Shown here: piece by piece, positions 1 through 64,000 of the stretch
Numbering within the stretch: the first letter of the stretch is position 1
How the letters are laid out: each line of letters begins with the position of its first letter
Assembly (NCBI RefSeq): GCF_000482245.1
Contig: NZ_AWNH01000078.1
Location: forward strand, 62,001-126,000
Direction: 5' to 3'
Length of the DNA: 64,000 nt
Source: Leptolyngbya sp. Heron Island J
GTDB taxonomy: Bacteria; Cyanobacteriota; Cyanobacteriia; Phormidesmidales; Phormidesmidaceae
Notes under the pieces: model-generated
What the model was told of the DNA's origin: nothing
What the model saw: only the letters and a program-made list of their open reading frames with translations
The model's database searches: none
Made by a program: the position numbers and the translations under genes

Positions 1-346
1 GAGCAGAGTGTCATCAAAACCGATCACACCCACGAGTAATATACGGATTTAATCAGCAGATAGAGAAAATAATCATTAGAGCTGAAAGAAAAGCCTAATG
101 TCCCAACCATCAGCCAGGTCAGATTAGGTCAAAACCCCGCCTATCTTTTGCCCAATCGGTCCAAAGCAGTTCTCAATAAACACAATTATCAGGTTCAGCA
201 GGTCTGTCCTGTTCAATTGCCCTGTTTGATCACCTATATCAGCCGCAAGTGTTTCTGAAACGGACACTTGTGACATCGCTAATCCTAAAGCCAAGGCTGC
301 TACTCATAGCATACCAGTGTCAGCGCAAAAACTTTTAAAAGCAGAA

Positions 347-385
347 AGGGTACCGACGACTGGCCGTGTTTCGTCTCGGTACCCT
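347..385 (-). terminator. Hairpin downstream of the DALR-domain gene
   Basis: A 10-bp perfect stem (347-356 with 376-385) closes a 19-base loop. Read on the minus strand the hairpin is followed by a T-rich stretch. It lies about 90 bases after the stop of the minus-strand gene that ends at 475, so it is a plausible Rho-independent terminator for it. The rest of 1-474 shows no convincing gene. Confidence 0.4.
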
Positions 386-474
386 CACTGGTTCGCTCCT
401 CACACACATCCATAAATTTAGGACATATTGCCGAATTTGTCATCCCCCCTGCCAGATTTTCATGTTTACAGAGC

Positions 475-1290
475 TTAAAACTGCTCAGTTAGCGAGTATC
501 CAAGCTTCTGATTGAGCGTCTGTAACAGCACAATTTGAATCGGTTCCAACCAATAATTGACGGCCTGTGCTTCCGGTGACAGTCTAACTAAACCAATACA
601 CTTTTCTAATGCCATCACCAGCTGCTGCGTTTGCTGTAGTAGCTGGGGCCGCTTGCTCTGGTGCCAGCTATCGCAAATGTCCAGCAAGCAATGGATCAGG
701 TGATGGATTGGTTGGAATGGCATCAGAAAGTTGGCTTGATAGGCCTGGGGCGATATCGTTGATGCCACATCTATTGGATGGCATCGCTGCCAGCGGCAAC
801 ATAGCTCATACCCGGACTGGAGCTGCCAGAGTTGCTCTGAGGCAATTGGGTACGGGGGCACCTGTGGGGTGCAAGAGACTGGCCACTGACACAACTGTTG
901 CTGCCATTGCCAAATCCCTGCTTCAGAAATCATAAACTCCAACCAATTGTGCTCGGTCTGGCGAATGCTTGACCATATGGGCTGTGGTGTTTGTTCCTGT
1001 AATCGTGACAGCAGTATTGCGGCAATATCATCGGCCGGTTGCTGCCAAATTTTTTCCAACTTCCGTGGAATTGCAGAAATATATGTAACTGTTTTGTTAC
1101 AGTTAATTTTTTTTAAGGGAATATTCTGATGACAAATCTGTGTGGTTTTACCGATGCTTAATAAAACTGCTGAATATCTAAGGGGAGTATGAAGGTTTGA
1201 CCTAGGTATATCTTGATTAGTGGGATTAAGAACTTCAATCGAGGAAGCTAGATTAGACTGCAATGTCCGTTTTAACGAAAACCATGTCAT
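475..1290 (-). CDS. DALR anticodon-binding-domain-like protein
   Basis: A 271-residue protein with no synthetase catalytic core. From about residue 155 to the end it resembles the C-terminal DALR domain of arginyl-tRNA synthetase: a GYELCCRW segment sits where ArgS has its YAHARC-like helix, followed by Trp/Leu/His-rich helices and a closing LNQKLGYSL segment like the ArgS C-terminus. The first 80 residues are low in recognisable signal. Stand-alone DALR proteins occur in cyanobacteria, but their role is not known to me. The ATG at 1288-1290 is the only good start. The domain call is from pattern, not alignment, and could be wrong. Confidence 0.55.
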   Translation of the reverse strand: MTWFSLKRTLQSNLASSIEVLNPTNQDIPRSNLHTPLRYSAVLLSIGKTTQICHQNIPLKKINCNKTVTYISAIPRKLEKIWQQPADDIAAILLSRLQEQTPQPIWSSIRQTEHNWLEFMISEAGIWQWQQQLCQWPVSCTPQVPPYPIASEQLWQLQSGYELCCRWQRCHPIDVASTISPQAYQANFLMPFQPIHHLIHCLLDICDSWHQSKRPQLLQQTQQLVMALEKCIGLVRLSPEAQAVNYWLEPIQIVLLQTLNQKLGYSLTEQF

Positions 1291-1667
1291 ATTTGTATTG
1301 ACTAGCTAAAGGAATAAACTGAGAGCTGTTCTGTCATTTTTTAGCTTTAGCGAATATTTAAGATTGAATTTCAATGCTCTACTTCAATAAAAGCTGAAGT
1401 AAATATAAAGAAGCCAATTTTAGGGTGCCAACCAAATTGCTCGTTTGTATTAATGTACTTGGCGTATTTGTTTCGTATACTGATCGTGGTTTTACGGTTG
1501 ACAAGTACGACGGCTCCTTGGTAAGCGGCATAGGGCTTTAACTTACTTCTTTTTAATTTGCATAAGTAATTGTTTTCAGGGCGTATCGCTAACTGGAGTT
1601 TTCTTAAATCGAAGGCTTTCCAGAATGTTTGTTTTGTCTACGAACTCTATGGCTTGACACTAGGTAA
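1291..1667. other. Divergent intergenic region, no gene seen
   Basis: This 377-base AT-rich region separates a minus-strand gene from the plus-strand Crp/Fnr regulator. A TTGACA at about 1498-1503 could be a -35 element for the regulator, but no convincing -10 box follows at the right spacing. No RNA gene or repeat was recognised. Confidence 0.4.
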
Positions 1668-2414
1668 ATGACACTATCTGAATTATCGACAACTTCCAGC
1701 ACCTTCCCCATGTCCTCATCTATCCCATCAGATGACGCTCGGCCATTTCATGTATGGCAACGTATTCTGGATTGGGCCCAAGAGCACTATCGATGCCGCA
1801 CCTTTAGCAAAGATGAACGAATTCCGACTCGTCCGGGATTGCTTTATTTAGTTCAACAAGGTGCTGTGCGTTTGGTGGGGAGCGCCCAGGTCAGCGCCAC
1901 CCTAAAGCAGCAGAAGAGTGCGTCTGCAAGGGTGCCGTTAGTCGCTGCTGAAGAAGCCTTTCTAGGGTTTGTTGGTGCAGGGCAACCATTTGAAATCGTA
2001 GCGCAGCCGCCCTTTACCTTACAAAGCTTTTCCCATGTAGATCAGACAACCATTGTCTGGCTTTATTGGAATGATTTGGATACGTGGCCTCACTTCCGGC
2101 GTGAGGTACTCGATGCGTTCCGCCGTCAGCATCAGCGTAAGTTGCTTTGGTTAAGTACCTTGGGGCAGCGCCGTACCATTGATCGGCTATTGGGTTTTCT
2201 AACTTTGCTGGTGGATGAATATGGTGAGCCTTGTGAAAATGGCTACTATCTTCCTTTTCCCTTAACCCATGCTCAAATTGGTAGCGCCATTGGGTCAACT
2301 CGGGTAACCGTAACCCGACTCATGGGTAAACTACGGCAGCGGGGATTGATTCAGAGCCATGGTGAGAATCTCATCAGTATTCCCTTTGGTGCTAGCTTAA
2401 AGCAGCAGGGCTAG
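1668..2414 (+). CDS. Crp/Fnr-family transcriptional regulator
   Basis: 248 residues. Residues about 40-140 form a cyclic-nucleotide-binding-like beta-roll (LLYLVQQGAVRLVG, then FLGFVGAGQPFEIVA). A long dimerisation helix follows (FRRQHQRKLLWLSTLGQR), then a winged helix from about 180 with recognition-helix region IGSTRVTVTRLMGKLRQRG. This is the usual domain order of the family. The beta-roll lacks an obvious cAMP phosphate-binding PxGExxGE loop, so the effector is unlikely to be cAMP. It is transcribed alone, divergent from the upstream gene and convergent with the kinase gene. Target genes cannot be read from the sequence. Confidence 0.85.
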   Translation: MTLSELSTTSSTFPMSSSIPSDDARPFHVWQRILDWAQEHYRCRTFSKDERIPTRPGLLYLVQQGAVRLVGSAQVSATLKQQKSASARVPLVAAEEAFLGFVGAGQPFEIVAQPPFTLQSFSHVDQTTIVWLYWNDLDTWPHFRREVLDAFRRQHQRKLLWLSTLGQRRTIDRLLGFLTLLVDEYGEPCENGYYLPFPLTHAQIGSAIGSTRVTVTRLMGKLRQRGLIQSHGENLISIPFGASLKQQG

Positions 2415-2479
2415 GGAGAGTTGCTCCTTTCTTTCTTTGGTTTAATTAAAAATTTAGGGTTTGTTCGGCTGGGCTCAAG

Positions 2480-4486
2480 CTAGCGTAGCTGGGCAAATCC
2501 TATTTCATTTAAGGCTGTCTGTCCTTCTGCAGATAAAAGCAGCTCTGCATAGAGTCGACCAATTGGGGCGGCGGTATTGGCGACTATATAAATTTGGCGC
2601 GTTAAAGGATAATCCCCTGAGGCAAATCCTTGTAGGTTTGGTTGGTTGCGCTGATTGGGGCAATTGCCCAGGTCAATATAGGGTGGCTGATAGGAAGGTT
2701 GCTGATCGATAGAAATTGGTTTGACTGTACATTGACCAATAACTTCTGGTGCTGATGCAAAATAAACAGCGCCGGGTGTATCAGCGGTAAGACGGAGTGC
2801 TTCGGTTGTGCTGTTACTCCGTTGAATATTTGGGGCCAGAGCTTCTCCGTCGAGTACGCTTTGGCGAAAAAACATGACGGTGCCGCCTGTATCATCGCGG
2901 GAAATCGGCATGATCGGCAGGTCTGGACCGTCTAGCTGTTGCCAATTATTGACACGTCCGATGTAGATATCTCGGAGGTTGGTCTGACTTAAATTGGTCA
3001 GTGGTAGCTCTGTATGGAGAACGACAGCTACCCCTTCAATTGCTACAGGAATTTCTTGTAATGTGATGCCCTGTTGCCGGGCTTGTTGCTTTTCGGCTTG
3101 AGTCAGGGGGCGAGATGTTTGAGCAAAATCGAGTTCGCCATCAATGAGCATTTGAATGCCGATAGATGACCCTGGGGCTTGATTGACTGGCTCTTTGTAG
3201 AGCAGTTGTAATCCTGGTAACGCTTGCTCGATCTTCGGGTCGATTGCGCCTCGAATCGATGCCCAGGTGGTACTGCCACCGTAGGTGAATTGTCCGGTGG
3301 GAACATCAATATCTGTAAACTTTGCGGCTGATGAAATGGCTGATAGCTGAGAAGTGTCGAGTAGTCTTTTTTGTCTAATCCACCAGCCTCCTCCAGTTGT
3401 TAGAACCACTAGTAGGGCAATGCCCAACATCCACTGGGGACGTAGTGCTCTTGGTTTGGCTGGTGGCAACGTTGCCGCGTTTGATATAGGTGTGGGCGGA
3501 ATGGTGGTTGCAGGTGGTGGGGATGGCGGTTTGGGTTGAGGAGTTTTAGGGATTAAGACCGTTAGGGCTTCTTGCGCTCTGCTGTATCGATCTTTGGGAC
3601 TGGTGCTCAGTAACTTGTCGAGGACGAGGGCCAGGTTTTTATCCTTGAGCGTGACATGCTTTTGCCAGAGCCATTGGTTACTGTAGCTGTCAAACAGTTC
3701 TGCTGTTTCTTTTCCGGTCAATAAAACAATGCAGGTGACGGCCAGTGAATAGAGGTCGGAAGCTGGAAATACTTGACCACCGGTAACCTGTTCTGGCGGT
3801 GCATAGCCCGTGGTATAGATGCCGGTCGAGCGGGTTGATGATGTGGCTCCAGTGACCTGTTTAACTGCGCCAAAGTCCAACAGATACAGCTGATTATCAA
3901 CCGTTTTCATGATATTGGAGGGCTTAATATCGCGGTGAATAGCGCCGTTACTGTGGACAAATTCTAAGACCTTGAGGGTAGAGATTAACGTTGCCTTGAC
4001 AGCTCCCTCCGGTAGAGAGCCTCGTCGCTCTAAAATTTGCTCAAGGTCTTCCCCATCGATAAACTCTTGAACCAGGTAAAAGTATTCTTCGTCGTTGCCC
4101 GATGAGGGGGATTTCACAACGATGGGGAAATAGGCATAGAGATCGGGAATTTGCGGATGTTGATTGCCCAGGCGTTCTAAGACTTCGGCCTCACGTGCAA
4201 AGAGTTTTTGGGCGATCTGTAGTTGCTGCTGGTTGAGTTGGGCTGAGGGTTGAAAGAGTTTGACGACGCAGGGACGTAGAGTAGGGGTGTCGCGATCGCA
4301 CGCATAATAGGCTGTCCCAAATCCTCCCTGCCCCAGAAGCCGCTGCGGCAAATAGCGCCCCCTCAAAATCAGCGGCATGCCACAGTTAGTACAAAACAGC
4401 TGGGAAGCTGTTTGAATCGAATCCTTTAGATCAGGATGAAAATTAACTGGCCGAGAACATCCAGGCCGGGTGCAGTGTAATTGCAT
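2480..4486 (-). CDS. Ser/Thr protein kinase fused to PstS-like sensor domain
   Basis: 668 residues in four parts. Residues 1-40 hold a zinc-ribbon (C5, C10, C32, C35). A eukaryotic-type kinase domain spans about 44-310, with glycine loop LGQGGFGTAY, a VVKLF beta-3 lysine, catalytic loop HRDIKPSN and DFG. A Pro-rich linker leads to one membrane segment near 350-370 (GIALLVVLTTGGGWW). The last about 260 residues resemble the phosphate-binding protein PstS (FTYGGSTTW, SSIGIQMLIDGELDFAQTSR, ISRDDTGGT). All active-site motifs are present, so it is probably an active membrane kinase whose outer domain senses an anion or small ligand; that sensing role is inference. It is a single gene, convergent with the Crp-type regulator. 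Confidence 0.9.
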   Translation of the reverse strand: MQLHCTRPGCSRPVNFHPDLKDSIQTASQLFCTNCGMPLILRGRYLPQRLLGQGGFGTAYYACDRDTPTLRPCVVKLFQPSAQLNQQQLQIAQKLFAREAEVLERLGNQHPQIPDLYAYFPIVVKSPSSGNDEEYFYLVQEFIDGEDLEQILERRGSLPEGAVKATLISTLKVLEFVHSNGAIHRDIKPSNIMKTVDNQLYLLDFGAVKQVTGATSSTRSTGIYTTGYAPPEQVTGGQVFPASDLYSLAVTCIVLLTGKETAELFDSYSNQWLWQKHVTLKDKNLALVLDKLLSTSPKDRYSRAQEALTVLIPKTPQPKPPSPPPATTIPPTPISNAATLPPAKPRALRPQWMLGIALLVVLTTGGGWWIRQKRLLDTSQLSAISSAAKFTDIDVPTGQFTYGGSTTWASIRGAIDPKIEQALPGLQLLYKEPVNQAPGSSIGIQMLIDGELDFAQTSRPLTQAEKQQARQQGITLQEIPVAIEGVAVVLHTELPLTNLSQTNLRDIYIGRVNNWQQLDGPDLPIMPISRDDTGGTVMFFRQSVLDGEALAPNIQRSNSTTEALRLTADTPGAVYFASAPEVIGQCTVKPISIDQQPSYQPPYIDLGNCPNQRNQPNLQGFASGDYPLTRQIYIVANTAAPIGRLYAELLLSAEGQTALNEIGFAQLR

Positions 4487-4565
4487 GGAGCAACAACGTG
4501 ACGACGCATTAAATTGGTACGCCTAAAAATAAATTGGCAATGCCCAAGAACATCCTACCCATAGC

Positions 4566-5621
4566 TTAACTATTCTCTTCTATGGGAGCTTGTTCAGCTT
4601 GCTTTTCGTCTATGGGTTTGCCGTTGCCGCTGGATTTAAGGGGCGATGTCTGATTGCCGCCATTCTTTTTGCGATCGGGCCGATGGTCAAAATCAATCTC
4701 TCGATTCGTAAACTGGGGCAAAATTTCCTTAGTAAATGCTCCAGCTGCCGTTGAACGATAGCGATTGGGATTAAAAATGACCGATAGGGTGCGTTTGACC
4801 ACAACTGAATCGATTTTGGCCCGGTGTAATACTCCCATTTGCAACTCTTTCTCAATAGCTGAGATTGAGACAAAAGCCACTCCCAAACCAGACTGAACTG
4901 CGTTTTTGATAGCTTCGATCGAATTGAGTTCCATCTCGACACGCAAACGGCGCGTTTCAATGCCACAGCGCGTTAAAACCTGATCAATCACCTTACGAAT
5001 GGTGGATTGGGAGTCCAGGGAAATAAATTTAAGTTTGTAGAGATCTTCGCGCTGAATTGCCTGGCTGCTGGCCAACGGGTGAAATACCGGCATAATCAAA
5101 GCCAGTTCATCTTCCGCGTAGGGAATGATTTCCAAAGAATCCTGAAGTTCTGGGGGAACTTCACCCCCAATGATGGCTAAATCGATCTGGCCATTGCCCA
5201 CGCTCCAGGATGTCCGACGGGTCGAGTGGACATGGAGCTGCACCGCAACATCGGGATATCGCTGACGAAATAACCCGATCATCCTGGGTAGCAGATAGGT
5301 ACCTGTGGTCTGGCTGGCTCCTACGATCAAGGTTCCGCCCTGTAGCTTTTGCAGATCCTCAATGGCGCGACAGGTTTCTTGGCAGAGGCTGAGGATGCGA
5401 TCGCCATATTCCAGCAGCAAATAGCCAGCTTCTGTTAGCTGCGCCCGCCGTCCACCGCGATCAAATAGCGGTACATCCAACTGGCGCTCTAAATTTTGTA
5501 CCTGTAGACTCACCGCAGGTTGAGATACGTAGAGACTATCGGCAGCTCGCTTAAAACTGCCTTCTGCCGCAATCGCCTTAAGAATGCGCAGTTGATCTAA
5601 CGTAAACGGGAGGTCAGACAT
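4566..5621 (-). CDS. rbcR: LysR-family regulator, RbcR type
   Basis: 351 residues. The N-terminal winged helix ([36 protein letters not shown]) is the cyanobacterial/plastid RbcR (Ycf30) type, which controls RuBisCO genes. The effector-binding domain follows to about residue 300 ([17 protein letters not shown] at its start). The last about 45 residues are a charged tail rich in Lys, Asn, Gln and Glu, typical of unstructured extensions. No rbc genes lie nearby, so regulation is in trans. NdhR/CmpR paralogues are the main alternative, but the N-terminus fits RbcR best. Confidence 0.8.
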
Positions 5622-5897
5622 AACGGTTAAGGTGTCAACGCCGGTACTTCAAGAAAATCCGTGGCACGATCATTAGAAGTGGATGGCAGCAGTACTTCGT
5701 AATATTTAACAGATAAAGCAACAGAGATGGCTGCTTAGCACACTAGAGTCTACAGGATACGTAGATCATTCATTCCTCATGAGGGGAGAATAACTCAAAA
5801 CGTTAACTAAAGTATTTGTTTGTGAGGAAATGTTTTAAAGCTTCTCTGTTTACTGATTGCCTTTATTCATATTCCATCTGCACCTAATCTTGCTGAT

Positions 5898-6635
5898 ATG
5901 CAGTGTCAATTAATTCAAAACTTTCTAAACCTGCCCGGTATTATTGGATTTAGTTTGATGCCCTTGAATGATCCATCTGGTCATGCCTACAGCGTTGGAT
6001 TTCCCCAGGGGAATGGCCCGGATCAGCAGCCGCTATTGTTGCAAGGAATTCAGCAAATTATCAAAACAACGCCCACATCGCTTGAATTTTGCATGTTTCA
6101 ATTTGGTTCCTATCAGGTGGAACTGCATAAGGTAGAAAGCGGGGCAGTGTTACTGGTTTTTAGTGAAGGCCTCCTTTCCAGTCAATATTCCAAGTCGGTC
6201 AGTGAGTTGATGCAGTTTATTAAAGCTGATTACTCAGCTCTAGTAGAAAGCATACGGTCTATTGGTGTTGAGGATGTGGTGCGTGCCTCGACATTTTCTA
6301 CTTCCATGCAGACCGCCAGTCTAGCCGATGTTGTCGCTGCTATGAATAGTCTTAGCCATGTCACGAGCCGATACTTAGGACCACAGCTGGTAGCTAATCA
6401 TTGGCGGACTCATCAATCACAGGACACTCGCTGGCTAAAGAAATTTCGCATCTCTGTAGACGGCACTATTAGTGTCATTGATATGGACCAACAGCTATCA
6501 CCAGAACAGCTGGCAGCCATTCGCCTGTGGACTCAACAGTTTCATCAGCGATGTACCCGGATTATTCGCGACTACGACGTATTGGTTGAGCAAACACTGC
6601 CAGCACAGCATTGGCAGTTGTTGTTTGGAGGGTAG
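5898..6635 (+). CDS. Conserved hypothetical protein upstream of ferredoxin
   Basis: 245 residues, soluble, no signal peptide. The N-terminal about 100 residues alternate strands and helices (GIIGFSLMPLNDPSG, VELHKVESGAVLLVF) in a way reminiscent of a roadblock/LC7 or profilin-like fold, but I do not recognise the family. The stop is 5 bases before the ferredoxin ATG, and the ferredoxin ribosome site lies inside this gene's last codons, so the two are co-translated. A role linked to the ferredoxin is inferred from this alone. Confidence 0.7.
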   Translation: MQCQLIQNFLNLPGIIGFSLMPLNDPSGHAYSVGFPQGNGPDQQPLLLQGIQQIIKTTPTSLEFCMFQFGSYQVELHKVESGAVLLVFSEGLLSSQYSKSVSELMQFIKADYSALVESIRSIGVEDVVRASTFSTSMQTASLADVVAAMNSLSHVTSRYLGPQLVANHWRTHQSQDTRWLKKFRISVDGTISVIDMDQQLSPEQLAAIRLWTQQFHQRCTRIIRDYDVLVEQTLPAQHWQLLFGG

Positions 6636-6640
6636 CATTT

Positions 6641-7120
6641 ATGGTGAAAACAGTTCGCTTAGAACCGATTGCCCAGGAAAGTGCCGTTGAAACCAATGGC
6701 AATCTATTGTCGGTTTTGCTGCATCAGGAATTGACCGTCTTAAAGGAATGTGGCGGGCGCGGTATGTGTGCCACCTGTCATATCTATGTCAATGACGGTA
6801 TGGGGGAACTGACGCCCATTAGCCGACGAGAGCAGCGCACTCTGGCGATTATTACATCCTGTCGCGCTAACTCTCGACTTGCCTGTCAGGCCAGGGTGAA
6901 GGGCAATGGTGTGGTGGTGGAGCTGCCACCAGGCATGTATGTTAATTCCATCAAAGATGTTGAGTCTCTCATCGGTCGGCGGGCAGTGCAGGACCTATTG
7001 CATCCTTTAACCGGTGCGGTGCTTGTGGAGCAAGGAAAGCTGATTACCCGGTCGATGCTGCGTCAAATTGAAGATAGTAAGGACCTTAACTTAAACGCCT
7101 ATTTCAAACACAGTACCTAG
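6641..7120 (+). CDS. 2Fe-2S ferredoxin with C-terminal extension
   Basis: 159 residues from the ATG at 6641, which has GGAGGG 8-13 bases upstream; an earlier in-frame TTG is less likely. Four cysteines bind the cluster: C37, C43, C46 and C82. The C-x5-C-x2-C spacing is that of adrenodoxin-type ferredoxins rather than the photosynthetic PetF (C-x4-C-x2-C). About 70 residues follow the ferredoxin fold (SLIGRRAVQDLLHPLTGAVL), which I do not recognise. It forms a tight operon with the preceding hypothetical gene. It is a soluble electron carrier; its redox partner is unknown. Confidence 0.85.
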   Translation: MVKTVRLEPIAQESAVETNGNLLSVLLHQELTVLKECGGRGMCATCHIYVNDGMGELTPISRREQRTLAIITSCRANSRLACQARVKGNGVVVELPPGMYVNSIKDVESLIGRRAVQDLLHPLTGAVLVEQGKLITRSMLRQIEDSKDLNLNAYFKHST

Positions 7121-7380
7121 AAAGACGATGCTCTAGCTCAGTGTCACTGATCCATGCAGTGGCCTCGGCTACCCTAGTTAATGATCAGAAGGCAAAGCTG
7201 TAACAATCTCTTTACACTTGAAGTCTTCAAGGTCTTTTCTGAGAATACACTCTAATATTTTTATTAAGAGATTTAGTATCCTATTGAGCTTTCTGGTTAA
7301 GCATGAACCTTTAGTATGTATTCAACCAAGGCTCTCCAGGGCTAATTAACGTTTAGTATGGCTGCTTGCTTTGAATATTG

Positions 7381-8469
7381 ATGGCTGTTGATAAGTCTAA
7401 GAAGCTTAACCCCCGTCAACAACAGGTGATGCGTGCAACCGTACGTCATTATGTCTCGACAGCGGAGCCTGTAGGGTCAAAAGCGTTGCTGGAAGCCTAT
7501 GGCCTCAAGGTTAGTGCGGCAACGGTTCGGAATGTGATGGGGGCGCTGGAACGTTCTGGTTTTTTATATCAGCCCCATACATCAGCGGGACGGGTGCCTT
7601 CTGATTCTGGCTATCGTCTTTATGTGGATGAGTTAATTAAGCCTTCTAGACCAACGGCGCAGCGTATTGATCGACTTCTGGCTCAACAGCTTGACTGGCA
7701 GGGTTGGAGTATTGAAGCTTTGCTCCAGGAGGCGGCACAGATATTGGCCCACCTCAGTGGCTATGTGGCATTGGTAACGATGCCCAAGTTGGAGAACATG
7801 GTGGTTAAGCATTTACAGCTGGTACCCATTTCGGCTGAGCAAGTGCTATTGGTCGTGGTGCTTGATAGCTATGGCACCGAGTCCATGGTTGTGCGTTTGC
7901 CTAGAGGGACTACAGGGGTGGGGATTGCTCAGGATAATGAGGCTCTTGATCGCGAGCTACAAATTTTGTCTAATTTTTTGACCGCGCAGCTGCGCGGTCG
8001 TCAGCTATCTGAAATCTCTAGTTTGGACTGGGATGAAGTTGATACCGCAGAGCATCATGTGGTGGCGCTCTGTCAGGCTATTGATGATTTGAGCCAGCGT
8101 AAGCGTCAGCCCCAGACCCATATCTTGGTAACGGGTGTAGCGGATGTGTTAAATCAACCAGAGTTTTCGGAGCAAAGCCAGCTGCGTAATTTGGTTGCTT
8201 TGTTGGCTGATGGTCGAGAACAGCTGTGGCCTCTGATGTGTGCAGATGATAGCCATCCACTGAAAATTTGGATCGGAGAGGAAAATCCGCTAGAGCCGAT
8301 GCAGGGCTGTGCACTGATTTCAGCTGCTTACAACCGTGACTCCCGTCCCCTTGGCAGTGTGGGGGTGATGGGACCGACACGCATGCTCTATGAAAATACG
8401 ATCGCAGCGGTTGAAGCGACGTCCAGCTATTTATCGGAAATCATGTCGGGCTTGGATGTGAGCCAATAG
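7381..8469 (+). CDS. hrcA: Heat-inducible transcription repressor HrcA
   Basis: 362 residues from the ATG at 7381; a TTG directly before it is possible but unnecessary. HrcA represses chaperonin genes by binding the CIRCE operator. The N-terminal winged helix (RQQQVMRATVRHYVSTAEPV, SAATVRNVMGALERSGF, TSAGRVPSDSGYRLYVD) is diagnostic, followed by the GAF-like dimerisation domain. I find no CIRCE repeat upstream, so autoregulation is not evident here. The 3' end overlaps the convergent rhomboid gene by 43 bases. Confidence 0.95.
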   Translation: MAVDKSKKLNPRQQQVMRATVRHYVSTAEPVGSKALLEAYGLKVSAATVRNVMGALERSGFLYQPHTSAGRVPSDSGYRLYVDELIKPSRPTAQRIDRLLAQQLDWQGWSIEALLQEAAQILAHLSGYVALVTMPKLENMVVKHLQLVPISAEQVLLVVVLDSYGTESMVVRLPRGTTGVGIAQDNEALDRELQILSNFLTAQLRGRQLSEISSLDWDEVDTAEHHVVALCQAIDDLSQRKRQPQTHILVTGVADVLNQPEFSEQSQLRNLVALLADGREQLWPLMCADDSHPLKIWIGEENPLEPMQGCALISAAYNRDSRPLGSVGVMGPTRMLYENTIAAVEATSSYLSEIMSGLDVSQ

Positions 8470-9029
8470 GCGGCGATAATGCCACTGATCAGTCCGAACA
8501 GGTGGCTTTCCCAGGAAATGCCGGGTTGTGTCGGCAAAATTCCCCAAAACATAGCGCCATAGGTGACCAGGATAAAAAGGGATATTGCGATCGCACCCAT
8601 GGTCCGCTCATAATAGCCACGACCTAACAAAAATCCCAAATAACCAAATATCAGACCGCTGGCTCCAATATGAACCGAGCCTCCCCGACCCACTAACCAG
8701 GTGGCGGCTCCGCTGAGAAGAGTAATCATTACCGTAGCCATTATCCATGTGCCAATAGAACGCAGCATCACCCACCAGCTCAGGGTCAGCATGGGGATGG
8801 TATTGGCTATCAAATGATTAAATCCACCGTGAAGCAATGGGGCTAAAAGAATTCCCCACAGACCACCTAGGGAACGGGGACGAATACCGTATCGATCGAG
8901 GCGACCCCCGAACACCAAAAAATCTATAATTTCAATAAGCCATAGGGTAACCAAAACGATACCCAATAGCTGAAATCGGGCTGTCGTTGCAGATTTTAGC
9001 TCTGACAATAAAGGACGCTCAGATGACAT
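8427..9029 (-). CDS. Rhomboid-family intramembrane serine protease
   Basis: 200 residues with about six membrane segments. The catalytic dyad is visible: Ser in GASG (near residue 124) and His in the last-but-one helix (SWESHLFG, near 176). The HGGFNHLIAN motif in the second helix and the loop after the first helix (LDRYGIRPRSLGG) are also typical. It cleaves membrane proteins within the bilayer; the substrate is unknown. The gene end overlaps the 3' end of hrcA by 43 bases on the opposite strand. Confidence 0.9.
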   Translation of the reverse strand: MSSERPLLSELKSATTARFQLLGIVLVTLWLIEIIDFLVFGGRLDRYGIRPRSLGGLWGILLAPLLHGGFNHLIANTIPMLTLSWWVMLRSIGTWIMATVMITLLSGAATWLVGRGGSVHIGASGLIFGYLGFLLGRGYYERTMGAIAISLFILVTYGAMFWGILPTQPGISWESHLFGLISGIIAAYWLTSKPDMISDK

Positions 9030-9221
9030 ATGTGTGAGATGGCATGGGCTTAAGATGTGGGCAGCCTATACGTCTATAGGCGTATATAAGCTGCTAGCTA
9101 TAGGTTAAGCCAACTATCATGAAGTTGCCTGTTCTCGTCCTTTAAGATTGCATCCCTACCAGATTGCATTCCTACCACTTATCTCACGTTTGGTTCCCCT
9201 TCACCTCATTGACATAACAAC

Positions 9222-9776
9222 GTGATCATTTCAGAACTGCTTGCAGTGCTTGCGATTTCGGCAGCTACCGGTCTCCGGTTAGCTCTACCACTGCTACTAA
9301 TTGGCCTATTTTCGGGTGATCAGCTGTGGTCAGCGGTACCTATTTTGGCGGATATTCCTCAGGTTTTAGTGATTACGGTTTTAGTCATTTGGTCGCTGCT
9401 GGAGCTGACGATTTCAAAGGATCGTGTTAGTCGTCGCTTTTTGCAAAGTGCAGAGCTTTTTATTAGCCCTTTTGTCGGTACGATTGCTGGAGTTGCGATC
9501 GCACGTCTAGCCGACATCAGTGAAAGCCTCATTCTGGTACTGCTGGCTTCGACTGGCGGTGTTTTGGCCTTGGTGATTCAAATGGTGCAAGTGGGATGGC
9601 TATATCGTTTCAACAGCCCCCCTATATGGGTGATCTTTTTGGAAGACGCCCTGTGTGTTTGCCTAGTATTCTTTGCCTTTGATGCACCAGAGCAAGGCGG
9701 ATTAATTGCCCTATTTTTGCTCTGGCTCGCAATTCGTAGCTCAGCCATATGGCGAGAATGGCAACAGAAACGATGA
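9222..9776 (+). CDS. DUF4126 integral membrane protein
   Basis: 184 residues with five to six hydrophobic segments. The opening (LLAVLAISAATGLRLALPLL) matches the DUF4126 family, which is widespread in cyanobacteria and of unknown function. Translation starts at a GTG; no ATG is available near the conserved N-terminus. It diverges from the rhomboid gene and converges with hemH. Confidence 0.75.
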   Translation: MIISELLAVLAISAATGLRLALPLLLIGLFSGDQLWSAVPILADIPQVLVITVLVIWSLLELTISKDRVSRRFLQSAELFISPFVGTIAGVAIARLADISESLILVLLASTGGVLALVIQMVQVGWLYRFNSPPIWVIFLEDALCVCLVFFAFDAPEQGGLIALFLLWLAIRSSAIWREWQQKR

Positions 9777-9831
9777 AATTCAATTAATTATTAGGTAGGG
9801 TGGCCAACCTTCACTCTACGGCGTTTGTAAA

Positions 9832-10995
9832 CTACATCAGACCAGCTATGTGCAATGGTCCATGACCGCTGACCATTTCTAACAGCAATGCCAGAAAGCC
9901 CACCATAGCCAGACGTCCATTCCAAACTTCGGCAAAAGGTGTGAGACCCCACGCAGACTTGTCTTGGGGGTAAATCCGTACCTGCTTCTGCAGCTGGGCA
10001 GCATCAGAGAACAGCTTACGGGGAGACTCCAATGCCTTCACCACCATGTTGCCCATGTCTTCGATAAACACAGGGTAGGTATTCAGGGCAGGCACCCGAT
10101 GGAAGCCTTTAATTCCAGCTTCCTCAGCCAGTTCACGATACTCAATATCGATTTCCTGCAGAGTTTCAATGTGTTCAGAGACAAAGCTAATGGGGACAAC
10201 CACAAGGTCTTCAACCCCTTTCTCGGCCAAGTCTTCAATGGCATCTTCAGTGTAGGGCTGTAGCCACTCTACTGGACCGACGCGGCTCTGATAGGCCAGA
10301 GTAAAAATATTGGGGCGGCCAACCGCCTTCATAATCAGATCAACGCAGTGCTCCATCTCACGCTGATAAGGGTCCCCTGCTTCCTCGACGTAGCTGACGG
10401 GGACACCGTGGGCACTAAAGAAGATATGACCGTTGTCAGGATTAGGTAATTTGTCTAGCTCCTGAGTAATCAGATCAGCCATGGCACGGACATAACCAGG
10501 ACTGTTGTACCAGGAGGGAATTAGCGTGTAGTTAACCTTTTGCAGTGACGGATCATCTTGCCAAAGCTTTTCTAGCAGACGAAAACTAGAACCACTGGTG
10601 CTAATGGAAAACTGAGGGTACAGGGGCAAAATCACTAGATCCTCAATGCCATCCTGCTTGATCTGAGCAACCGCCTCTTCCGTAAAGGGATACCAGTAGC
10701 GCATGCCAATGTAAATTTTGACATCGCGACCCAGTTTTTGCAGATATTCCTTGAGAGCGTCCCCTTGCTCCTCAGTAATGCGTCGCAGCGGTGAACCGCC
10801 GCCAATCTCCTTATAATTATCCTGGGATTTGCTAGCCCGACTAGTGGAAATTAACCAGGCTAGGGGCTTTTGCAACCAGGGAAACGGGAGTCGGATAATC
10901 TCTGGGTCAGCAAACAGGTTGAACAGAAAAGGACGTACATCCTCTAGCTGTTCAGGACCCCCAAGATTAAGCAATAAGACTCCAGTACGACCCAT
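9832..10995 (-). CDS. hemH: Ferrochelatase with chlorophyll-binding C-terminus
   Basis: 387 residues, the length of cyanobacterial ferrochelatases. It inserts Fe2+ into protoporphyrin IX, the last step of heme synthesis. Visible family motifs include [11 protein letters not shown] at the start, [31 protein letters not shown] and [17 protein letters not shown]. The last about 35 residues ([19 protein letters not shown]) form a chlorophyll a/b-binding-like (Hlip) helix, which is characteristic of oxygenic phototrophs. Confidence 0.97.
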
Positions 10996-11109
10996 GACAG
11001 CGCGCTTACCTTTATGAACGAAGTTTTAATCATCTTTGACTTATCGTAACAACTAACTCCTCCATAGACATATCTGATTTGCAGAAGTTGAGAATATTTT
11101 TCATTTAGT

Positions 11110-12273
11110 ATGGCTGAGGTATCTGGATCACATTCGTTAGATAAAGCGTTAACCCAAGTTAATCAGCGGTTAAAGGCAGCAAAGTTAGGCTTACAGATTG
11201 AACGACGGGGTGAGCGGCTCAATCTACGCGGTACGCTCCCGCCTCGTCCTGGTAGTGCCCGGCTACGCTCCTATCAACAGCGGGTTCCGCTAAAACTGCC
11301 AGCTACTAAGGCGGGACTCAAGCAGTGTGAGCAGATGGCTAAAATTATTGCTGCTCAACTATTACAAGCCAATTTTGACTGGCGTGACTACCTGGGGCCT
11401 GTTGCCGGACTGCGAATGGCAGGTGCTGATTTATCAGCGCAGATTGATGCATTTGAACGTCATTTTTTTGAAACGCGTCGTTCAGAATCGTCTGCGGCTT
11501 CTCTCCAAACTACCTGGGAGAAAGCCTATATTCCCTACCTGCGTAAATTGCATATGACGGCGACACGTCACAGTGAACTGAGTTTGCCGGAGGCTATTTA
11601 CACAACCGTACAAAGCACCAAAGCCAATTCCCGTAGTCGCCAAATCTGCTGTACTGCTCTAGCGGCCTTAGCTGAGTTTCTCAATTTAGAGCTGCCTACG
11701 GAGCTGAAATCCTTTTGGGGTAACTATGGCAATAGTCAAACCCAGCTGCGAGACCTGCCGTCTGACGAGCAAATTGTTGAAGTCTACGACAGTATAAAAA
11801 ATCCCCGTTGGCAGTATGTCTACGGCATGATGGCTACCTATGGGTTACGTAACCATGAGGTGTTTTTTTGTGATCGCACCCCCAATGCCGAAATCATTGT
11901 TCGCGAAACAACTAAAACCGGTCGCCACGAAGTTTGGCCGTTTTATCCCGAATGGGTAGACCGTTTTAACCTTGGTAATGGTGAACTCCCCAAAATCAAT
12001 ACCGATCTCAATACCACCACACTGCAGCGGGTTGGTCAGCAAGTAACCACCCAATTTCGCCGCTACAAAATTCCATTTTCACCCTACGACCTTCGCCATG
12101 CCTGGGCTATACGCACCATACTTATGAGACTCCCCGATGCCGTCGCCGCCAGAATGATGGGCCACTCGGTGCAGGTCCACAATCGGACCTATCACCGTTG
12201 GATGACCCATCGAGATCAGCAGGCTGCGGTGCAGACAGCGTTAGCAAAAAATCAAATAAAAGCACCTATGTAG
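11110..12273 (+). CDS. Tyrosine recombinase / site-specific integrase
   Basis: 387 residues. The C-terminal half has the catalytic set: first Arg in YGLRNHE (about residue 247), a Lys in the KTGRHEVW segment, box II as YDLRHAW (Tyr replaces the usual first His), MGHS, and the nucleophile Tyr in NRTYHRW. The N-terminal half is a core-binding SAM-like domain of about 200 residues. No att sites, excisionase or phage genes are near, and base composition matches its neighbours, so it looks like a resident chromosomal integrase rather than a fresh insertion. The start ATG has no clear ribosome site. Confidence 0.88.
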   Translation: MAEVSGSHSLDKALTQVNQRLKAAKLGLQIERRGERLNLRGTLPPRPGSARLRSYQQRVPLKLPATKAGLKQCEQMAKIIAAQLLQANFDWRDYLGPVAGLRMAGADLSAQIDAFERHFFETRRSESSAASLQTTWEKAYIPYLRKLHMTATRHSELSLPEAIYTTVQSTKANSRSRQICCTALAALAEFLNLELPTELKSFWGNYGNSQTQLRDLPSDEQIVEVYDSIKNPRWQYVYGMMATYGLRNHEVFFCDRTPNAEIIVRETTKTGRHEVWPFYPEWVDRFNLGNGELPKINTDLNTTTLQRVGQQVTTQFRRYKIPFSPYDLRHAWAIRTILMRLPDAVAARMMGHSVQVHNRTYHRWMTHRDQQAAVQTALAKNQIKAPM

Positions 12274-12282
12274 GGGTGTCGT

Positions 12283-12318
12283 AATTGTTGGGGCGTTGCA
12301 TGCAACGCCCCAACAATT
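12283..12318. repeat. 36-bp perfect palindrome between convergent genes
   Basis: An uninterrupted perfect palindrome (arms AATTGTTGGGGCGTTGCA and its complement) lies between the 3' ends of the integrase and fabG. It can act as a terminator in both directions, but its form (GGGGCGTT...AACGCCCC) is that of dispersed cyanobacterial REP-like palindromes. It is not the same core as the GTAGAGAC family found later in the window. Confidence 0.75.
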
Positions 12319-12328
12319 GTATGGGACA

Positions 12329-13108
<780 letters not shown>

Positions 13109-13298
13109 CTATTATTTTTGGGGGTTGGGGATCAATCTGGGTGGGTATTGGACATTGCCCATGTCAGCCTGAGTAACTAGCTTTAAAGTCCCATCACCTT
13201 ATAAATCCTTACAAAAATGCCAAGAATTCCCTTAAATTCCTACCATTTTGATGGGGCTCGCTTAGCATAAAAGCTGAACTCATCCTGGATTTAGGACA

Positions 13299-13616
13299 AT
13301 GGCTACTAAACAACAATTTTCTAGCTTTGAGGATATGTTAGCTGGGGCTGATAAGCCTACGCTGGTAGATTTTTACGCTACCTGGTGTGGTCCTTGTCAG
13401 CTGATGGCGGGCGAACTCAAGAAGGTTAAGGACGAACTGCAGGACAAGCTGCAAATTGTGAAAATTGACACAGATCGCTACAACACACTGGCATCCAAGC
13501 ATCAGATCCATGCACTGCCTACGATGGTGCTGTTTAAGGACGGTCAGGAGATTGACCGGATTGAAGGTGCGATGACGGCTCCTCAGCTGGTGGATCGGCT
13601 GCAGCCAAATTTGTAG
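13299..13616 (+). CDS. trxQ: Thioredoxin, y-type
   Basis: 105 residues with the complete WCGPC active site and the cis-Pro in LPTMVLF. The opening QQFSSFEDMLA and the segment KHQIHALPT fit the plant/cyanobacterial y-type thioredoxin (TrxQ of Synechocystis), which supplies reductant to peroxiredoxins. An AGGA lies 5-8 bases upstream of the ATG. It is divergent from fabG across 223 bases. The subtype is assigned from remembered sequence features. Confidence 0.85.
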   Translation: MATKQQFSSFEDMLAGADKPTLVDFYATWCGPCQLMAGELKKVKDELQDKLQIVKIDTDRYNTLASKHQIHALPTMVLFKDGQEIDRIEGAMTAPQLVDRLQPNL

Positions 13617-13695
13617 ATAGGGCTGCTGCTCCCCCGTCGGCTATGATTGAGAGTCCTCAGGCTTACCTGGGTTTGTGATGACTCATTAGAACGGT

Positions 13696-14178
13696 ATGGA
13701 AACGGATTGTGCCATTGCCCTGGGTAGTAACCTGGGAGATTCGGAGCAAACGATTGAAGCGGCGTTGGCACGACTTGATCGAGACGGCATGCGTTTGAGG
13801 GTGCGATCTCAACTCTACAAAACCGCTCCAGTGGGTCCCCCTCAGCCCGACTACATTAATGCAAGTGCGGTGTTTCATACCGCTTTACCTCCTGAGCAAG
13901 TGCTGCAAGTGCTGTTAGCTATCGAGGCTAGCTTTGGCCGTATCCGCCGCGAGCGTTGGGGACCGCGTACTTTAGATTTGGACCTATTGCTCTATGGTGA
14001 CCAAGTAATCGATACGCCCAGGTTGACGTTGCCTCATCCCAGGATGCATGAGCGAGCCTTTGTGCTAGTGCCGCTGGCTGAGATTGCAGCGGATTGGCAA
14101 CATCCACTGCAGCTGCAGACGGTAGCAGAATTGCTGGGGCAGCTAGATACGGCTGGGGTTTACCCCTTGGTGGCTTAG
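13696..14178 (+). CDS. folK: 6-hydroxymethyl-7,8-dihydropterin pyrophosphokinase
   Basis: 160 residues. Transfers pyrophosphate from ATP to 6-hydroxymethyl-dihydropterin in folate synthesis. The N-terminal ALGSNLGD, the YKTAPVGPPQPDYINA region and the signature RWGPRTLDLDLLLYG are all present, and length is normal. It lies 80 bases after the thioredoxin gene and 160 bases before the NUDIX gene on the same strand. Confidence 0.95.
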   Translation: METDCAIALGSNLGDSEQTIEAALARLDRDGMRLRVRSQLYKTAPVGPPQPDYINASAVFHTALPPEQVLQVLLAIEASFGRIRRERWGPRTLDLDLLLYGDQVIDTPRLTLPHPRMHERAFVLVPLAEIAADWQHPLQLQTVAELLGQLDTAGVYPLVA

Positions 14179-14338
14179 AGGCTGGGCTTCGACCTTGCTC
14201 AGCCATCTAATTCAATGAGGGCTGAGCGAAGTCGTATAGCCCTGCAGGCATGGGTAAGCCTAACGCTCAGAGTTGTCCATGGAGTTAGCCAGCGGCTCAT
14301 GGTGTACTCTAATCCCGTTACCTCACAGCATTTACACT

Positions 14339-14890
14339 ATGTCTCTTGGTCTAGAACCGCCTCAGCTGCTCAAGAAGTGTCTGTATTATGCCGGACGTAA
14401 GTTTGACTTTGAAGTCAATCGTCTGCGTTTACCTAACAAGGTTGAAGGCGACTGGGAATGTATTCGTCATCCGGGTGGAGCGATGGCTATCCCCATTACT
14501 CCTGAAGGAAAACTTGTCCTGGTGAGACAATATCGCTTTGCCGTCCAGGGAAGACTTTTAGAGTTCCCGGCAGGCACTATTGAAACCACTGAAGATGCCT
14601 TTACGACAATTCAGCGAGAGATTGAAGAAGAGACTGGTTATAGTGCGAAAGAATGGACAAATTTAGGTAAGTTTCCATTAGCACCTGGCTATTCTGACGA
14701 GTATATTTATGCATTTTTAGCTACAGAGTTAGAGAAACTTGAAATCCCCCCAAAACAAGATGATGATGAAGATATTGAAGTTGTTTTAATGACACCAGAA
14801 GAGTTTGAAAAAGCTGTTATTAGTGGTGAAGGAGTCGATGCAAAATCAATCGCTGGATACTTTATGGCTAAACCATTTTTGAACCAGTAA
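14339..14890 (+). CDS. NUDIX hydrolase, ADP-ribose pyrophosphatase-like
   Basis: 183 residues from the ATG at 14339, which begins the conserved MSLGLEPP; an upstream in-frame start at 14273 would add 22 unlikely residues. The NUDIX box is perfect: G-x5-E-x7-REIEEETG. The upstream GRLLEFPAG and the downstream APGYSDEYIYAFLA are typical of NudF-like ADP-ribose pyrophosphatases, so hydrolysis of a nucleoside diphosphate sugar is likely. A strong terminator follows 14 bases after the stop. Confidence 0.9.
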   Translation: MSLGLEPPQLLKKCLYYAGRKFDFEVNRLRLPNKVEGDWECIRHPGGAMAIPITPEGKLVLVRQYRFAVQGRLLEFPAGTIETTEDAFTTIQREIEEETGYSAKEWTNLGKFPLAPGYSDEYIYAFLATELEKLEIPPKQDDDEDIEVVLMTPEEFEKAVISGEGVDAKSIAGYFMAKPFLNQ

Positions 14891-14904
14891 AGATGAAGGT
14901 ATAG

Positions 14905-14931
14905 GTCCTACGTTAAAAAAAAACGTAGGAC
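14905..14931 (+). terminator. Rho-independent terminator after NUDIX gene
   Basis: A 10-bp perfect stem (14905-14914 with 14922-14931) carries a 7-base A loop and is followed by a T-rich stretch. It ends the folK-NUDIX transcript. Confidence 0.75.
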
Positions 14932-15021
14932 TTCTGTTTGAATCAAGGCTGGTAGGCTTTGTGTCACTGTTTCCCAGACGATTGGGCTAAATGCGACTAT
15001 AGTCGTTCGATTGCCAAGGGA

Positions 15022-15492
15022 TTAATGAATTCTGATGCGATAAAATCTGTCGTCTCGGAATCTATCATGGCGGAAATTATGACGTCGGAAGCCATCATGC
15101 CGAAATCTGACGTTGGGGAAATTATTATCTCGTAGGCTACCGGATCGGAAGAAAATGCCATCACGACGAAATTCACCCTGTCTGAATCGAGTGCGGTGAA
15201 CGCTGCCATTGCGGAAAAAGATATCCCCTCGAAATCTACCTGGACGAAATCGACCATTACCAGATCGTCTTCTGTGAAACCCCTTGTCTGAAGCGATGCT
15301 TATATTGTCCGGTTCTACCCACGGACCCTCCCAGTCTTTTCGGGGTGACAGCTCATCTAAGCTAGAAGTCACCGGAGCGCTAACCTCTGTCTGGATCTGG
15401 TTAACAGTCTTAGGTTCGAAGGCCAAAGCGTTAGAATTCAATGCACTGAGGTGAGTGCCAAAAATTAGCAGCGGTAGCCAGTAAAATTTCAT
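15022..15492 (-). CDS. Secreted Arg/Phe-rich repeat protein
   Basis: 156 residues from an internal ATG at 15490-15492 preceded by GGAGG; longer starts lack a ribosome site. Residues 1-24 are a signal peptide (FYWLPLLIFGTHLSALN). A short neutral linker follows. From about 85 to the end the protein is made of degenerate FRxxxFR / RFRHDRFRDDRF units with Asp, Gly and Asn between, giving a strongly basic, aromatic tail. No family is recognised. It is probably periplasmic or extracellular; an RNA- or polysaccharide-binding role would be guesswork. Confidence 0.6.
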   Translation of the reverse strand: MKFYWLPLLIFGTHLSALNSNALAFEPKTVNQIQTEVSAPVTSSLDELSPRKDWEGPWVEPDNISIASDKGFHRRRSGNGRFRPGRFRGDIFFRNGSVHRTRFRQGEFRRDGIFFRSGSLRDNNFPNVRFRHDGFRRHNFRHDRFRDDRFYRIRIH

Positions 15493-15911
15493 AGGGCCTC
15501 CGGCTCTTGAGAGGATTGGTGTATGGGGGAGATGCACCCTTGGTAGATGCTCAGAATGAACCTTGATATGTACTAAGATGTGACGCTCAAATGAGATGAG
15601 CGTGATGACATGCTGAAAAAAGCATAAATATCCTTGCCTACTATTATGAACACTTTTGGCGATTTTGATTCGCAAGGTGGGGTTGCAGTGGCTGATGTCT
15701 CATCAAAAGCTCTAGAAGAAAAAAACCTCTTTCTTGGTCCACATCAAGAAAGAGGTTTGTCAATGAACAATATTTGTTTCTACTGAGAGAAAAGAGTTAG
15801 AGGCAATAGCCTGTTTGTGACTGCCTATCACTAGCTAAGCTCATCACAACCGAGACATTTGCCACGATTGGTTATGGCATTCCAACTTGTATCCGTCTAA
15901 AAACAATTACG
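15493..15911. other. Intergenic region between two small minus-strand genes
   Basis: No gene is seen in these 419 bases. The only clear element is the terminator hairpin at 15723-15758, listed separately. The bases upstream of 15492 contain the GGAGG site that sets the start of the Arg/Phe-rich gene. Confidence 0.5.
15723..15758 (-). terminator. Terminator of the DUF4278 gene
   Basis: A 14-bp perfect stem (15723-15736 with 15745-15758) has an 8-base loop and runs into a T-tract on the minus strand. It lies about 150 bases after the stop of the DUF4278 gene. Confidence 0.75.
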
Positions 15912-16097
15912 TTAGACGTCATGGTTGTACTTTACGCCACGATAGGTAAGCTGTACACGCTGATGGGGATGACTGGGAACCTTAAAAGCCCTGCGCTTGA
16001 GAGGAGCACCACGATAGGTACCAATCTTCTCTGTATCAGTAACTTGAACGTTTTCGAAGTGTGCTTCGTAGCTAGCGCCAAGAAATGATAATTTCAT
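15912..16097 (-). CDS. DUF4278 small protein
   Basis: 61 residues from the ATG at 16095-16097, which has GGAGG 8 bases upstream. The N-terminus MKLSFLGASYE and the C-terminal LTYRGVKYNH match the small cyanobacterial DUF4278 family, in which two copies of a (L/K)xYRGxxY motif are typical. The function is unknown. It is monocistronic with its own terminator. Confidence 0.8.
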   Translation of the reverse strand: MKLSFLGASYEAHFENVQVTDTEKIGTYRGAPLKRRAFKVPSHPHQRVQLTYRGVKYNHDV

Positions 16098-16292
16098 CTC
16101 GATTCCTCCAGATGTGTAGATGCCAGAACAGACCCCTTTAATGATGGAGAAGTTACTAAAGGATTCTGTCAAAAACACCAAAACTGTGTAATTGACTACA
16201 GTTTATATTTGATTTGGGTGTGGCGCAGCTAAGTTAGCAAAGCTTAAACTTAAAGTCTAATTTAATATTTGCTTAATTATTTGGCGAGAGCT

Positions 16293-18362
16293 TTATCCGC
16301 TAATTGTTATTCCCAAGCTGTCTAGCATAAAGGCATATTCAAAAGCCGTTTCTTCGAGCCAGCCATAGCGTCCGGAGGCCCCGCCATGGCCGGCATCCAT
16401 GTTGGTTTTGAGGAGGAGTGTATTTTGGTCGGTTTTTAAACCTCGCAGTTTGGCGGTCCACTTAGCGGGTTCCCAGTAAGAGACTCGTGGGTCATTGAGT
16501 CCGCCAGTGATCAACAGGTCAGGATAGGTTTGAGCGGTGACATTGTCGTAGGGAGAGTAAGACTTCATGTAGTCGTAGTACTCTTTTTGGTTAGGGTTGC
16601 CCCATTCGTCCCATTCCATGACAGACAGCGGGAGGCTGGTGTCCAAAATGGTGGTTACAACATCGACAAAGGGGACGGCTGCAAGGGCCACCTTAAATAA
16701 CTCGGGCCGCATGTTCAGCACAGCCCCCATTAGTAAACCGCCTGCACTACCGCCATAAATGGCTAGTTTGTTGGGGCTGGTCCATTTGTTCTTGATCAGG
16801 TATTCCGCACAGGCAATAAAATCTGTAAAGGTATTTTTCTTGTGGAGAAACTTACCGTCTTCATACCACGGGCGACCCATTTCACCCCCCCCGCGAATAT
16901 GGGCAATGGCATAGACTACTCCTCGGTCTAGCAAGGATAGCCGAATTGAGGAAAAATAGGCAGACGATGACGCACTGTAGGAGCCATAGCCATAAAGCAG
17001 AAGAGGATTGTTGCCAGTATGCTGAATTCCTTTTTTGTATACCAGTGAGATGGGAATGTCAGTGCCATCTGGGGCTCTAGCCATCAGCCATTCACTTTGG
17101 TACAGGCTACGGTCATAGCCGCCTAGTACCGGAGTTTCTTTTTTAAGTTCTCGCTCTTGGGTGTTCATGTCATAGTCAAACACCGACGACGGGGTGATGA
17201 GTGATGTGTAGGTAAAACGTAGAACTTTGTTGTCAAACTCAGGCATAGCACCGGACCAGACTGAGTAGGTCGGTTCTGGAAACTCCAGATTCGTTTCTTC
17301 TCCTGTGGAGAGTTTCTGGATGCGAATGGTAGGGAGCCCCCCTTGGCGTTCATAGATAACTAGATGATCGATAAACACGCTGATGCCGGTCAGTTGTACA
17401 TCTGGGCGATGGGGGATAGCTGTTTGCCAGTTCTCTTTGCTCAGAGCCTCCACGGGGGTCACCATTAGCTTAGAGTTAATGGCGTCTTCGTTAGTGACAA
17501 TGTAAAACCGATTGGGATCTTTCTCGTTGCCAGGATGATGAGAGATGGCATACTCCACTCCATGCTGACGTGGGCAGACGACCTGGAACTCTCCATCTGG
17601 ATTATTGGCATCCAAAATTCGGATTTCAGAGGTGATTTTACTGTTGATTGAAATAATCAAGTAGGCATCGCTACGGGTGCCGCCTACGGAGAGATAAAAC
17701 GCTTCATCATTTTCTTCATAGATTAGCTGATCGGTGTCGGGATCTGCACCCAAACGATGTTTCCATACCTGATAAGGACGATGGGTGTCATCTAGCCGGG
17801 TGTAAAATACAGTTTGGTTGTCGTTGGCCCAAACGACTTCGCTGATGTTTTCGATTTCTTCTGGATAAAGCTTACCGGTGGTCAAGTCCTTGAATACTAG
17901 AGTGCAGCGCTCTGAACCGTTCGTGTCTATTGCGTAGGCCAGTAGTCGATGATCGAGACTGGTTTCGTAATCACCTAAGGCAAAGAATTCATGGCCTTTT
18001 GCTAGTTCATTTTCATCGAGTAAGATTTCTTCAGGAGTATCTAGACTGTTTTGTTTGCGGCATAAAATGCGATAGGCTTTGCCTTCTTCGGTGCGGCTGT
18101 AGTAGTAGTAATCGCCGTCTTTAGTGGGCACGGACAGGTCAGTTTCCTGGATGCGCCCTAGCATTTCCTCATATAGGGCTTTCTGAAAGTCCTTGATATG
18201 GGCTGTTTGGGCTTTGGTGTATTCGTTTTCGGCGTTGAGGTACGCTAGGGTTTCTGGGGAGTTGCGATCGCGCAGCCAATAATAGTCATCAATCCGAATA
18301 TCTCCATGTTTTTCAAGGGTTTTCGGCTGTTTTTTGGCGATAGGTGCTCCAGACGTAGTCAA
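16293..18362 (-). CDS. ptrB: Oligopeptidase B (S9 prolyl oligopeptidase family)
   Basis: 689 residues. A serine peptidase that cuts short peptides after Arg/Lys. Residues 1-~400 form the beta-propeller lid (YYWLRDRNSPETLAYLNAEN at the start). The C-terminal alpha/beta hydrolase has catalytic Ser in GGSAGG (about 540), Asp in GGLNDPRVSYWEP and His in MDAGHGGASGRY. Translation appears to start at a TTG with GGAG 9-12 bases upstream, and no ATG fits the conserved N-terminus. It diverges from the photolyase gene. Confidence 0.95.
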   Translation of the reverse strand: MTTSGAPIAKKQPKTLEKHGDIRIDDYYWLRDRNSPETLAYLNAENEYTKAQTAHIKDFQKALYEEMLGRIQETDLSVPTKDGDYYYYSRTEEGKAYRILCRKQNSLDTPEEILLDENELAKGHEFFALGDYETSLDHRLLAYAIDTNGSERCTLVFKDLTTGKLYPEEIENISEVVWANDNQTVFYTRLDDTHRPYQVWKHRLGADPDTDQLIYEENDEAFYLSVGGTRSDAYLIISINSKITSEIRILDANNPDGEFQVVCPRQHGVEYAISHHPGNEKDPNRFYIVTNEDAINSKLMVTPVEALSKENWQTAIPHRPDVQLTGISVFIDHLVIYERQGGLPTIRIQKLSTGEETNLEFPEPTYSVWSGAMPEFDNKVLRFTYTSLITPSSVFDYDMNTQERELKKETPVLGGYDRSLYQSEWLMARAPDGTDIPISLVYKKGIQHTGNNPLLLYGYGSYSASSSAYFSSIRLSLLDRGVVYAIAHIRGGGEMGRPWYEDGKFLHKKNTFTDFIACAEYLIKNKWTSPNKLAIYGGSAGGLLMGAVLNMRPELFKVALAAVPFVDVVTTILDTSLPLSVMEWDEWGNPNQKEYYDYMKSYSPYDNVTAQTYPDLLITGGLNDPRVSYWEPAKWTAKLRGLKTDQNTLLLKTNMDAGHGGASGRYGWLEETAFEYAFMLDSLGITISG

Positions 18363-18511
18363 AATCTTAGCTCCTCGGTGTATGTCTTTCTAGAATACTG
18401 AGCCAGCGCGTTGGTGACCATTCTTGATAGCTCAAAACCCACAACTTTTTATACAGACCTGCTTGATTCAAAAAAAACTATACTAATCAGACCCTGCTTT
18501 TGCTTAAGCTA

Positions 18512-19957
18512 ATGACTGATCTAATCCTGTTTTGGCATCGTCGCGATCTGCGCACCAGTGATAATTTGGGTCTCGCTGCTGCCCGCGAACGTAGCGCTAA
18601 GGTCGTCGGTGTTTTTTGCTTAGATCCAGACATCCTAGAAGCAGATGATGTGGCACCCGCTAGGGTAACCTACATGATTGGCTGTTTGCGAGAGCTGCAA
18701 ACCCGTTACACAAAAGCAGGTAGCGATTTACTTATCTTGCAAGGTAAACCTGTCGAAGAAATTCCTAAGATTGCTGCTGCTTTAGATGCGATCGCTGTCT
18801 ACTGGAACCGTGATGTAGAACCCTATTCCCGTCAGCGGGATAATGCGGTAGCCGCTGCGCTGAAGGAAAAGGGCATTGAAATACGAACTAAAACCTGGGA
18901 CCAGTTACTCCATGCCCCTGGCGAAATACAGACTGGCTCTGGCGAACCTTACAAGGTATACACACCTTTTTGGCGTAACTGGTATCAACAGGCAAAAGCA
19001 GAGCCCGCTGCCAGGTTAGCTAATCTAACCGGACTTAGTCCCACTGAAACGTCGCAGGCTAAGGACGCTGGCATTATTGAGCTACCTGCAGCCAAAGATT
19101 TAGGCTTTAATTGGGACCAGCCGTTGCCTGTAGAGCCTGGAGAAGCTGCAGCGCAGGAACTGTTGACCGAGTTTTGTAGAGAGGATAGGGCAATTGCCGC
19201 ATACGATGAACAACGCAACTTTCCCTCAGTTACTGGCACATCCATGCTTAGTGCCGCATTAAAGTTTGGCGCAATTGGCATTCGTACCGTATGGGCAGCT
19301 GCCGACGCAGCCTACAGTTGCTGTCGTAGTGACGAAACTCATAGCAATGTCCAAACCTGGATGCAGGAGCTGGCCTGGCGAGAGTTTTATCAACATGTGA
19401 TGTACTTTTTCCCGAAACTGGCGGAGGGGCCTTATCGTGAAGCCTGGAAAGACTTTCCCTGGGATAATAACGAAGATAAATTTGTGGCTTGGTGTGAGGG
19501 GCGCACCGGTTACCCAATCGTAGATGCCGCTATGCGTCAGCTGAATGAAACAGGTTGGATGCACAACCGCTGTCGAATGATCGTGGCTAGCTTTCTAACC
19601 AAGGATTTAATCATTGACTGGCGTTGGGGTGAAAAATACTTTATGCAAAAGCTAATAGATGGCGATCTCAGTGCCAATAACGGCGGCTGGCAGTGGAGTG
19701 CTTCTAGCGGTATGGACCCCAAGCCCTTAAGGATTTTTAACCCAGCCAGCCAGGCTAAAAAATTTGATGCCGATGCGGAATATGTTCGCCAGTGGCTGCC
19801 TGAAGTTCGCCATGTAGATACGGGGGCATTAGTTAGCGGCAAACTCTCGCCGCTGGATTTAGAGGGCACTGACTATGTCGCTCCCATCGTTGATCACAAG
19901 AAACAACAGGCCATTTTTAAAGAACGCTATAAAGCACAAAAAGCCAAGTTAGAGTAG
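18512..19957 (+). CDS. phr: Deoxyribodipyrimidine photolyase (class I)
   Basis: 481 residues from the ATG at 18512, which begins MTDLILFWHRRDLR; a TTG 12 bases earlier is less likely. It uses light to split cyclobutane pyrimidine dimers. The N-terminal antenna domain spans 1-~130. The FAD-binding C-terminal domain shows WMQELAWREFYQHV, DAAMRQLNETGWMHNRCRM, WRWGEKYFMQKLIDGD and NNGGWQWSAS. The sequence resembles the deazaflavin (8-HDF) type known from Synechococcus, but the antenna type is inference. Confidence 0.95.
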   Translation: MTDLILFWHRRDLRTSDNLGLAAARERSAKVVGVFCLDPDILEADDVAPARVTYMIGCLRELQTRYTKAGSDLLILQGKPVEEIPKIAAALDAIAVYWNRDVEPYSRQRDNAVAAALKEKGIEIRTKTWDQLLHAPGEIQTGSGEPYKVYTPFWRNWYQQAKAEPAARLANLTGLSPTETSQAKDAGIIELPAAKDLGFNWDQPLPVEPGEAAAQELLTEFCREDRAIAAYDEQRNFPSVTGTSMLSAALKFGAIGIRTVWAAADAAYSCCRSDETHSNVQTWMQELAWREFYQHVMYFFPKLAEGPYREAWKDFPWDNNEDKFVAWCEGRTGYPIVDAAMRQLNETGWMHNRCRMIVASFLTKDLIIDWRWGEKYFMQKLIDGDLSANNGGWQWSASSGMDPKPLRIFNPASQAKKFDADAEYVRQWLPEVRHVDTGALVSGKLSPLDLEGTDYVAPIVDHKKQQAIFKERYKAQKAKLE

Positions 19958-20265
19958 AGCTTGAGACATCAGGCAGATTTAATTTGGAGGAGGGCATTGC
20001 TGAGCTTCGGTATGAATCAAGCTGTGAGACTCAGGCGAATAGCGATCGCAATATACAGATTTATTCTCTAAATCAGCAACGGTTTGGGTAGCGGTAATAA
20101 ACCGACTGCTAATGTCATCACTTTGGACAGTGCCTGACCCATTTTGAATTTGGGCGGAACCGTGGCTTGCATGAGCAGGACATAACTAAGAGTCCTTACC
20201 TGTTTACTTAGTTCTAGGCTTGTAAGGGTTTTTAGTGTGCCTAGAAATCTAAACTATCTAACTAT
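19958..20265. other. Intergenic region, nothing recognised
   Basis: 308 bases between two plus-strand genes. One HIP1 octamer is present near 20042. I see no hairpin terminator, RNA gene or small gene. Confidence 0.4.
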
Positions 20266-21600
20266 ATGCAACCTCTAAGCCGTTTAACCCTGGACTACGC
20301 CCCTGCAGAACCCCGCCTCAAGCTATCACAAAATTTAACTGAGTTTCCCCTAGAAATTTTAGATCTGGCAGACTCACTGGAGATTTTAGATCTGTCCAAT
20401 AATTGTCTCAGCAGTTTACCTCAGGAATTTTCCCAACTCAAGAAACTCAGAGTCGCGTTTTTCAACAACAACCAGTTTGAAGAATTTCCCGAAGTGTTGG
20501 CAGCCTGCCCCAACCTGTCAATGATTAGCTTTAAGGGTAATAAACTTAAATCTATTAGTGAAGATGCCCTATCCCCCAATATTCGCTGGCTGATTCTGAC
20601 CAATAATCAACTGACAACGCTCCCGAGCAGCATTGGGAAACTAAGCCAGTTGCAAAAGTGCATGCTGGCCGGAAACCAGCTGCAGTCTTTGCCAGACGAG
20701 TTAGCCAACTGCAAAAAATTGGAGTTAATTCGGTTAGCCGCTAATCAGTTACAAACGCTACCTGCTTGGCTGTTTAACCTACCCCGCTTAACCTGGTTAG
20801 CCTATGCGGGTAACCCTTGTTGCCAACCAACAGCATCCCCAATAGATACCTCGCTAGCCGCCATTGATCCAGCCGAGTTACAACTGGCGGAGGTTTTGGG
20901 CCAGGGAGCTTCTGGCATAATTTATAAGGGGTTTTGGCAAACTGATGCCTCTTCGGTTCAAGATGTAGCTGTTAAACTTTTCAAAGGTGAGATTACCAGC
21001 GACGGGTCGCCGTTGGATGAAATGCAGGCTTGTATGGCGGCGGGAAAGCACCCCAACTTGATGAATATGTTAGGTAAACCAAGTCGACCGATTGAGGGTA
21101 AAGCGGCTCTGGTATTCTCTTTTATCACCTCTGACTATAGTAACCTGGGTGAACCGCCTAGCCTGGAGACTTGTACCCGAGATACTTACAAAGAAGACAC
21201 GTCATTTACGCTACCAGTCATTCTCAAGATTGCCCAGGGAATTGCTGCCGTTGTGGCCCATCTTCACAGCCGAGGTATTATTCACGGTGACCTTTATGCC
21301 CATAATATTCTAGTAAATAGCCAAGGAAAGGCTATTTTAGGAGATTTTGGTGCAGCATCCTTTTATGATCCAAGCGAGCAGACCACAGCAAAGGCCTTGG
21401 AAAGCTTTGAGGCCAGAGCCTATGGTTGTTTACTAGAAGATCTGTTGGAGCGTCATATTTCTGAGAATGAAGAGAATGAGATAAAAATATTTCAGTGTCT
21501 ACGCCAGTTGCAACAGTGCTGTATGTCTACAGTATCCAGCGAACGACCATCCTTCAGTAGAATTAATCAAGTATTGGCAGAGGCGGCAACGCTTGTTTAA
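20266..21600 (+). CDS. Leucine-rich-repeat protein kinase
   Basis: 444 residues. About seven leucine-rich repeats span residues 30-190 (SLEILDLSNNCLSSLPQEF, then LTTLPSSIGKLSQLQ and so on). A protein kinase domain spans about 205-440: glycine loop LGQGASGIIYKG, beta-3 Lys in VAVKLF, catalytic loop IIHGDLYAHNIL and DFGAAS. HRD is changed to HGD and the loop Lys is Tyr, but the catalytic Asp, loop Asn and DFG Asp remain, so activity is plausible. It has no membrane segment or signal peptide and is probably cytoplasmic; the LRRs may choose the partner. Confidence 0.88.
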   Translation: MQPLSRLTLDYAPAEPRLKLSQNLTEFPLEILDLADSLEILDLSNNCLSSLPQEFSQLKKLRVAFFNNNQFEEFPEVLAACPNLSMISFKGNKLKSISEDALSPNIRWLILTNNQLTTLPSSIGKLSQLQKCMLAGNQLQSLPDELANCKKLELIRLAANQLQTLPAWLFNLPRLTWLAYAGNPCCQPTASPIDTSLAAIDPAELQLAEVLGQGASGIIYKGFWQTDASSVQDVAVKLFKGEITSDGSPLDEMQACMAAGKHPNLMNMLGKPSRPIEGKAALVFSFITSDYSNLGEPPSLETCTRDTYKEDTSFTLPVILKIAQGIAAVVAHLHSRGIIHGDLYAHNILVNSQGKAILGDFGAASFYDPSEQTTAKALESFEARAYGCLLEDLLERHISENEENEIKIFQCLRQLQQCCMSTVSSERPSFSRINQVLAEAATLV

Positions 21601-21890
21601 AGTTGTTGTTCTCTGTTGGATTTATGATTGAGACGTGCTTGAGTTTTGTTAGCGAAAAAAGCCTCAGTCAGTGTTTAGCGATTCTATTGTTGATTATTGC
21701 AAAACAGCCTGTAGGTGGGCTTGGGAATAAATCTCACCACTAACTCAAAGCACTTAAGCACTGTCTCAATCATTAAATCCACATTGCCTACTGCAACGGG
21801 TCATCTTCCTGTGCAGGCAATACCCAAATGGTTCAGCTGGTCTATGTCAGCCAGATACCCACTAACCATCCCTTCACCTGATACCTGTCA

Positions 21891-22556
21891 TTATCGCTTC
21901 ATAGCAAGCATTAACCCATCGGCAATGGGGACTAAACTCATAGATACGCGCTCATCGCTATGGATTTTCTGATTGAGGGCATGAATCCGTTTTGTGCGAT
22001 TGTCCTGTTTCTCTGTTGGGGCAGCTACACGCCCCGACCACAATACATTATCGACAGCAATCAAGCCACCGGGTTTTACCAGTTGCAGTGCCCGCTCATA
22101 ATAGTTGTCATAGTTACTTTTATCTGCATCAATAAATGCAAAGTCAAAACTGTTGCCATGGCCTTCAGCGATTAACTGATCGAGAGTGTCCAGGGCTGGC
22201 GCAATTCGCAAGTCTATTTTGTGGGCGACTCCAGCTTTTTCCCAATATTTGCGAGCCATCGTGGTGTACTCATCACTGATGTCGCAGGCAATTAATTGAC
22301 CATCATCAGGTAATGCCATCGCTACGATTAGTGAGCTATAGCCGGTGAAGACACCCACTTCCAAGGCTTTTTTTACTCCCAAGAGCTGCACCAGTAGACC
22401 CATAAATTGGCCTTGTTCTGGGGCAATTTGCATCACAGATCTAGGATGCTGCGCATTTTCTTCTCGTAGTTGTTGCAGAATCTCACTATCGCGAACGCCA
22501 ACTGAGAGTAGATAGCTGTAAAGACTTTCGGTGAGACTGAGGATTTGGGTGGACAT
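21891..22556 (-). CDS. Class I SAM-dependent O-methyltransferase
   Basis: 221 residues of the caffeoyl-CoA/catechol O-methyltransferase family. Motif I is ALEVGVFTGYSSLIVAMAL, the metal-binding and acidic segments are FAFIDADKSNYDNYYE and AVDNVLWSG, and the early PEQGQFMGLLV is typical of this family. It methylates a catechol-like or related hydroxyl in a metal-dependent way; the physiological substrate in cyanobacteria is unclear. It is transcribed alone. Confidence 0.9.
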   Translation of the reverse strand: MSTQILSLTESLYSYLLSVGVRDSEILQQLREENAQHPRSVMQIAPEQGQFMGLLVQLLGVKKALEVGVFTGYSSLIVAMALPDDGQLIACDISDEYTTMARKYWEKAGVAHKIDLRIAPALDTLDQLIAEGHGNSFDFAFIDADKSNYDNYYERALQLVKPGGLIAVDNVLWSGRVAAPTEKQDNRTKRIHALNQKIHSDERVSMSLVPIADGLMLAMKR

Positions 22557-22569
22557 CGGAGAGGGTTTT

Positions 22570-22706
22570 GAGTTTTAGGTTTTGAGCTTTGAGTTCATAG
22601 TATTAATGAACATTACTTACCCAGGGAATTTTAAGGTAAACAACTCAACATTAAAACTGCTTAGTCAGTTGGGTAAAGCCCCTGATAACCCAAAACCCTA
22701 AAACTC
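22570..22706. repeat. Long imperfect inverted repeat
   Basis: The arm at 22570-22586 (GAGTTTTAGGTTTTGAG) is nearly complementary to 22689-22706, and an inner pair (CTTACCCAG near 22617 and TTGGGTAAAG near 22669) nests inside. The element lies between the O-methyltransferase start and the small 61-residue gene. It may be a decayed mobile repeat or a folded leader. Confidence 0.4.
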
Positions 22707-22788
22707 TATAGATGTCTCTTGTAATACTAATGTCAGTCTGGTTTAACTGTTTGCTACCCTGAAAGGTAGAGTGCGTGAGGAACACCTG

Positions 22789-22974
22789 ATGGATGCGACC
22801 CAGGTGGTGCAGGTATCTGCTCGGGTAGGGTGGATTATTGAAATTAGTCAGCAGGATGATGGCTATCGCTGCTGGGTAATCAACCGTGACCTGGATGTTC
22901 TGAGTGATGGGTATGTATACGCTACCAGCAGTGCAGCTCTAGCTGCAGGCAGGCTATTTGTGGAGAGAAATTAG
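22789..22974 (+). CDS. Small conserved-type hypothetical protein
   Basis: 61 residues from the ATG at 22789, with GAGG about 10 bases upstream; a GTG at 22771 could add six residues. It is soluble with an alternating beta pattern (GWIIEISQQDDGYRCWVINR) and a short C-terminal helix. No family is recognised. Its stop lies 7 bases from the stop of the convergent SRPBCC gene. Confidence 0.55.
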   Translation: MDATQVVQVSARVGWIIEISQQDDGYRCWVINRDLDVLSDGYVYATSSAALAAGRLFVERN

Positions 22975-22981
22975 GCCACTT

Positions 22982-23524
22982 TTAGGACTGACACAAGACC
23001 CGTCGCATGGTTTTCAGATTGCCTGGTAAGTCGATCCGCATGGCTTGTTCCAGCAAAAATTTGGGGGCTGGAATCATGGGTGTGGCTTTGACGGAATAGG
23101 TTAATAGTGTGCCTTCACCAAAATCTTCAAGGACTAGGTCGGCGGCAAAATCTGCAAAGGTGCCACGCTCTAGCCGAAACTGAATGCTTTGGTGTAAGTG
23201 TTCAACAACGTGAAGATAAATTTCTACCTGGGCAGTGAAAAGGATGAATGCCTTGCGAGCGGCTTGATATAGCTTGCGAGTAATGCGCTGAGACTGCTGT
23301 CTAACGTGCTGTTTTACGGAAGCTTCTAACTCACGGCTCTGGGTAATGTCAGGAAAGTAGTGAACCCAACGGCTATAGTCGGTGAGTTGTTCCCAGAGTT
23401 GCGATCGCACCAGCGGCACATACATTTGAGCAGTAACAGCGGCCCCTTTACCAGTATGGTTAGTATCGGTTGCAATTAAGATGTCGCCGCGCAGCAATGC
23501 CGCTTGTTGTGTCATCGAAACCAT
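22982..23524 (-). CDS. SRPBCC / START-like cyclase-dehydrase family protein
   Basis: 180 residues. The pattern is that of the helix-grip fold: an early strand with VTAQMYVPLVRSQLWEQLTD, then YSRWVHYFPDI, repeated strands, and a long C-terminal helix (LPGNLKTMRRVL). Such proteins bind hydrophobic ligands or polyketide-like substrates. No catalytic residue can be named. It is transcribed alone. Confidence 0.7.
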   Translation of the reverse strand: MVSMTQQAALLRGDILIATDTNHTGKGAAVTAQMYVPLVRSQLWEQLTDYSRWVHYFPDITQSRELEASVKQHVRQQSQRITRKLYQAARKAFILFTAQVEIYLHVVEHLHQSIQFRLERGTFADFAADLVLEDFGEGTLLTYSVKATPMIPAPKFLLEQAMRIDLPGNLKTMRRVLCQS

Positions 23525-23740
23525 AGGATAAATAAGGAAAACTCTATATGTACTTAATAAATTGGTCGTTTAACTGAAAATCCCCCAACCATTAGTTGGC
23601 TAAGTGTAAATTGCCAGTTTTTACTGATTCGTTGCCATTATTAACTAGACGACATAAGACTAGTGTCAAGCAGACACATTTTTGCGTAAAACCTTAGTGA
23701 ACCTTGTTGTTCCCCCCGAGAGTATATACATACCTGATCG

Positions 23741-23926
23741 ATGGCTAACCGTTTTCGTTTGCGTCCAATTACTCAGCTGTTGTTAGCAACGATTGCTATG
23801 ACAGCCATTGTCTGGCTTTTGCGGGGTATTGGACTGTTGTCATTTTTGCCAGGAATTATCATTTGGTTATTGATTCTGACGTGTTTTGCGATCGCGCTCT
23901 TTAGCAGCTTGCAGTCCACCCGATAG
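23741..23926 (+). CDS. Small two-helix membrane protein
   Basis: 61 residues with two hydrophobic segments (LLLATIAMTAIVWLL and LPGIIIWLLILTCFAIALF) and short basic ends. No family is recognised. Coding is supported by the coherent membrane pattern and length, but not by any motif. Confidence 0.5.
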   Translation: MANRFRLRPITQLLLATIAMTAIVWLLRGIGLLSFLPGIIIWLLILTCFAIALFSSLQSTR

Positions 23927-24031
23927 GATAGTGCATATTGCTAGATAAACGTAAATTTTTTCTAAACCAGATGTTAAATAAACTTTAAATTCGGTCTGCT
24001 AGGTTGCCGGGGAGTTGTGAGGCAATCAGCA

Positions 24032-24526
24032 ATGGAACTATTGAGACTTCTGGGTATTCCCCTGCTATTACTGCTATTGGGGGATTTCGTCGCTACATTT
24101 ATCTACCACGTGCCCGAACATGTGTTTGGCCGATACCACAGCATTGTGCATCATAGCCCCAACCGTAGTTTTGTCAGTTATGCCCTGCGCCAGCACTGTC
24201 CTCAAGCACTGCTGCCAGGCTTTCTAGGTGCGTTACCGTATCTCATGTGGGTGCCTTTGCTGTGGACACTTTCTCCTCTAGGAACTGTGCTTGGTCTTTT
24301 GCTGGCTGAATTGCATGTGATCTGGCGGCATCAGTTTGACCCCGCCTATCGCACCCCAAAGTTAGTTAAGCTCCTCTGCCGCTGGTTGTGTATCACTACC
24401 CCGGAACGCCATCGGCTGCACCACCGTAATGCAAATCTGGCTTACGGAGATGTCTTTACCTTTTACGGTAAACCTGCTCAGCATTGGTTGACCTTTCTGC
24501 GTCAGTTAAAACGCCAGTGGGCTTAG
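24032..24526 (+). CDS. Fatty acid hydroxylase / sterol desaturase-like membrane protein
   Basis: 164 residues from the ATG at 24032; a GTG at 24017 would add five residues. Three histidine clusters fit a di-iron membrane hydroxylase: YHVPEH, HSIVHH and RHRLHHRNAN, with HVIWRHQF between. Three to four hydrophobic segments separate them. It is short for the family (usually above 200), so only the core is present. The substrate is unknown. Confidence 0.65.
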   Translation: MELLRLLGIPLLLLLLGDFVATFIYHVPEHVFGRYHSIVHHSPNRSFVSYALRQHCPQALLPGFLGALPYLMWVPLLWTLSPLGTVLGLLLAELHVIWRHQFDPAYRTPKLVKLLCRWLCITTPERHRLHHRNANLAYGDVFTFYGKPAQHWLTFLRQLKRQWA

Positions 24527-24550
24527 TCCCCACATTTACGATCCCTATAG

Positions 24551-26302
<1,752 letters not shown>

Positions 26303-26329
26303 ACTTAGACGACCAACCTAGACGACCCC

Positions 26330-26357
26330 GAGCACTCTCCCATCCTGGGAGGGGCTC
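26330..26357. terminator. Hairpin between convergent pgm and a small membrane-protein gene
   Basis: A stem of GAGC plus CTCCCA pairs with TGGGAG plus GCTC, with a 3-base loop and a small internal mismatch. It lies 28 bases after the pgm stop and before the convergent gene end. No clear T-run follows on either strand, so the terminator call is tentative. Confidence 0.35.
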
Positions 26358-26386
26358 CTCCTGGGTAGATCAACCCCTCGCTGGAT

Positions 26387-26659
26387 CTACTGACCCGGCA
26401 CTGTTACCCCGCTTTTAACCTGCTGCTTATCCGCATTCTTGCCATATTTCTCGGCTACTGCGGTTACCTCAGCGACCCGCTCAGCATTACTAACCTCTTC
26501 AGCCTTGGCTCTGGCGGCAGCGGCCTCCTTGGCCTTCAATCCATTTTGGGCCCGTGTCCAAAAGGACATCGTAAACCCTACGCCCAAATAGGTAGCGCTC
26601 ATAATCGCCCATCCCTCAATGACGTAGTTCATCATGTAATTTAAGGTTTCAACGGTCAT
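26387..26659 (-). CDS. Small membrane-anchored protein with charged helix
   Basis: 90 residues. One hydrophobic segment (about 12-33, EGWAIMSATYLGVGFTMSFW) is followed by a long Ala/Glu/Lys-rich helix (about 40-75) that could form a coiled coil. An AGGA lies 8-11 bases before the ATG. No family is recognised. Confidence 0.55.
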   Translation of the reverse strand: MTVETLNYMMNYVIEGWAIMSATYLGVGFTMSFWTRAQNGLKAKEAAAARAKAEEVSNAERVAEVTAVAEKYGKNADKQQVKSGVTVPGQ

Positions 26660-26958
26660 GATGCGTTCCTGTTGGTGTAAACAACGTTGATGAAACGGGC
26701 TTTAATAGCCAGCATTACGCACTAGCAGGCTAACCGCTAGCATCCACAGTAAAAATTCTTTTGATCCCCATTTAAGCAGGTTCTTTTTGGGATCGGTACT
26801 TATCGCAAAAAATATTTTGGACAGACTTTTATAAAGACCATCTCAAATACATCAGTGGCTTTCAATGCGAGACAGACCGTTGTTGTAGAGTGTCGAATAG
26901 CCTGAATCCCAATGGATATAGGTTATTTCACGTATACATAACTCTATTTATTAAGACT
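26660..26958. other. Divergent intergenic region
   Basis: 299 bases between the start of a minus-strand gene and a plus-strand secreted-protein gene. It probably holds both promoters. An in-frame upstream extension of the plus-strand gene exists but precedes the signal peptide and is not believed to be coding. Confidence 0.35.
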
Positions 26959-27429
26959 ATGAACGTTAGTGCTTTGATTAAGCCTCTGACTGCTGCATGG
27001 GTGGGTATCTGTGCGATCGCGGCTCCAGCTTTAGCTCTGCCCTCGGCTGAAAGTGGGATTGAGAATTATATTGGTGTGGGCGTACGGGCAGGGCTTAACG
27101 ACGATACAGCGGCGGTGATTGATTCTAAGCTTGAAGTTGTCTCGTTTGAGCAGGGTAGTGTGTCTGTGAGACCGGCGCTATTAGTTGGCGATGACTTTGA
27201 AAGCCGTTTGCCCGTTTCCTTTGATTTACCTTTGGAAGAGCAGTTCTTGGTCTTTGGGGGCGGTGGTTTTGCCTATAACTTCGATAGTAGCGACTTTGAC
27301 CCGATGATTACTGGTGGCCTTGATATGGCTCTCAGTGATCGTCTGATTCTAAATGTAGAGGGTAACCTAATTTTCAAATCTAACGATACGGATGCGGAAG
27401 TTGCAGCGTCGGTCAACTGGTTGTTCTAG
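26959..27429 (+). CDS. Secreted small beta-barrel-like protein
   Basis: 156 residues from the ATG at 26959. A signal peptide spans 1-26 (KPLTAAWVGICAIAAPALAL). The rest alternates short amphipathic strands (VGVRAGLNDD, VSVRPALLVG, FGGGGFAYNF, LILNVEGNLIF) and ends SVNWLF with a terminal Phe, as in small outer-membrane barrels. The function is unknown; porin-like or OmpA-like barrel is inference. Confidence 0.6.
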   Translation: MNVSALIKPLTAAWVGICAIAAPALALPSAESGIENYIGVGVRAGLNDDTAAVIDSKLEVVSFEQGSVSVRPALLVGDDFESRLPVSFDLPLEEQFLVFGGGGFAYNFDSSDFDPMITGGLDMALSDRLILNVEGNLIFKSNDTDAEVAASVNWLF

Positions 27430-27589
27430 ACTGGCCGATTGGCTAAGGGTTTGAATCACCTTGGGTAGACACTGGGATTGGATTGCCAGGCAGTAGAGAA
27501 TTAGTTGGGCTCAATGTTAGTTGTAGCAATACTATTCAGCCGACGGCGCTGTTCGGTATTGTGAAATACCGAGCGTCACTGTCTGTCCT

Positions 27590-28936
27590 ATGTCTACCCG
27601 CTTGTCTTTCCAAACTAAATTTGCCTATGGTGTTGGCGAATTAGGAACAGCTATTCCCATTGGTTTAGCGATTTTTTATCTACTGTTTTTCCTGACCGAG
27701 GTGGTGGGGCTATCGCCCACGCTAGCCGGTACAGTATTGCTGATTGGGCGGGTATGGGATGCCGTCAATGATCCGATTATTGGTTGGTTAAGCGATCGCA
27801 CCCAGACTCGTTGGGGACGTCGCTATCCATGGTTAGTCCTAGGGGCATTACCCCTAGGATTTTTTACATTTATGCTGTGGATTGTGCCGCCTCTACAGTC
27901 ACAGGCCAGTTTGTTTGTCTACTACGTGCTGATGGCTGTGGGAGGCTATGCGGCGTTTTCGGTGATTATTTTGCCGATGGTGGCGATCGCCACCGAACTC
28001 ACCCCCGACTACGACGAACGCACCAGCATCATGTCCGTGCGCTCAGCCGCCAATATTATTGGTTCTGTTGTTGGGTTAGTAATGGCTCAGATTATTTTTG
28101 CCCTGGTTGAAAACACCCGCCGTCAGTACATGATTTTGGGTGGGGTGAGTGCCATCGTGATTGTGGTAACCATTGCTGTGTGTGTCGTTGGCACTTATGG
28201 CCAATATCGACCCGTAATGCGTCAGCAGCCGGAATTATCCCCCCACCCCATGGGCCGCCAACTACGCAAAGTATTTGCAAATCGAGCATTTCGCTGGGTT
28301 ATGGGGTTATATCTATGCTCCTGGGTTGGAGTCCAGGTAACAGCGGCGATGCTGCCTTTTTTTGTGACTGAATGGATGCATCTGGGCGAGCAGCATTTTA
28401 CCCAAATGGCAATAGCAGTTCAGGGTAGCTCAGTGGCGATGATACCGTTTTGGCTTTGGGTCACCAAACGTACCAGCAAGCAGACGGTTTATTACGCAGG
28501 AGCCCCATTGGCGCTGATCGGTGTTTGCATTTTAGGGCTGGTACAGCCCGGTCAGATAGTCGTAATGTACTTGATTGGTGTAGTCATTGGGGCTGGGTTA
28601 TCCACCTTTTATCTGGTGCCGTTTGCCATGCTACCTGATGTGATTGACGATGAAGAACTGCGTACAGGGGAGCGCCAGGAGGGTATCTTTATTAGCCTGA
28701 TGGTGTTTTTGCAAAAAGTAGGGGTGGCGATCGCAATTTTTCTCTCCGGCTGGATGCTCGACTGGGCCGGACAAACCGGACCCGATGGTCGCCTGTTAAT
28801 TATTCGACTCCTAGCCAGCGCCCTGCCCAGCCTATTAATTTGTGGCGGTATCTATTGTGTCTATCGCTATCCCCTCACCCGTCGCGCCCACCATCGGATT
28901 CGCCTACAACTAGAACGCAACCGCAAACAACCTTAA
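27590..28936 (+). CDS. MFS sugar:cation symporter (GPH family)
   Basis: 448 residues with 12 predicted membrane segments. The N-terminal FAYGVGELGTAIP and the loop RVWDAVNDPIIGWLSDRTQTRWGRR are signatures of the glycoside-pentoside-hexuronide:cation symporter family (MelB-like). It probably imports or exports a sugar-like solute with Na+ or H+. An 8-bp hairpin lies about 20 bases upstream of the ATG. It is transcribed alone and is followed by a REP-like palindrome. Confidence 0.88.
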   Translation: MSTRLSFQTKFAYGVGELGTAIPIGLAIFYLLFFLTEVVGLSPTLAGTVLLIGRVWDAVNDPIIGWLSDRTQTRWGRRYPWLVLGALPLGFFTFMLWIVPPLQSQASLFVYYVLMAVGGYAAFSVIILPMVAIATELTPDYDERTSIMSVRSAANIIGSVVGLVMAQIIFALVENTRRQYMILGGVSAIVIVVTIAVCVVGTYGQYRPVMRQQPELSPHPMGRQLRKVFANRAFRWVMGLYLCSWVGVQVTAAMLPFFVTEWMHLGEQHFTQMAIAVQGSSVAMIPFWLWVTKRTSKQTVYYAGAPLALIGVCILGLVQPGQIVVMYLIGVVIGAGLSTFYLVPFAMLPDVIDDEELRTGERQEGIFISLMVFLQKVGVAIAIFLSGWMLDWAGQTGPDGRLLIIRLLASALPSLLICGGIYCVYRYPLTRRAHHRIRLQLERNRKQP

Positions 28937-28960
28937 CGTAATTAGGTTCGTTTACACCAA

Positions 28961-28998
28961 ATTTTGTAGAGACGTTCTATAGAACGTCTCTACAAAAT
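28961..28998. repeat. REP-like palindrome, copy 1
   Basis: A perfect 38-bp palindrome, arm ATTTTGTAGAGACGTTCTA. It lies between the MFS gene and the CPXCG gene. It shares the GTAGAGAC...GTCTCTAC core with the copies at 47047 and 47382 and, more loosely, with 35688. It could also act as a terminator for the MFS gene. Confidence 0.8.
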
Positions 28999-29023
28999 TG
29001 ATCCTTATTCCCCTACGACATCT

Positions 29024-29215
29024 ATGCAAACCACTGCCGACTATTATTGCGCCTACTGCGGCGAACCCAACACCACCTTTATCGACATCAGTAGTGGTCT
29101 TACCCAGCAATATGTTGAAGATTGTCAAGTATGTTGTCGCCCGAACATTCTTTACATCACCATTGACGAAGAGACCCTGGAGGTAGATATCCAGACCGAT
29201 TGTGAAGACCGTTAA
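29024..29215 (+). CDS. CPXCG-motif cysteine-rich zinc-binding small protein
   Basis: 63 residues with two CxxC pairs, YCAYCGEPN and DCQVCCRPN, and a C-terminal acidic strand (YITIDEETLEVDIQTDCEDR). This is the CPXCG-containing small protein family with Ala and Val at the variable positions. A single zinc site is expected; function is unknown. Confidence 0.8.
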   Translation: MQTTADYYCAYCGEPNTTFIDISSGLTQQYVEDCQVCCRPNILYITIDEETLEVDIQTDCEDR

Positions 29216-29325
29216 TAGCGTGTGAGGAAATTACTGAACGTTTGTGCGTACCCGCCCAGTGAGTGGGATAAATCCGAATTTAAATCAATTGTTGTGTAGC
29301 TATTAACAATGTCACATTGACAGCT

Positions 29326-31053
29326 ATGGAGAACCGCTTGAAAAACTTTGTTCGCGTTATTTCCAGTTCTTTAGTCAGCGCTTTATTGCTAGCCAGCTGT
29401 AACAGCAGCATAGATTCCAGTGGCACAAGTTCCAACAGCGGTCGTGGGTTTGAAGTAAAGCTGCTGGTGGGGAGTGCCTTACATCAGTTCTGTGATGAAG
29501 CAGCAGTTCAGTTCAATCAGACCAATCCGCAGCTGGAGAGTGGTGACGCATTTTATATGACCTGCGAGGCAGCGGGTAGCGGCGATGTTGTGGAGCGTAC
29601 CATTGCCTTAGCTCAGCAATTTCAACAGGGGGCACTCACCGCTGAGACTCCAGACTTTCCCACAATTCTTTCTGTAGACGGTGAGATTTATCAGAACCAG
29701 CTGATCTATCGCATGGATCAGCTTTACCCTGGCCAAGACTATATCCCGGCTATTACTGATGCACCACTGTTAGCTAATAGTCCCATGGTGTTTATGGTGC
29801 CAGCGGATCTGGCGTCTGGTCTGCGTAACGTTGACGATCTGTTTGCGCAGCTAGTCACTGCCAAAACCCATCAAGATTTGGACCCTAGTAGCCCAGAGCA
29901 GCCAATTTACTATGTCCATACCGCGCCTACTCGTTCCAATTCCGGGCTGCAAACCTTGGTATCCCAGTTCGCGTCAGTGTCAGGTAAACGTCCTGAAGAG
30001 TTGACAGTGGCAGATGTGCAACAGCACCAGGCAAAGGTACAAGAGATTCAGAGCAAAATTACCCGCTACGGTAAGTCCACCTCTACCCTGGCCAAGTCTA
30101 TGGTGGAGAATGGACCCTTCTGGGCTTCCATTGGCTCGGTATACGAGTCATCGGTGATTGCGGCTAATACTAATTTGCCCCCTGGTGGCACCCGTTATGA
30201 AGCGGTGTATCCCAAATCCACCTTTACCTCCAATATGCGGGGCATTGTGCCCAATGCGCCATGGGTCAGCGACCAAGAAAAAGCAGCGGCTGATCAGATT
30301 TTGGAATATCTGCAATCTCCGCCAGCGCAGCAAATCGCTACGAATTTGGGCCTGCGACCAGGCGCGCCCGGAGTTGCTCTAGGACCTAAGTTCAGCCCTG
30401 ATTTTGGTGTCGACCCCCAGGCCAGTTATGATTCCTACCGACCGCCTGTGCCAGAGGTGGCTGAGGCGATGTTGACTACCTGGAGTCAGGTGGCTAAGAA
30501 GTCTTCTCTCGTGGTGGTGGTGGTCGATACCTCAGGTTCGATGGACGGCAACAAACTACCAGCGGTTCAAAATACCCTCAAAACTTACGTTGATGCTCTG
30601 GGGCCTAAAGACCAGGTGGCCTTGATTGATTTCGATAGTGATATTCGTCAGCCGGTGCTGGTGGATGGCACACCCGAGGGTAAGTCGCGGGGGTTACAGT
30701 TTATTGCTGGGTTAAGGGCTGATGGGGGTACTCGTCTCTACGATTCGGCATTGGCAGCGCGCAATTGGCTCTCCGCTAACCTGAGGCAAAATGCCATCAA
30801 TGCAGTACTAATTTTGACCGATGGTGAAGATTCGGAATCGGGGATTAGTCTGGATCAACTGGAACAAGAACTCTCTCGCAGCGGGTTTTCATCAGACCAG
30901 CGTATTGCTTTCTTCACGGTGGGCTATGGCAAAGAAGGGGACTTTAACCCCCAGGCTCTAGAGCAGATTGCTCAGCTGAATGGAGGTTACTATCGTAAGG
31001 GTGATCCGGCGACCATTGCCCAGTTGATGGCCGATCTACAAGTCGAATTTTAG
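29326..31053 (+). CDS. Lipoprotein with solute-binding and VWA domains
   Basis: 575 residues from the ATG at 29326; a TTG three codons earlier is possible. A lipobox (LLLASC) gives a lipid-anchored mature protein. Residues about 40-370 resemble an extracellular solute-binding protein (FEVKLLVGSALHQF, APTRSNSGLQTLVSQF, YESSVIAANTNL). Residues about 390-575 are a von Willebrand A domain with a complete MIDAS: DTSGSMDGN, then GTRLYDS and ILTDGEDSESG. The fusion suggests a metal-dependent adhesive or sensory module joined to a ligand-binding one. It is first gene of a three-gene operon. Confidence 0.88.
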   Translation: MENRLKNFVRVISSSLVSALLLASCNSSIDSSGTSSNSGRGFEVKLLVGSALHQFCDEAAVQFNQTNPQLESGDAFYMTCEAAGSGDVVERTIALAQQFQQGALTAETPDFPTILSVDGEIYQNQLIYRMDQLYPGQDYIPAITDAPLLANSPMVFMVPADLASGLRNVDDLFAQLVTAKTHQDLDPSSPEQPIYYVHTAPTRSNSGLQTLVSQFASVSGKRPEELTVADVQQHQAKVQEIQSKITRYGKSTSTLAKSMVENGPFWASIGSVYESSVIAANTNLPPGGTRYEAVYPKSTFTSNMRGIVPNAPWVSDQEKAAADQILEYLQSPPAQQIATNLGLRPGAPGVALGPKFSPDFGVDPQASYDSYRPPVPEVAEAMLTTWSQVAKKSSLVVVVVDTSGSMDGNKLPAVQNTLKTYVDALGPKDQVALIDFDSDIRQPVLVDGTPEGKSRGLQFIAGLRADGGTRLYDSALAARNWLSANLRQNAINAVLILTDGEDSESGISLDQLEQELSRSGFSSDQRIAFFTVGYGKEGDFNPQALEQIAQLNGGYYRKGDPATIAQLMADLQVEF

Positions 31054-31061
31054 GAGCACTG

Positions 31062-31781
31062 ATGAAGCTAGCCAATCCATTGCAGTATCCGTTGGCGGTG
31101 CTGGCAGGAGGCATTTTTCTGGTAGGTGGTGTGCGTTTGGGCCGTTTGCCTGCTGTTGTTGTAATACCCGGTGCGGTGATTATTGCCACGGCTGGTGCCG
31201 CTGTCCTAAAGTCTCGCGAACCCGATAAGGTTGAGTTGGCCAACAAATCTATTAATCGGGAGTTTCAACAGGTGCGGCAGCAGGCTGTTGCTTTAGGTAC
31301 ACGGGCGAATGAGTTAAATGAGGAGGCGACTCGATTACTGACTGATAGCGACCAGATTGAGTTGCTAGGGGTGGTGCAGTATGCGTGCGATCGCACGCAA
31401 GAACTCCCCCAAAAAATTGATCAGCTTGCCTTCCGCCTAGAAGGTAAAGACGCCCTGTTGTCGGTTGACGAACTACAACGCCAACTCAAACAAGCCGAGG
31501 TTAAAGTTCGCAATAGCAAGGGCATCGCCCAGGAACAATGGGGCAAACTTGCCAACAGTCTGAAGCGCAATATTGCCCTGGCCCAACATGGTGAAGATGC
31601 TCGTCAAGCTCAGCTGGCTAACTTGTCTACTTTAATTGCCGAATCAGGAGGGGTGCTCCAACAATTGCAAAACAAACTTCGCACCGCTGATCTCACCAAT
31701 GCTGTCGCCGCCGATGAACTACGAGAGCTTAGCGATGAATTCAAGGGCTTCCAAGAAAATGTCGATGTCTTAATTGCCTGA
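31062..31781 (+). CDS. Membrane protein with coiled coil, VWA operon
   Basis: 239 residues starting 8 bases after the VWA gene, with AGGAG upstream. Two hydrophobic segments lie in residues 8-50 (PLAVLAGGIFLVGG and VVVIPGAVIIATAGAAV). The rest is Gln/Glu/Leu-rich and helical (QQVRQQAVALGTRANELNEE and later heptads), a likely coiled coil in the cytoplasm or periplasm. No family is recognised. It may tie the two solute-binding partners to the inner membrane. Confidence 0.75.
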   Translation: MKLANPLQYPLAVLAGGIFLVGGVRLGRLPAVVVIPGAVIIATAGAAVLKSREPDKVELANKSINREFQQVRQQAVALGTRANELNEEATRLLTDSDQIELLGVVQYACDRTQELPQKIDQLAFRLEGKDALLSVDELQRQLKQAEVKVRNSKGIAQEQWGKLANSLKRNIALAQHGEDARQAQLANLSTLIAESGGVLQQLQNKLRTADLTNAVAADELRELSDEFKGFQENVDVLIA

Positions 31782-31825
31782 TTTTCATCCATTCCAAATT
31801 ATTCCCATTCCCCATTTTTCTCATC

Positions 31826-32923
31826 ATGGTCACCAAACCCGTTACCTCCCTTGCCATCATCGTCGCCTCTGCCGGTCTCGCCTACGCCCCTCTCCCCGGC
31901 GTTAATCAATCCATCACCATTGTTAGCGGCAGCGAACTTCAAGAACCTCTTAAACTTCTCGAAACTCGTTTTGAACAACAGAATCCTTCGATTCAAATCA
32001 ATCTTGAATTCCAAGGTTCCCAAGATATTGTCAACAAATATATTGATGACAAAAACGACTTTGAACCCACAGTTCTGATTCCTGCCAATGGCCAACTGTT
32101 AGATGAGCTGAGCCAACGCTGGCAGGCACAATATGGTGATGAACCCTTTTATGAAACACCCCAGCCCATTGCTAAGACAATGCTAGTTGCTGTCTCCTGG
32201 CCAGAGCGAGCCAAAGCACTGTTCCCTGATGGCGAGTTTCAGTGGCAACGGTTAGAAGATGCCATGGCTGGTAGCAATTGGGACAAAATTGGTGGCAATG
32301 CTGCTTGGGGCAGTTTTGATTTTGTAACGACTGACCCTACTCGCTCTAACAGTGGTCAGCTGACGATGAGTTTATGGTCACAATCTGAGGCTAATAGCAA
32401 CAGTCTCAATACTGGCGATTTTAGCAAAAACAATGTTCAAACATTATTTGGTTTGGTAAAACGATCTGTTTATCAGCCGCCTAGGTCTACGGACATTCTA
32501 TTGCAAGAGTTTATTACTCGCGGTCCCAACGATGCCGACATTGCCACCGTATATGAGAGTATTGCTCTCCACCGCTGGGAACAGTCCAGTGCTACCCAAG
32601 GCCAGCCCTATCAAATCCTTTACCTAGATCCGACCATTGAGACTATTTCCACCGCTGCCATTGTGCGACGTGATGTCAGTGATGGCGAAGCTAAAGCTGC
32701 TCGCGCATTTATCGACTTTTTGGTGGAGCCAGAACAGCAAGCTGTATTTGTGCAGCATGGCTTTCGTCCTATGAATGCACAGGTCGATATTAACTCGGTA
32801 CCCAATAGCCCTTGGAGCCAAAATATTCCTGGAGCAATGACGGAGCCAACGGGGCGAGTCAACACTCCACCCAATCGTTCTGTGGTTGAAGAGGTTATCC
32901 GTCAGTGGCAACGAGTTAACTGA
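31826..32923 (+). CDS. Extracellular solute-binding protein, VWA operon
   Basis: 365 residues. An N-terminal hydrophobic segment (SLAIIVASAGLAYAPLPGV) is a signal peptide or anchor. The mature part is a type II periplasmic binding protein (ITIVSGSELQEPLKLLE, DFVTTDPTRSNSGQLTMSLW, FIDFLVEPEQQAVFVQHGFR). The DPTRSNSG motif recurs in the VWA lipoprotein of the same operon (APTRSNSG), so the two arose from one ancestor. No permease or ATPase is adjacent, so a sensing rather than transport role is likely. Confidence 0.82.
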   Translation: MVTKPVTSLAIIVASAGLAYAPLPGVNQSITIVSGSELQEPLKLLETRFEQQNPSIQINLEFQGSQDIVNKYIDDKNDFEPTVLIPANGQLLDELSQRWQAQYGDEPFYETPQPIAKTMLVAVSWPERAKALFPDGEFQWQRLEDAMAGSNWDKIGGNAAWGSFDFVTTDPTRSNSGQLTMSLWSQSEANSNSLNTGDFSKNNVQTLFGLVKRSVYQPPRSTDILLQEFITRGPNDADIATVYESIALHRWEQSSATQGQPYQILYLDPTIETISTAAIVRRDVSDGEAKAARAFIDFLVEPEQQAVFVQHGFRPMNAQVDINSVPNSPWSQNIPGAMTEPTGRVNTPPNRSVVEEVIRQWQRVN

Positions 32924-32951
32924 GCTTGGTACTATTAGGAATTAAAGAACT

Positions 32952-32968
32952 GGTGAAATCACCTTTTT
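32952..32968 (+). terminator. Weak terminator after the VWA operon
   Basis: GGTGA and TCACC flank AA and are followed by five T. The stem is only 5 bp with a tiny loop, so strength is doubtful, but it sits 28 bases after the operon end and before a convergent gene. Confidence 0.35.
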
Positions 32969-33015
32969 GATAAGGAAGATGTGTCACGATGCTTTGGCAA
33001 CACTATTAACCAACT

Positions 33016-34899
33016 CTAATTCACTTTAGCCTTAAACCGAACAAATCCATACGCTCCTGTTGGGTCAATTGAGGCAGAAGGGACATCCCCCACATTGACA
33101 ATGATGAAACCATTGTTTTGAGTCTGACTGCCTTGGGTCAAATCGTAACGGCAGTAGGTCAGAGAATCGTTATTATTAGCAATATAAGCGCCAATATCCA
33201 GATCCTCAGTGTTGGTCAAAGATTGATTTCCGCTAGCGCGTCCTAGCATAATCCCGGTATCGGCATCAAATGCATCGTCAGTAAAGGTGAGATGGTCGGG
33301 AATGCGATCGCACAGTCGAAAATCCTGCGCTACAGTACTACCGTTAGAGAGAAAATAAATCGTGTACTCAATCTCATCCCCTGGCTGCACGCTGATACCA
33401 CCTACAACTCCACTCAGATAGTTAGCTGGCCACTCGGCTGCATTATCGTCATCATCGGGGCTACCCACATCTATATAGGTGTCGTCAAATACCTGTTCAT
33501 CAGCCTGTCCCCGATTGATAGCCGTAATTCTTTTAACTAAGGCCATTTGAGCATTTCCCGCCGGGTCAAATGGAAAGTTGATATTCAAAATATCTGTTGT
33601 CAAAAGTGTTGCCTGGCGCGGATTTATTTGAGACGACTCCGCATCTCCCCCACCATAGGTCAATCCCCCCAGATCCCCATCGGTTTCATCAATATCTACC
33701 CAGTAATTTGTATTCTCCGCCAGGTTAGTAAATAAATACTCTCCGCCATTTTGCGTTTCCTTAACCTCAATCCGTAAATCGTCACCATGGGTTTCTAAAA
33801 TATTATCGCCGTCATCTTTATAGAGTGTGACAGTTACCTCATCTAGTCCGCGCTCACCACTGCTCAGCAAGTCATCTCGACTCGTGTCCTCAAAGGCATT
33901 ACCACCAATATGACAGCCCGCTGCCATACCAGAGGTCATAAAAATAGCCTGAGTAGCTCCCCCATCCAGGGATTCACCCACTGCATAGGTGATTTGGGTA
34001 GTATCAATAAACGTATTTTGATAATCAACGACAATTCGACTACTAGTTGCGTCTTCTGATGGGTTGGGACCCAATCCCTGGGTATTAGAGGAATTCGAAT
34101 TATCTGTTGATGATGAATCATCCGTGAATATGTGCTTATTACCCGAGATACTCTCCACCAGGATAGACCCAACATAGGTATTGGTAGAGCTAATGGATGT
34201 CCCACCTAAAAAGCTTTCAACTTCAAGGATGTCTCTAAACCGGATATTATTGTTAACGTACTGACTGTCAATATCCCCCGCCAGGATACGAGCACTACCA
34301 ATGGGGCGATTGTATTCAACTTCCAGAACCCAGCTATCGCCAGGGTCGCCTTCACGCTCTGTTAACCTGGGAGTTCTATTCCCTGTTCTTGGATCGGTAA
34401 ACTCAATAAAAAATACATCTGGATCATGGCCAGTGGCTATAAACTTGCCACTGTTGTTGTTAATTGCAACAGTACGCATCGTGGCCGTAGTTCCATTAGG
34501 GGCCGTTGCTGTCCATACCGTATCTACAGAATACTTAGGCTTGGCATTATTTCCCCCGGTCATACCAAAAGGCTCACGGTCAGGCACAAAGTCGCCAAAT
34601 ACCATATCGTGACAGCTCAAAGAGAGAGGAGCCTGAGGTGAACTATTCGGCAATGCCTCTGCAGGTAGACTATCTGCTTGAGCCGGTAAGGCTGTCATTA
34701 ACGTAGCCGCAATACTCGTTGCCAGTGCCAAAGAATGGGCAGCGACCATTTTCCCATTGCGTATTTTTTTTGAGGGTGCACCCAACAACCGTTGTTGAAT
34801 CAAACTGACTAGCGGCAAAGGCTGTTCTGCAAGCTGTTTCCGAACTCTGACCCTGTGAGGATTTAGAGCGACGAGACGCTCAAGTAATGATGAAAACAC
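33016..34899 (-). CDS. Exported SdrD_B protein with LVKRITAIN module
   Basis: 627 residues from a GTG; an ATG at 34747-34749 would give a 577-residue form beginning directly with a classical signal peptide (SLALATSIAATLMTALPAQA) and may be the true start. Residues about 90-330 are a beta-rich region with no recognised family. An SdrD_B-like unit lies at about 335-440 (IGGNAFEDTSRDDLLSSGER). The last about 180 residues are the shared C-terminal module: ALVKRITAIN, WPANYLSGVVGG, PGDEIEYTIYF, FRLCDRIP and a final strand FVRFKAKVN. It is the 3'-most gene of the surface-protein cluster. Confidence 0.85.
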   Translation of the reverse strand: MFSSLLERLVALNPHRVRVRKQLAEQPLPLVSLIQQRLLGAPSKKIRNGKMVAAHSLALATSIAATLMTALPAQADSLPAEALPNSSPQAPLSLSCHDMVFGDFVPDREPFGMTGGNNAKPKYSVDTVWTATAPNGTTATMRTVAINNNSGKFIATGHDPDVFFIEFTDPRTGNRTPRLTEREGDPGDSWVLEVEYNRPIGSARILAGDIDSQYVNNNIRFRDILEVESFLGGTSISSTNTYVGSILVESISGNKHIFTDDSSSTDNSNSSNTQGLGPNPSEDATSSRIVVDYQNTFIDTTQITYAVGESLDGGATQAIFMTSGMAAGCHIGGNAFEDTSRDDLLSSGERGLDEVTVTLYKDDGDNILETHGDDLRIEVKETQNGGEYLFTNLAENTNYWVDIDETDGDLGGLTYGGGDAESSQINPRQATLLTTDILNINFPFDPAGNAQMALVKRITAINRGQADEQVFDDTYIDVGSPDDDDNAAEWPANYLSGVVGGISVQPGDEIEYTIYFLSNGSTVAQDFRLCDRIPDHLTFTDDAFDADTGIMLGRASGNQSLTNTEDLDIGAYIANNNDSLTYCRYDLTQGSQTQNNGFIIVNVGDVPSASIDPTGAYGFVRFKAKVN

Positions 34900-35232
34900 T
34901 GTATAAAAAAATACTTGCCTTGATTTTCTTAGCTTGCCTCAAAGACCACCGATAATCTCTCGGAAAATTTACTAAAATACTTGACCTAAAATACTGAAAA
35001 GAACAGAGAAAACTTAATCTAAATGCTTTGATATTTAAGCTTTGTTGATGCTCAAAGCTTTTCACATATATCTAATCAGCCTATTCTTTTTTTTGTCCAT
35101 AAACCTGGATTTAAGATGGTGCTAAATACGTGATTTTACTAGCATGATCCACCAAGGCCCAAAGCTATGATCTTATGCTTGCCGACACTCACTTACATTG
35201 CTAAAATGCATTCATCTCAACTGGAAACTGTT
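34900..35232. other. AT-rich intergenic region in the surface-protein cluster
   Basis: 333 bases between two minus-strand genes with no convincing gene. It should contain the promoter of the 33016-34899 gene, but no clear -35/-10 pair or strong ribosome site is visible next to the GTG at 34899. Confidence 0.4.
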
Positions 35233-35559
35233 CTATCTATTGAACATTTCTCTCAATGTATCTCTTGCCTGATTATGGTTTAAGTTGGTACGCTCTGAAG
35301 ACGTTGAGTCGTTTGTTGCAACATCTTCTAACTCCACATCATCAACTACATTAGACTCAATCCGCTGCACATCATTATCAACGTTTTCTATAAAACTTCC
35401 CACTGCCTGACTCTCAATCAGAATGATTGGCTTGTCATTGCTGTTGGCTAATGCCGGTGCTCCACAGACCAAAATGCCACTGGATATAATCAAAGAAAAA
35501 ACTGCCTGCCTTATAGGTGTCTGGCTAAGGTTTGCTAGATATGATGGCAACAAAGACAT
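35233..35559 (-). CDS. Small exported protein of the QA(T/V)GSF type
   Basis: 108 residues. A signal peptide spans 1-38 (AVFSLIISSGILVCGAPALA). The short mature part begins with ILIESQAVGSFIENVDND followed by RIESNVVDDVE, matching the N-terminal NQATGSF...SN(E)VxVxV motif of the 553- and 961-residue neighbours. It lacks all later domains, so it is either a minimal family member or a subunit carrying only the N-terminal motif. The last 40 residues are charged and probably disordered. Function unknown. Confidence 0.7.
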   Translation of the reverse strand: MSLLPSYLANLSQTPIRQAVFSLIISSGILVCGAPALANSNDKPIILIESQAVGSFIENVDNDVQRIESNVVDDVELEDVATNDSTSSERTNLNHNQARDTLREMFNR

Positions 35560-35687
35560 AGATAGCTATTCTTCCTTTCAGACCCTATGATGTCTGTACA
35601 GTTGCTGCTTTGACTTCGGTGAAACCCCTTGAGAATATGGCTTGTTATTGTAGTAACTCTTGCAATGTCAGGACAATACTGATTTGT

Positions 35688-35721
35688 GTTGTAGGGGCAC
35701 TCTATAGAACGTCCCTACAAC
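35688..35721. repeat. REP-like palindrome, diverged copy 2
   Basis: A 34-bp palindrome with three unpaired positions, GTTGTAGGGGC...GTCCCTACAAC. The core resembles the GTAGAGAC family at 28961, 47047 and 47382 with G replacing A in the arm. It lies just after the end of the 1,897-residue gene's downstream spacer. Confidence 0.65.
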
Positions 35722-35747
35722 GACGTCATTGGTAACAATCAAATTGC

Positions 35748-38700
35748 TTATTCATTCACCTTGGTGGTAAACCGAAAATAGCCATAGGCATTGGTGGGTG
35801 TCCCTTGCCCGGTGGTGTTAGGTAATGTGGCCAACCCGGTTGGATCACCTGTTGTGCCGGTGATATCGACCACCACCACTTCATCGGTGGCGGATGTGCT
35901 GAACCCAGAGAGATTACATGTCGGTACCGCAGGTAGATTGCCCACCGTGGTCACCTCGCCTCGATCAACAGTTGTGGCATCGCTATCATCAGTGAGATTG
36001 TAGGTGGTGCTGCCGATAACTAGCTCAATGTCGTTACCACCATAAAGTCCAGTAACAAAACTCTGATTCGGCTGAATCCAGTCACAGATCCTCACGGTTT
36101 CGGCTGTGGTGCCACCTGCGTTGAGAAAATACACTGTGTATTCAATCTCGTCACCAGGGTTGACCAATCCTGCATCAAGTTCACCTAGCAGATAACCATT
36201 TGGCCAGTTACTCATGTCATCAGCCGAATTTGTAACATTATCGTTGACTATCCCATTGAGGGTGGTATTGTCGTTGGGATTTTTGGTGCGATCGCCATTG
36301 ATGGCCGTAATTCGTTTCACCAATAACACATCAGGGTCACTCGACACGACTGTAAAGGTGGTCGGGTCATCAATGGGAGGTGAGTCAGGGTCGTCGCTGG
36401 GGAAGGTTTGTGCACCGAAGGAGAGGGATGCCTGGTTATCAATGTTGCCCACTGGAGCATTGTTATCAACAACGGCATTTACTGTGAAAGTTACACTGTT
36501 GGTAATGTTATCCACACCGTTAGGGATGTTAATGCTGCTGATGCTCAGTTCAGTGTCATTAAATGTGGTGACGGTGCCATCACCAGGGGATGCAACACTT
36601 AGACTGTTGGTATCAAAAGTAATATTGGGGTCCGTGAGGACATCCTCAAAATCAATAAAAATGTCGGTGCCATGGCCGTTATATAACACGTAGGTATAGG
36701 TAACCGTATCACCAGGAAACGCGATCTCAGGTTCAACATTTTTGGTAATAGCAGGCGGAGTACAGGAGGTGGCATCAAATTTATCATTGATCACCACTGG
36801 TCCCACTCGGTGCACAACGGCGGGAGACTGGGTCAGGTCAATGGCGAAGAGGGCATTATCACCACCAGCCACATTTTTATAGAAGTAGCTGATGCCACTG
36901 CTGGTGGCCCAGGAGCCTCCTGAGTTAAAGGGTAGGGGATCACCTGTAGTTGTAACAACAGTGGCAGCTCCTCCCGTTGGTGGAATGCGGTAGAGATTGC
37001 CATCTTTGATGGCATATAGTTGACCATCCACCGGGTTGAAGTTCAGGTCAGCGGGGAAGTCGGGCAAGCCCGTGATAGCAACAGTATCATAGGTCAGGGT
37101 ACCATTGGCAGGAGCGTTGCCGATGTTCACGATACGCAAAGTGTTACCATCTGCCATGTTGTAGTATCGGCCACGGCCATCCATGGTGCCATTCCACCAG
37201 GCGGGGGTATTTAATTCAACGGATGGATTGCTCACTAAGGTGGCTCGGCCTAACCCTTCAAGGGTCCCATCGGCACTGATGCGCACAATCTCACGCCATT
37301 GAAAGCTAGACTCACCTAGAGGATTGACGACAACACCATAGAGGTAGTTATCCAAAATGTTATAGGCTAAGCCATTGACTTCGATGGGGGGATCAAAGTT
37401 GGGGGCTGTGGCGGTATTAATTGAGTTAAAGCTTAAGGTGGTTGGGTCAAAGATACCGAATTCTGATGGACTGTTGATGATTGAATAGGCAGAGGTATTG
37501 CAGGCAAAGGTAGATCCAGAAGTTGTCGTCGATGACTGTTTGAGGGGAATGTTGTTATTGATAACAAAGGGATCGCCCGCGTCTAAATTAAAGGACAAGT
37601 AAAAGATTGTACAGTTATTGCCTGTCAGGAAACCAGCACTGCCCGTATCCTCATAATTCCCTAAAACTGTGGGGTCAACACCGCCCGTGGGGTCAAATGG
37701 TGGTGGGTCTTGCTTTAAGCAGGTGTTGCTTAGTTCATATCCCGGCGGTGGGGTGACTGCCATGGTGTAGGTGCCAGCAGTCCCATCAATAAACCATTCA
37801 TAAAAGCCAGTAGCGCTGCCATCATGGGTCAGGTTAATTGCCCCTGGACCGCTGACGCTGATCTGCCCCCCCGGAATCATCTCACCCGTAGCTTCGTCAT
37901 AGAAATACCCGGCAGGGTCGGCATCTTGATAATTGGGGACACCATCGCCATCTCGATCACCTGTACCATCTATCACATCTGGAATGGCGTCATCATCAGT
38001 ATCGAGTAAGATGCCTGCATCCAGGTTATCAATGTTATTGCCTGCGGTTAGGGTAATTCTGGCAGTCTTCCCTGTGACCGGATTAACATCAGAGTCAAGC
38101 TCGTCATCATTGCCTCGATTACGTCGAGTAAAGCGATAGCTATTGGGCAGCTCAACCTGCACTCGATAATCATTGGGGGCTAAATCGATAAAGTTGTAAA
38201 ATCCGCCGCTGCTGATAGTTTGGGTCGCTTGAATAGTGCCATCATCGGGGGTAATCAGGTGAACAACGACATTGTCATACCCCGATTCTCCATCGTCCTG
38301 AATGCCATTAAAGTTAGTATCGTCCCACACCTGACCTCCCAGGGATGCAAATGTGCTAGCACGAGTTCTCACGGTAGCATCTACAGAGGGAATAAAGCCT
38401 AGACTAGGATGGTTAGGAGTGCCCTTGAAATTATTGGTATAAACGTCACTGCCGAGACTCCCTGTGGATGACATTGTTAGTCGCAATCGCCGCGTTGGCT
38501 CCCCTGCATTCATCGCAGGTGCTGTGATCAAGACTGCAGTGACATCAGAATAGTCGATCGCAGGACAATCTGCTGCTCCACTGGTAACTTCGGCAGGCGT
38601 ACACCAGATCGTACTGCTATTTTGAGTCGCTGGATTATCACTGATATTGTTGGGACTATCGTGAGTGAACTGGAAGGTAAAACCCACATTATCTACATCC

Positions 38701-41441
38701 TGAATAGTCTTAAAGATAGGTGTAGCTGTGTAATCTGTGGGCGGAGTACCCACACCATCAAACGCATCTCGAATAGAGCCATCGCCCTCATAAGGAAGAA
38801 TATCGATAAATTCAGATCCTGCTGTTACATCAATATCTTCACTGAGGTTGGCCAGATACAGATCATAAACAATATCTTCTCCTGGCTCTATTTCTGGTGT
38901 GACCGCCTCTTTGAAAATGGTAAATGCTGCATTGTTGATGATAGTAACCGAACGGATATCGGTACGCGACTCTAAAGGAGAGGAGTCAAGGTCCGAACCA
39001 GTATCATCTAGAGCAGCAATAGATGCTTGGTTGGCAATACTGGTGCCACCGACAATATCAAACCCCGCCTTAGCTTCGAAGGTGATCGTCGGAATCGGTA
39101 CATTAGGGGCATAATCGCCTAAGTTCCAGGACAGAGTCATAGTGCCATCCCCATTTTCGATCACGCTGTCAGGGGGAATGTTGGCTGATCCGGTGATGTA
39201 ACGAAGTTCTGTTGGCAAGGTATCAGTCACCACAATCTCAGCGGTAGAAACATCGTTGATTAACGCTGTGAGGGTGGGCTCCAGGGCAAAGGTAATATTT
39301 TCTGTCGCTCTCACCGTGTTGACAGAATCATCCGCTTCAGTACCATTGGTGGGGTCATCGGTGCTTTTATCAATGCGGACAACAGCGCGGGTAAGCCGGA
39401 GGCGATCGCCATCATCATTGCCGCTATGATCCACCGGGTTATAGGACCCGAGATTCCAACCGCCGCTATTGGTTTCGTCGGACCGCGAGGTAACAAGATT
39501 TGCCAGAATGGTCGGATCGGGGATCTGTACTCCTGTGACTGGATCGATATTGAGTGCTTGTAAGTGTAGCACCGCATCGATGCGAAAGCCTTCTGGCAAG
39601 ACACCGCTAGTTGGCTGAACCCGCACCCGCGTCACTTGCGGAATCAAGCTGGGATTGTTGGCCAGGTCGGTTTCGCTGTACCAGATGGCATCACTATCGT
39701 CACAGGTGGCGTCGTGCTGCGCTAAAAATCGAGTCACATCATCAAGTGCGGCGGTCTCCGCACCGTAGTAGCTATCTGTTGCTGTGTCACCTCCTACACC
39801 ATATTCAATAATCACCTCTGACTCGTTGAGGCGGTCACCGTTCGTGCGGAGTTCGACATATTCACCACTGGTGGGATTGGGGGCCAAAATTTGGGTACGG
39901 TTATCAAACTTGTCGCACAGGATCACATTGGTCAAATCACCAACACCGTTGTTATTACTGGTGAAATAGCTACCAAAGACCTGACCTGGTAGCACCACAC
40001 CATCACCGGTCTCAATATCCGTCATGGGATACAACACACTGTTGTTATTGAAGTTACCGCCGCTGTAGGGAGTGCGGTAATATTTGTCTTGAGACAGACT
40101 TCCCAGCGGTCGCTGCAAGCTGAATGTGCGATCATTATTGACGTTATCACTGTCGCTAATGGGAACAGTTACATGGCCTCCCTGATCTGGTTCCACGTTG
40201 GGCTGGTTGTTAATGCTGGGGGTATCGAGAAAGTCATAATAGTTGGTAACCGTTAGCCGATTTTGCCCCGTCGGAAAATCACTGGTAGGTATCCAAATTT
40301 GGATGATTCCGGCAACTAGATGGGTTTCATTAGCATTGAGAGTCCCACCATTAGCATCCAAGATGGGGCGATGTTGACCAGACAGGTCGGCATCCGTGAT
40401 AGTGATAGTAATATCGGTACCCGCACCGCCACTTTGGTTACAGTTCCAGGTGCCAGAGTCGGCAACTGCATTGGCTTCTTGCCCTGCCCCAGCAATTGTC
40501 AGGGAACCCAGGGGCATCTCTTTGGCCCAGGCACCATTAATACCATTATCCGTTGTGTTAGGCTCACAGCCCAGTCGTCCACCCCAGTCATATAACCGGG
40601 CATTGGAGGAAATGCTACTGACCACATTGGTGATGATAATTTGATTACCTGGGGTACTCGGATCAGCATCGCCCAGGATTTCACTTCCTTTGGGCGCAAC
40701 AATTGCCAGGGGCCATGCATAAACTAACCCTTCTTCTCCTGTCGGTCCATTTACTAGACCGATCTGACGAGGAGGACCGTAGTCATCAAGAGCCAGATCC
40801 ATTCGCGGTGTGGCGGAGACTTTGACCTGGGTGGGACCTGTAGAGAGACTACCGGCACTAGAGGTGAGGTTAGCGTTTACTGCCAGGTCTGCACCATGAG
40901 GAGCGGTGCCTAAAACAGCGGCTGTAAAGTCAAAGAAACCGGTGGTTGAAGTGGGTAGGGTTTCAGTACAGGTGAGGGTTTTACGATCGCTACTAACTGA
41001 CACACTCCCAAGACATGAACTTTGATTCTCTTCCCACAAATGATAATCATCGCCAATGGTGACTGTGATCGTCGTACTTCCATTGGGCTGAGTATCGGTG
41101 GCATAGTTAACCCGATAGGTGACAGTATCATAGGTCCGCACAATCCCATTCTCATCATTAGCATCATTCCCCGCATTACTAAAGCCAGGGTAGGTTGGAT
41201 CAGGTCCCGAGAAGTTTGCAGTACCATCACTTCTAACACTTACTCCAAATGTTGTCACCTCTGCTGTTGCTGTTGTTGCAAATATTCCACCCATCATACT
41301 TGCAAGCCCCAACGTGGCTAACAAGTAATTGCGAGAAGACAAAAAATAGTAGCCTTTTCTAGAGTTAGGGAAACTGTTTTCTTTCTTTGTGAAACGATGA
41401 TGAATCCCCAAGGAATTTAGAGATAGAAATGGAATTTGCAT
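35748..41441 (-). CDS. Giant exported DUF11/SdrD_B protein, LVKRITAIN module
   Basis: 1,897 residues, the largest protein here. A signal peptide ends near residue 60 (LLATLGLASMMGGIFATTA). Beta-sandwich repeats of DUF11 type fill about 65-1030. An SdrD_B domain is at about 1030-1145 (LGGQVWDDTNFNGIQDDGES). Acidic calcium-loop-like repeats follow at about 1147-1176 (DTDDDAIPDVIDG, DRDGDGVPNYQD). A beta-propeller-like DUF6923-type region spans about 1315-1550, then another DUF11 at 1560-1680. The C-terminal module runs from about 1700 (VLLVKRITAING) through WPNGYLLGELDAG, PGDEIEYTVYFLN and VRICDWIQPNQ to FRFTTKVNE. It is likely an extended, Ca2+-stiffened extracellular fibre or surface protein. 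Confidence 0.88.
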   Translation of the reverse strand: MQIPFLSLNSLGIHHRFTKKENSFPNSRKGYYFLSSRNYLLATLGLASMMGGIFATTATAEVTTFGVSVRSDGTANFSGPDPTYPGFSNAGNDANDENGIVRTYDTVTYRVNYATDTQPNGSTTITVTIGDDYHLWEENQSSCLGSVSVSSDRKTLTCTETLPTSTTGFFDFTAAVLGTAPHGADLAVNANLTSSAGSLSTGPTQVKVSATPRMDLALDDYGPPRQIGLVNGPTGEEGLVYAWPLAIVAPKGSEILGDADPSTPGNQIIITNVVSSISSNARLYDWGGRLGCEPNTTDNGINGAWAKEMPLGSLTIAGAGQEANAVADSGTWNCNQSGGAGTDITITITDADLSGQHRPILDANGGTLNANETHLVAGIIQIWIPTSDFPTGQNRLTVTNYYDFLDTPSINNQPNVEPDQGGHVTVPISDSDNVNNDRTFSLQRPLGSLSQDKYYRTPYSGGNFNNNSVLYPMTDIETGDGVVLPGQVFGSYFTSNNNGVGDLTNVILCDKFDNRTQILAPNPTSGEYVELRTNGDRLNESEVIIEYGVGGDTATDSYYGAETAALDDVTRFLAQHDATCDDSDAIWYSETDLANNPSLIPQVTRVRVQPTSGVLPEGFRIDAVLHLQALNIDPVTGVQIPDPTILANLVTSRSDETNSGGWNLGSYNPVDHSGNDDGDRLRLTRAVVRIDKSTDDPTNGTEADDSVNTVRATENITFALEPTLTALINDVSTAEIVVTDTLPTELRYITGSANIPPDSVIENGDGTMTLSWNLGDYAPNVPIPTITFEAKAGFDIVGGTSIANQASIAALDDTGSDLDSSPLESRTDIRSVTIINNAAFTIFKEAVTPEIEPGEDIVYDLYLANLSEDIDVTAGSEFIDILPYEGDGSIRDAFDGVGTPPTDYTATPIFKTIQDVDNVGFTFQFTHDSPNNISDNPATQNSSTIWCTPAEVTSGAADCPAIDYSDVTAVLITAPAMNAGEPTRRLRLTMSSTGSLGSDVYTNNFKGTPNHPSLGFIPSVDATVRTRASTFASLGGQVWDDTNFNGIQDDGESGYDNVVVHLITPDDGTIQATQTISSGGFYNFIDLAPNDYRVQVELPNSYRFTRRNRGNDDELDSDVNPVTGKTARITLTAGNNIDNLDAGILLDTDDDAIPDVIDGTGDRDGDGVPNYQDADPAGYFYDEATGEMIPGGQISVSGPGAINLTHDGSATGFYEWFIDGTAGTYTMAVTPPPGYELSNTCLKQDPPPFDPTGGVDPTVLGNYEDTGSAGFLTGNNCTIFYLSFNLDAGDPFVINNNIPLKQSSTTTSGSTFACNTSAYSIINSPSEFGIFDPTTLSFNSINTATAPNFDPPIEVNGLAYNILDNYLYGVVVNPLGESSFQWREIVRISADGTLEGLGRATLVSNPSVELNTPAWWNGTMDGRGRYYNMADGNTLRIVNIGNAPANGTLTYDTVAITGLPDFPADLNFNPVDGQLYAIKDGNLYRIPPTGGAATVVTTTGDPLPFNSGGSWATSSGISYFYKNVAGGDNALFAIDLTQSPAVVHRVGPVVINDKFDATSCTPPAITKNVEPEIAFPGDTVTYTYVLYNGHGTDIFIDFEDVLTDPNITFDTNSLSVASPGDGTVTTFNDTELSISSINIPNGVDNITNSVTFTVNAVVDNNAPVGNIDNQASLSFGAQTFPSDDPDSPPIDDPTTFTVVSSDPDVLLVKRITAINGDRTKNPNDNTTLNGIVNDNVTNSADDMSNWPNGYLLGELDAGLVNPGDEIEYTVYFLNAGGTTAETVRICDWIQPNQSFVTGLYGGNDIELVIGSTTYNLTDDSDATTVDRGEVTTVGNLPAVPTCNLSGFSTSATDEVVVVDITGTTGDPTGLATLPNTTGQGTPTNAYGYFRFTTKVNE

Positions 41442-41784
41442 GGTAGATGACTGACCTGAGCAGGAACGGCATATGCAGTAAGCTAATTCTTCTCCTATTG
41501 AGAATAATCAAAGTCCATCTGCTAATGGAATAACTTCACACGAGTTGAGATGTTTTACCCAGAAAAGTTGTTGTAACTATTCCAATTCGTGTGAGTTTAA
41601 AGTAATCCCATCTAATAACGCTAGGGTACACAAAAAAACTTTGATTCTCTCAGCAACCATGCGTATTTTTCGTCAAAGTTATGAACCTGTATTATGCCGG
41701 AGCTGATGTATTAAGAGTTTTTGCTATTGACAAATAATTTGCAATCAAGCGTTAGGTGAAAAAACGTTAATTCTACTGGCTCGG
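41442..41784. other. Intergenic region with an inverted repeat
   Basis: 343 bases upstream of the giant gene with no coding sequence seen. Arms at 41535-41547 and 41583-41595 (CACACGAG / TTCGTGTG core) pair over 13 positions including two G-T pairs, with a 35-base spacer. It could be an operator, a folded leader or a terminator of the upstream gene that ends at 41785; which is not clear. Confidence 0.4.
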
Positions 41785-43446
41785 CTATTCAACTACTTGG
41801 GTCGTAAATCGAAAGAAACCAAAAGCGTTGCTAGGCAAATCTTGTCCAGCTATACTAGGCAATGTAGTTAACCCAGTGGGTTCACCGATTGTTCCAGTAA
41901 CATCCAACACCAATACATTGTCGTTGGGAGCAGTGTCGTCAGATAGATTACAAGTAGGATTTGCAGACAAGCTACCTACAGTTGTTAATTCTGCCCTATC
42001 AGTTGCATCGTTCGTAGCGGTTAACTGATAGGTGCTACCACTAATATCAAGTGCGATGTCTTTGCCATCATATAGGTTGGGTTCAGAAGCTCCATACAGC
42101 CCAGTAACAAAATTCTGGTTAGGCTGTATCCAGTCGCAGAGCCTTACATTCATAGCCTCCCTGCCCCCAGCATTGATAAAATATATCGTATATTCAATCT
42201 CATCGCCGGGCTTTACTAAGCCTGCATTAATCGCACCAATCAGATAATCTGTAGGCCAGTTCCTGTTATCATCAGCGGAATTAGCGATATTGTCATTGAC
42301 TTCAGTGTTGAGAGGCGTGTTGTCGTTTAAGTTAATCGTGCGGTTGCCATTGATAGCCGTAATCCGTTTGACGATGAGTACTTCAGGTGGTCTGACAACA
42401 TTAGCACCGATAAAACTGAGGTGTTCGCTATCGGCATTGTTGTTGCCTGCTGCACTGTCATCATCGCCGACAATGAGTATGACTTTTTGTATACGTTCGA
42501 TTTCACCATTGTCAACAAAGCCAATCCAGCGAGTTGATTGGTTACCACAGCCTGGTTCGTTATTGGCTGTGCCGCCACACAGGCTTTGAACAACCAGTTC
42601 TGGGTCGGGTTCGTTACCGTCATAGAGAGAATTTGGCGCAATTTCAATATCGTTGCCAATGCGATTATCCGAGGCATCCAGAAGCCTTAAAATTGCTGGT
42701 GTTCCGTTGCCATCAGTGCGAGTTTCTAAGTCTCCTACCCAGAAGCCAAACGAGCTAACTGGTTGGTCAAATGATAGGAGGACGGCATTGCGTTTGAGAT
42801 CACTCAAAGCGCCAGCGTGAGGCTCATTCCAAAATCGAGGTTGGTCATGACTTTCATAAAGGCTGGCCGGACGGGGTGCTGCACCTTGCAAAGAACTACT
42901 ATTGCTGAGGGTAGGACTTGAGCCTGCAATCGTAGGCTCTCCAGCGCATGCAGTCCCCCCTATGGGAATCTGTACCAACTCAATAGAGACATTGACTATA
43001 TTGTCGGTGACAGGATCGTGATAGCTAAAATTGTTAACACTACCCTGAGGAACACTAGCGGTTCCAAACCAGTTTTCTAACGCAGGATCGGTTGGTTGAC
43101 CAACCGCAGTTCGCCAATTATCGTCCAAGATGTCTACTAAATCGCGGGTGACAATGACATTGCGTCTGACCTCATCGCTGATATAAGTGATAATGCTAGG
43201 GTCAGATGTACCGCTACCGATGGTGCAACCGTCTGAGTCGGTAGTCACCATAACAGATGAACTCGCCCGTGTCTCTTGTGAGTTGTTAACTGGGTTAATA
43301 AAGCTCCCTGTGGCTTGGTTTTTAAGCACGGTGCCAGGTGCTGGAGCATCTGACCGAGCTGGACGATCAATCAATGTTCCTTGAGATAACAACACTATGA
43401 CAATTAGGGAATGTTTGATACCCCAACTGAGTAACTGACATTTCAT
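41785..43446 (-). CDS. Exported protein with ATGSF motif and LVKRITAIN module
   Basis: 553 residues. A signal peptide spans 1-~32. The N-terminal motif APGTVLKNQATGSFINPVNN follows. A beta-rich lectin-like middle (FGFWVGDLETRTDGNG ... GDDDSAAGNNNADSEHLSF) resembles domains of PEP-CTERM-type surface proteins. The C-terminal module starts at about 353 (VLIVKRITAINGN), continues WPTDYLIGAINAGL, PGDEIEYTIYFIN, VRLCDWIQPNQ and ends FRFTTQVVE. A short Cys pair in the middle (CGGTANNEPGC) could form a disulfide. Confidence 0.85.
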   Translation of the reverse strand: MKCQLLSWGIKHSLIVIVLLSQGTLIDRPARSDAPAPGTVLKNQATGSFINPVNNSQETRASSSVMVTTDSDGCTIGSGTSDPSIITYISDEVRRNVIVTRDLVDILDDNWRTAVGQPTDPALENWFGTASVPQGSVNNFSYHDPVTDNIVNVSIELVQIPIGGTACAGEPTIAGSSPTLSNSSSLQGAAPRPASLYESHDQPRFWNEPHAGALSDLKRNAVLLSFDQPVSSFGFWVGDLETRTDGNGTPAILRLLDASDNRIGNDIEIAPNSLYDGNEPDPELVVQSLCGGTANNEPGCGNQSTRWIGFVDNGEIERIQKVILIVGDDDSAAGNNNADSEHLSFIGANVVRPPEVLIVKRITAINGNRTINLNDNTPLNTEVNDNIANSADDNRNWPTDYLIGAINAGLVKPGDEIEYTIYFINAGGREAMNVRLCDWIQPNQNFVTGLYGASEPNLYDGKDIALDISGSTYQLTATNDATDRAELTTVGSLSANPTCNLSDDTAPNDNVLVLDVTGTIGEPTGLTTLPSIAGQDLPSNAFGFFRFTTQVVE

Positions 43447-43586
43447 TTGTGTGCAACCCTGACAAAATATGCCTGGTTATCCCAGTGCTCTCATTAAGGT
43501 GCCCATCCATAGTTTTCTCATGTGATGAGAAAGTTAATATCCCTTGCGATATCTATACTAAAGGGATGTGACCAACCCACGCATTT

Positions 43587-44072
43587 ATGCATCATTGGTA
43601 TATCCAGAGTGATAAACGATTGGATATGCCTAAGCTACTGAGAGCATTCCAACAGTTTTTCCGGGAAAATAATGAAGTCTGGATCGAACGATTTGATTAT
43701 AAAGAGGCTGGTCCTCAACTCCTGTTGTAAGCGTTTTTACAACGTATTCTTAATGGGGGTGACAGATTGACAAGAGAATATGGTCTGGGACGTAAACGTA
43801 CCGATTTGTTAATTGAATGGCCCTTGGATCAGGAGCAGGGGTTTCTCGGGCCAGTGCAGCGAGTGGTGTTGGAGCTTAGGATTTTATATCGGTCTTTGGG
43901 GGCCACCGTGGCTAATGGTTTAGTATAAATGGCTCACTATGCGGATAAATCTGGTGCAGAGGAAGCCCATTTGATTTGTTTTAATCGCGATCCGCAGGTG
44001 AGCTGGGACGACAAGATTTTTGAACGGGTTGAATTGTCCCAGGAAAGAACGATTTACCTATGGAGCATATAA
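43587..44072 (+). pseudogene. Remnant of an AAA / PD-(D/E)XK nuclease-type protein
   Basis: One plus-strand frame reads through with two stops: TAA at 43728-43730 and TAA at 43926-43928. It encodes LPKLL-like RAFQQFFRENNEVWIERF, YKEAGPQLLL, stop, AFLQRILNGG, YGLGRKRTDLLIEWP, VQRVVLELRILY, stop, AHYADKSGAEEAHLICF and ending YLWSI before a terminal TAA. This matches the C-terminal half of cyanobacterial AAA-ATPase-like proteins that end in a PD-(D/E)XK nuclease domain. Both stops fall where the family, as I remember it, has Gln (CAA), so simple C-to-T changes may explain them. The ATPase half is missing. The remnant is alone on the plus strand amid minus-strand genes. Confidence 0.7.
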
Positions 44073-44094
44073 GAAAATACTCAGCATGGTGGGA

Positions 44095-46980
44095 TTACTT
44101 CACTCGGGCTCTAAATTTCACGTGGCCGTAGGCTCCGGTGGCGTCGGTGGTGGCATCGGGTAAATCGCCCAGGTTAACAACAACGGCACCGTTGGGGTTG
44201 GCATTGCTACCATTGCCGTCGCCGTCGCAGTCGATGTCGGGGAAGCTGTTGGCGGGGTCAACGCCAGGAGCGAAGTAAGTAGCACTATCGCCGTCGTTGG
44301 CTCCGGTATGGTAGTCGGTGGTGCCGTTGCGGTAGAGTTCGATGCTGAGGTCGGCTCCGCCAATGCCGCCGGTGGCTTGGGGGCTGTTGCCAGTGTAGGC
44401 GTTGGGGATAAAGGTGGTAAATGTGGGAACATAGTCGCAGAAGAGAACGCTTTCTGCGGTAGTGTTGCCAGAGGAGAGAAAGTAAATGGTGTATTCAATC
44501 TCATCGTTGGGCATGACATCGCCACCGTCGATGCCGCCTCGTAAACTAGTGTTTAGTGGCGTTGGCCATTGGTTAGTCTCACGCGGGTCAAAAGCCGGAT
44601 TGTTTTCGTCGTAAGCCGGATTATTAGGATCGCTCACGGGCGGAATAGTGTTGTCGTCGTAGGGGTAGACGATGTCATCTTGGTCGATGTAGATGGCAAG
44701 GTTATGGCCATTGGTGGTATTAGTATCATTGTTAAGGGCCGTAATCCGCTTAACGAGCAACACGTCAGGATCGCTCACGATAGGCATAGCGGTATCTAAA
44801 AAGATGTGTCCTGTGCTATCTGTATTAGTGACAGAAACTGGAATACGATCATCGTTATCTCCGGCACTGTCAGCAGTGCTATCAAACCCGGCAGAGTTGG
44901 TTTCAACAATTATGTAGTCACCCGCATCAACATTGGTGAAACTGAAGTTACCACTTCCGTTTGTGATTTGAGTATCCACTAAGGTACCGTCGCTGGGGTC
45001 ACCGTCGCCATTGGGATCGGTAAAGAGTTGCACAGTGACTGTATCAATGCCACTATCGGCATCATTTAGGTCGCCATCGTTATCGATATCTTCTCGCACT
45101 TGGCCACTAATAGTTTGGGTCGGAGCTGTACAAAATCGAAAAACCTGATCGATAGCGATCGCATGGTCGTCACTGATGCCTGTACCATCTCCATTGGGAA
45201 CTGGATTAGCATCGTCTGGACCATTGGAATAATCGAGTCTGAGGCTATTAACTGCTGCGGAGGTAGCCATCACCATATGCCCTCGCGAGTCAAGATGCGA
45301 CAAATTGTCATTGATGCCAGGACGATATGAGCCTTTAGCTGTTTGGCCAGTAATTGTCATGGTGCCAGCTGTTTCTGGCTGCACAGAAATGGGGACATCA
45401 CTACCATTTAAGCTGGCTGAGGCTGCGATTTCATCTTGGAAAGAACCACCTGGTTCTGGTACACCGCCACCAGCACCATAGCCCGTACCATCGACATCAA
45501 TGATTTGAAAGTCATCAATCACAATAGGTTTGGAAAACGTGAATACAAATGAAACTTCTTGATTGGAATTTTGGGCCGTCATGGCCCAGGTTAAATAACC
45601 CAAGCCATAAGCACCATCGGTACGAGTATAAATTGCACTCGCACCAAGATTACCTGTATCAATATTCTGATTGGATGGATCCAGTAGCTCAAGGGTGACA
45701 TCAACACCGCTCCCTGCCACATTCGTATAAGTATTAAAAGTATCATCGATATTCCAGACGGCACCGCCTGCACCCCAGGTAAAGTCATAGGTGCTACTAA
45801 GCGCACAAGAGAGTGGCGGTGGCGAGGGGAGTGGGGTGTTGCTATCGAGAAAGTCATTGCCTGTAACGTCAGCATTCGTGAGATTAACAGCGATACGATT
45901 GTTGTTGAAGCTGTCGCTGTCGTTGGTGCTGGTGTAGCCGTTGGGGTCGGTTTCGATAACAATGTAGTTGCCGGGAGCTAGATCTGTAAAACTATAGTTG
46001 CCGCTGCCGTCGGTGGTGGTGGTGGTTAGCTCGGTACTGCCAGTAGGATCGCCATCGCCTTCGGGATCGTCATAGAGGGCAACGGTAACGCCGCTAATGC
46101 CGCTGTCGGCATCGTTGAGGTCGCCGTCATTATCGGTGTCATTACGGACCTGGCCAGAAATACTGTATTCGACTGAAGCAGATGAGATCGCAACCGTTAA
46201 ACTATTCTCAGCTTCTCGCTCATTGTTAATCGGTGCACCTGCCGTATCACCATTGTCTGTACCCGAATTATCCTGAGTATACACATCATTTGTGCCTGTC
46301 ACATAGGTCTCATTCTGGCCATCTGTCGCCGCTGTATCCCCCAGGTTAACCGTTAAATCAAGACCGGCTGTCCCTGCCGTTACCGGTACCCGTACCGTAA
46401 TACTGCCTCCAGCCGGAATGGAACCATTATTGGCACTGACCACACCACTTAACAAATTACCAGTGGTATCACCCCCACCGGGCACCGTAACATTGTTGCC
46501 CGTCAGATCAACCGCAATCCCTGCCCCTGTTCCATCGGCATCATACTCAATAATCTGAATATTTCCTGCCTGAGTGCCATTGGTCACTGAAGCAGAGCCC
46601 GGAAGTACAAACTGGGTAGGATCGTTACCCACATTGGTGATTACAAAGTCTACATATACCGTATCGCCTTCATTGACGGTGCCGTCAGTGGGTTCGTTAT
46701 AACCATTGCTGACCACAGTGATACCTGCTACCTCAGCCACTTCCACCTGTACTTCATTGGAGATAATGGTCTGGGTGCTACTATCACTCGGATCAACAAA
46801 ACTACCTGTCGCCTGGTTCCGAATAATGGTCCCTGGGGCAGGACTATTGGCCCAGGCCATCATCCCCGGTGACAATACGCCTCCCGACAACAATATGGCG
46901 GCGATAATAGTCCGTGCCCGATTGGTTAACTGACGGCGGTTTGGTTTTGATTGATTGGGTGAAAGGCGACGGTTAGACAT
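44095..46980 (-). CDS. Exported protein with two SdrD_B domains and LVKRITALN module
   Basis: 961 residues from the ATG at 46978-46980; an in-frame extension to 47070 would run through a REP palindrome and is rejected. A signal peptide ends near residue 46. The N-terminal motif APGTIIRNQATGSFVDPSDS follows, then a DUF11-like region. SdrD_B domains lie at about 270-380 (SGQVRNDTDNDGDLNDADSG) and about 620-730 (SGQVREDIDNDGDLNDADSG); the two are close copies. Between them is a beta-rich unit with an EPGG loop. The C-terminal module starts near 735 (VLLVKRITALNND) and ends HVKFRARVK, with inserts absent from its siblings. The Asp-rich SdrD_B loops are likely Ca2+ sites. Confidence 0.87.
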   Translation of the reverse strand: MSNRRLSPNQSKPNRRQLTNRARTIIAAILLSGGVLSPGMMAWANSPAPGTIIRNQATGSFVDPSDSSTQTIISNEVQVEVAEVAGITVVSNGYNEPTDGTVNEGDTVYVDFVITNVGNDPTQFVLPGSASVTNGTQAGNIQIIEYDADGTGAGIAVDLTGNNVTVPGGGDTTGNLLSGVVSANNGSIPAGGSITVRVPVTAGTAGLDLTVNLGDTAATDGQNETYVTGTNDVYTQDNSGTDNGDTAGAPINNEREAENSLTVAISSASVEYSISGQVRNDTDNDGDLNDADSGISGVTVALYDDPEGDGDPTGSTELTTTTTDGSGNYSFTDLAPGNYIVIETDPNGYTSTNDSDSFNNNRIAVNLTNADVTGNDFLDSNTPLPSPPPLSCALSSTYDFTWGAGGAVWNIDDTFNTYTNVAGSGVDVTLELLDPSNQNIDTGNLGASAIYTRTDGAYGLGYLTWAMTAQNSNQEVSFVFTFSKPIVIDDFQIIDVDGTGYGAGGGVPEPGGSFQDEIAASASLNGSDVPISVQPETAGTMTITGQTAKGSYRPGINDNLSHLDSRGHMVMATSAAVNSLRLDYSNGPDDANPVPNGDGTGISDDHAIAIDQVFRFCTAPTQTISGQVREDIDNDGDLNDADSGIDTVTVQLFTDPNGDGDPSDGTLVDTQITNGSGNFSFTNVDAGDYIIVETNSAGFDSTADSAGDNDDRIPVSVTNTDSTGHIFLDTAMPIVSDPDVLLVKRITALNNDTNTTNGHNLAIYIDQDDIVYPYDDNTIPPVSDPNNPAYDENNPAFDPRETNQWPTPLNTSLRGGIDGGDVMPNDEIEYTIYFLSSGNTTAESVLFCDYVPTFTTFIPNAYTGNSPQATGGIGGADLSIELYRNGTTDYHTGANDGDSATYFAPGVDPANSFPDIDCDGDGNGSNANPNGAVVVNLGDLPDATTDATGAYGHVKFRARVK

Positions 46981-47046
46981 TTTCAATAACCAAATTTTGT
47001 GTAATACCGAAAATTGGAATTTTTTGTAATACGGATAATCGTCCTC

Positions 47047-47092
47047 GATCCCTTTGTAGAGACCTTCCATGGAAGGTCTCTACAAAGGGATC
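47047..47092. repeat. REP-like palindrome, copy 3, next to RAYT
   Basis: A perfect 46-bp palindrome, arm GATCCCTTTGTAGAGACCTT plus CCA. It lies 11 bases beyond the end of the decayed RAYT gene and just upstream of the 961-residue gene. Its inner 34 bases match the palindrome inside the RAYT frame. Confidence 0.85.
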
Positions 47093-47103
47093 GTTGGGGC
47101 GGA

Positions 47104-47709
47104 TTACGTTATTGGGGGAGATTTTATTGGGGGCAATAATTTGCGGGGATGATTGCGATCGCGTCCCCAATTGCTCGGATTTTTGACGATATATCGCCGA
47201 ATATAATCAATTGATCCATCGGCACGAATGATGTGTTCGTAGAATCGAGATTGCCATGCAAACCGAGAATACCCATTTTGGCGACACCATCGCGTTACCG
47301 AAGATTTATAGGACCGTACGATGGCACCTAAGGAACCTCGTTTTGGGGAAATCGCGGACATCTTCTGAGACAACGACGACCCCTCTTATAGAGACCTTCC
47401 ATGGAAGGTCTCTACAAGAGGATTATCCAAACGACGTTCAATTATCAAAATTCCGTGGAGGTGATTGGGCATCACTACGTATTCATCAATTCGCACATTC
47501 TCACAATGGTCAGGAATCTCTTGCCAACACCGTTTTGCCATATGACCAATAGCTGAAAATTCCATAACACCATCCACCACATCACCGAAAAAACACTCCC
47601 GTTTTTTGGTGCATAGGGTCAAAAAATAACCACCTGCTCGTCTATAGTCCCTCTGCGGTAAACGCATGGAGGTACCCTTAAATCTGTTGCGATAAGCCAT
47701 CGTTAACAT
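47104..47709 (-). pseudogene. RAYT (IS200/Y1-like transposase) interrupted by one stop
   Basis: Reading from the ATG at 47709 (GGAG 10-13 bases upstream) gives a protein of about 200 codons, normal for REP-associated tyrosine transposases. The N-terminal half has GGYFLTLCTKKR and the HUH motif VVMPNHLHGILI. A TAA at 47386-47388 ends it after VETFHGRSL. The same frame then continues with KRGSLGAIVRSYKSSVTRW and the Tyr-bearing helix FYEHIIRADGSIDYIRRYI. The stop therefore separates the HUH His pair from the catalytic Tyr. No frameshift is present; a G instead of A at 47388 would restore CAA (Gln). It begins 10 bases after the end of the 719-residue gene. Confidence 0.85.
47382..47421. repeat. 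REP-like palindrome, copy 4, inside the RAYT frame
   Basis: A 40-bp palindrome with a single unpaired position (47388 against 47415). In the RAYT frame it encodes VETFHGRSL followed by the stop. The unpaired base is exactly the one that makes the TAA codon, so the ancestral perfect palindrome would have encoded Gln there. Confidence 0.85.
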
Positions 47710-47721
47710 CACCAGGATCTC

Positions 47722-49881
47722 CTATTCATCTACCTTGGTGGTAAACCGGAAATACCCATAGGCATTGGTGGGAGTCCCTTGTCCAGTGGTATTCGGGAAT
47801 GTGGTCAACCCGGTTGGATCGCCCATTGTTCCCGTAATATCCACCACTACCACTTCATCGCTAGCGCTAGTACTAAACGAAGAGAGATTACAGGTGGGTG
47901 TGGCAGGCAAACTACCCACCGTAGTCACCTCGCCTCGGTCGGTGACCGTATCACTATCGTCAGTGAGATTATAAGTGGTGCCGTCAATGACTAGTTCAAT
48001 ATCGTTGCCGCCATACTGGCCAGTAACAAAACTCTGGTTCGGCTGAATCCAGTCACAGATTCTCACATCTTCCGCTGCACCACTACCGGCATTGAGAAAG
48101 TATACGGTGTATTCAATCTCATCACCGGGCTGGACTAATCCGGCATCGAGTTCGCCCACTAAATAGCTAGCGGGCCAGTTGTCCTCATCATCGGCAGAAT
48201 CTGCAACACCATCGTTGACAACCTGAGTTAAGTCTTTACTGTCATTGGGATTGGTAGTTTGCCCATTGATGGCGGTGATCCGTTTAACAAGAGCAACATC
48301 TGGATTAGTTGATACTGCTGTCGTCGTAATCTCAGTACAATCATCCACCGCTGACGTATTCGGATCATCCGACACCCCCGAACTCGCATTACCACTGGTC
48401 GCCCCGGTATAATCAATGCTCGCCTGGTTACAGACCAATTTCCCTGCTGTCGCCGTCACCGTGACATCAAAAGTCATCGTCACCGTGTCGTTAATATTGA
48501 CCTGGCCTCCCTGGGATGCATTAGCCCCCGTCCCCACACGAAAGATCACATTACTGCCATCAAATTCTGCTTCGTCATCCCCGGAACCATCAGTTTTCGC
48601 TACACCATCAATCTTCAAAGACCCCGGCACAAACGTAGTTCCCGTCGGAATCACATCCGTAATCACCGTATTTGTCGAATTGTCATTCCCCGTATTGGTC
48701 ACCGAAATGGTGTAAGGAATCGTATCGCCTGTGGTGTAGGTTGTTGAGGGAGTTGTTTTCTCAAACTGGGTGACCAAATTGGGCTCAAACACCTCTACAG
48801 CAAAGAAATAGGCGAGAGGCCAGATACCATCTCCTTGACTTTCCAAGGTCAGGTCAATACTTGTGGCATTGGTGGGAATTACATTATTCGTTTGGTTCCA
48901 GATAGTCAGATCTAAATAGTCAATATCAATGACCATGTTGTAGGGGTCATTGGGTGTTCGGCTAGTCACATGGTTACCAAATTTAGAAATTGTGCCATTG
49001 AAGAAGTTATTGGCTGGATTCAGGCTATCCGTAATATTGTTATTGTTGATATGCAGGAAATCATCTGGTTGGTCCACTTCTCCATCGTTAGCAATGGCCC
49101 CCATAAAAACATCAAACCCTGTAGTAGGTGGAGTTCGGATACCAGTTAAGTTAAATGTTTTAAGACTGTTACGAACCACATCGTGGCCATCGAAGATAGA
49201 GATATTACGAATTGGTTGAGTCGAATCTTCATAGACCACTACAATCGACCAACCTGCATTGGGATAGGTAAATCCTGCACCCGTATTAGATTGAACGTTT
49301 GCGACAGTATAGGTGCCATTACCTGCCCCTTGAATTAGAGTTGTAATGTCTGCGAAAGCTCCGTAGGTATGCCAGGAACCAAAGTCAGTACGGTCGTTTT
49401 GATCGTCAGCAGTAATTGTTTGATAGGTACCGCTGCCCGGAATTTGCAGTGACACTTGGTTAAATCCAGTCAGGTTAGGAGCTGGAGTTGTGCCAAATCC
49501 TTCCAGACTGCCCCCCCAATAAAGAGCTGCAAACTGCACATTTGCCCCGGCAGGAATATTTAATTCTGCTGCACTGGAGTTAAAGGTGGAGCCATCACTA
49601 TCGATATCCAGCATCTGCATGGCTAAGCCGCCATTATTATTGCCTCTTGTGCCGTTGGCAAGACCATCTGCACAGGAGGCGTTGTTGCGATCGCAAATCA
49701 CTGACGCATTACCAATCGCTTCAATATTGCCAGATAGTTCAGTATTGTAGCGCTGGTCAAAATTAGGATACGAGGGATTGGCAAGGGCCTGGGTAGGAAT
49801 ACCGACCATCAGGAGAAATAAACTAGCGGTTAATTTAACCGAAGTGCTTGGGGATAAATATTTAAGAACAGAATGTGACAT
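47722..49881 (-). CDS. Exported DUF3344/DUF11 protein with LVKRITAIN module
   Basis: 719 residues. A signal peptide spans 1-~35 (LTASLFLLMVGIPTQALA). A DUF3344-like domain spans about 45-345 (FAALYWGGSLEGFG, GWSIVVVYEDSTQPIRNI). A DUF11 domain is at about 350-490 (FEKTTPSTTYTTGDTIPY). The C-terminal module begins near 525 (VALVKRITAING) and continues WPASYLVGELDAG, PGDEIEYTVYFLN and VRICDWIQPNQ to FRFTTKVDE. Its 3' DNA is very similar to that of the 1,897-residue gene, a sign of duplication or gene conversion. Confidence 0.87.
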   Translation of the reverse strand: MSHSVLKYLSPSTSVKLTASLFLLMVGIPTQALANPSYPNFDQRYNTELSGNIEAIGNASVICDRNNASCADGLANGTRGNNNGGLAMQMLDIDSDGSTFNSSAAELNIPAGANVQFAALYWGGSLEGFGTTPAPNLTGFNQVSLQIPGSGTYQTITADDQNDRTDFGSWHTYGAFADITTLIQGAGNGTYTVANVQSNTGAGFTYPNAGWSIVVVYEDSTQPIRNISIFDGHDVVRNSLKTFNLTGIRTPPTTGFDVFMGAIANDGEVDQPDDFLHINNNNITDSLNPANNFFNGTISKFGNHVTSRTPNDPYNMVIDIDYLDLTIWNQTNNVIPTNATSIDLTLESQGDGIWPLAYFFAVEVFEPNLVTQFEKTTPSTTYTTGDTIPYTISVTNTGNDNSTNTVITDVIPTGTTFVPGSLKIDGVAKTDGSGDDEAEFDGSNVIFRVGTGANASQGGQVNINDTVTMTFDVTVTATAGKLVCNQASIDYTGATSGNASSGVSDDPNTSAVDDCTEITTTAVSTNPDVALVKRITAINGQTTNPNDSKDLTQVVNDGVADSADDEDNWPASYLVGELDAGLVQPGDEIEYTVYFLNAGSGAAEDVRICDWIQPNQSFVTGQYGGNDIELVIDGTTYNLTDDSDTVTDRGEVTTVGSLPATPTCNLSSFSTSASDEVVVVDITGTMGDPTGLTTFPNTTGQGTPTNAYGYFRFTTKVDE

Positions 49882-50022
49882 TGGCTAAAAATCTCCTCGG
49901 TATATCCTAGACGCATAGCGTCATCCTGGAATAACAAGTTCAGAGTTGTTAGAACCAGTAAATAATTAATGCTTGAGTTATTCACAGTCAGTAGATTAAG
50001 TACAATGCTGCCTGTAGGCGAA

Positions 50023-52143
50023 CTACTGCTCTATTTGCAGATCATTCTCTTGATCCACAAAGGTAATTTCCACACCTCGGACATCGCTGAACACAAACTC
50101 CACTCGGCGATTGCGTGCATAGTTCACCCGGTCAATTTCCTCCACTAACAGTTCAGTCTCTCCAAAAGAACGAATGGTCATCCGTTCGGGGGCAATGCCT
50201 TTTTGCATCAGGTACCGTCGGGCATTATTGGCCCGACGCCGGGCCAGGTCCTGGTTATAGGCAACGCTCGCCCGAGAATCAGTATGCCCGTGCAAATCAA
50301 CAACTATCGATGGATATTGCTCCATTACCTCAGCAATTTGGTCCAAAATCAGAGCACTATCTGGATTAATAAAGTCCTCGTCGAGACCGTAATGGACATT
50401 GCGTGGTACTTGGAGCCTTAGGATTTCGGTCTCGGGAGCAAAGGAGATAGGGGGAGTGGTGAGAGGGAGTGGGGGAGTGGTGCATTCAACACCCGCAACA
50501 GAGTCTGACACCATGCGGTTGGGTTGAGTGGTGCTGGTTTCTCCTAGGGCAACAATGGTGGTGTTGAGGGCTGGTTCAGAAGTGCCATAGGTTGGATCGG
50601 TGGAAATACCACTGATCACATCACCCGGTTGTAAATCTTTTGATGCATACGTAAATAGCCCATCCTCATTAACATTGACCGTGGCCAACGGTGTTGTCAG
50701 AGGTCCATATTCACCGGTATTGCCTTGGGTGAGATAAAGCTGTACTGTAGAACCCACATCAGCTTTGCCTTGGATCACGACTGAATTATTGATGGCAAAG
50801 AACTCAGGACTATCAAACTGCGGGGGATTGATAGCACTATTACCCGTATCTCGCCGCCGCTGATTGGAATCTCGTAGTGGGTTGGGGCCATCTCCCCGCT
50901 GAAAGTCTTGCACACCCCGATTACGACGGGTATTGAGGTCAATACTCAAACCTTCCAGATTTTCAAAACGATTGTTCTCGATCACATTACGCTGGCTGTG
51001 GGTAGTGCCCCCTTGGCTGAAGGCAGTAACCACCACACCAGGCCCTTTTTGGTTCGCGATTTGATTATCCACCACCCGGTGATCATTACCCATCAGGTAA
51101 ATAGCCGCCCTTCTCAGGCGTTGACCATTAAAGCGAATGTCGTTGTTGCTAATCTCTACGGCACCCTGGGGTTTAAACAGGAAGATGCCACTACCGTCAT
51201 TGCCACACATCAAGTTGCCACTAATGAGACTATTATCAATGTGACCCTCCAAACGTATGGCATCGGGCATGCCAGCTAAGCCATTGTTGACAATCAGGTT
51301 TTCAACAACTTCTAAATTCTCAGCCCGAGCCCCTGTGATCACTCCACTGCCATCATGGTAGGAAATACGATTATGGCGCAGTTTTACCCCCTGGCTGTTA
51401 AATACGGATACCCCAAAGGCAGAGGGAGTTTCTGGTATCGTGTCATCCGTAGGAATACCAATCCAATTTTGCTCAATGACAATTCCTTGGGGAGGATGAT
51501 TCTCCTCATAAAAAGAGAAATTACTAGCTGGAATATACTGCTGGCTAATATCCGGTGGTGGTAGTTCGTGGGCAATAAAAATATCAGCCGGAGGTGTAGA
51601 TTCGGTAGCCCTGTGCTGTGAGGTAAACCCATACAAACTGAGGCCACGAATGGTGACATCGTCTGCAACGATAGTTAAGCCTCGAAACACCTCAGCATTG
51701 TCAGCCGGAGTAATCTCCACCACAGGGATTGCCACTAAGATTTCTGCTGTGGCTGATTTGGTAGCATCATATCCGGCTTGGGTAGTCCCATCGACCACCA
51801 GGCCAGGTTGTGCTAAAACCGGCAGTAGCGACTGTAGCTCAATGGTGGTATTGCCAGCGGGTAGATCAAATCCAATGACTGATTTACTTGAACTGGGGTT
51901 AACTTGCTGTTGCTCTGAGGAGCTGAGGTCAGTTAGGGGAAGGGTGCCGTTGGTGATTGCGATCGCTTCTCGCAACGTCAGCTGCTCATCGGGAGTTATT
52001 GGCCCATCCTGAGAGCTATTAACCGTAGCCTGTACTATAGGAAAATCAAATGCGACTGAAGTTTCAGCAACGGTAGTAGTTGCTGTCACTGCTGTTAACA
52101 GAAAAGCAGTGGCTAAGGTACGAATAGATTGGCGATAGGTCAT
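50023..52143 (-). CDS. Exported beta-helix protein with OmpA domain
   Basis: 706 residues. A signal peptide spans 1-26. A right-handed parallel beta-helix spans about 100-430 (FRGLTIVADDVTIRGLSLYG, IRLEGHIDNSLISGNLMCG, HRVVDNQIANQKGPG). A short Ig-like segment follows (VIQGKADVGSTVQLYLTQG). The C-terminal OmpA domain at about 575-690 has VDLHGHTDSRASVAYNQDLA and RRRANNARRYL, including the Asp and Arg that bind diaminopimelate in peptidoglycan. It is the probable cell-wall anchor of the cluster, with the beta-helix facing surface partners; that link is inference. Confidence 0.88.
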   Translation of the reverse strand: MTYRQSIRTLATAFLLTAVTATTTVAETSVAFDFPIVQATVNSSQDGPITPDEQLTLREAIAITNGTLPLTDLSSSEQQQVNPSSSKSVIGFDLPAGNTTIELQSLLPVLAQPGLVVDGTTQAGYDATKSATAEILVAIPVVEITPADNAEVFRGLTIVADDVTIRGLSLYGFTSQHRATESTPPADIFIAHELPPPDISQQYIPASNFSFYEENHPPQGIVIEQNWIGIPTDDTIPETPSAFGVSVFNSQGVKLRHNRISYHDGSGVITGARAENLEVVENLIVNNGLAGMPDAIRLEGHIDNSLISGNLMCGNDGSGIFLFKPQGAVEISNNDIRFNGQRLRRAAIYLMGNDHRVVDNQIANQKGPGVVVTAFSQGGTTHSQRNVIENNRFENLEGLSIDLNTRRNRGVQDFQRGDGPNPLRDSNQRRRDTGNSAINPPQFDSPEFFAINNSVVIQGKADVGSTVQLYLTQGNTGEYGPLTTPLATVNVNEDGLFTYASKDLQPGDVISGISTDPTYGTSEPALNTTIVALGETSTTQPNRMVSDSVAGVECTTPPLPLTTPPISFAPETEILRLQVPRNVHYGLDEDFINPDSALILDQIAEVMEQYPSIVVDLHGHTDSRASVAYNQDLARRRANNARRYLMQKGIAPERMTIRSFGETELLVEEIDRVNYARNRRVEFVFSDVRGVEITFVDQENDLQIEQ

Positions 52144-52228
52144 GGCTCTGGCATCCGAAGCATTAAAGAAAGAGAAAATAAAATATGATTTAGGCCTAAG
52201 TATCGATTAGGGTGTTCCATTTAATCCC

Positions 52229-52251
52229 CCCCCCCAGGAGGGGAGAAGATA
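52229..52251 (-). terminator. GC-rich hairpin after the barrel gene
   Basis: A run of ten C followed by AGGAGGGGAG can pair with itself as CCCCTCC/GGGGGG on the minus strand. It lies between the barrel-gene end (52287) and the next gene start (52143). The A/T tail is short, so strength is uncertain. Confidence 0.35.
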
Positions 52252-52286
52252 TTGGCCTGCGTATTGAGGAATTACAGCACTCAATT

Positions 52287-55200
52287 TCATAGCGCTTGCC
52301 CATCAATAGAGAGCTGCCCTGCATCTGTTTCGCTATTGTCTGTTGCGCTATTATCAGTTGAAGCCTCAGATACGTCTTCCTCCGTTGACTCCTCTATGGC
52401 TTCAGGGGCCTCGAAAGATGTTTCCTCTACAGCCTGTTCACCTGGAAAGATGATGTCGGTGGTATCTTCAAAGAAGATAATCGGTTCCTCAGGTTCCAAG
52501 GCAGATTCCTGTTGTTGTTCTGGAGCAATGTCTTGCAAGCCAAAGCCATCGAACAGGCTATTAATCTTGGCTGACACACCTATATAAAACCCACTGGCTG
52601 TGCGATTTACACCAAAGTCGTCATCGTAGGCACCGCCGCCACTGTAGCCTCCATAGATGCGCATATCAGGTGTGGGATAATAACCCGCTTCGAGAGCATA
52701 GCCAATCTCACTGTAGTCTCCAAGACCACCAAACCATCGGGCTTCACCACTAATATCCCAGCTGTACCCTAACCGATACGTCGCCCTCATCTGAGCTAAG
52801 TGTAAGTTGTTGTTAGAAACAAAGTCACCACCCACATCTGCTGGTAGATTAATGCGGGTCTGGGTTGTGCGGAAGGCATATTTGCCGTAGAGTTCCCAAC
52901 GCCAGTTGGGGGTATAGAGAGCTTCTGCTGAGAATAAATGTTCAGAGGTATCAATGCTGCGACCAAATAGAGCGTTAGTGGGTAACGTGTTGGGGTTGAT
53001 GCGATGCTCGTAACGGAGTAAGGCATTAAATCGGTCGTCGTTAGGGTCACGATACGCTAAACCCAGTTTCAGGTTGCTGGTGGTGCCAATGTTGCTGATG
53101 CGCTGGTTTGCAGCTCTATTCAGTTGGTAATTGAACAGAGCGCTGACGGCTGGTGTTAATCGTCCTACAGCTGAGGCATTCAGAACGGTATTGGTGCCCT
53201 GGGAAGAGTCACGGTGCTCAAAGCGGGCACTGGCTTGTAGGTCTGGGTTGTCTGTATAGGATAGTCCAACACTATAGGTATTAGCATTGATGATACCGAG
53301 GGACGAGCCACCTGTACCTACAGCAAAGGGCTGACTAAATTGAGACCCTGCGGCTGTACCACCGAAGATGCTATTAAACGTGCGTTCGTAGCCTAAATCA
53401 AGCCGTAATCCAGGGGCTAGATTAAAGCCATGCTCAATCCCGACAGCTCCACCCAGGTGCTGCCCATCAATGCTGCTAAAGCGTCCTCGCAACGTGGTGT
53501 CTTTGCCCAATGAATGTTCTCCAGAGAGATCAACAATGGTGTAGGAGTCGCGATCGCTAAAGCCATTGTCACCATAAAAGATTTGTCCCAATCCCAAATT
53601 AATGCCAGGCATCACTTCCCAATCGAGACCAAAATAGGTGCGACTTGGGTAAAGCGGATCGCTATCGGAGGAGAGATTCAGTTCATTTTGGGCGCGCAGT
53701 GTTAACTTATCGGTTAAATGGGTGGTTAGTCGGGTACGCAGTTGATCGGAACTAGCGCTTAAGCGATCGGGGTTAGTGCGGTCAGTGCGATCGCGATGAA
53801 TCCAGTCAAACTCCAGATTGCTATTGCCTAGCCGCTGTGCCAGACCTAATGAGTAAGTGGTGAGGGAGTTATCCACCCGTCTGCCGGGTACCGGTTCTTG
53901 GCCTGGTTCTAACAAATCTTCGAGATTGATTAATGGCCGCGGTGCTACCCCATCGTTATCTTCATGGTCAAACTGGGCACGAATCGTCGTATTTCTGCTG
54001 ACTTTGAAATTAGCTTGGGCACCGTATCGGGTTTGTCCGGGCACAAAGCTAGTGGTGGCAGCGTTGGTAAAGCCTGAATCAGTAGAACGCCAATAGGCCC
54101 GACCATTTAACCAGTCACCCACTGTGCCATCTAACTCGACGCGATAGGCGGAACCACTAATGGGACCAGACAGGTCAAAATCACTTTCTGAATGGGCAAT
54201 CTCCGCCACCAGACGACTGCTTTCTCCCAGGGAGAACTGGGCATCGGCACCAAATAAGGTAAAGTCTCGATTTCCCTGGTTTTCTCGCAGATAGGATGCG
54301 CCGAACCAGGATTCTTGATTGAGTGTACGATCAAAATTGTACTGTAGTCGCCCAGCCAGAATATTAGTATCTGTGTCGTCCCCTTCAAACTGATAGGTGA
54401 CCACAATGCGGCGTAACAACACTGTACCAAATTCACCAATTGCCGTTTGGGTGACTGGATCGTCAAATAACAGAGTGCCGCGATCATAGTCGATATCATA
54501 ATCTGTGTTGCGATAGAGCCGCTCTCGATCGACAATGGTACCAGGTCGATCGAGTTCTTCGGTTTCGATATAGACTTGTTCACTACCGGAAATGACTAGC
54601 CGCCGTGAGAGAAAATAAAGACCACTGGTGCCATCTGGAACAATCGTATCGCGTTGGAATCCTTCAACATTATCGCCATACAGACCGGTAATGGCCAGAT
54701 CACCCAGGTTATAGTTCAGCTTAAAACCATGGAGCTGTCGAGGGGTAGAGGTAAATAGCTGGGATGAGTTAGCAAACTCTTCGGTGTTATAGTCCCCCCA
54801 CATAATGTAGTCAGCAGTTGCATCTTCAACTGGTGATGTTCGTTCTAAACGCAAGTACAAATTGTCGGTGGAAGGGGTGGTAACATCCATTGTGGAGTCA
54901 TCACCGTAAACAGGGTAAAGATTATTACAGCTGCCTGAACTTTGACGGAACAGAGCTGTTTCACCACGACAGTCTTCATTCAGAGCGCGATCGCTATTAA
55001 AGGCCCCCGTCAACAACCACTCACCCAGGTTGCCCATGGTAAAGAGAGAGGCATCTAGATCAAGGCTGTAGTTGTTATCTCCATCTGGGGGTAAGAAGTC
55101 CCGTAGACTGCTGTGGAAGTTAGTGCCCCGTGCCCCCCATCTCAAGTCAACAATACCAGTGGCAATACTGGGACGTTGGGGAGTGATGAACTGCACCTGG

Positions 55201-56459
55201 TTAAAGGCTTCCAGACCATTGGTGGTGGCCTGTAATTGGACCATATGGGACTCCAGCGATGATTGTAACTCTGCTGAGAAGCGTCCTCCTTTGGCTTCTA
55301 CCTGGAATCCTGGCTGATCCGGGGCATGGTCTACACCGACAAATTCACCATCAGTAGATTCAAGAGTAACGATGGCATCCCAGTTAGAGACATTGCCATG
55401 GCTGTCGATTAAGCGACCTTGTAGTGTAGCCGTCGATCGTCCATCTGCTGGAATCTGCGATTCCCGAGAGCGAAGCGTCATCTCTACCGGAGCACCTCTG
55501 ACTTCTACATCAGTCGACTGTAATATGCTCCCATCACCAGGATGTACTACTGTGATCGTATTGTTACCCTCTGCCAGGGCAACACCATACCAGGTCTGGG
55601 TGACTAGACCTGTAGTGGGGTTAGACTCTGTCCGACCAATGAGATCGTTGCTAACTGCCTTATCATTTACCTGTAACTGAATATCAGCCGTAGTTGGAAA
55701 GCGAACAATAACTGTGATTGCAGGGACATCTACAACACTGCCCACCGTTGGATTTAAGATTTCGATCTGATCGCTAGAAACAGCTTGGGATAGAGCTGGA
55801 CTAGGTCCAATCAGATCTTCTATGTCTGATTGTTCTGAAACAGTCACATCTGTCTCAGGGGGCGTTGGAGAAAATGGCGCAGGTTCAACGGTCTCAGGTA
55901 TCTCTGTAGAAGATGGTTTAGCTTCAACGGAAGGTGAGGTTGAGAATTGTGGCCTAATTGGAGTTAGGGATGGAGGAGCTTCAATGTTTATGTTTTGGGA
56001 CTCTACCACCGACTGTGTTTGGGACTCTGCCGATTGCTCGTCTGATTCTTGGTCATCTGACTCCTGATTATCAGCCAGAACTGTAGGCGATATCTCAGGG
56101 GAGGATGAGTTAGAAAACTGAGGAATGCCCGAGATTAATGATGGGAAGACTAATGTGGCCGTGTTACCGCTTTCTGGAGCTGTGCTGCGAAGAGATAACC
56201 CGAGCACATCAGTACCTGTTTTGAGGGATGAGAACTTTGGCTCTAAAAATGTTTCAGGACCTGTAATTTTTTGCATATCTCTATGGAGAGAGATAGCTGC
56301 AAAACTGCTAGGAACAGCTTCATAAGCTGAATTAGGTGAAACAGGCTCAGGTATATCCTGTGAGGCATAGGCCCAACTATCAACTGATACTGCTGATAAG
56401 GCAACTGAGCTAGCTAAAACGCTCCAATAGTAAACTTTAGGGTGGCGAGTTAATGGCAT
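52287..56459 (-). CDS. Predicted outer-membrane beta-barrel protein with Ig domain
   Basis: 1,390 residues. A signal peptide spans 1-33. A Ser/Pro/Glu-rich linker spans about 35-215. An Ig/invasin-like pair follows (ILNPTVGSVVDVPAITVIV; then VEMTLRSRESQIPADGRSTA). From about 440 to 1290 regular amphipathic strands alternate (LRWGARGTNFHSSL, LEFDWIHRDRTDR, LGYSWDISGEARWFGG), as expected for a large barrel. There is no TonB box or plug motif that I can see. The last about 100 residues are acidic and Ser/Thr-rich. The start codon overlaps the stop of the upstream gene (TAATG), so they are translationally coupled. A secretion or display channel for the cluster is inferred. Confidence 0.85.
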   Translation of the reverse strand: MPLTRHPKVYYWSVLASSVALSAVSVDSWAYASQDIPEPVSPNSAYEAVPSSFAAISLHRDMQKITGPETFLEPKFSSLKTGTDVLGLSLRSTAPESGNTATLVFPSLISGIPQFSNSSSPEISPTVLADNQESDDQESDEQSAESQTQSVVESQNINIEAPPSLTPIRPQFSTSPSVEAKPSSTEIPETVEPAPFSPTPPETDVTVSEQSDIEDLIGPSPALSQAVSSDQIEILNPTVGSVVDVPAITVIVRFPTTADIQLQVNDKAVSNDLIGRTESNPTTGLVTQTWYGVALAEGNNTITVVHPGDGSILQSTDVEVRGAPVEMTLRSRESQIPADGRSTATLQGRLIDSHGNVSNWDAIVTLESTDGEFVGVDHAPDQPGFQVEAKGGRFSAELQSSLESHMVQLQATTNGLEAFNQVQFITPQRPSIATGIVDLRWGARGTNFHSSLRDFLPPDGDNNYSLDLDASLFTMGNLGEWLLTGAFNSDRALNEDCRGETALFRQSSGSCNNLYPVYGDDSTMDVTTPSTDNLYLRLERTSPVEDATADYIMWGDYNTEEFANSSQLFTSTPRQLHGFKLNYNLGDLAITGLYGDNVEGFQRDTIVPDGTSGLYFLSRRLVISGSEQVYIETEELDRPGTIVDRERLYRNTDYDIDYDRGTLLFDDPVTQTAIGEFGTVLLRRIVVTYQFEGDDTDTNILAGRLQYNFDRTLNQESWFGASYLRENQGNRDFTLFGADAQFSLGESSRLVAEIAHSESDFDLSGPISGSAYRVELDGTVGDWLNGRAYWRSTDSGFTNAATTSFVPGQTRYGAQANFKVSRNTTIRAQFDHEDNDGVAPRPLINLEDLLEPGQEPVPGRRVDNSLTTYSLGLAQRLGNSNLEFDWIHRDRTDRTNPDRLSASSDQLRTRLTTHLTDKLTLRAQNELNLSSDSDPLYPSRTYFGLDWEVMPGINLGLGQIFYGDNGFSDRDSYTIVDLSGEHSLGKDTTLRGRFSSIDGQHLGGAVGIEHGFNLAPGLRLDLGYERTFNSIFGGTAAGSQFSQPFAVGTGGSSLGIINANTYSVGLSYTDNPDLQASARFEHRDSSQGTNTVLNASAVGRLTPAVSALFNYQLNRAANQRISNIGTTSNLKLGLAYRDPNDDRFNALLRYEHRINPNTLPTNALFGRSIDTSEHLFSAEALYTPNWRWELYGKYAFRTTQTRINLPADVGGDFVSNNNLHLAQMRATYRLGYSWDISGEARWFGGLGDYSEIGYALEAGYYPTPDMRIYGGYSGGGAYDDDFGVNRTASGFYIGVSAKINSLFDGFGLQDIAPEQQQESALEPEEPIIFFEDTTDIIFPGEQAVEETSFEAPEAIEESTEEDVSEASTDNSATDNSETDAGQLSIDGQAL

Positions 56460-57994
56460 TATTTAGCTTCCTCCTGGAACGTGGGCGTGACGCCAAAGTT
56501 CATGCGTACCATGCCACCGGGAGCAATATTCACCATCCGAGACTGGCTGTTGCGTTCGTTAAAGTAAAGGTTGGGGGCCAGGGTATAACCAGGTAAACTT
56601 GTTAAATCTAGAACTCCGCTGCGAGTGCCCGGTAACATACACTCTACGGAGTACAAACCATCGGCGTCGGTAACAATCCGATTGCCATCATCTAAGAAGA
56701 CCACGGCATTGGGGATACCAGCTTCACCTGGCTGTTGTTCCCCATCAAAGTTTTTATCAACAAAGACGCGACCAATTAACGTGGCACAATCTGTGAGAAT
56801 GCCTGGGTCGATGACGAGTCGATGAATGCTGGGACCATCTTGCACAAAGAATTGATTGTCACTACGTTCAGCGGAGACAGAGGCGGAGTTTTCGCCATCA
56901 CCACGCAACGCATCGGGAGTAACGCGAACAGCGTAGAGGACGCTCATGCTTTCATCAACTGGTAAAGGTGTTGTAGTTGTGAAGATGATTTCAGAACCCG
57001 ATGCTTGAGCATCCAGCGCAACAGTTTGTTCGTTGAGCACGCCTGTGACGGATTCTGGAATTAGTTGAAATCCTTGGGGGAGGATGTCCTCAACGGTAAT
57101 GGATTCGAGCTCAATATCAGTTAGATTTCGTAACTCTAACCGATAAACAACAGTATCGCCTGGTTGAGCTGCAGCTCGGTCAGCTGTTTTTGTAATGCTA
57201 ACTTGGTTAGGATCGCACATCACCATGCCAAGGGCCAGGGAAAATAAGTTCAACCCTTGAGTCTCAGCATTAAAGACTTCAACAACTGTTTCGCTAACTT
57301 GGCTACCGCCGCTAGTTCCGATGGGAATGCCATCTAACGCGGTTGCAGTATACCGAATAATGGAGTTGTTAACACCACCAGTGCTGGTGACAAGTTCTAA
57401 CCTGATACGACGCTGGGGGAAAACAGAATCTGCTGGTGGATTGACAACAAGAATATATTGAGCATCCGTGCTGGTTTGGGTTAAACCTGCATTGATCGGA
57501 CTTTGCAAGGGGGTATCAGGATCAAATAAGAAGTTATATTGTCCGGCATCGGCATTGGTTAAGAAAAAGGGATTGCTGTTCTCTATGTTGGGGGCTTTAC
57601 CGCCAGGAGTTCCATTGTTTTCAATGTCGGGAACCTCTGTACCAGTGAGTGGAACAATGGGACCTAACTCTAAACCACTAGCATCGGGCTCATATAGAGC
57701 AACGGAGAAACCATCATAGTTAGGTAACAATTCTCCGTTACAGCCTAAAATTTGCCCCAGTGGATCGATCAAGCTTGCAGTTTCAACAGCAACCTCTGCA
57801 GATGTGCCACCAAGAGAGATGTTGCGCTCAGCATCTCTATAACTAAAAGTAGCCCGATTATTGATTTCAGCAGCTCTTGCGATCGCAATAAATGGTGCCT
57901 GACCAAAGCTGCCTGCCAATAAGACAGCTATCATTCGATGCATCCAGTTGCGCCAAGCACCTGGTTTGGGTTTAGGTGGTTGGGATAACTTCAT
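56459..57994 (-). CDS. Exported DUF11/SdrD_B protein coupled to the barrel gene
   Basis: 511 residues from the ATG at 57992-57994 with GAGG 7-10 bases upstream; a TTG four codons earlier is less likely. A signal peptide ends near residue 40 (AVLLAGSFGQAPFIAIARA). The mature N-terminus EINNRATFSYRDAERN recalls the NxATxxY(R/F) motif of its siblings. A DUF11 domain is at about 265-375 (DRAAAQPGDTVVYRLELRNL). An SdrD_B domain fills about 400-505 (GRVFVDKNFDGEQQPGEAG). It lacks the LVKRITAIN module and is joined to the barrel gene by TAATG. In other bacteria this domain pair often precedes a barrel in one chain; here it is split. Confidence 0.85.
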   Translation of the reverse strand: MKLSQPPKPKPGAWRNWMHRMIAVLLAGSFGQAPFIAIARAAEINNRATFSYRDAERNISLGGTSAEVAVETASLIDPLGQILGCNGELLPNYDGFSVALYEPDASGLELGPIVPLTGTEVPDIENNGTPGGKAPNIENSNPFFLTNADAGQYNFLFDPDTPLQSPINAGLTQTSTDAQYILVVNPPADSVFPQRRIRLELVTSTGGVNNSIIRYTATALDGIPIGTSGGSQVSETVVEVFNAETQGLNLFSLALGMVMCDPNQVSITKTADRAAAQPGDTVVYRLELRNLTDIELESITVEDILPQGFQLIPESVTGVLNEQTVALDAQASGSEIIFTTTTPLPVDESMSVLYAVRVTPDALRGDGENSASVSAERSDNQFFVQDGPSIHRLVIDPGILTDCATLIGRVFVDKNFDGEQQPGEAGIPNAVVFLDDGNRIVTDADGLYSVECMLPGTRSGVLDLTSLPGYTLAPNLYFNERNSQSRMVNIAPGGMVRMNFGVTPTFQEEAK

Positions 57995-58735
57995 TTTTAG
58001 CCTCAAACCTGATGAATATTTAAAGAACTAGCGGTAATTGCAGTTGTTACTTGGTGCAAATTTGCCAGGGAGCACTGATGCGATCGCAACAAGATTTATA
58101 GAGTAAGCACGACAATTTTTAAGGGCTTATGCCCTTCATGCATGTTTGCAATCTTGTCAGACACTTTTAGGAAAGGACTAGCTGGCTGAACATGTCATAG
58201 AAATCTTGGCTGTTAGACCCCGATATCCCAGACTGTGCCATGACGTGAGCTTTCGACCTGGGCTCAAGTCGAAGGGCTCAGCTGAACTACACAAGGCACA
58301 GCCCATAAAAAATGGTCTATCTTGAATCGGGTTTAAGGAATTTACAAAATCCTGGTTACTTGTCCCCGATCTCGCAGAGCAATCACAAGGAATGACCTCT
58401 ACGAAATTGTCCATTTTGAACTGGGTTTACTGAATTTGGATTTGGTATCAGAAACCAAGTACTCACCTATCCTGCTAGGAAGAATACCTTGCTCAATGTC
58501 TAAGATGTGCAGTCTATCTTCTGAGAGTAACTGAATGGCAGAGATTCCTTTGACCTCAGGGGTTAATCGTCAAAGGTAAAACTGTTAATAAGTTCTTCAG
58601 AGAGATATGGGTAGCAATAGAATCCCTAATTGATTCTCCTGTAATAATGAGAGTATTGCTCGATGTAGAAGAATCGTTCTGGAATGAAAGATTTTGTAGG
58701 AGGAGAGTTTTTAACTCTCCTCCTCAAGTTTGAGG
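57995..58735. other. Long intergenic region with nested inverted repeats
   Basis: 741 bases with no believable gene. A nested structure at 58233-58301 has an outer stem CTGTGCC/GGCACAG and an inner stem TTCGAC/GTCGAA. Two degenerate direct repeats follow (GGTCTATCTTGAATCGGG near 58315 and TGTCCATTTTGAACTGGG near 58413), and CCCCGATxTC recurs near 58219 and 58363. The promoter of the DUF11-barrel operon must lie here. Confidence 0.5.
58698..58724 (-). terminator. Terminator of the 193-residue gene
   Basis: A 12-bp perfect stem (58698-58709 with 58713-58724) with a 3-base T loop lies 11 bases beyond the stop codon of the minus-strand gene. A weak T-containing tail follows on the minus strand. 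Confidence 0.65.
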
Positions 58736-59317
58736 TTACTGAACCTTCACGTTATAGAATGCCTTGACGGCCTGAGCAGAAGCGAGATCGTCGCTCAAGT
58801 TCCACTGGACATGGGTATACATATCGGCAGGGGCAGGCTGTTCTTCAACCGTACCATCGGGCAATGTGACTTCGACCATGGGCTCAGCCACAAAGCTCTC
58901 GCCACCATCGATACTGTAGACAATCTCGGCATTGCCATTAACCTCAGCAGAATTCAGCTCATAAACAGTCTGAGCAGGAATAGGCTGAGTAATGGACAAT
59001 CCTTTGGCTTCTACATCACCGGAGTTAGAACCATCTACGGTATAGCGTAGAACATCATTAGGCTGAACCGTGACCTTACCTTCAAGGGCTTCCCAAGATG
59101 TGGTCTCTTGGCCATTGGCATTGAGCTCCACAATCTGCTTTTCAGCACTGAGGGTCAGTTTGACCTCGGGACGTAGAACAGCCTGGACAATAGCATCGGT
59201 AACATCTTGCAATTGTGCCAACACTGGCTGATTCATTGCAAATGGGACTGTTCCCACCAAGGCAAGGGCACTTAAGCCCAAGAACAAACGCTTCTTTGCA
59301 AAAAGACGCTGCATCAT
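58736..59317 (-). CDS. Small exported DUF11-like protein
   Basis: 193 residues. A signal peptide spans about 1-34 (LGLSALALVGTVPFAMNQPVLA). A single beta-sandwich domain follows: VKLTLSAEKQIVELNANGQE, then PNDVLRYTVDGSNSGDVEA, AKGLSITQPIPAQTVYELNS and a final strand AFYNVKVQ. This is the DUF11 pattern (PGDxLxYTxxxxNxG). It is the smallest one-domain member of the cluster and lies between the 915-residue gene and the barrel operon, so it may be a structural subunit or cap. Confidence 0.8.
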   Translation of the reverse strand: MMQRLFAKKRLFLGLSALALVGTVPFAMNQPVLAQLQDVTDAIVQAVLRPEVKLTLSAEKQIVELNANGQETTSWEALEGKVTVQPNDVLRYTVDGSNSGDVEAKGLSITQPIPAQTVYELNSAEVNGNAEIVYSIDGGESFVAEPMVEVTLPDGTVEEQPAPADMYTHVQWNLSDDLASAQAVKAFYNVKVQ

Positions 59318-59368
59318 AATTACTCTCGTTTAACTTCAAAGATTTTGCAAGGTTCAAGGTTTGACCTT

Positions 59369-59408
59369 GGAGCAAGGGCTAAGCTCTATTAGATCATTCC
59401 CTTGCTCC
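59369..59408 (-). terminator. Hairpin between the 915- and 193-residue genes
   Basis: GGAGCAAGGG pairs perfectly with CCCTTGCTCC around a 20-base loop, between two minus-strand genes 107 bases apart. No T-run follows, so it may be a weak terminator or a stabilising or attenuating hairpin that sets relative expression of the two genes. Confidence 0.45.
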
Positions 59409-59424
59409 AGGGAATGCATCAGGC

Positions 59425-62172
59425 TTAGTTAATACGACGCTCAAACTCAACGTAGCCAGTCTCTAAGGGCTCAATATCACCTTCAATATCAAAGGCATAT
59501 TTAGTGCTGTCTGTGTTGTAAGACGTCCCTGAGATTTCAGTCGTTGGTGTAGCCGTGTCTGGGTTAAAGGCTGGATTACCAGTCGTGCCGCCGCCGTCGC
59601 ACACTGGACCACCACTGTAGAACACGACACTGCCTGTGGAGCCATCGTCTAGATTAGTTAAATCCACGGAGCTGGGAACATGACGAGTATCCAGGTCGCC
59701 ATTTATGTCATTGTCAAAGGCCCAGTTATTGGCGTCTGCAACTGCACCGGAACAACCCAACTCAGTGCCATCCTCAAGGATAGTCAGGTCAGAGGCTGTC
59801 AATAGTACGTTGCCCTGCATGGGTGCAATCTCAGTTTCAGAGATATTACGGTAAGTCACCCGATAGCGGATATGGTTACCAGGGGCAGGATTACCCGAGA
59901 CTGCGGGACCATCTCCCTGAACCACCTGAGCAGTCTTTACTAGCTCCAGGAAGCCTGTGTAAACACGGTCGATGGTGACGTTGGTGGTGGTTGATGCATC
60001 TAAACCGGTATCAATGCTAGCTGGATCACTCGGATCGGTGACCTCAGAAACGCCGACAAAGGTGGCTTCAATGGGTACGGGGAAGCTATCGAGCTCGTCG
60101 ATATTCGTGGGATCGTTGGGTAGATCTACCTCAACACCGTAGTCAAATTCGTCGTCACCACCGGGAACACCATCATCGGCCCGTAGGGGAACAATTATAT
60201 CTGGGTCGGCTGGATTGCTCTTAGACCAGGTGCCAGTGGGCTCATCGTACTCGTATTCAACCCGAGTACCATCAGGAGCGATAATTGTGGCTGTCGTCTC
60301 ATCGGGTAAGTCGGATGGATCCTGAGGTGCAATGGGCTCTAAACGGACCCAACCATCTTCAGTGGTGTTGACTGCCGGATCGGGGTCAGTATCGTTATTG
60401 GCTACCGTATTGGTAAAGGACACAACCGGTGGATCACCATCAGAATAGGGTGCAGACTTATTGGTAAAGTCATCGTTGGTGCCAGTGGGACCCACTGCAT
60501 CAGGGGCACCGTCAGGACCATTCAGGATATCGGGCTCAGGTTCTGATACCAGGGTGACAATGATAGCTTCACCATCACCGTCGGTGTTATCTCCGGTGTT
60601 GTCATCACCGGGAACGGTGGGGGTGTCACTACCGGGGTCTACGCCTTTCTCTAGGAGATCAGAAGGATCGCCAATGTGGCCATCGTCTGGTGTGAAGCCC
60701 TCTGGTAGAGGTGTGCTGGGGTCATCAATCACTTCAGGATTAAAGTCACTGAAGGTATCCGTATCAGGATCGTAGTTACTGGGGGTGTCATCACCAGATT
60801 CATCCAGTACGGGGAAGCTGAGGGACTCATCTTCTGGTGTTAATGGATCATCTACTGCACCAGAACCGACAACCTGGGCAATGTTAGCAACGGTCAAAGG
60901 TGTGGCGGTGGGGTCAACGCCGTCAGCCACAACTGTGATTGTGAACCCAGTTACTGCAGGATCGGTGATTGCGATCGCTGTGTTAGCAGGTCCGATGAAA
61001 CCGACACGTGTTGTTGCCGCTGCACCTGGATCAGCAATGGTCCAAGTCGCCTCAAGGGCTGTATCAGTAAGCGGATCGGAGATGTCACTGGTGGAATAAA
61101 CAACAGTCCAGCCACCAGGCGCGGTTGCGCTTTGTAGTGATGTGCCAACTGGAATGGCATCAGACACTAACACATGCTTATCTGGCAATCCATTAATGCT
61201 GATGGGCTGTAGATCCGCTGCGATCGCATCACTGCCTGTTGGCATAGAAGCCTGATCTAAAACATCAACTTCCAGGTTGTAGGTAATGGTGTCGTCCGTT
61301 GGACTCGCCCCATTAACGGTATGGCTACCGATAGACTTCTTAATCTCAACCAAAGGCTGCTGCAGAGGATCTTCACCAATGGTAATTTCACCCGTGGCAC
61401 TGGCTTCACGCTCACCGTTAGCCGGAGCATCAGGCCCTGCTTCAGAACCGGTTTGACCAGGATCATTGCTGTCTAATGGATCAAGGTGTACACCTGGAGT
61501 ATTAGTCGAATTCGCAGCATCAGTTGCATCGTTATCATCGGTGAAGACGCTACCACCAGAGGAATCGTAGGGTTGGTTTTGACCGTTACCAGGAGTGTCA
61601 CCATAGGTCACGGTAACAATATCATCATCTTGGGCACTGGTGGAAACCTGAACAATTACTTGGACATCAAAAGACTCACCCGGTTGGACATCTTCAATAT
61701 CTGTCCGATTGCTAATCGTTTCTGTTGCAGGGTCGAAATTTCCGTCCTTGTTAAGGTCGGCAACAATGCTAACCACACTGTCTACGGGACCAGTGAAACC
61801 TGCTACCGCAGGTAAACTAATGTCAGTTTCGTCGTTACCTACGTTAGTAATTTCAAAAATATACTCTAATTGTTCACCAGGTCCCGGTGGATCTGCATCT
61901 GGAGTAACTTCTTGCGCAGCCGTGTTAACAACCGTGATACCCGCAATCTCAGCGACTTCAACCGTTACTGTGTTAGACGTAGAGGTTTGCGGTGTGCCAT
62001 CGGGATCACGATAGGTGGCAGTAGCAGTGTTACTAATTTGTGTGCCAGCAGCAGTCCCTTCTGCCAACACAATACCCACTAGGTTAAACACACCGCCAAT
62101 GGCCAGTGCGGATGCAATAACTGGCTTGCAAAGCTGCCAGCTGAGTCTCTTAGAACTTCTATGCTTTGTCAT
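59425..62172 (-). CDS. Large exported DUF11-repeat protein, first gene of the cluster
   Basis: 915 residues, highly acidic (many Asp/Pro/Thr). A signal peptide ends near residue 38. The N-terminal motif AGTQISNTATATYRDPDG is followed by SNTVTVEVAEIAGITVV, nearly the same as in the 961-residue sibling. DUF11-like units lie at about 85-200 and 275-430. Residues about 430-640 are DPxxP-rich and probably disordered or Ca2+-binding. The C-terminal part from about 740 (FLELVKTAQVVQGDG ... PGNHIRYRVTYRN ... CSG) is a divergent version of the LVKRITAIN module and ends GYVEFERRIN. It probably opens the minus-strand cluster. Confidence 0.85.
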   Translation of the reverse strand: MTKHRSSKRLSWQLCKPVIASALAIGGVFNLVGIVLAEGTAAGTQISNTATATYRDPDGTPQTSTSNTVTVEVAEIAGITVVNTAAQEVTPDADPPGPGEQLEYIFEITNVGNDETDISLPAVAGFTGPVDSVVSIVADLNKDGNFDPATETISNRTDIEDVQPGESFDVQVIVQVSTSAQDDDIVTVTYGDTPGNGQNQPYDSSGGSVFTDDNDATDAANSTNTPGVHLDPLDSNDPGQTGSEAGPDAPANGEREASATGEITIGEDPLQQPLVEIKKSIGSHTVNGASPTDDTITYNLEVDVLDQASMPTGSDAIAADLQPISINGLPDKHVLVSDAIPVGTSLQSATAPGGWTVVYSTSDISDPLTDTALEATWTIADPGAAATTRVGFIGPANTAIAITDPAVTGFTITVVADGVDPTATPLTVANIAQVVGSGAVDDPLTPEDESLSFPVLDESGDDTPSNYDPDTDTFSDFNPEVIDDPSTPLPEGFTPDDGHIGDPSDLLEKGVDPGSDTPTVPGDDNTGDNTDGDGEAIIVTLVSEPEPDILNGPDGAPDAVGPTGTNDDFTNKSAPYSDGDPPVVSFTNTVANNDTDPDPAVNTTEDGWVRLEPIAPQDPSDLPDETTATIIAPDGTRVEYEYDEPTGTWSKSNPADPDIIVPLRADDGVPGGDDEFDYGVEVDLPNDPTNIDELDSFPVPIEATFVGVSEVTDPSDPASIDTGLDASTTTNVTIDRVYTGFLELVKTAQVVQGDGPAVSGNPAPGNHIRYRVTYRNISETEIAPMQGNVLLTASDLTILEDGTELGCSGAVADANNWAFDNDINGDLDTRHVPSSVDLTNLDDGSTGSVVFYSGGPVCDGGGTTGNPAFNPDTATPTTEISGTSYNTDSTKYAFDIEGDIEPLETGYVEFERRIN

Positions 62173-62811
62173 TATTTCTGAGAACCAATGAATAAATTGA
62201 GCAGGTTAGAGAACCACTTTCTTGAAATCAGCGGGTTCGCATGGGGGACGGCGGCATTGGGAAAAACCAAAAATATTCAATGTGAGGGGCCACTAAGGAG
62301 TTTTTAGCTAAATTCACTAAAACTCAAAGGATAAACACAAGAGTTTTAGTAACCCAATGCTTAAAGTCTTCCAAGATCTACTAATAGCTGATTCTATTTT
62401 TTAAGAGATCTTTCAGGAAGTGTTTTAAGCTTCTTTATGTAAACAAAAAGATTTTTCAGGCATGATTTTCTTGGTAAAAGAGTTGGGATTTTATCTCGCT
62501 CTTAAAAGTCTTTTTGTTTGCCCGCATATCTTGGATACCCTTTTTGTAAGGTTTATAGCTAAGTCACATCACTCATTTTTACAGTTGGCTTTAGGAGGAT
62601 TTACATATGTTCCTGGTGCTTCCAGAAAGAAAGATCTTTCTTTTTTGAATAATAAAATTGGAGGGTTTGTGTAATTGCTCAGTCACCACACAGATATTTG
62701 TTTGAGAGGGGCTTTAAAGAAGTATTTTATCTCTGAAAATCTACGTAAAAAGCGAGATGGGGATAATTACCCCCATCTCGCTGATGCGACTATTTTGAGT
62801 GTAGTGCTATC
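62173..62811. other. Long AT-rich intergenic region upstream of the cluster
   Basis: 639 bases between the histidine-kinase-like gene and the first cluster gene. It should hold the promoter of the 915-residue gene. A 70-codon plus-strand frame at 62462-62674 has no ribosome site or recognisable pattern and is not called. The only clear element is the hairpin at 62751-62782. Confidence 0.45.
62751..62782 (-). terminator. Rho-independent terminator of the kinase-like gene
   Basis: A 12-bp perfect stem (62751-62762 with 62771-62782) with an 8-base loop is followed on the minus strand by a run of T. It lies 30 bases after the stop of the kinase-like gene and separates it from the surface-protein cluster. 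Confidence 0.85.
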
Positions 62812-64000
62812 TCAATCGACCTCAAATGGCGGCAAGCTCACAACATAGCGATAGCCATGGTTCTGAGAGCCTTGAATAGCAATCTCACCACCGTGGATAT
62901 CAGTCAGTTGCTGACTCATCAGCAGACCTAATTCTTGGCGTGTGTCGGCCTTGGTAGACTCGTTTGGCAAGTCGTTTACATTTAGTGGGGAAAGCTCTTC
63001 TACGATTTCAAACCCATAGCTGGGTTCCAGAGGGTTGATCGACGGCAGGATATCATTCTGTCGACCCCAATCAATAACCGCCTGAGGTAGATCTTCCCCG
63101 AGCCACGGGTTAGCAACCCATGCCGCTAGTGTTAAACGATTATCCTTGCGAGAAATATGCAAGCGTACAGTACTACCACTGGTTGATGCTTTGGCAATAC
63201 TCAGAATGAGATGGTAAAGCAGTTGTTTGATGATACGTTTGTCGAGAACCCAAATACGTGAGCCTGGTTCCACTGTTAGGGAAAAGCTTATGTCTTGCTT
63301 TTTAACGCTTGACTCAATAGGCTGCAAGCTTTGTTGAGCTAACATTTCAATATCTACGGGAGCAAGCAATAGCTCACAGGATTGATGCTCTAGTGTTCCC
63401 AGTTCTATAATTTCATTGGTTAGCGACAATAGACTTTGGCTGCTGTTTAAAACAACGTTTGCATATTCTTGTTGTTTCTCAGTGAGTGGCCCATAAATCT
63501 CCCGGCTTAACATACTGGCCATGCCAGTAATGGCTGTTAATGGGTTACGTAAATTCTGGGTGAGTTGAGATATCAAGTCTGTCCGCAGAATTTCAATGCG
63601 GTCATAACGTTGTTTGTCTATAGATGACAGATGACTGTTGTTTGCAATCTGTTGAACTTTGCCATCCTTTAACCAACACTGCTTTTCATATTCACTCATG
63701 GCCCATCGGGCATTGAGTTCTAGTAATGCTAGATCTTGTTGCGTGTATTCGCGTGGCATGATATCCATTACTTCTAAAGTGCCAATGCAGCATCTTTCAG
63801 AAGTCATCAGTGGTACCCCCAGATACGCTTGAACACCATACTTTTGCACTAGCAGACTTTGGCTAAAGGCCGGATGCTGAGTCACGTCTGATAGCGTTAG
63901 CGATTGGGCGCTGTCAACTACTTGAATGCCAAATGATTCGGCCTTAGGGAGTTCACGGGTGGCTGCCAGCTGATTCATCAAGCCCAGGCTGGATAGCCCC
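62812..64000 (-). CDS. GAF / histidine-kinase-like protein, degenerate, 5' end outside
   Basis: The frame is open to the window end, so the N-terminus is missing; at least 396 residues are present. A GAF domain occupies the start (VQAYLGVPLMTSERCCIGTL). A dimerisation helix pair follows, but the H-box reads TQNLRNPLTAITG where kinases have SHELRxPL, so the phospho-acceptor His is Gln. The ATPase region is also weak: HLILSIAKAS replaces the NLLxNAIK N-box and a clear DxGxG is missing. The end (GLLMSQQLTDIHGGEIAIQGSQ) keeps the family shape. It is probably a signalling pseudokinase that binds partners rather than phosphorylating. Confidence 0.8.
   Translation of the reverse strand, partial: GLSSLGLMNQLAATRELPKAESFGIQVVDSAQSLTLSDVTQHPAFSQSLLVQKYGVQAYLGVPLMTSERCCIGTLEVMDIMPREYTQQDLALLELNARWAMSEYEKQCWLKDGKVQQIANNSHLSSIDKQRYDRIEILRTDLISQLTQNLRNPLTAITGMASMLSREIYGPLTEKQQEYANVVLNSSQSLLSLTNEIIELGTLEHQSCELLLAPVDIEMLAQQSLQPIESSVKKQDISFSLTVEPGSRIWVLDKRIIKQLLYHLILSIAKASTSGSTVRLHISRKDNRLTLAAWVANPWLGEDLPQAVIDWGRQNDILPSINPLEPSYGFEIVEELSPLNVNDLPNESTKADTRQELGLLMSQQLTDIHGGEIAIQGSQNHGYRYVVSLPPFEVD

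Follow-up and report, generated by a model that had tools for sequence, protein, structure and literature searches.

Why does a RAYT transposase gene carry, within its own reading frame, a palindrome of the REP kind, does the gene survive a stop codon that sits in that palindrome, and what keeps the arms of such palindromes complementary? These questions are raised by a locus in the window, which is the whole stretch of DNA analysed here, 64,000 nucleotides of Leptolyngbya sp. Heron Island J (contig NZ_AWNH01000078.1, positions 62,001 to 126,000 of the forward strand).

The RAYT gene and its family

The frame of the gene and its recognizable motifs are located as follows.

47104–47709, minus strand: RAYT gene (TnpAREP subclass 2.4 type), ATG at 47709 to TAA at 47106–47104, with one internal stop
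47455–47466, minus strand: HUH motif NHLH
47242–47256, minus strand: WQSRF, corresponding to W94/Q95 in the GTAG-contact region of the E. coli protein by a weak sequence alignment to 4er8; absent from the truncated product
47176–47193, minus strand: YIVKNP with the catalytic Tyr codon at 47193–47191; absent from the truncated product

Read through the stop, the frame matches the NCBIfam model REP_Tyr_transpos over residues 20–178 (E 4.6e-14) at 52.5 bits, against a curated cut-off of 80; its match to Pfam Y1_Tnp, of 21.2 bits, likewise falls short of the cut-off of 23. All 43 aligned homologues match REP_Tyr_transpos too. A fold search was employed because the sequence similarity to 4er8, a RAYT bound to a REP hairpin, is only weak (E 0.46 in a PDB sequence search, and not the top hit), and its top PDB match was 4er8. 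The naming of the gene as a RAYT in a preliminary description, made from the letters alone, is thus borne out by the family match and the fold. The protein of 4er8, E. coli TnpAREP (RAYT group 2), resembles the one described here in fold and in aligned W, Q, E, H and R residues, but it has no insertion loop, and E. coli REPs need a bulge for activity whereas those found here are perfect palindromes (PMC8266576, accessible text).

According to the accessible parts of Quentin et al. 2018 (PMC6006769), TnpAREP subclass 2.4, equivalent to RAYT group 4, has the motifs NH[IFV]H, WQ and YIxNNP and REPs of the form GT[AG]G...C[TC]AC, and an in-frame double-foot REP between HUH and Y is a hallmark of it. 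The gene resembles this subclass in its HUH, WQ and YI..NP motifs, in an insertion, variable in length and sequence, that follows the HUH strand and precedes the next helix, in its GTAG...CTAC REPs, one of which is a double-foot REP beside the gene, and in having another in frame between HUH and Y. It differs in that the HUH and YI motifs of the window copy (NHLH, WQ, YIVKNP) are each one letter off the consensus, in that the stop keeps HUH and Y from standing in one frame, and in additional self-complementary arms that go unmentioned in those parts of the paper. The copies in the related genomes G004 (NHVH, WQ, YIVNNP) and G002 (NHVH, WQ, YIRNNP) fit the subclass motifs, and in both of them, as in the sister genome G005 (Adonisia turfae CCMR0081), HUH and Y are present in one frame. 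G000, the window's genome, belongs with G002, G004 and G005 to one genus, for which the name Adonisia is taken from G005.

The gene is flanked by two large surface-type protein genes on the same strand, with DUF11 upstream and with SdrD_B and SpaA downstream, and no REP was found between the upstream gene and the RAYT start. A mobile multi-copy element of the IS200/IS605 kind was ruled out, since G000 holds a single copy of the gene and the upstream neighbour is constant in G005, G004, G002 and G022, the last being from another genus of the same family. GTAG-tagged REPs and REPtrons (Di Nocera et al. 2013, PMC3733652) share with this locus the GTAG foot, cyanobacterial families and the presence of REPs within coding genes, although the accessible text makes no mention of an outer-arm pattern. 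Rickettsia palindromic elements are likewise in-frame palindromes in protein genes, but they have a CGTC foot, lack a dedicated transposase and show an arm identity that is said to fade with time (PMC3733652 and PMC6649704, accessible parts); they were ruled out here, where the foot is GTAG/CTAC. The window's genome also contains another RAYT-like frame (L070:1853-2485; 211 aa, 37% identical), which is free of stops and has no palindrome with arms of at least 10 bp in or near it; its protein might substitute for the broken copy.

Two REPs at one gene

Two copies of the same unit are found at the gene, one within the frame and one directly behind it.

47382–47421, no strand assigned: in-frame REP, a 28-bp double-foot unit (47388–47415) with 6-bp self-complementary outer arms
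47046–47093, no strand assigned: second REP directly 3′ of the RAYT gene, an identical 28-bp unit (47056–47083) with 10-bp outer arms

The first is a loopless palindrome of 40 bp, the 20-bp arms of which are 95% complementary, with the sole mismatch between 47388 (A) and 47415 (C), and the second has 24-bp arms that are 100% complementary. As had been described, the RAYT frame crosses the 40-bp palindrome and reads it as VETFHGRSL, and the VETxHGxSL-type segments mentioned there for similar proteins do exist in relatives (VETFHGRSL, VETFHGTSL). The proposal that the palindrome is of the cognate REP kind is upheld as well. The 26-bp core occurs exactly only at these two REPs in the 8.06-Mb genome, and a looser pattern (at most three mismatches) finds 28 units in G000 when read as such and 0 when reversed. 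Folded as RNA, the internal unit reaches −33.8 kcal/mol (z −6.57), a value that none of 200 shuffles equalled. For the surface-protein gene downstream, the longest ORF call (44095–47070) begins within the 3′ REP, but the gene more plausibly starts near 46980 (MSNRRLSPNQ).

The internal stop and the truncated product

Two further features concern the fate of the protein.

47386–47388, minus strand: internal TAA, codon 108, in which 47388 is the mismatched palindrome base
47104–47373, minus strand: putative restart frame from TTG at 47373, 89 aa, comprising the Tyr half, with an SD-like GAGG eight bases upstream

This TAA, made by the unpaired base as the preliminary description had it, is the only internal stop of the frame and falls between HUH and the Tyr. 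In A. turfae CCMR0081 the frame is open at codon 108 and the palindrome is perfect. An AlphaFold2 model of the sister protein, built on an alignment of 43 sequences, in which the sister protein was joined by 42 others hand-picked from 57 candidate frames, has a mean pLDDT of 86.6; residues 103–110, which fall below 50, lie inside the REP-coded stretch 101–114 between the HUH strand and the next helix. In this model the stop would delete the helices 116–124 and 131–148, the strand 161–165 and the Tyr helix 168–180.

The GTAG foot is contacted in E. coli TnpAREP by W94, Q95, E100, H101 and R104 (Quentin et al., PMC6006769, accessible text), and K82 touches the REP stem (PMC8266576, likewise). 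The W, Q, E, H and R of the RAYT gene align with these GTAG contacts, by a weak sequence match to 4er8, and all of them come past the stop; the position of K82, like the GTAG contacts, comes after HUH. Since the counterparts of the GTAG contacts and of K82 lie beyond the stop and the helices are lost with them, a short product that binds DNA without cleaving it, as suggested earlier, is rejected as the likely state.

The RAYT genes of G000 and G005 differ in seven codons (four silent differences, one stop and two amino-acid changes), and at both amino-acid changes G000 keeps the residue of G004. To judge from this comparison, the stop, one transition in the 3′ foot of the REP, is most likely a recent single-base allele, or else an error, while the window copy as a whole is most likely a young loss-of-function allele. 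An error of sequencing or assembly at the hairpin would leave the gene intact, and it would fit a change of one base only, located in a foot of a perfect hairpin and read in one draft assembly of 119 contigs; it nevertheless appears rather unlikely, because the change is a plain substitution and the remainder of the gene reads cleanly. The gene might also still work as two products, an HUH half and a Tyr half restarted at TTG 47373, for there is a start codon with the SD-like GAGG 12 bases past the stop and the gene has few changes apart from it. The sister with its open frame, however, has the same start and the same GAGG, both of which are therefore considered incidental, and the split would cut what is predicted to be one compact fold, so that a working pair of products is hardly credible. 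Several homologues elsewhere likewise contain internal stops (L161, L175, L176 and L179).

Orthologues and a probable recent exchange

The in-frame palindrome recurs in relatives. The RAYT of G004 is 78% identical over residues 1–98, with an open frame of 238 aa, and that of G002 is 68% identical over residues 2–97, with an open frame of 245 aa; both have an in-frame palindrome at the equivalent place and another at or just past the gene end. In G022 an in-frame palindrome is also found there, starting in the same codon phase (VET), and its second half is read in another phase because the unit is 29 nt long. The presence of the palindrome in the frames of G005, G004, G002 and G022 means that it is no late insertion confined to the window strain, which was the outcome that an alignment of homologues might have given against the preliminary description.

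Between G000 and G005, identity in 200-base bins is 97–100% over 46600–47800, with the RAYT gene in the middle of this tract, and falls to 82–90% over 46000–46600 and to 85–94% over 47800–48800. Other nearby bins are high too (99% at 49000–49800 and 98% at 50800–51200), and the region is therefore a mosaic. Elsewhere, G000 and G005 share 74–88% identity in their main aligned blocks at five loci, and G004 and G005, which are 96–98% identical at three other loci, are only 77–84% identical at the RAYT locus. Judged by these identities, a recent exchange of the RAYT tract between the lineages of G000 and G005, in either direction, is probable. The stop would be younger than the exchange, or an error.

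Palindromes in the linkers of RAYT homologues

A scan of 142 loci gave 100 distinct frames in which, as a motif filter required, HUH is followed by Y..NP; the remainder were duplicates or lacked such an open frame, and broken homologues are under-counted, because the filter demands an open frame. A palindrome in the linker between HUH and Y, with arms of at least 12 bp and one mismatch allowed, occurs in 54 of these frames, and 46 have none of at least 12 bp, some of them showing eroded ones. The density of double-foot units was determined at 65 of the 79 loci L074–L152 of the named-genome collection, where 28 units lie in 17,628 bp of linker, 5 in the remaining 23,943 bp of RAYT frame and 7 in 386,754 bp of flank beyond 500 bp, which amounts to an approximately 88-fold higher density in linkers than in flanking DNA. 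Among the other ORFs of at least 150 aa at these loci, 6 of 248 contain a double-foot unit. An in-frame REP in a RAYT is a known feature, and the one described here confirms and widens this published oddity.

The 38 linker units outside Adonisia are read in two ways, 26 with a GTA codon and 12 as xGT AGx, and none stands in the phase that would read TAG, as the open frame demands. At 16 loci with both internal and flanking units, stem agreement is 0.84 within a locus and 0.52 between loci, a comparison that favours the former, since the within-locus value is that of the best-matching flank and the between-locus value is a mean. Internal and flanking stems are identical at 9 of the 16 loci, and they differ at L161 (0.1), L081 (0.5), and L074 and L121 (0.6).

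Outer arms of double-foot REPs

In Adonisia, double-foot REPs extend past the GTAG/CTAC feet into additional self-complementary arms that differ by site and species. This was examined at 30 non-redundant sites, taken from loci listed with few unit mismatches and not picked by their arms, after removal of six orthologous duplicates and with the duplicates L005, L184, L186, L187 and L197 left out. Arms of at least 3 bp are found at 20 of the 30 sites (7.8% in mispaired flanks) and of at least 5 bp at 14 (0.9% in mispaired flanks), and the other 10 sites have arms of 0–1 bp; in a permutation test for arms of at least 3 bp, 0 of 20,000 permutations reached 20 sites, the best reaching 11. Outside Adonisia the effect is there near RAYT genes but weaker, with arms of at least 3 bp in 10 of 68 units (mispaired 3.3%) and of at least 5 bp in 6 (mispaired 0.4%), and 28 of the 38 linker units there have arms of 0 bp. 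A second, asymmetric REP type (type B, GTACAGAC...GTCTCTCC and similar) is dispersed in the genome (L006, L007, L009, L014 and L017). Its arms measure 0–1 bp in 12 of the 13 units examined and 3 bp in the single fully symmetric unit; because those 12 have mismatched ends, this type serves as a partial control only.

For the comparison of arms between orthologues, 14 site groups were entered and the 13 with at least two genomes were scored; at S188 the unit was scored in one genome only, the G004 copy being eroded, and at S199 the G000 copy was read from the alignment. In 8 of the 13 groups, including both REPs of the RAYT gene, both arms have changed and pairing is kept, although S209, one of the eight, rests on arms of 3–4 bp. 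The arms of the internal RAYT REP, for example, are CCTCTT/AAGAGG in G000 and G005, CGATTTT/AAAATCG in G004 and CGTCAG/CTGACG in G002. One-sided loss or shortening was seen at S190, S203 (in G004), S206 and S208 (in G000), the arms of S191 are unchanged, and S202 is armless in three genomes. Four individual cases are of particular form. At L199, compared with G005, 2 bp are missing from both arms in G004, and G000 has other arms; at L201 one base pair has been exchanged as a pair; L196 in G004 (1489–1555) consists of the left flank, the REP, the inverted left flank, half a REP and the right flank; and at the orthologous site L207 (G005)/L246 (G004) the segment between two CCATGG palindromes is inverted in one genome relative to the other, with a single mismatch over 28 bases. 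The two-sided changes together with the cases at L199, L201, L196 and L207 are as expected from fold-back template switching, and the paired arm changes, as compared between genomes, suggest that this process has acted.

How the REP and its arms may be explained

The account that we favour, and regard as likely, combines a RAYT of subclass 2.4, a tolerated in-frame REP, a young loss-of-function allele and arms kept by template switching. The gene would be a chromosomal RAYT kept at one place between two surface-protein genes, with a cognate-type double-foot REP placed in frame in a presumably disordered, insertion-tolerant loop that separates the HUH strand from the helix after it. By analogy with its family, the intact RAYT presumably performs the reactions of E. 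coli TnpAREP, cutting and joining REP hairpins in single-stranded DNA, and the REP within the gene is most likely a passenger that is tolerated. The arms would be kept complementary outside the GTAG/CTAC feet by fold-back template switching from one to the other, which, within the gene, would change the codons on both sides of the unit together. The one-sided losses and shortenings of arms, and the many linker units outside Adonisia that have none, count against this part of the account. A more extended version, which is offered tentatively, holds that the double-foot REPs of Adonisia, the one within the RAYT frame among them, seed repeated fold-back template switching, in which arms, once the REP has inserted, grow outward into local sequence and then copy each other. 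Perfect arms specific to each site would result, the protein loop would be rewritten on both sides at once, and long arms would put the GTAG foot in duplex and may lock the REP against the transposase. Confidence in this version is held slightly lower because S209 is weak and because clean empty sites are lacking: none was found among the sites compared, and the partly empty L198 (G004) and L196 (G005) are remnants that may be read either way.

Two other explanations of the same arms have to be considered. The internal REP may be under selection because the gene is regulated through its hairpin, formed either in the mRNA or in single-stranded DNA to which the RAYT binds, in which case the paired arm changes would be compensatory mutations. 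This would agree with a hairpin that is stable in each of four orthologues, where none of 200 shuffles did as well, with a unit at the equivalent place in G022 and in every one of the four congeneric copies examined, and with the strong excess of units in linkers. The REP is dispensable, however, in the 46 of 100 homologous frames that have no linker palindrome of that length, symmetric arms occur equally at dispersed sites, and the 2-bp length change in two arms, the half-REP footprint and the inversion are unusual for independent compensatory substitutions; selection on the hairpin is accordingly judged unlikely. The preliminary description had called the palindrome tolerated and perhaps functional, and the first part stands, as relatives have one in frame there, while a function would be putative. 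The outer arms might instead be the target and not a later product, if REPs insert into pre-existing palindromes or hairpin loops, and this would accord with arms that are specific to each site and with the action of RAYTs on single-stranded, folded DNA (PMC8266576, accessible text). Yet arms at orthologous sites change in place and remain paired, no spacer separates arm from foot, and S202 and most linker units outside Adonisia have no arms at all, which leaves insertion into such targets very improbable.

Template switching with its coding effect is already known elsewhere, and what is possibly new in the favoured account is the behaviour of arms at REPs. A linked coding effect is known from genes of S. 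cerevisiae (PMC8604942), and coding palindromes with arms made alike by copying are known from Nematomorpha mitochondria (PMC6649704). As far as the accessible parts of these papers go, both resemble the present case in that the arms of coding inverted repeats are equalised by copying, with linked amino-acid changes, but no mobile element is involved, whereas here the REP would be the seed and dispersed REPs are affected too. A literature search, beyond the reach of which lay most subscription journals, returned no paper linking REPs with template switching or quasipalindromes. If the template-switching reading is true, the arm pattern is a natural, countable record of this process at bacterial hairpins, both within a coding gene and elsewhere. 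Coding palindromes with paired changes should then be tested before compensatory selection is invoked for them, and there would be a hint at how REPs may become immobile.

Dispersed units and other growth of the linker

Counts of dispersed units, obtained with one pattern (at most three mismatches) in genomes that differ in completeness, are 69 in G005, 91 in G004 and 36 in G002, beside those given above for G000; elsewhere they are 46 in G007, 38 in G022, 12 in G003, 3 in G001, 1 each in G013, G018 and G006, and 0 in G008 and G009. A dose relation between RAYT and REPs was sought in these 13 genomes and not found, and in G007 the best RAYT match is 36% identical, yet the related units are many. 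The action of the RAYT on dispersed units therefore stays putative, because the exact REP variant is undispersed and G007 is rich in units. In addition to REPs, the RAYT linker contains in-frame tandem repeats, of 18-bp units in G004 (L054:1637-1692) and of 24-bp units in G022 (L056:1553-1744), and the loop thus grows in more than one way.
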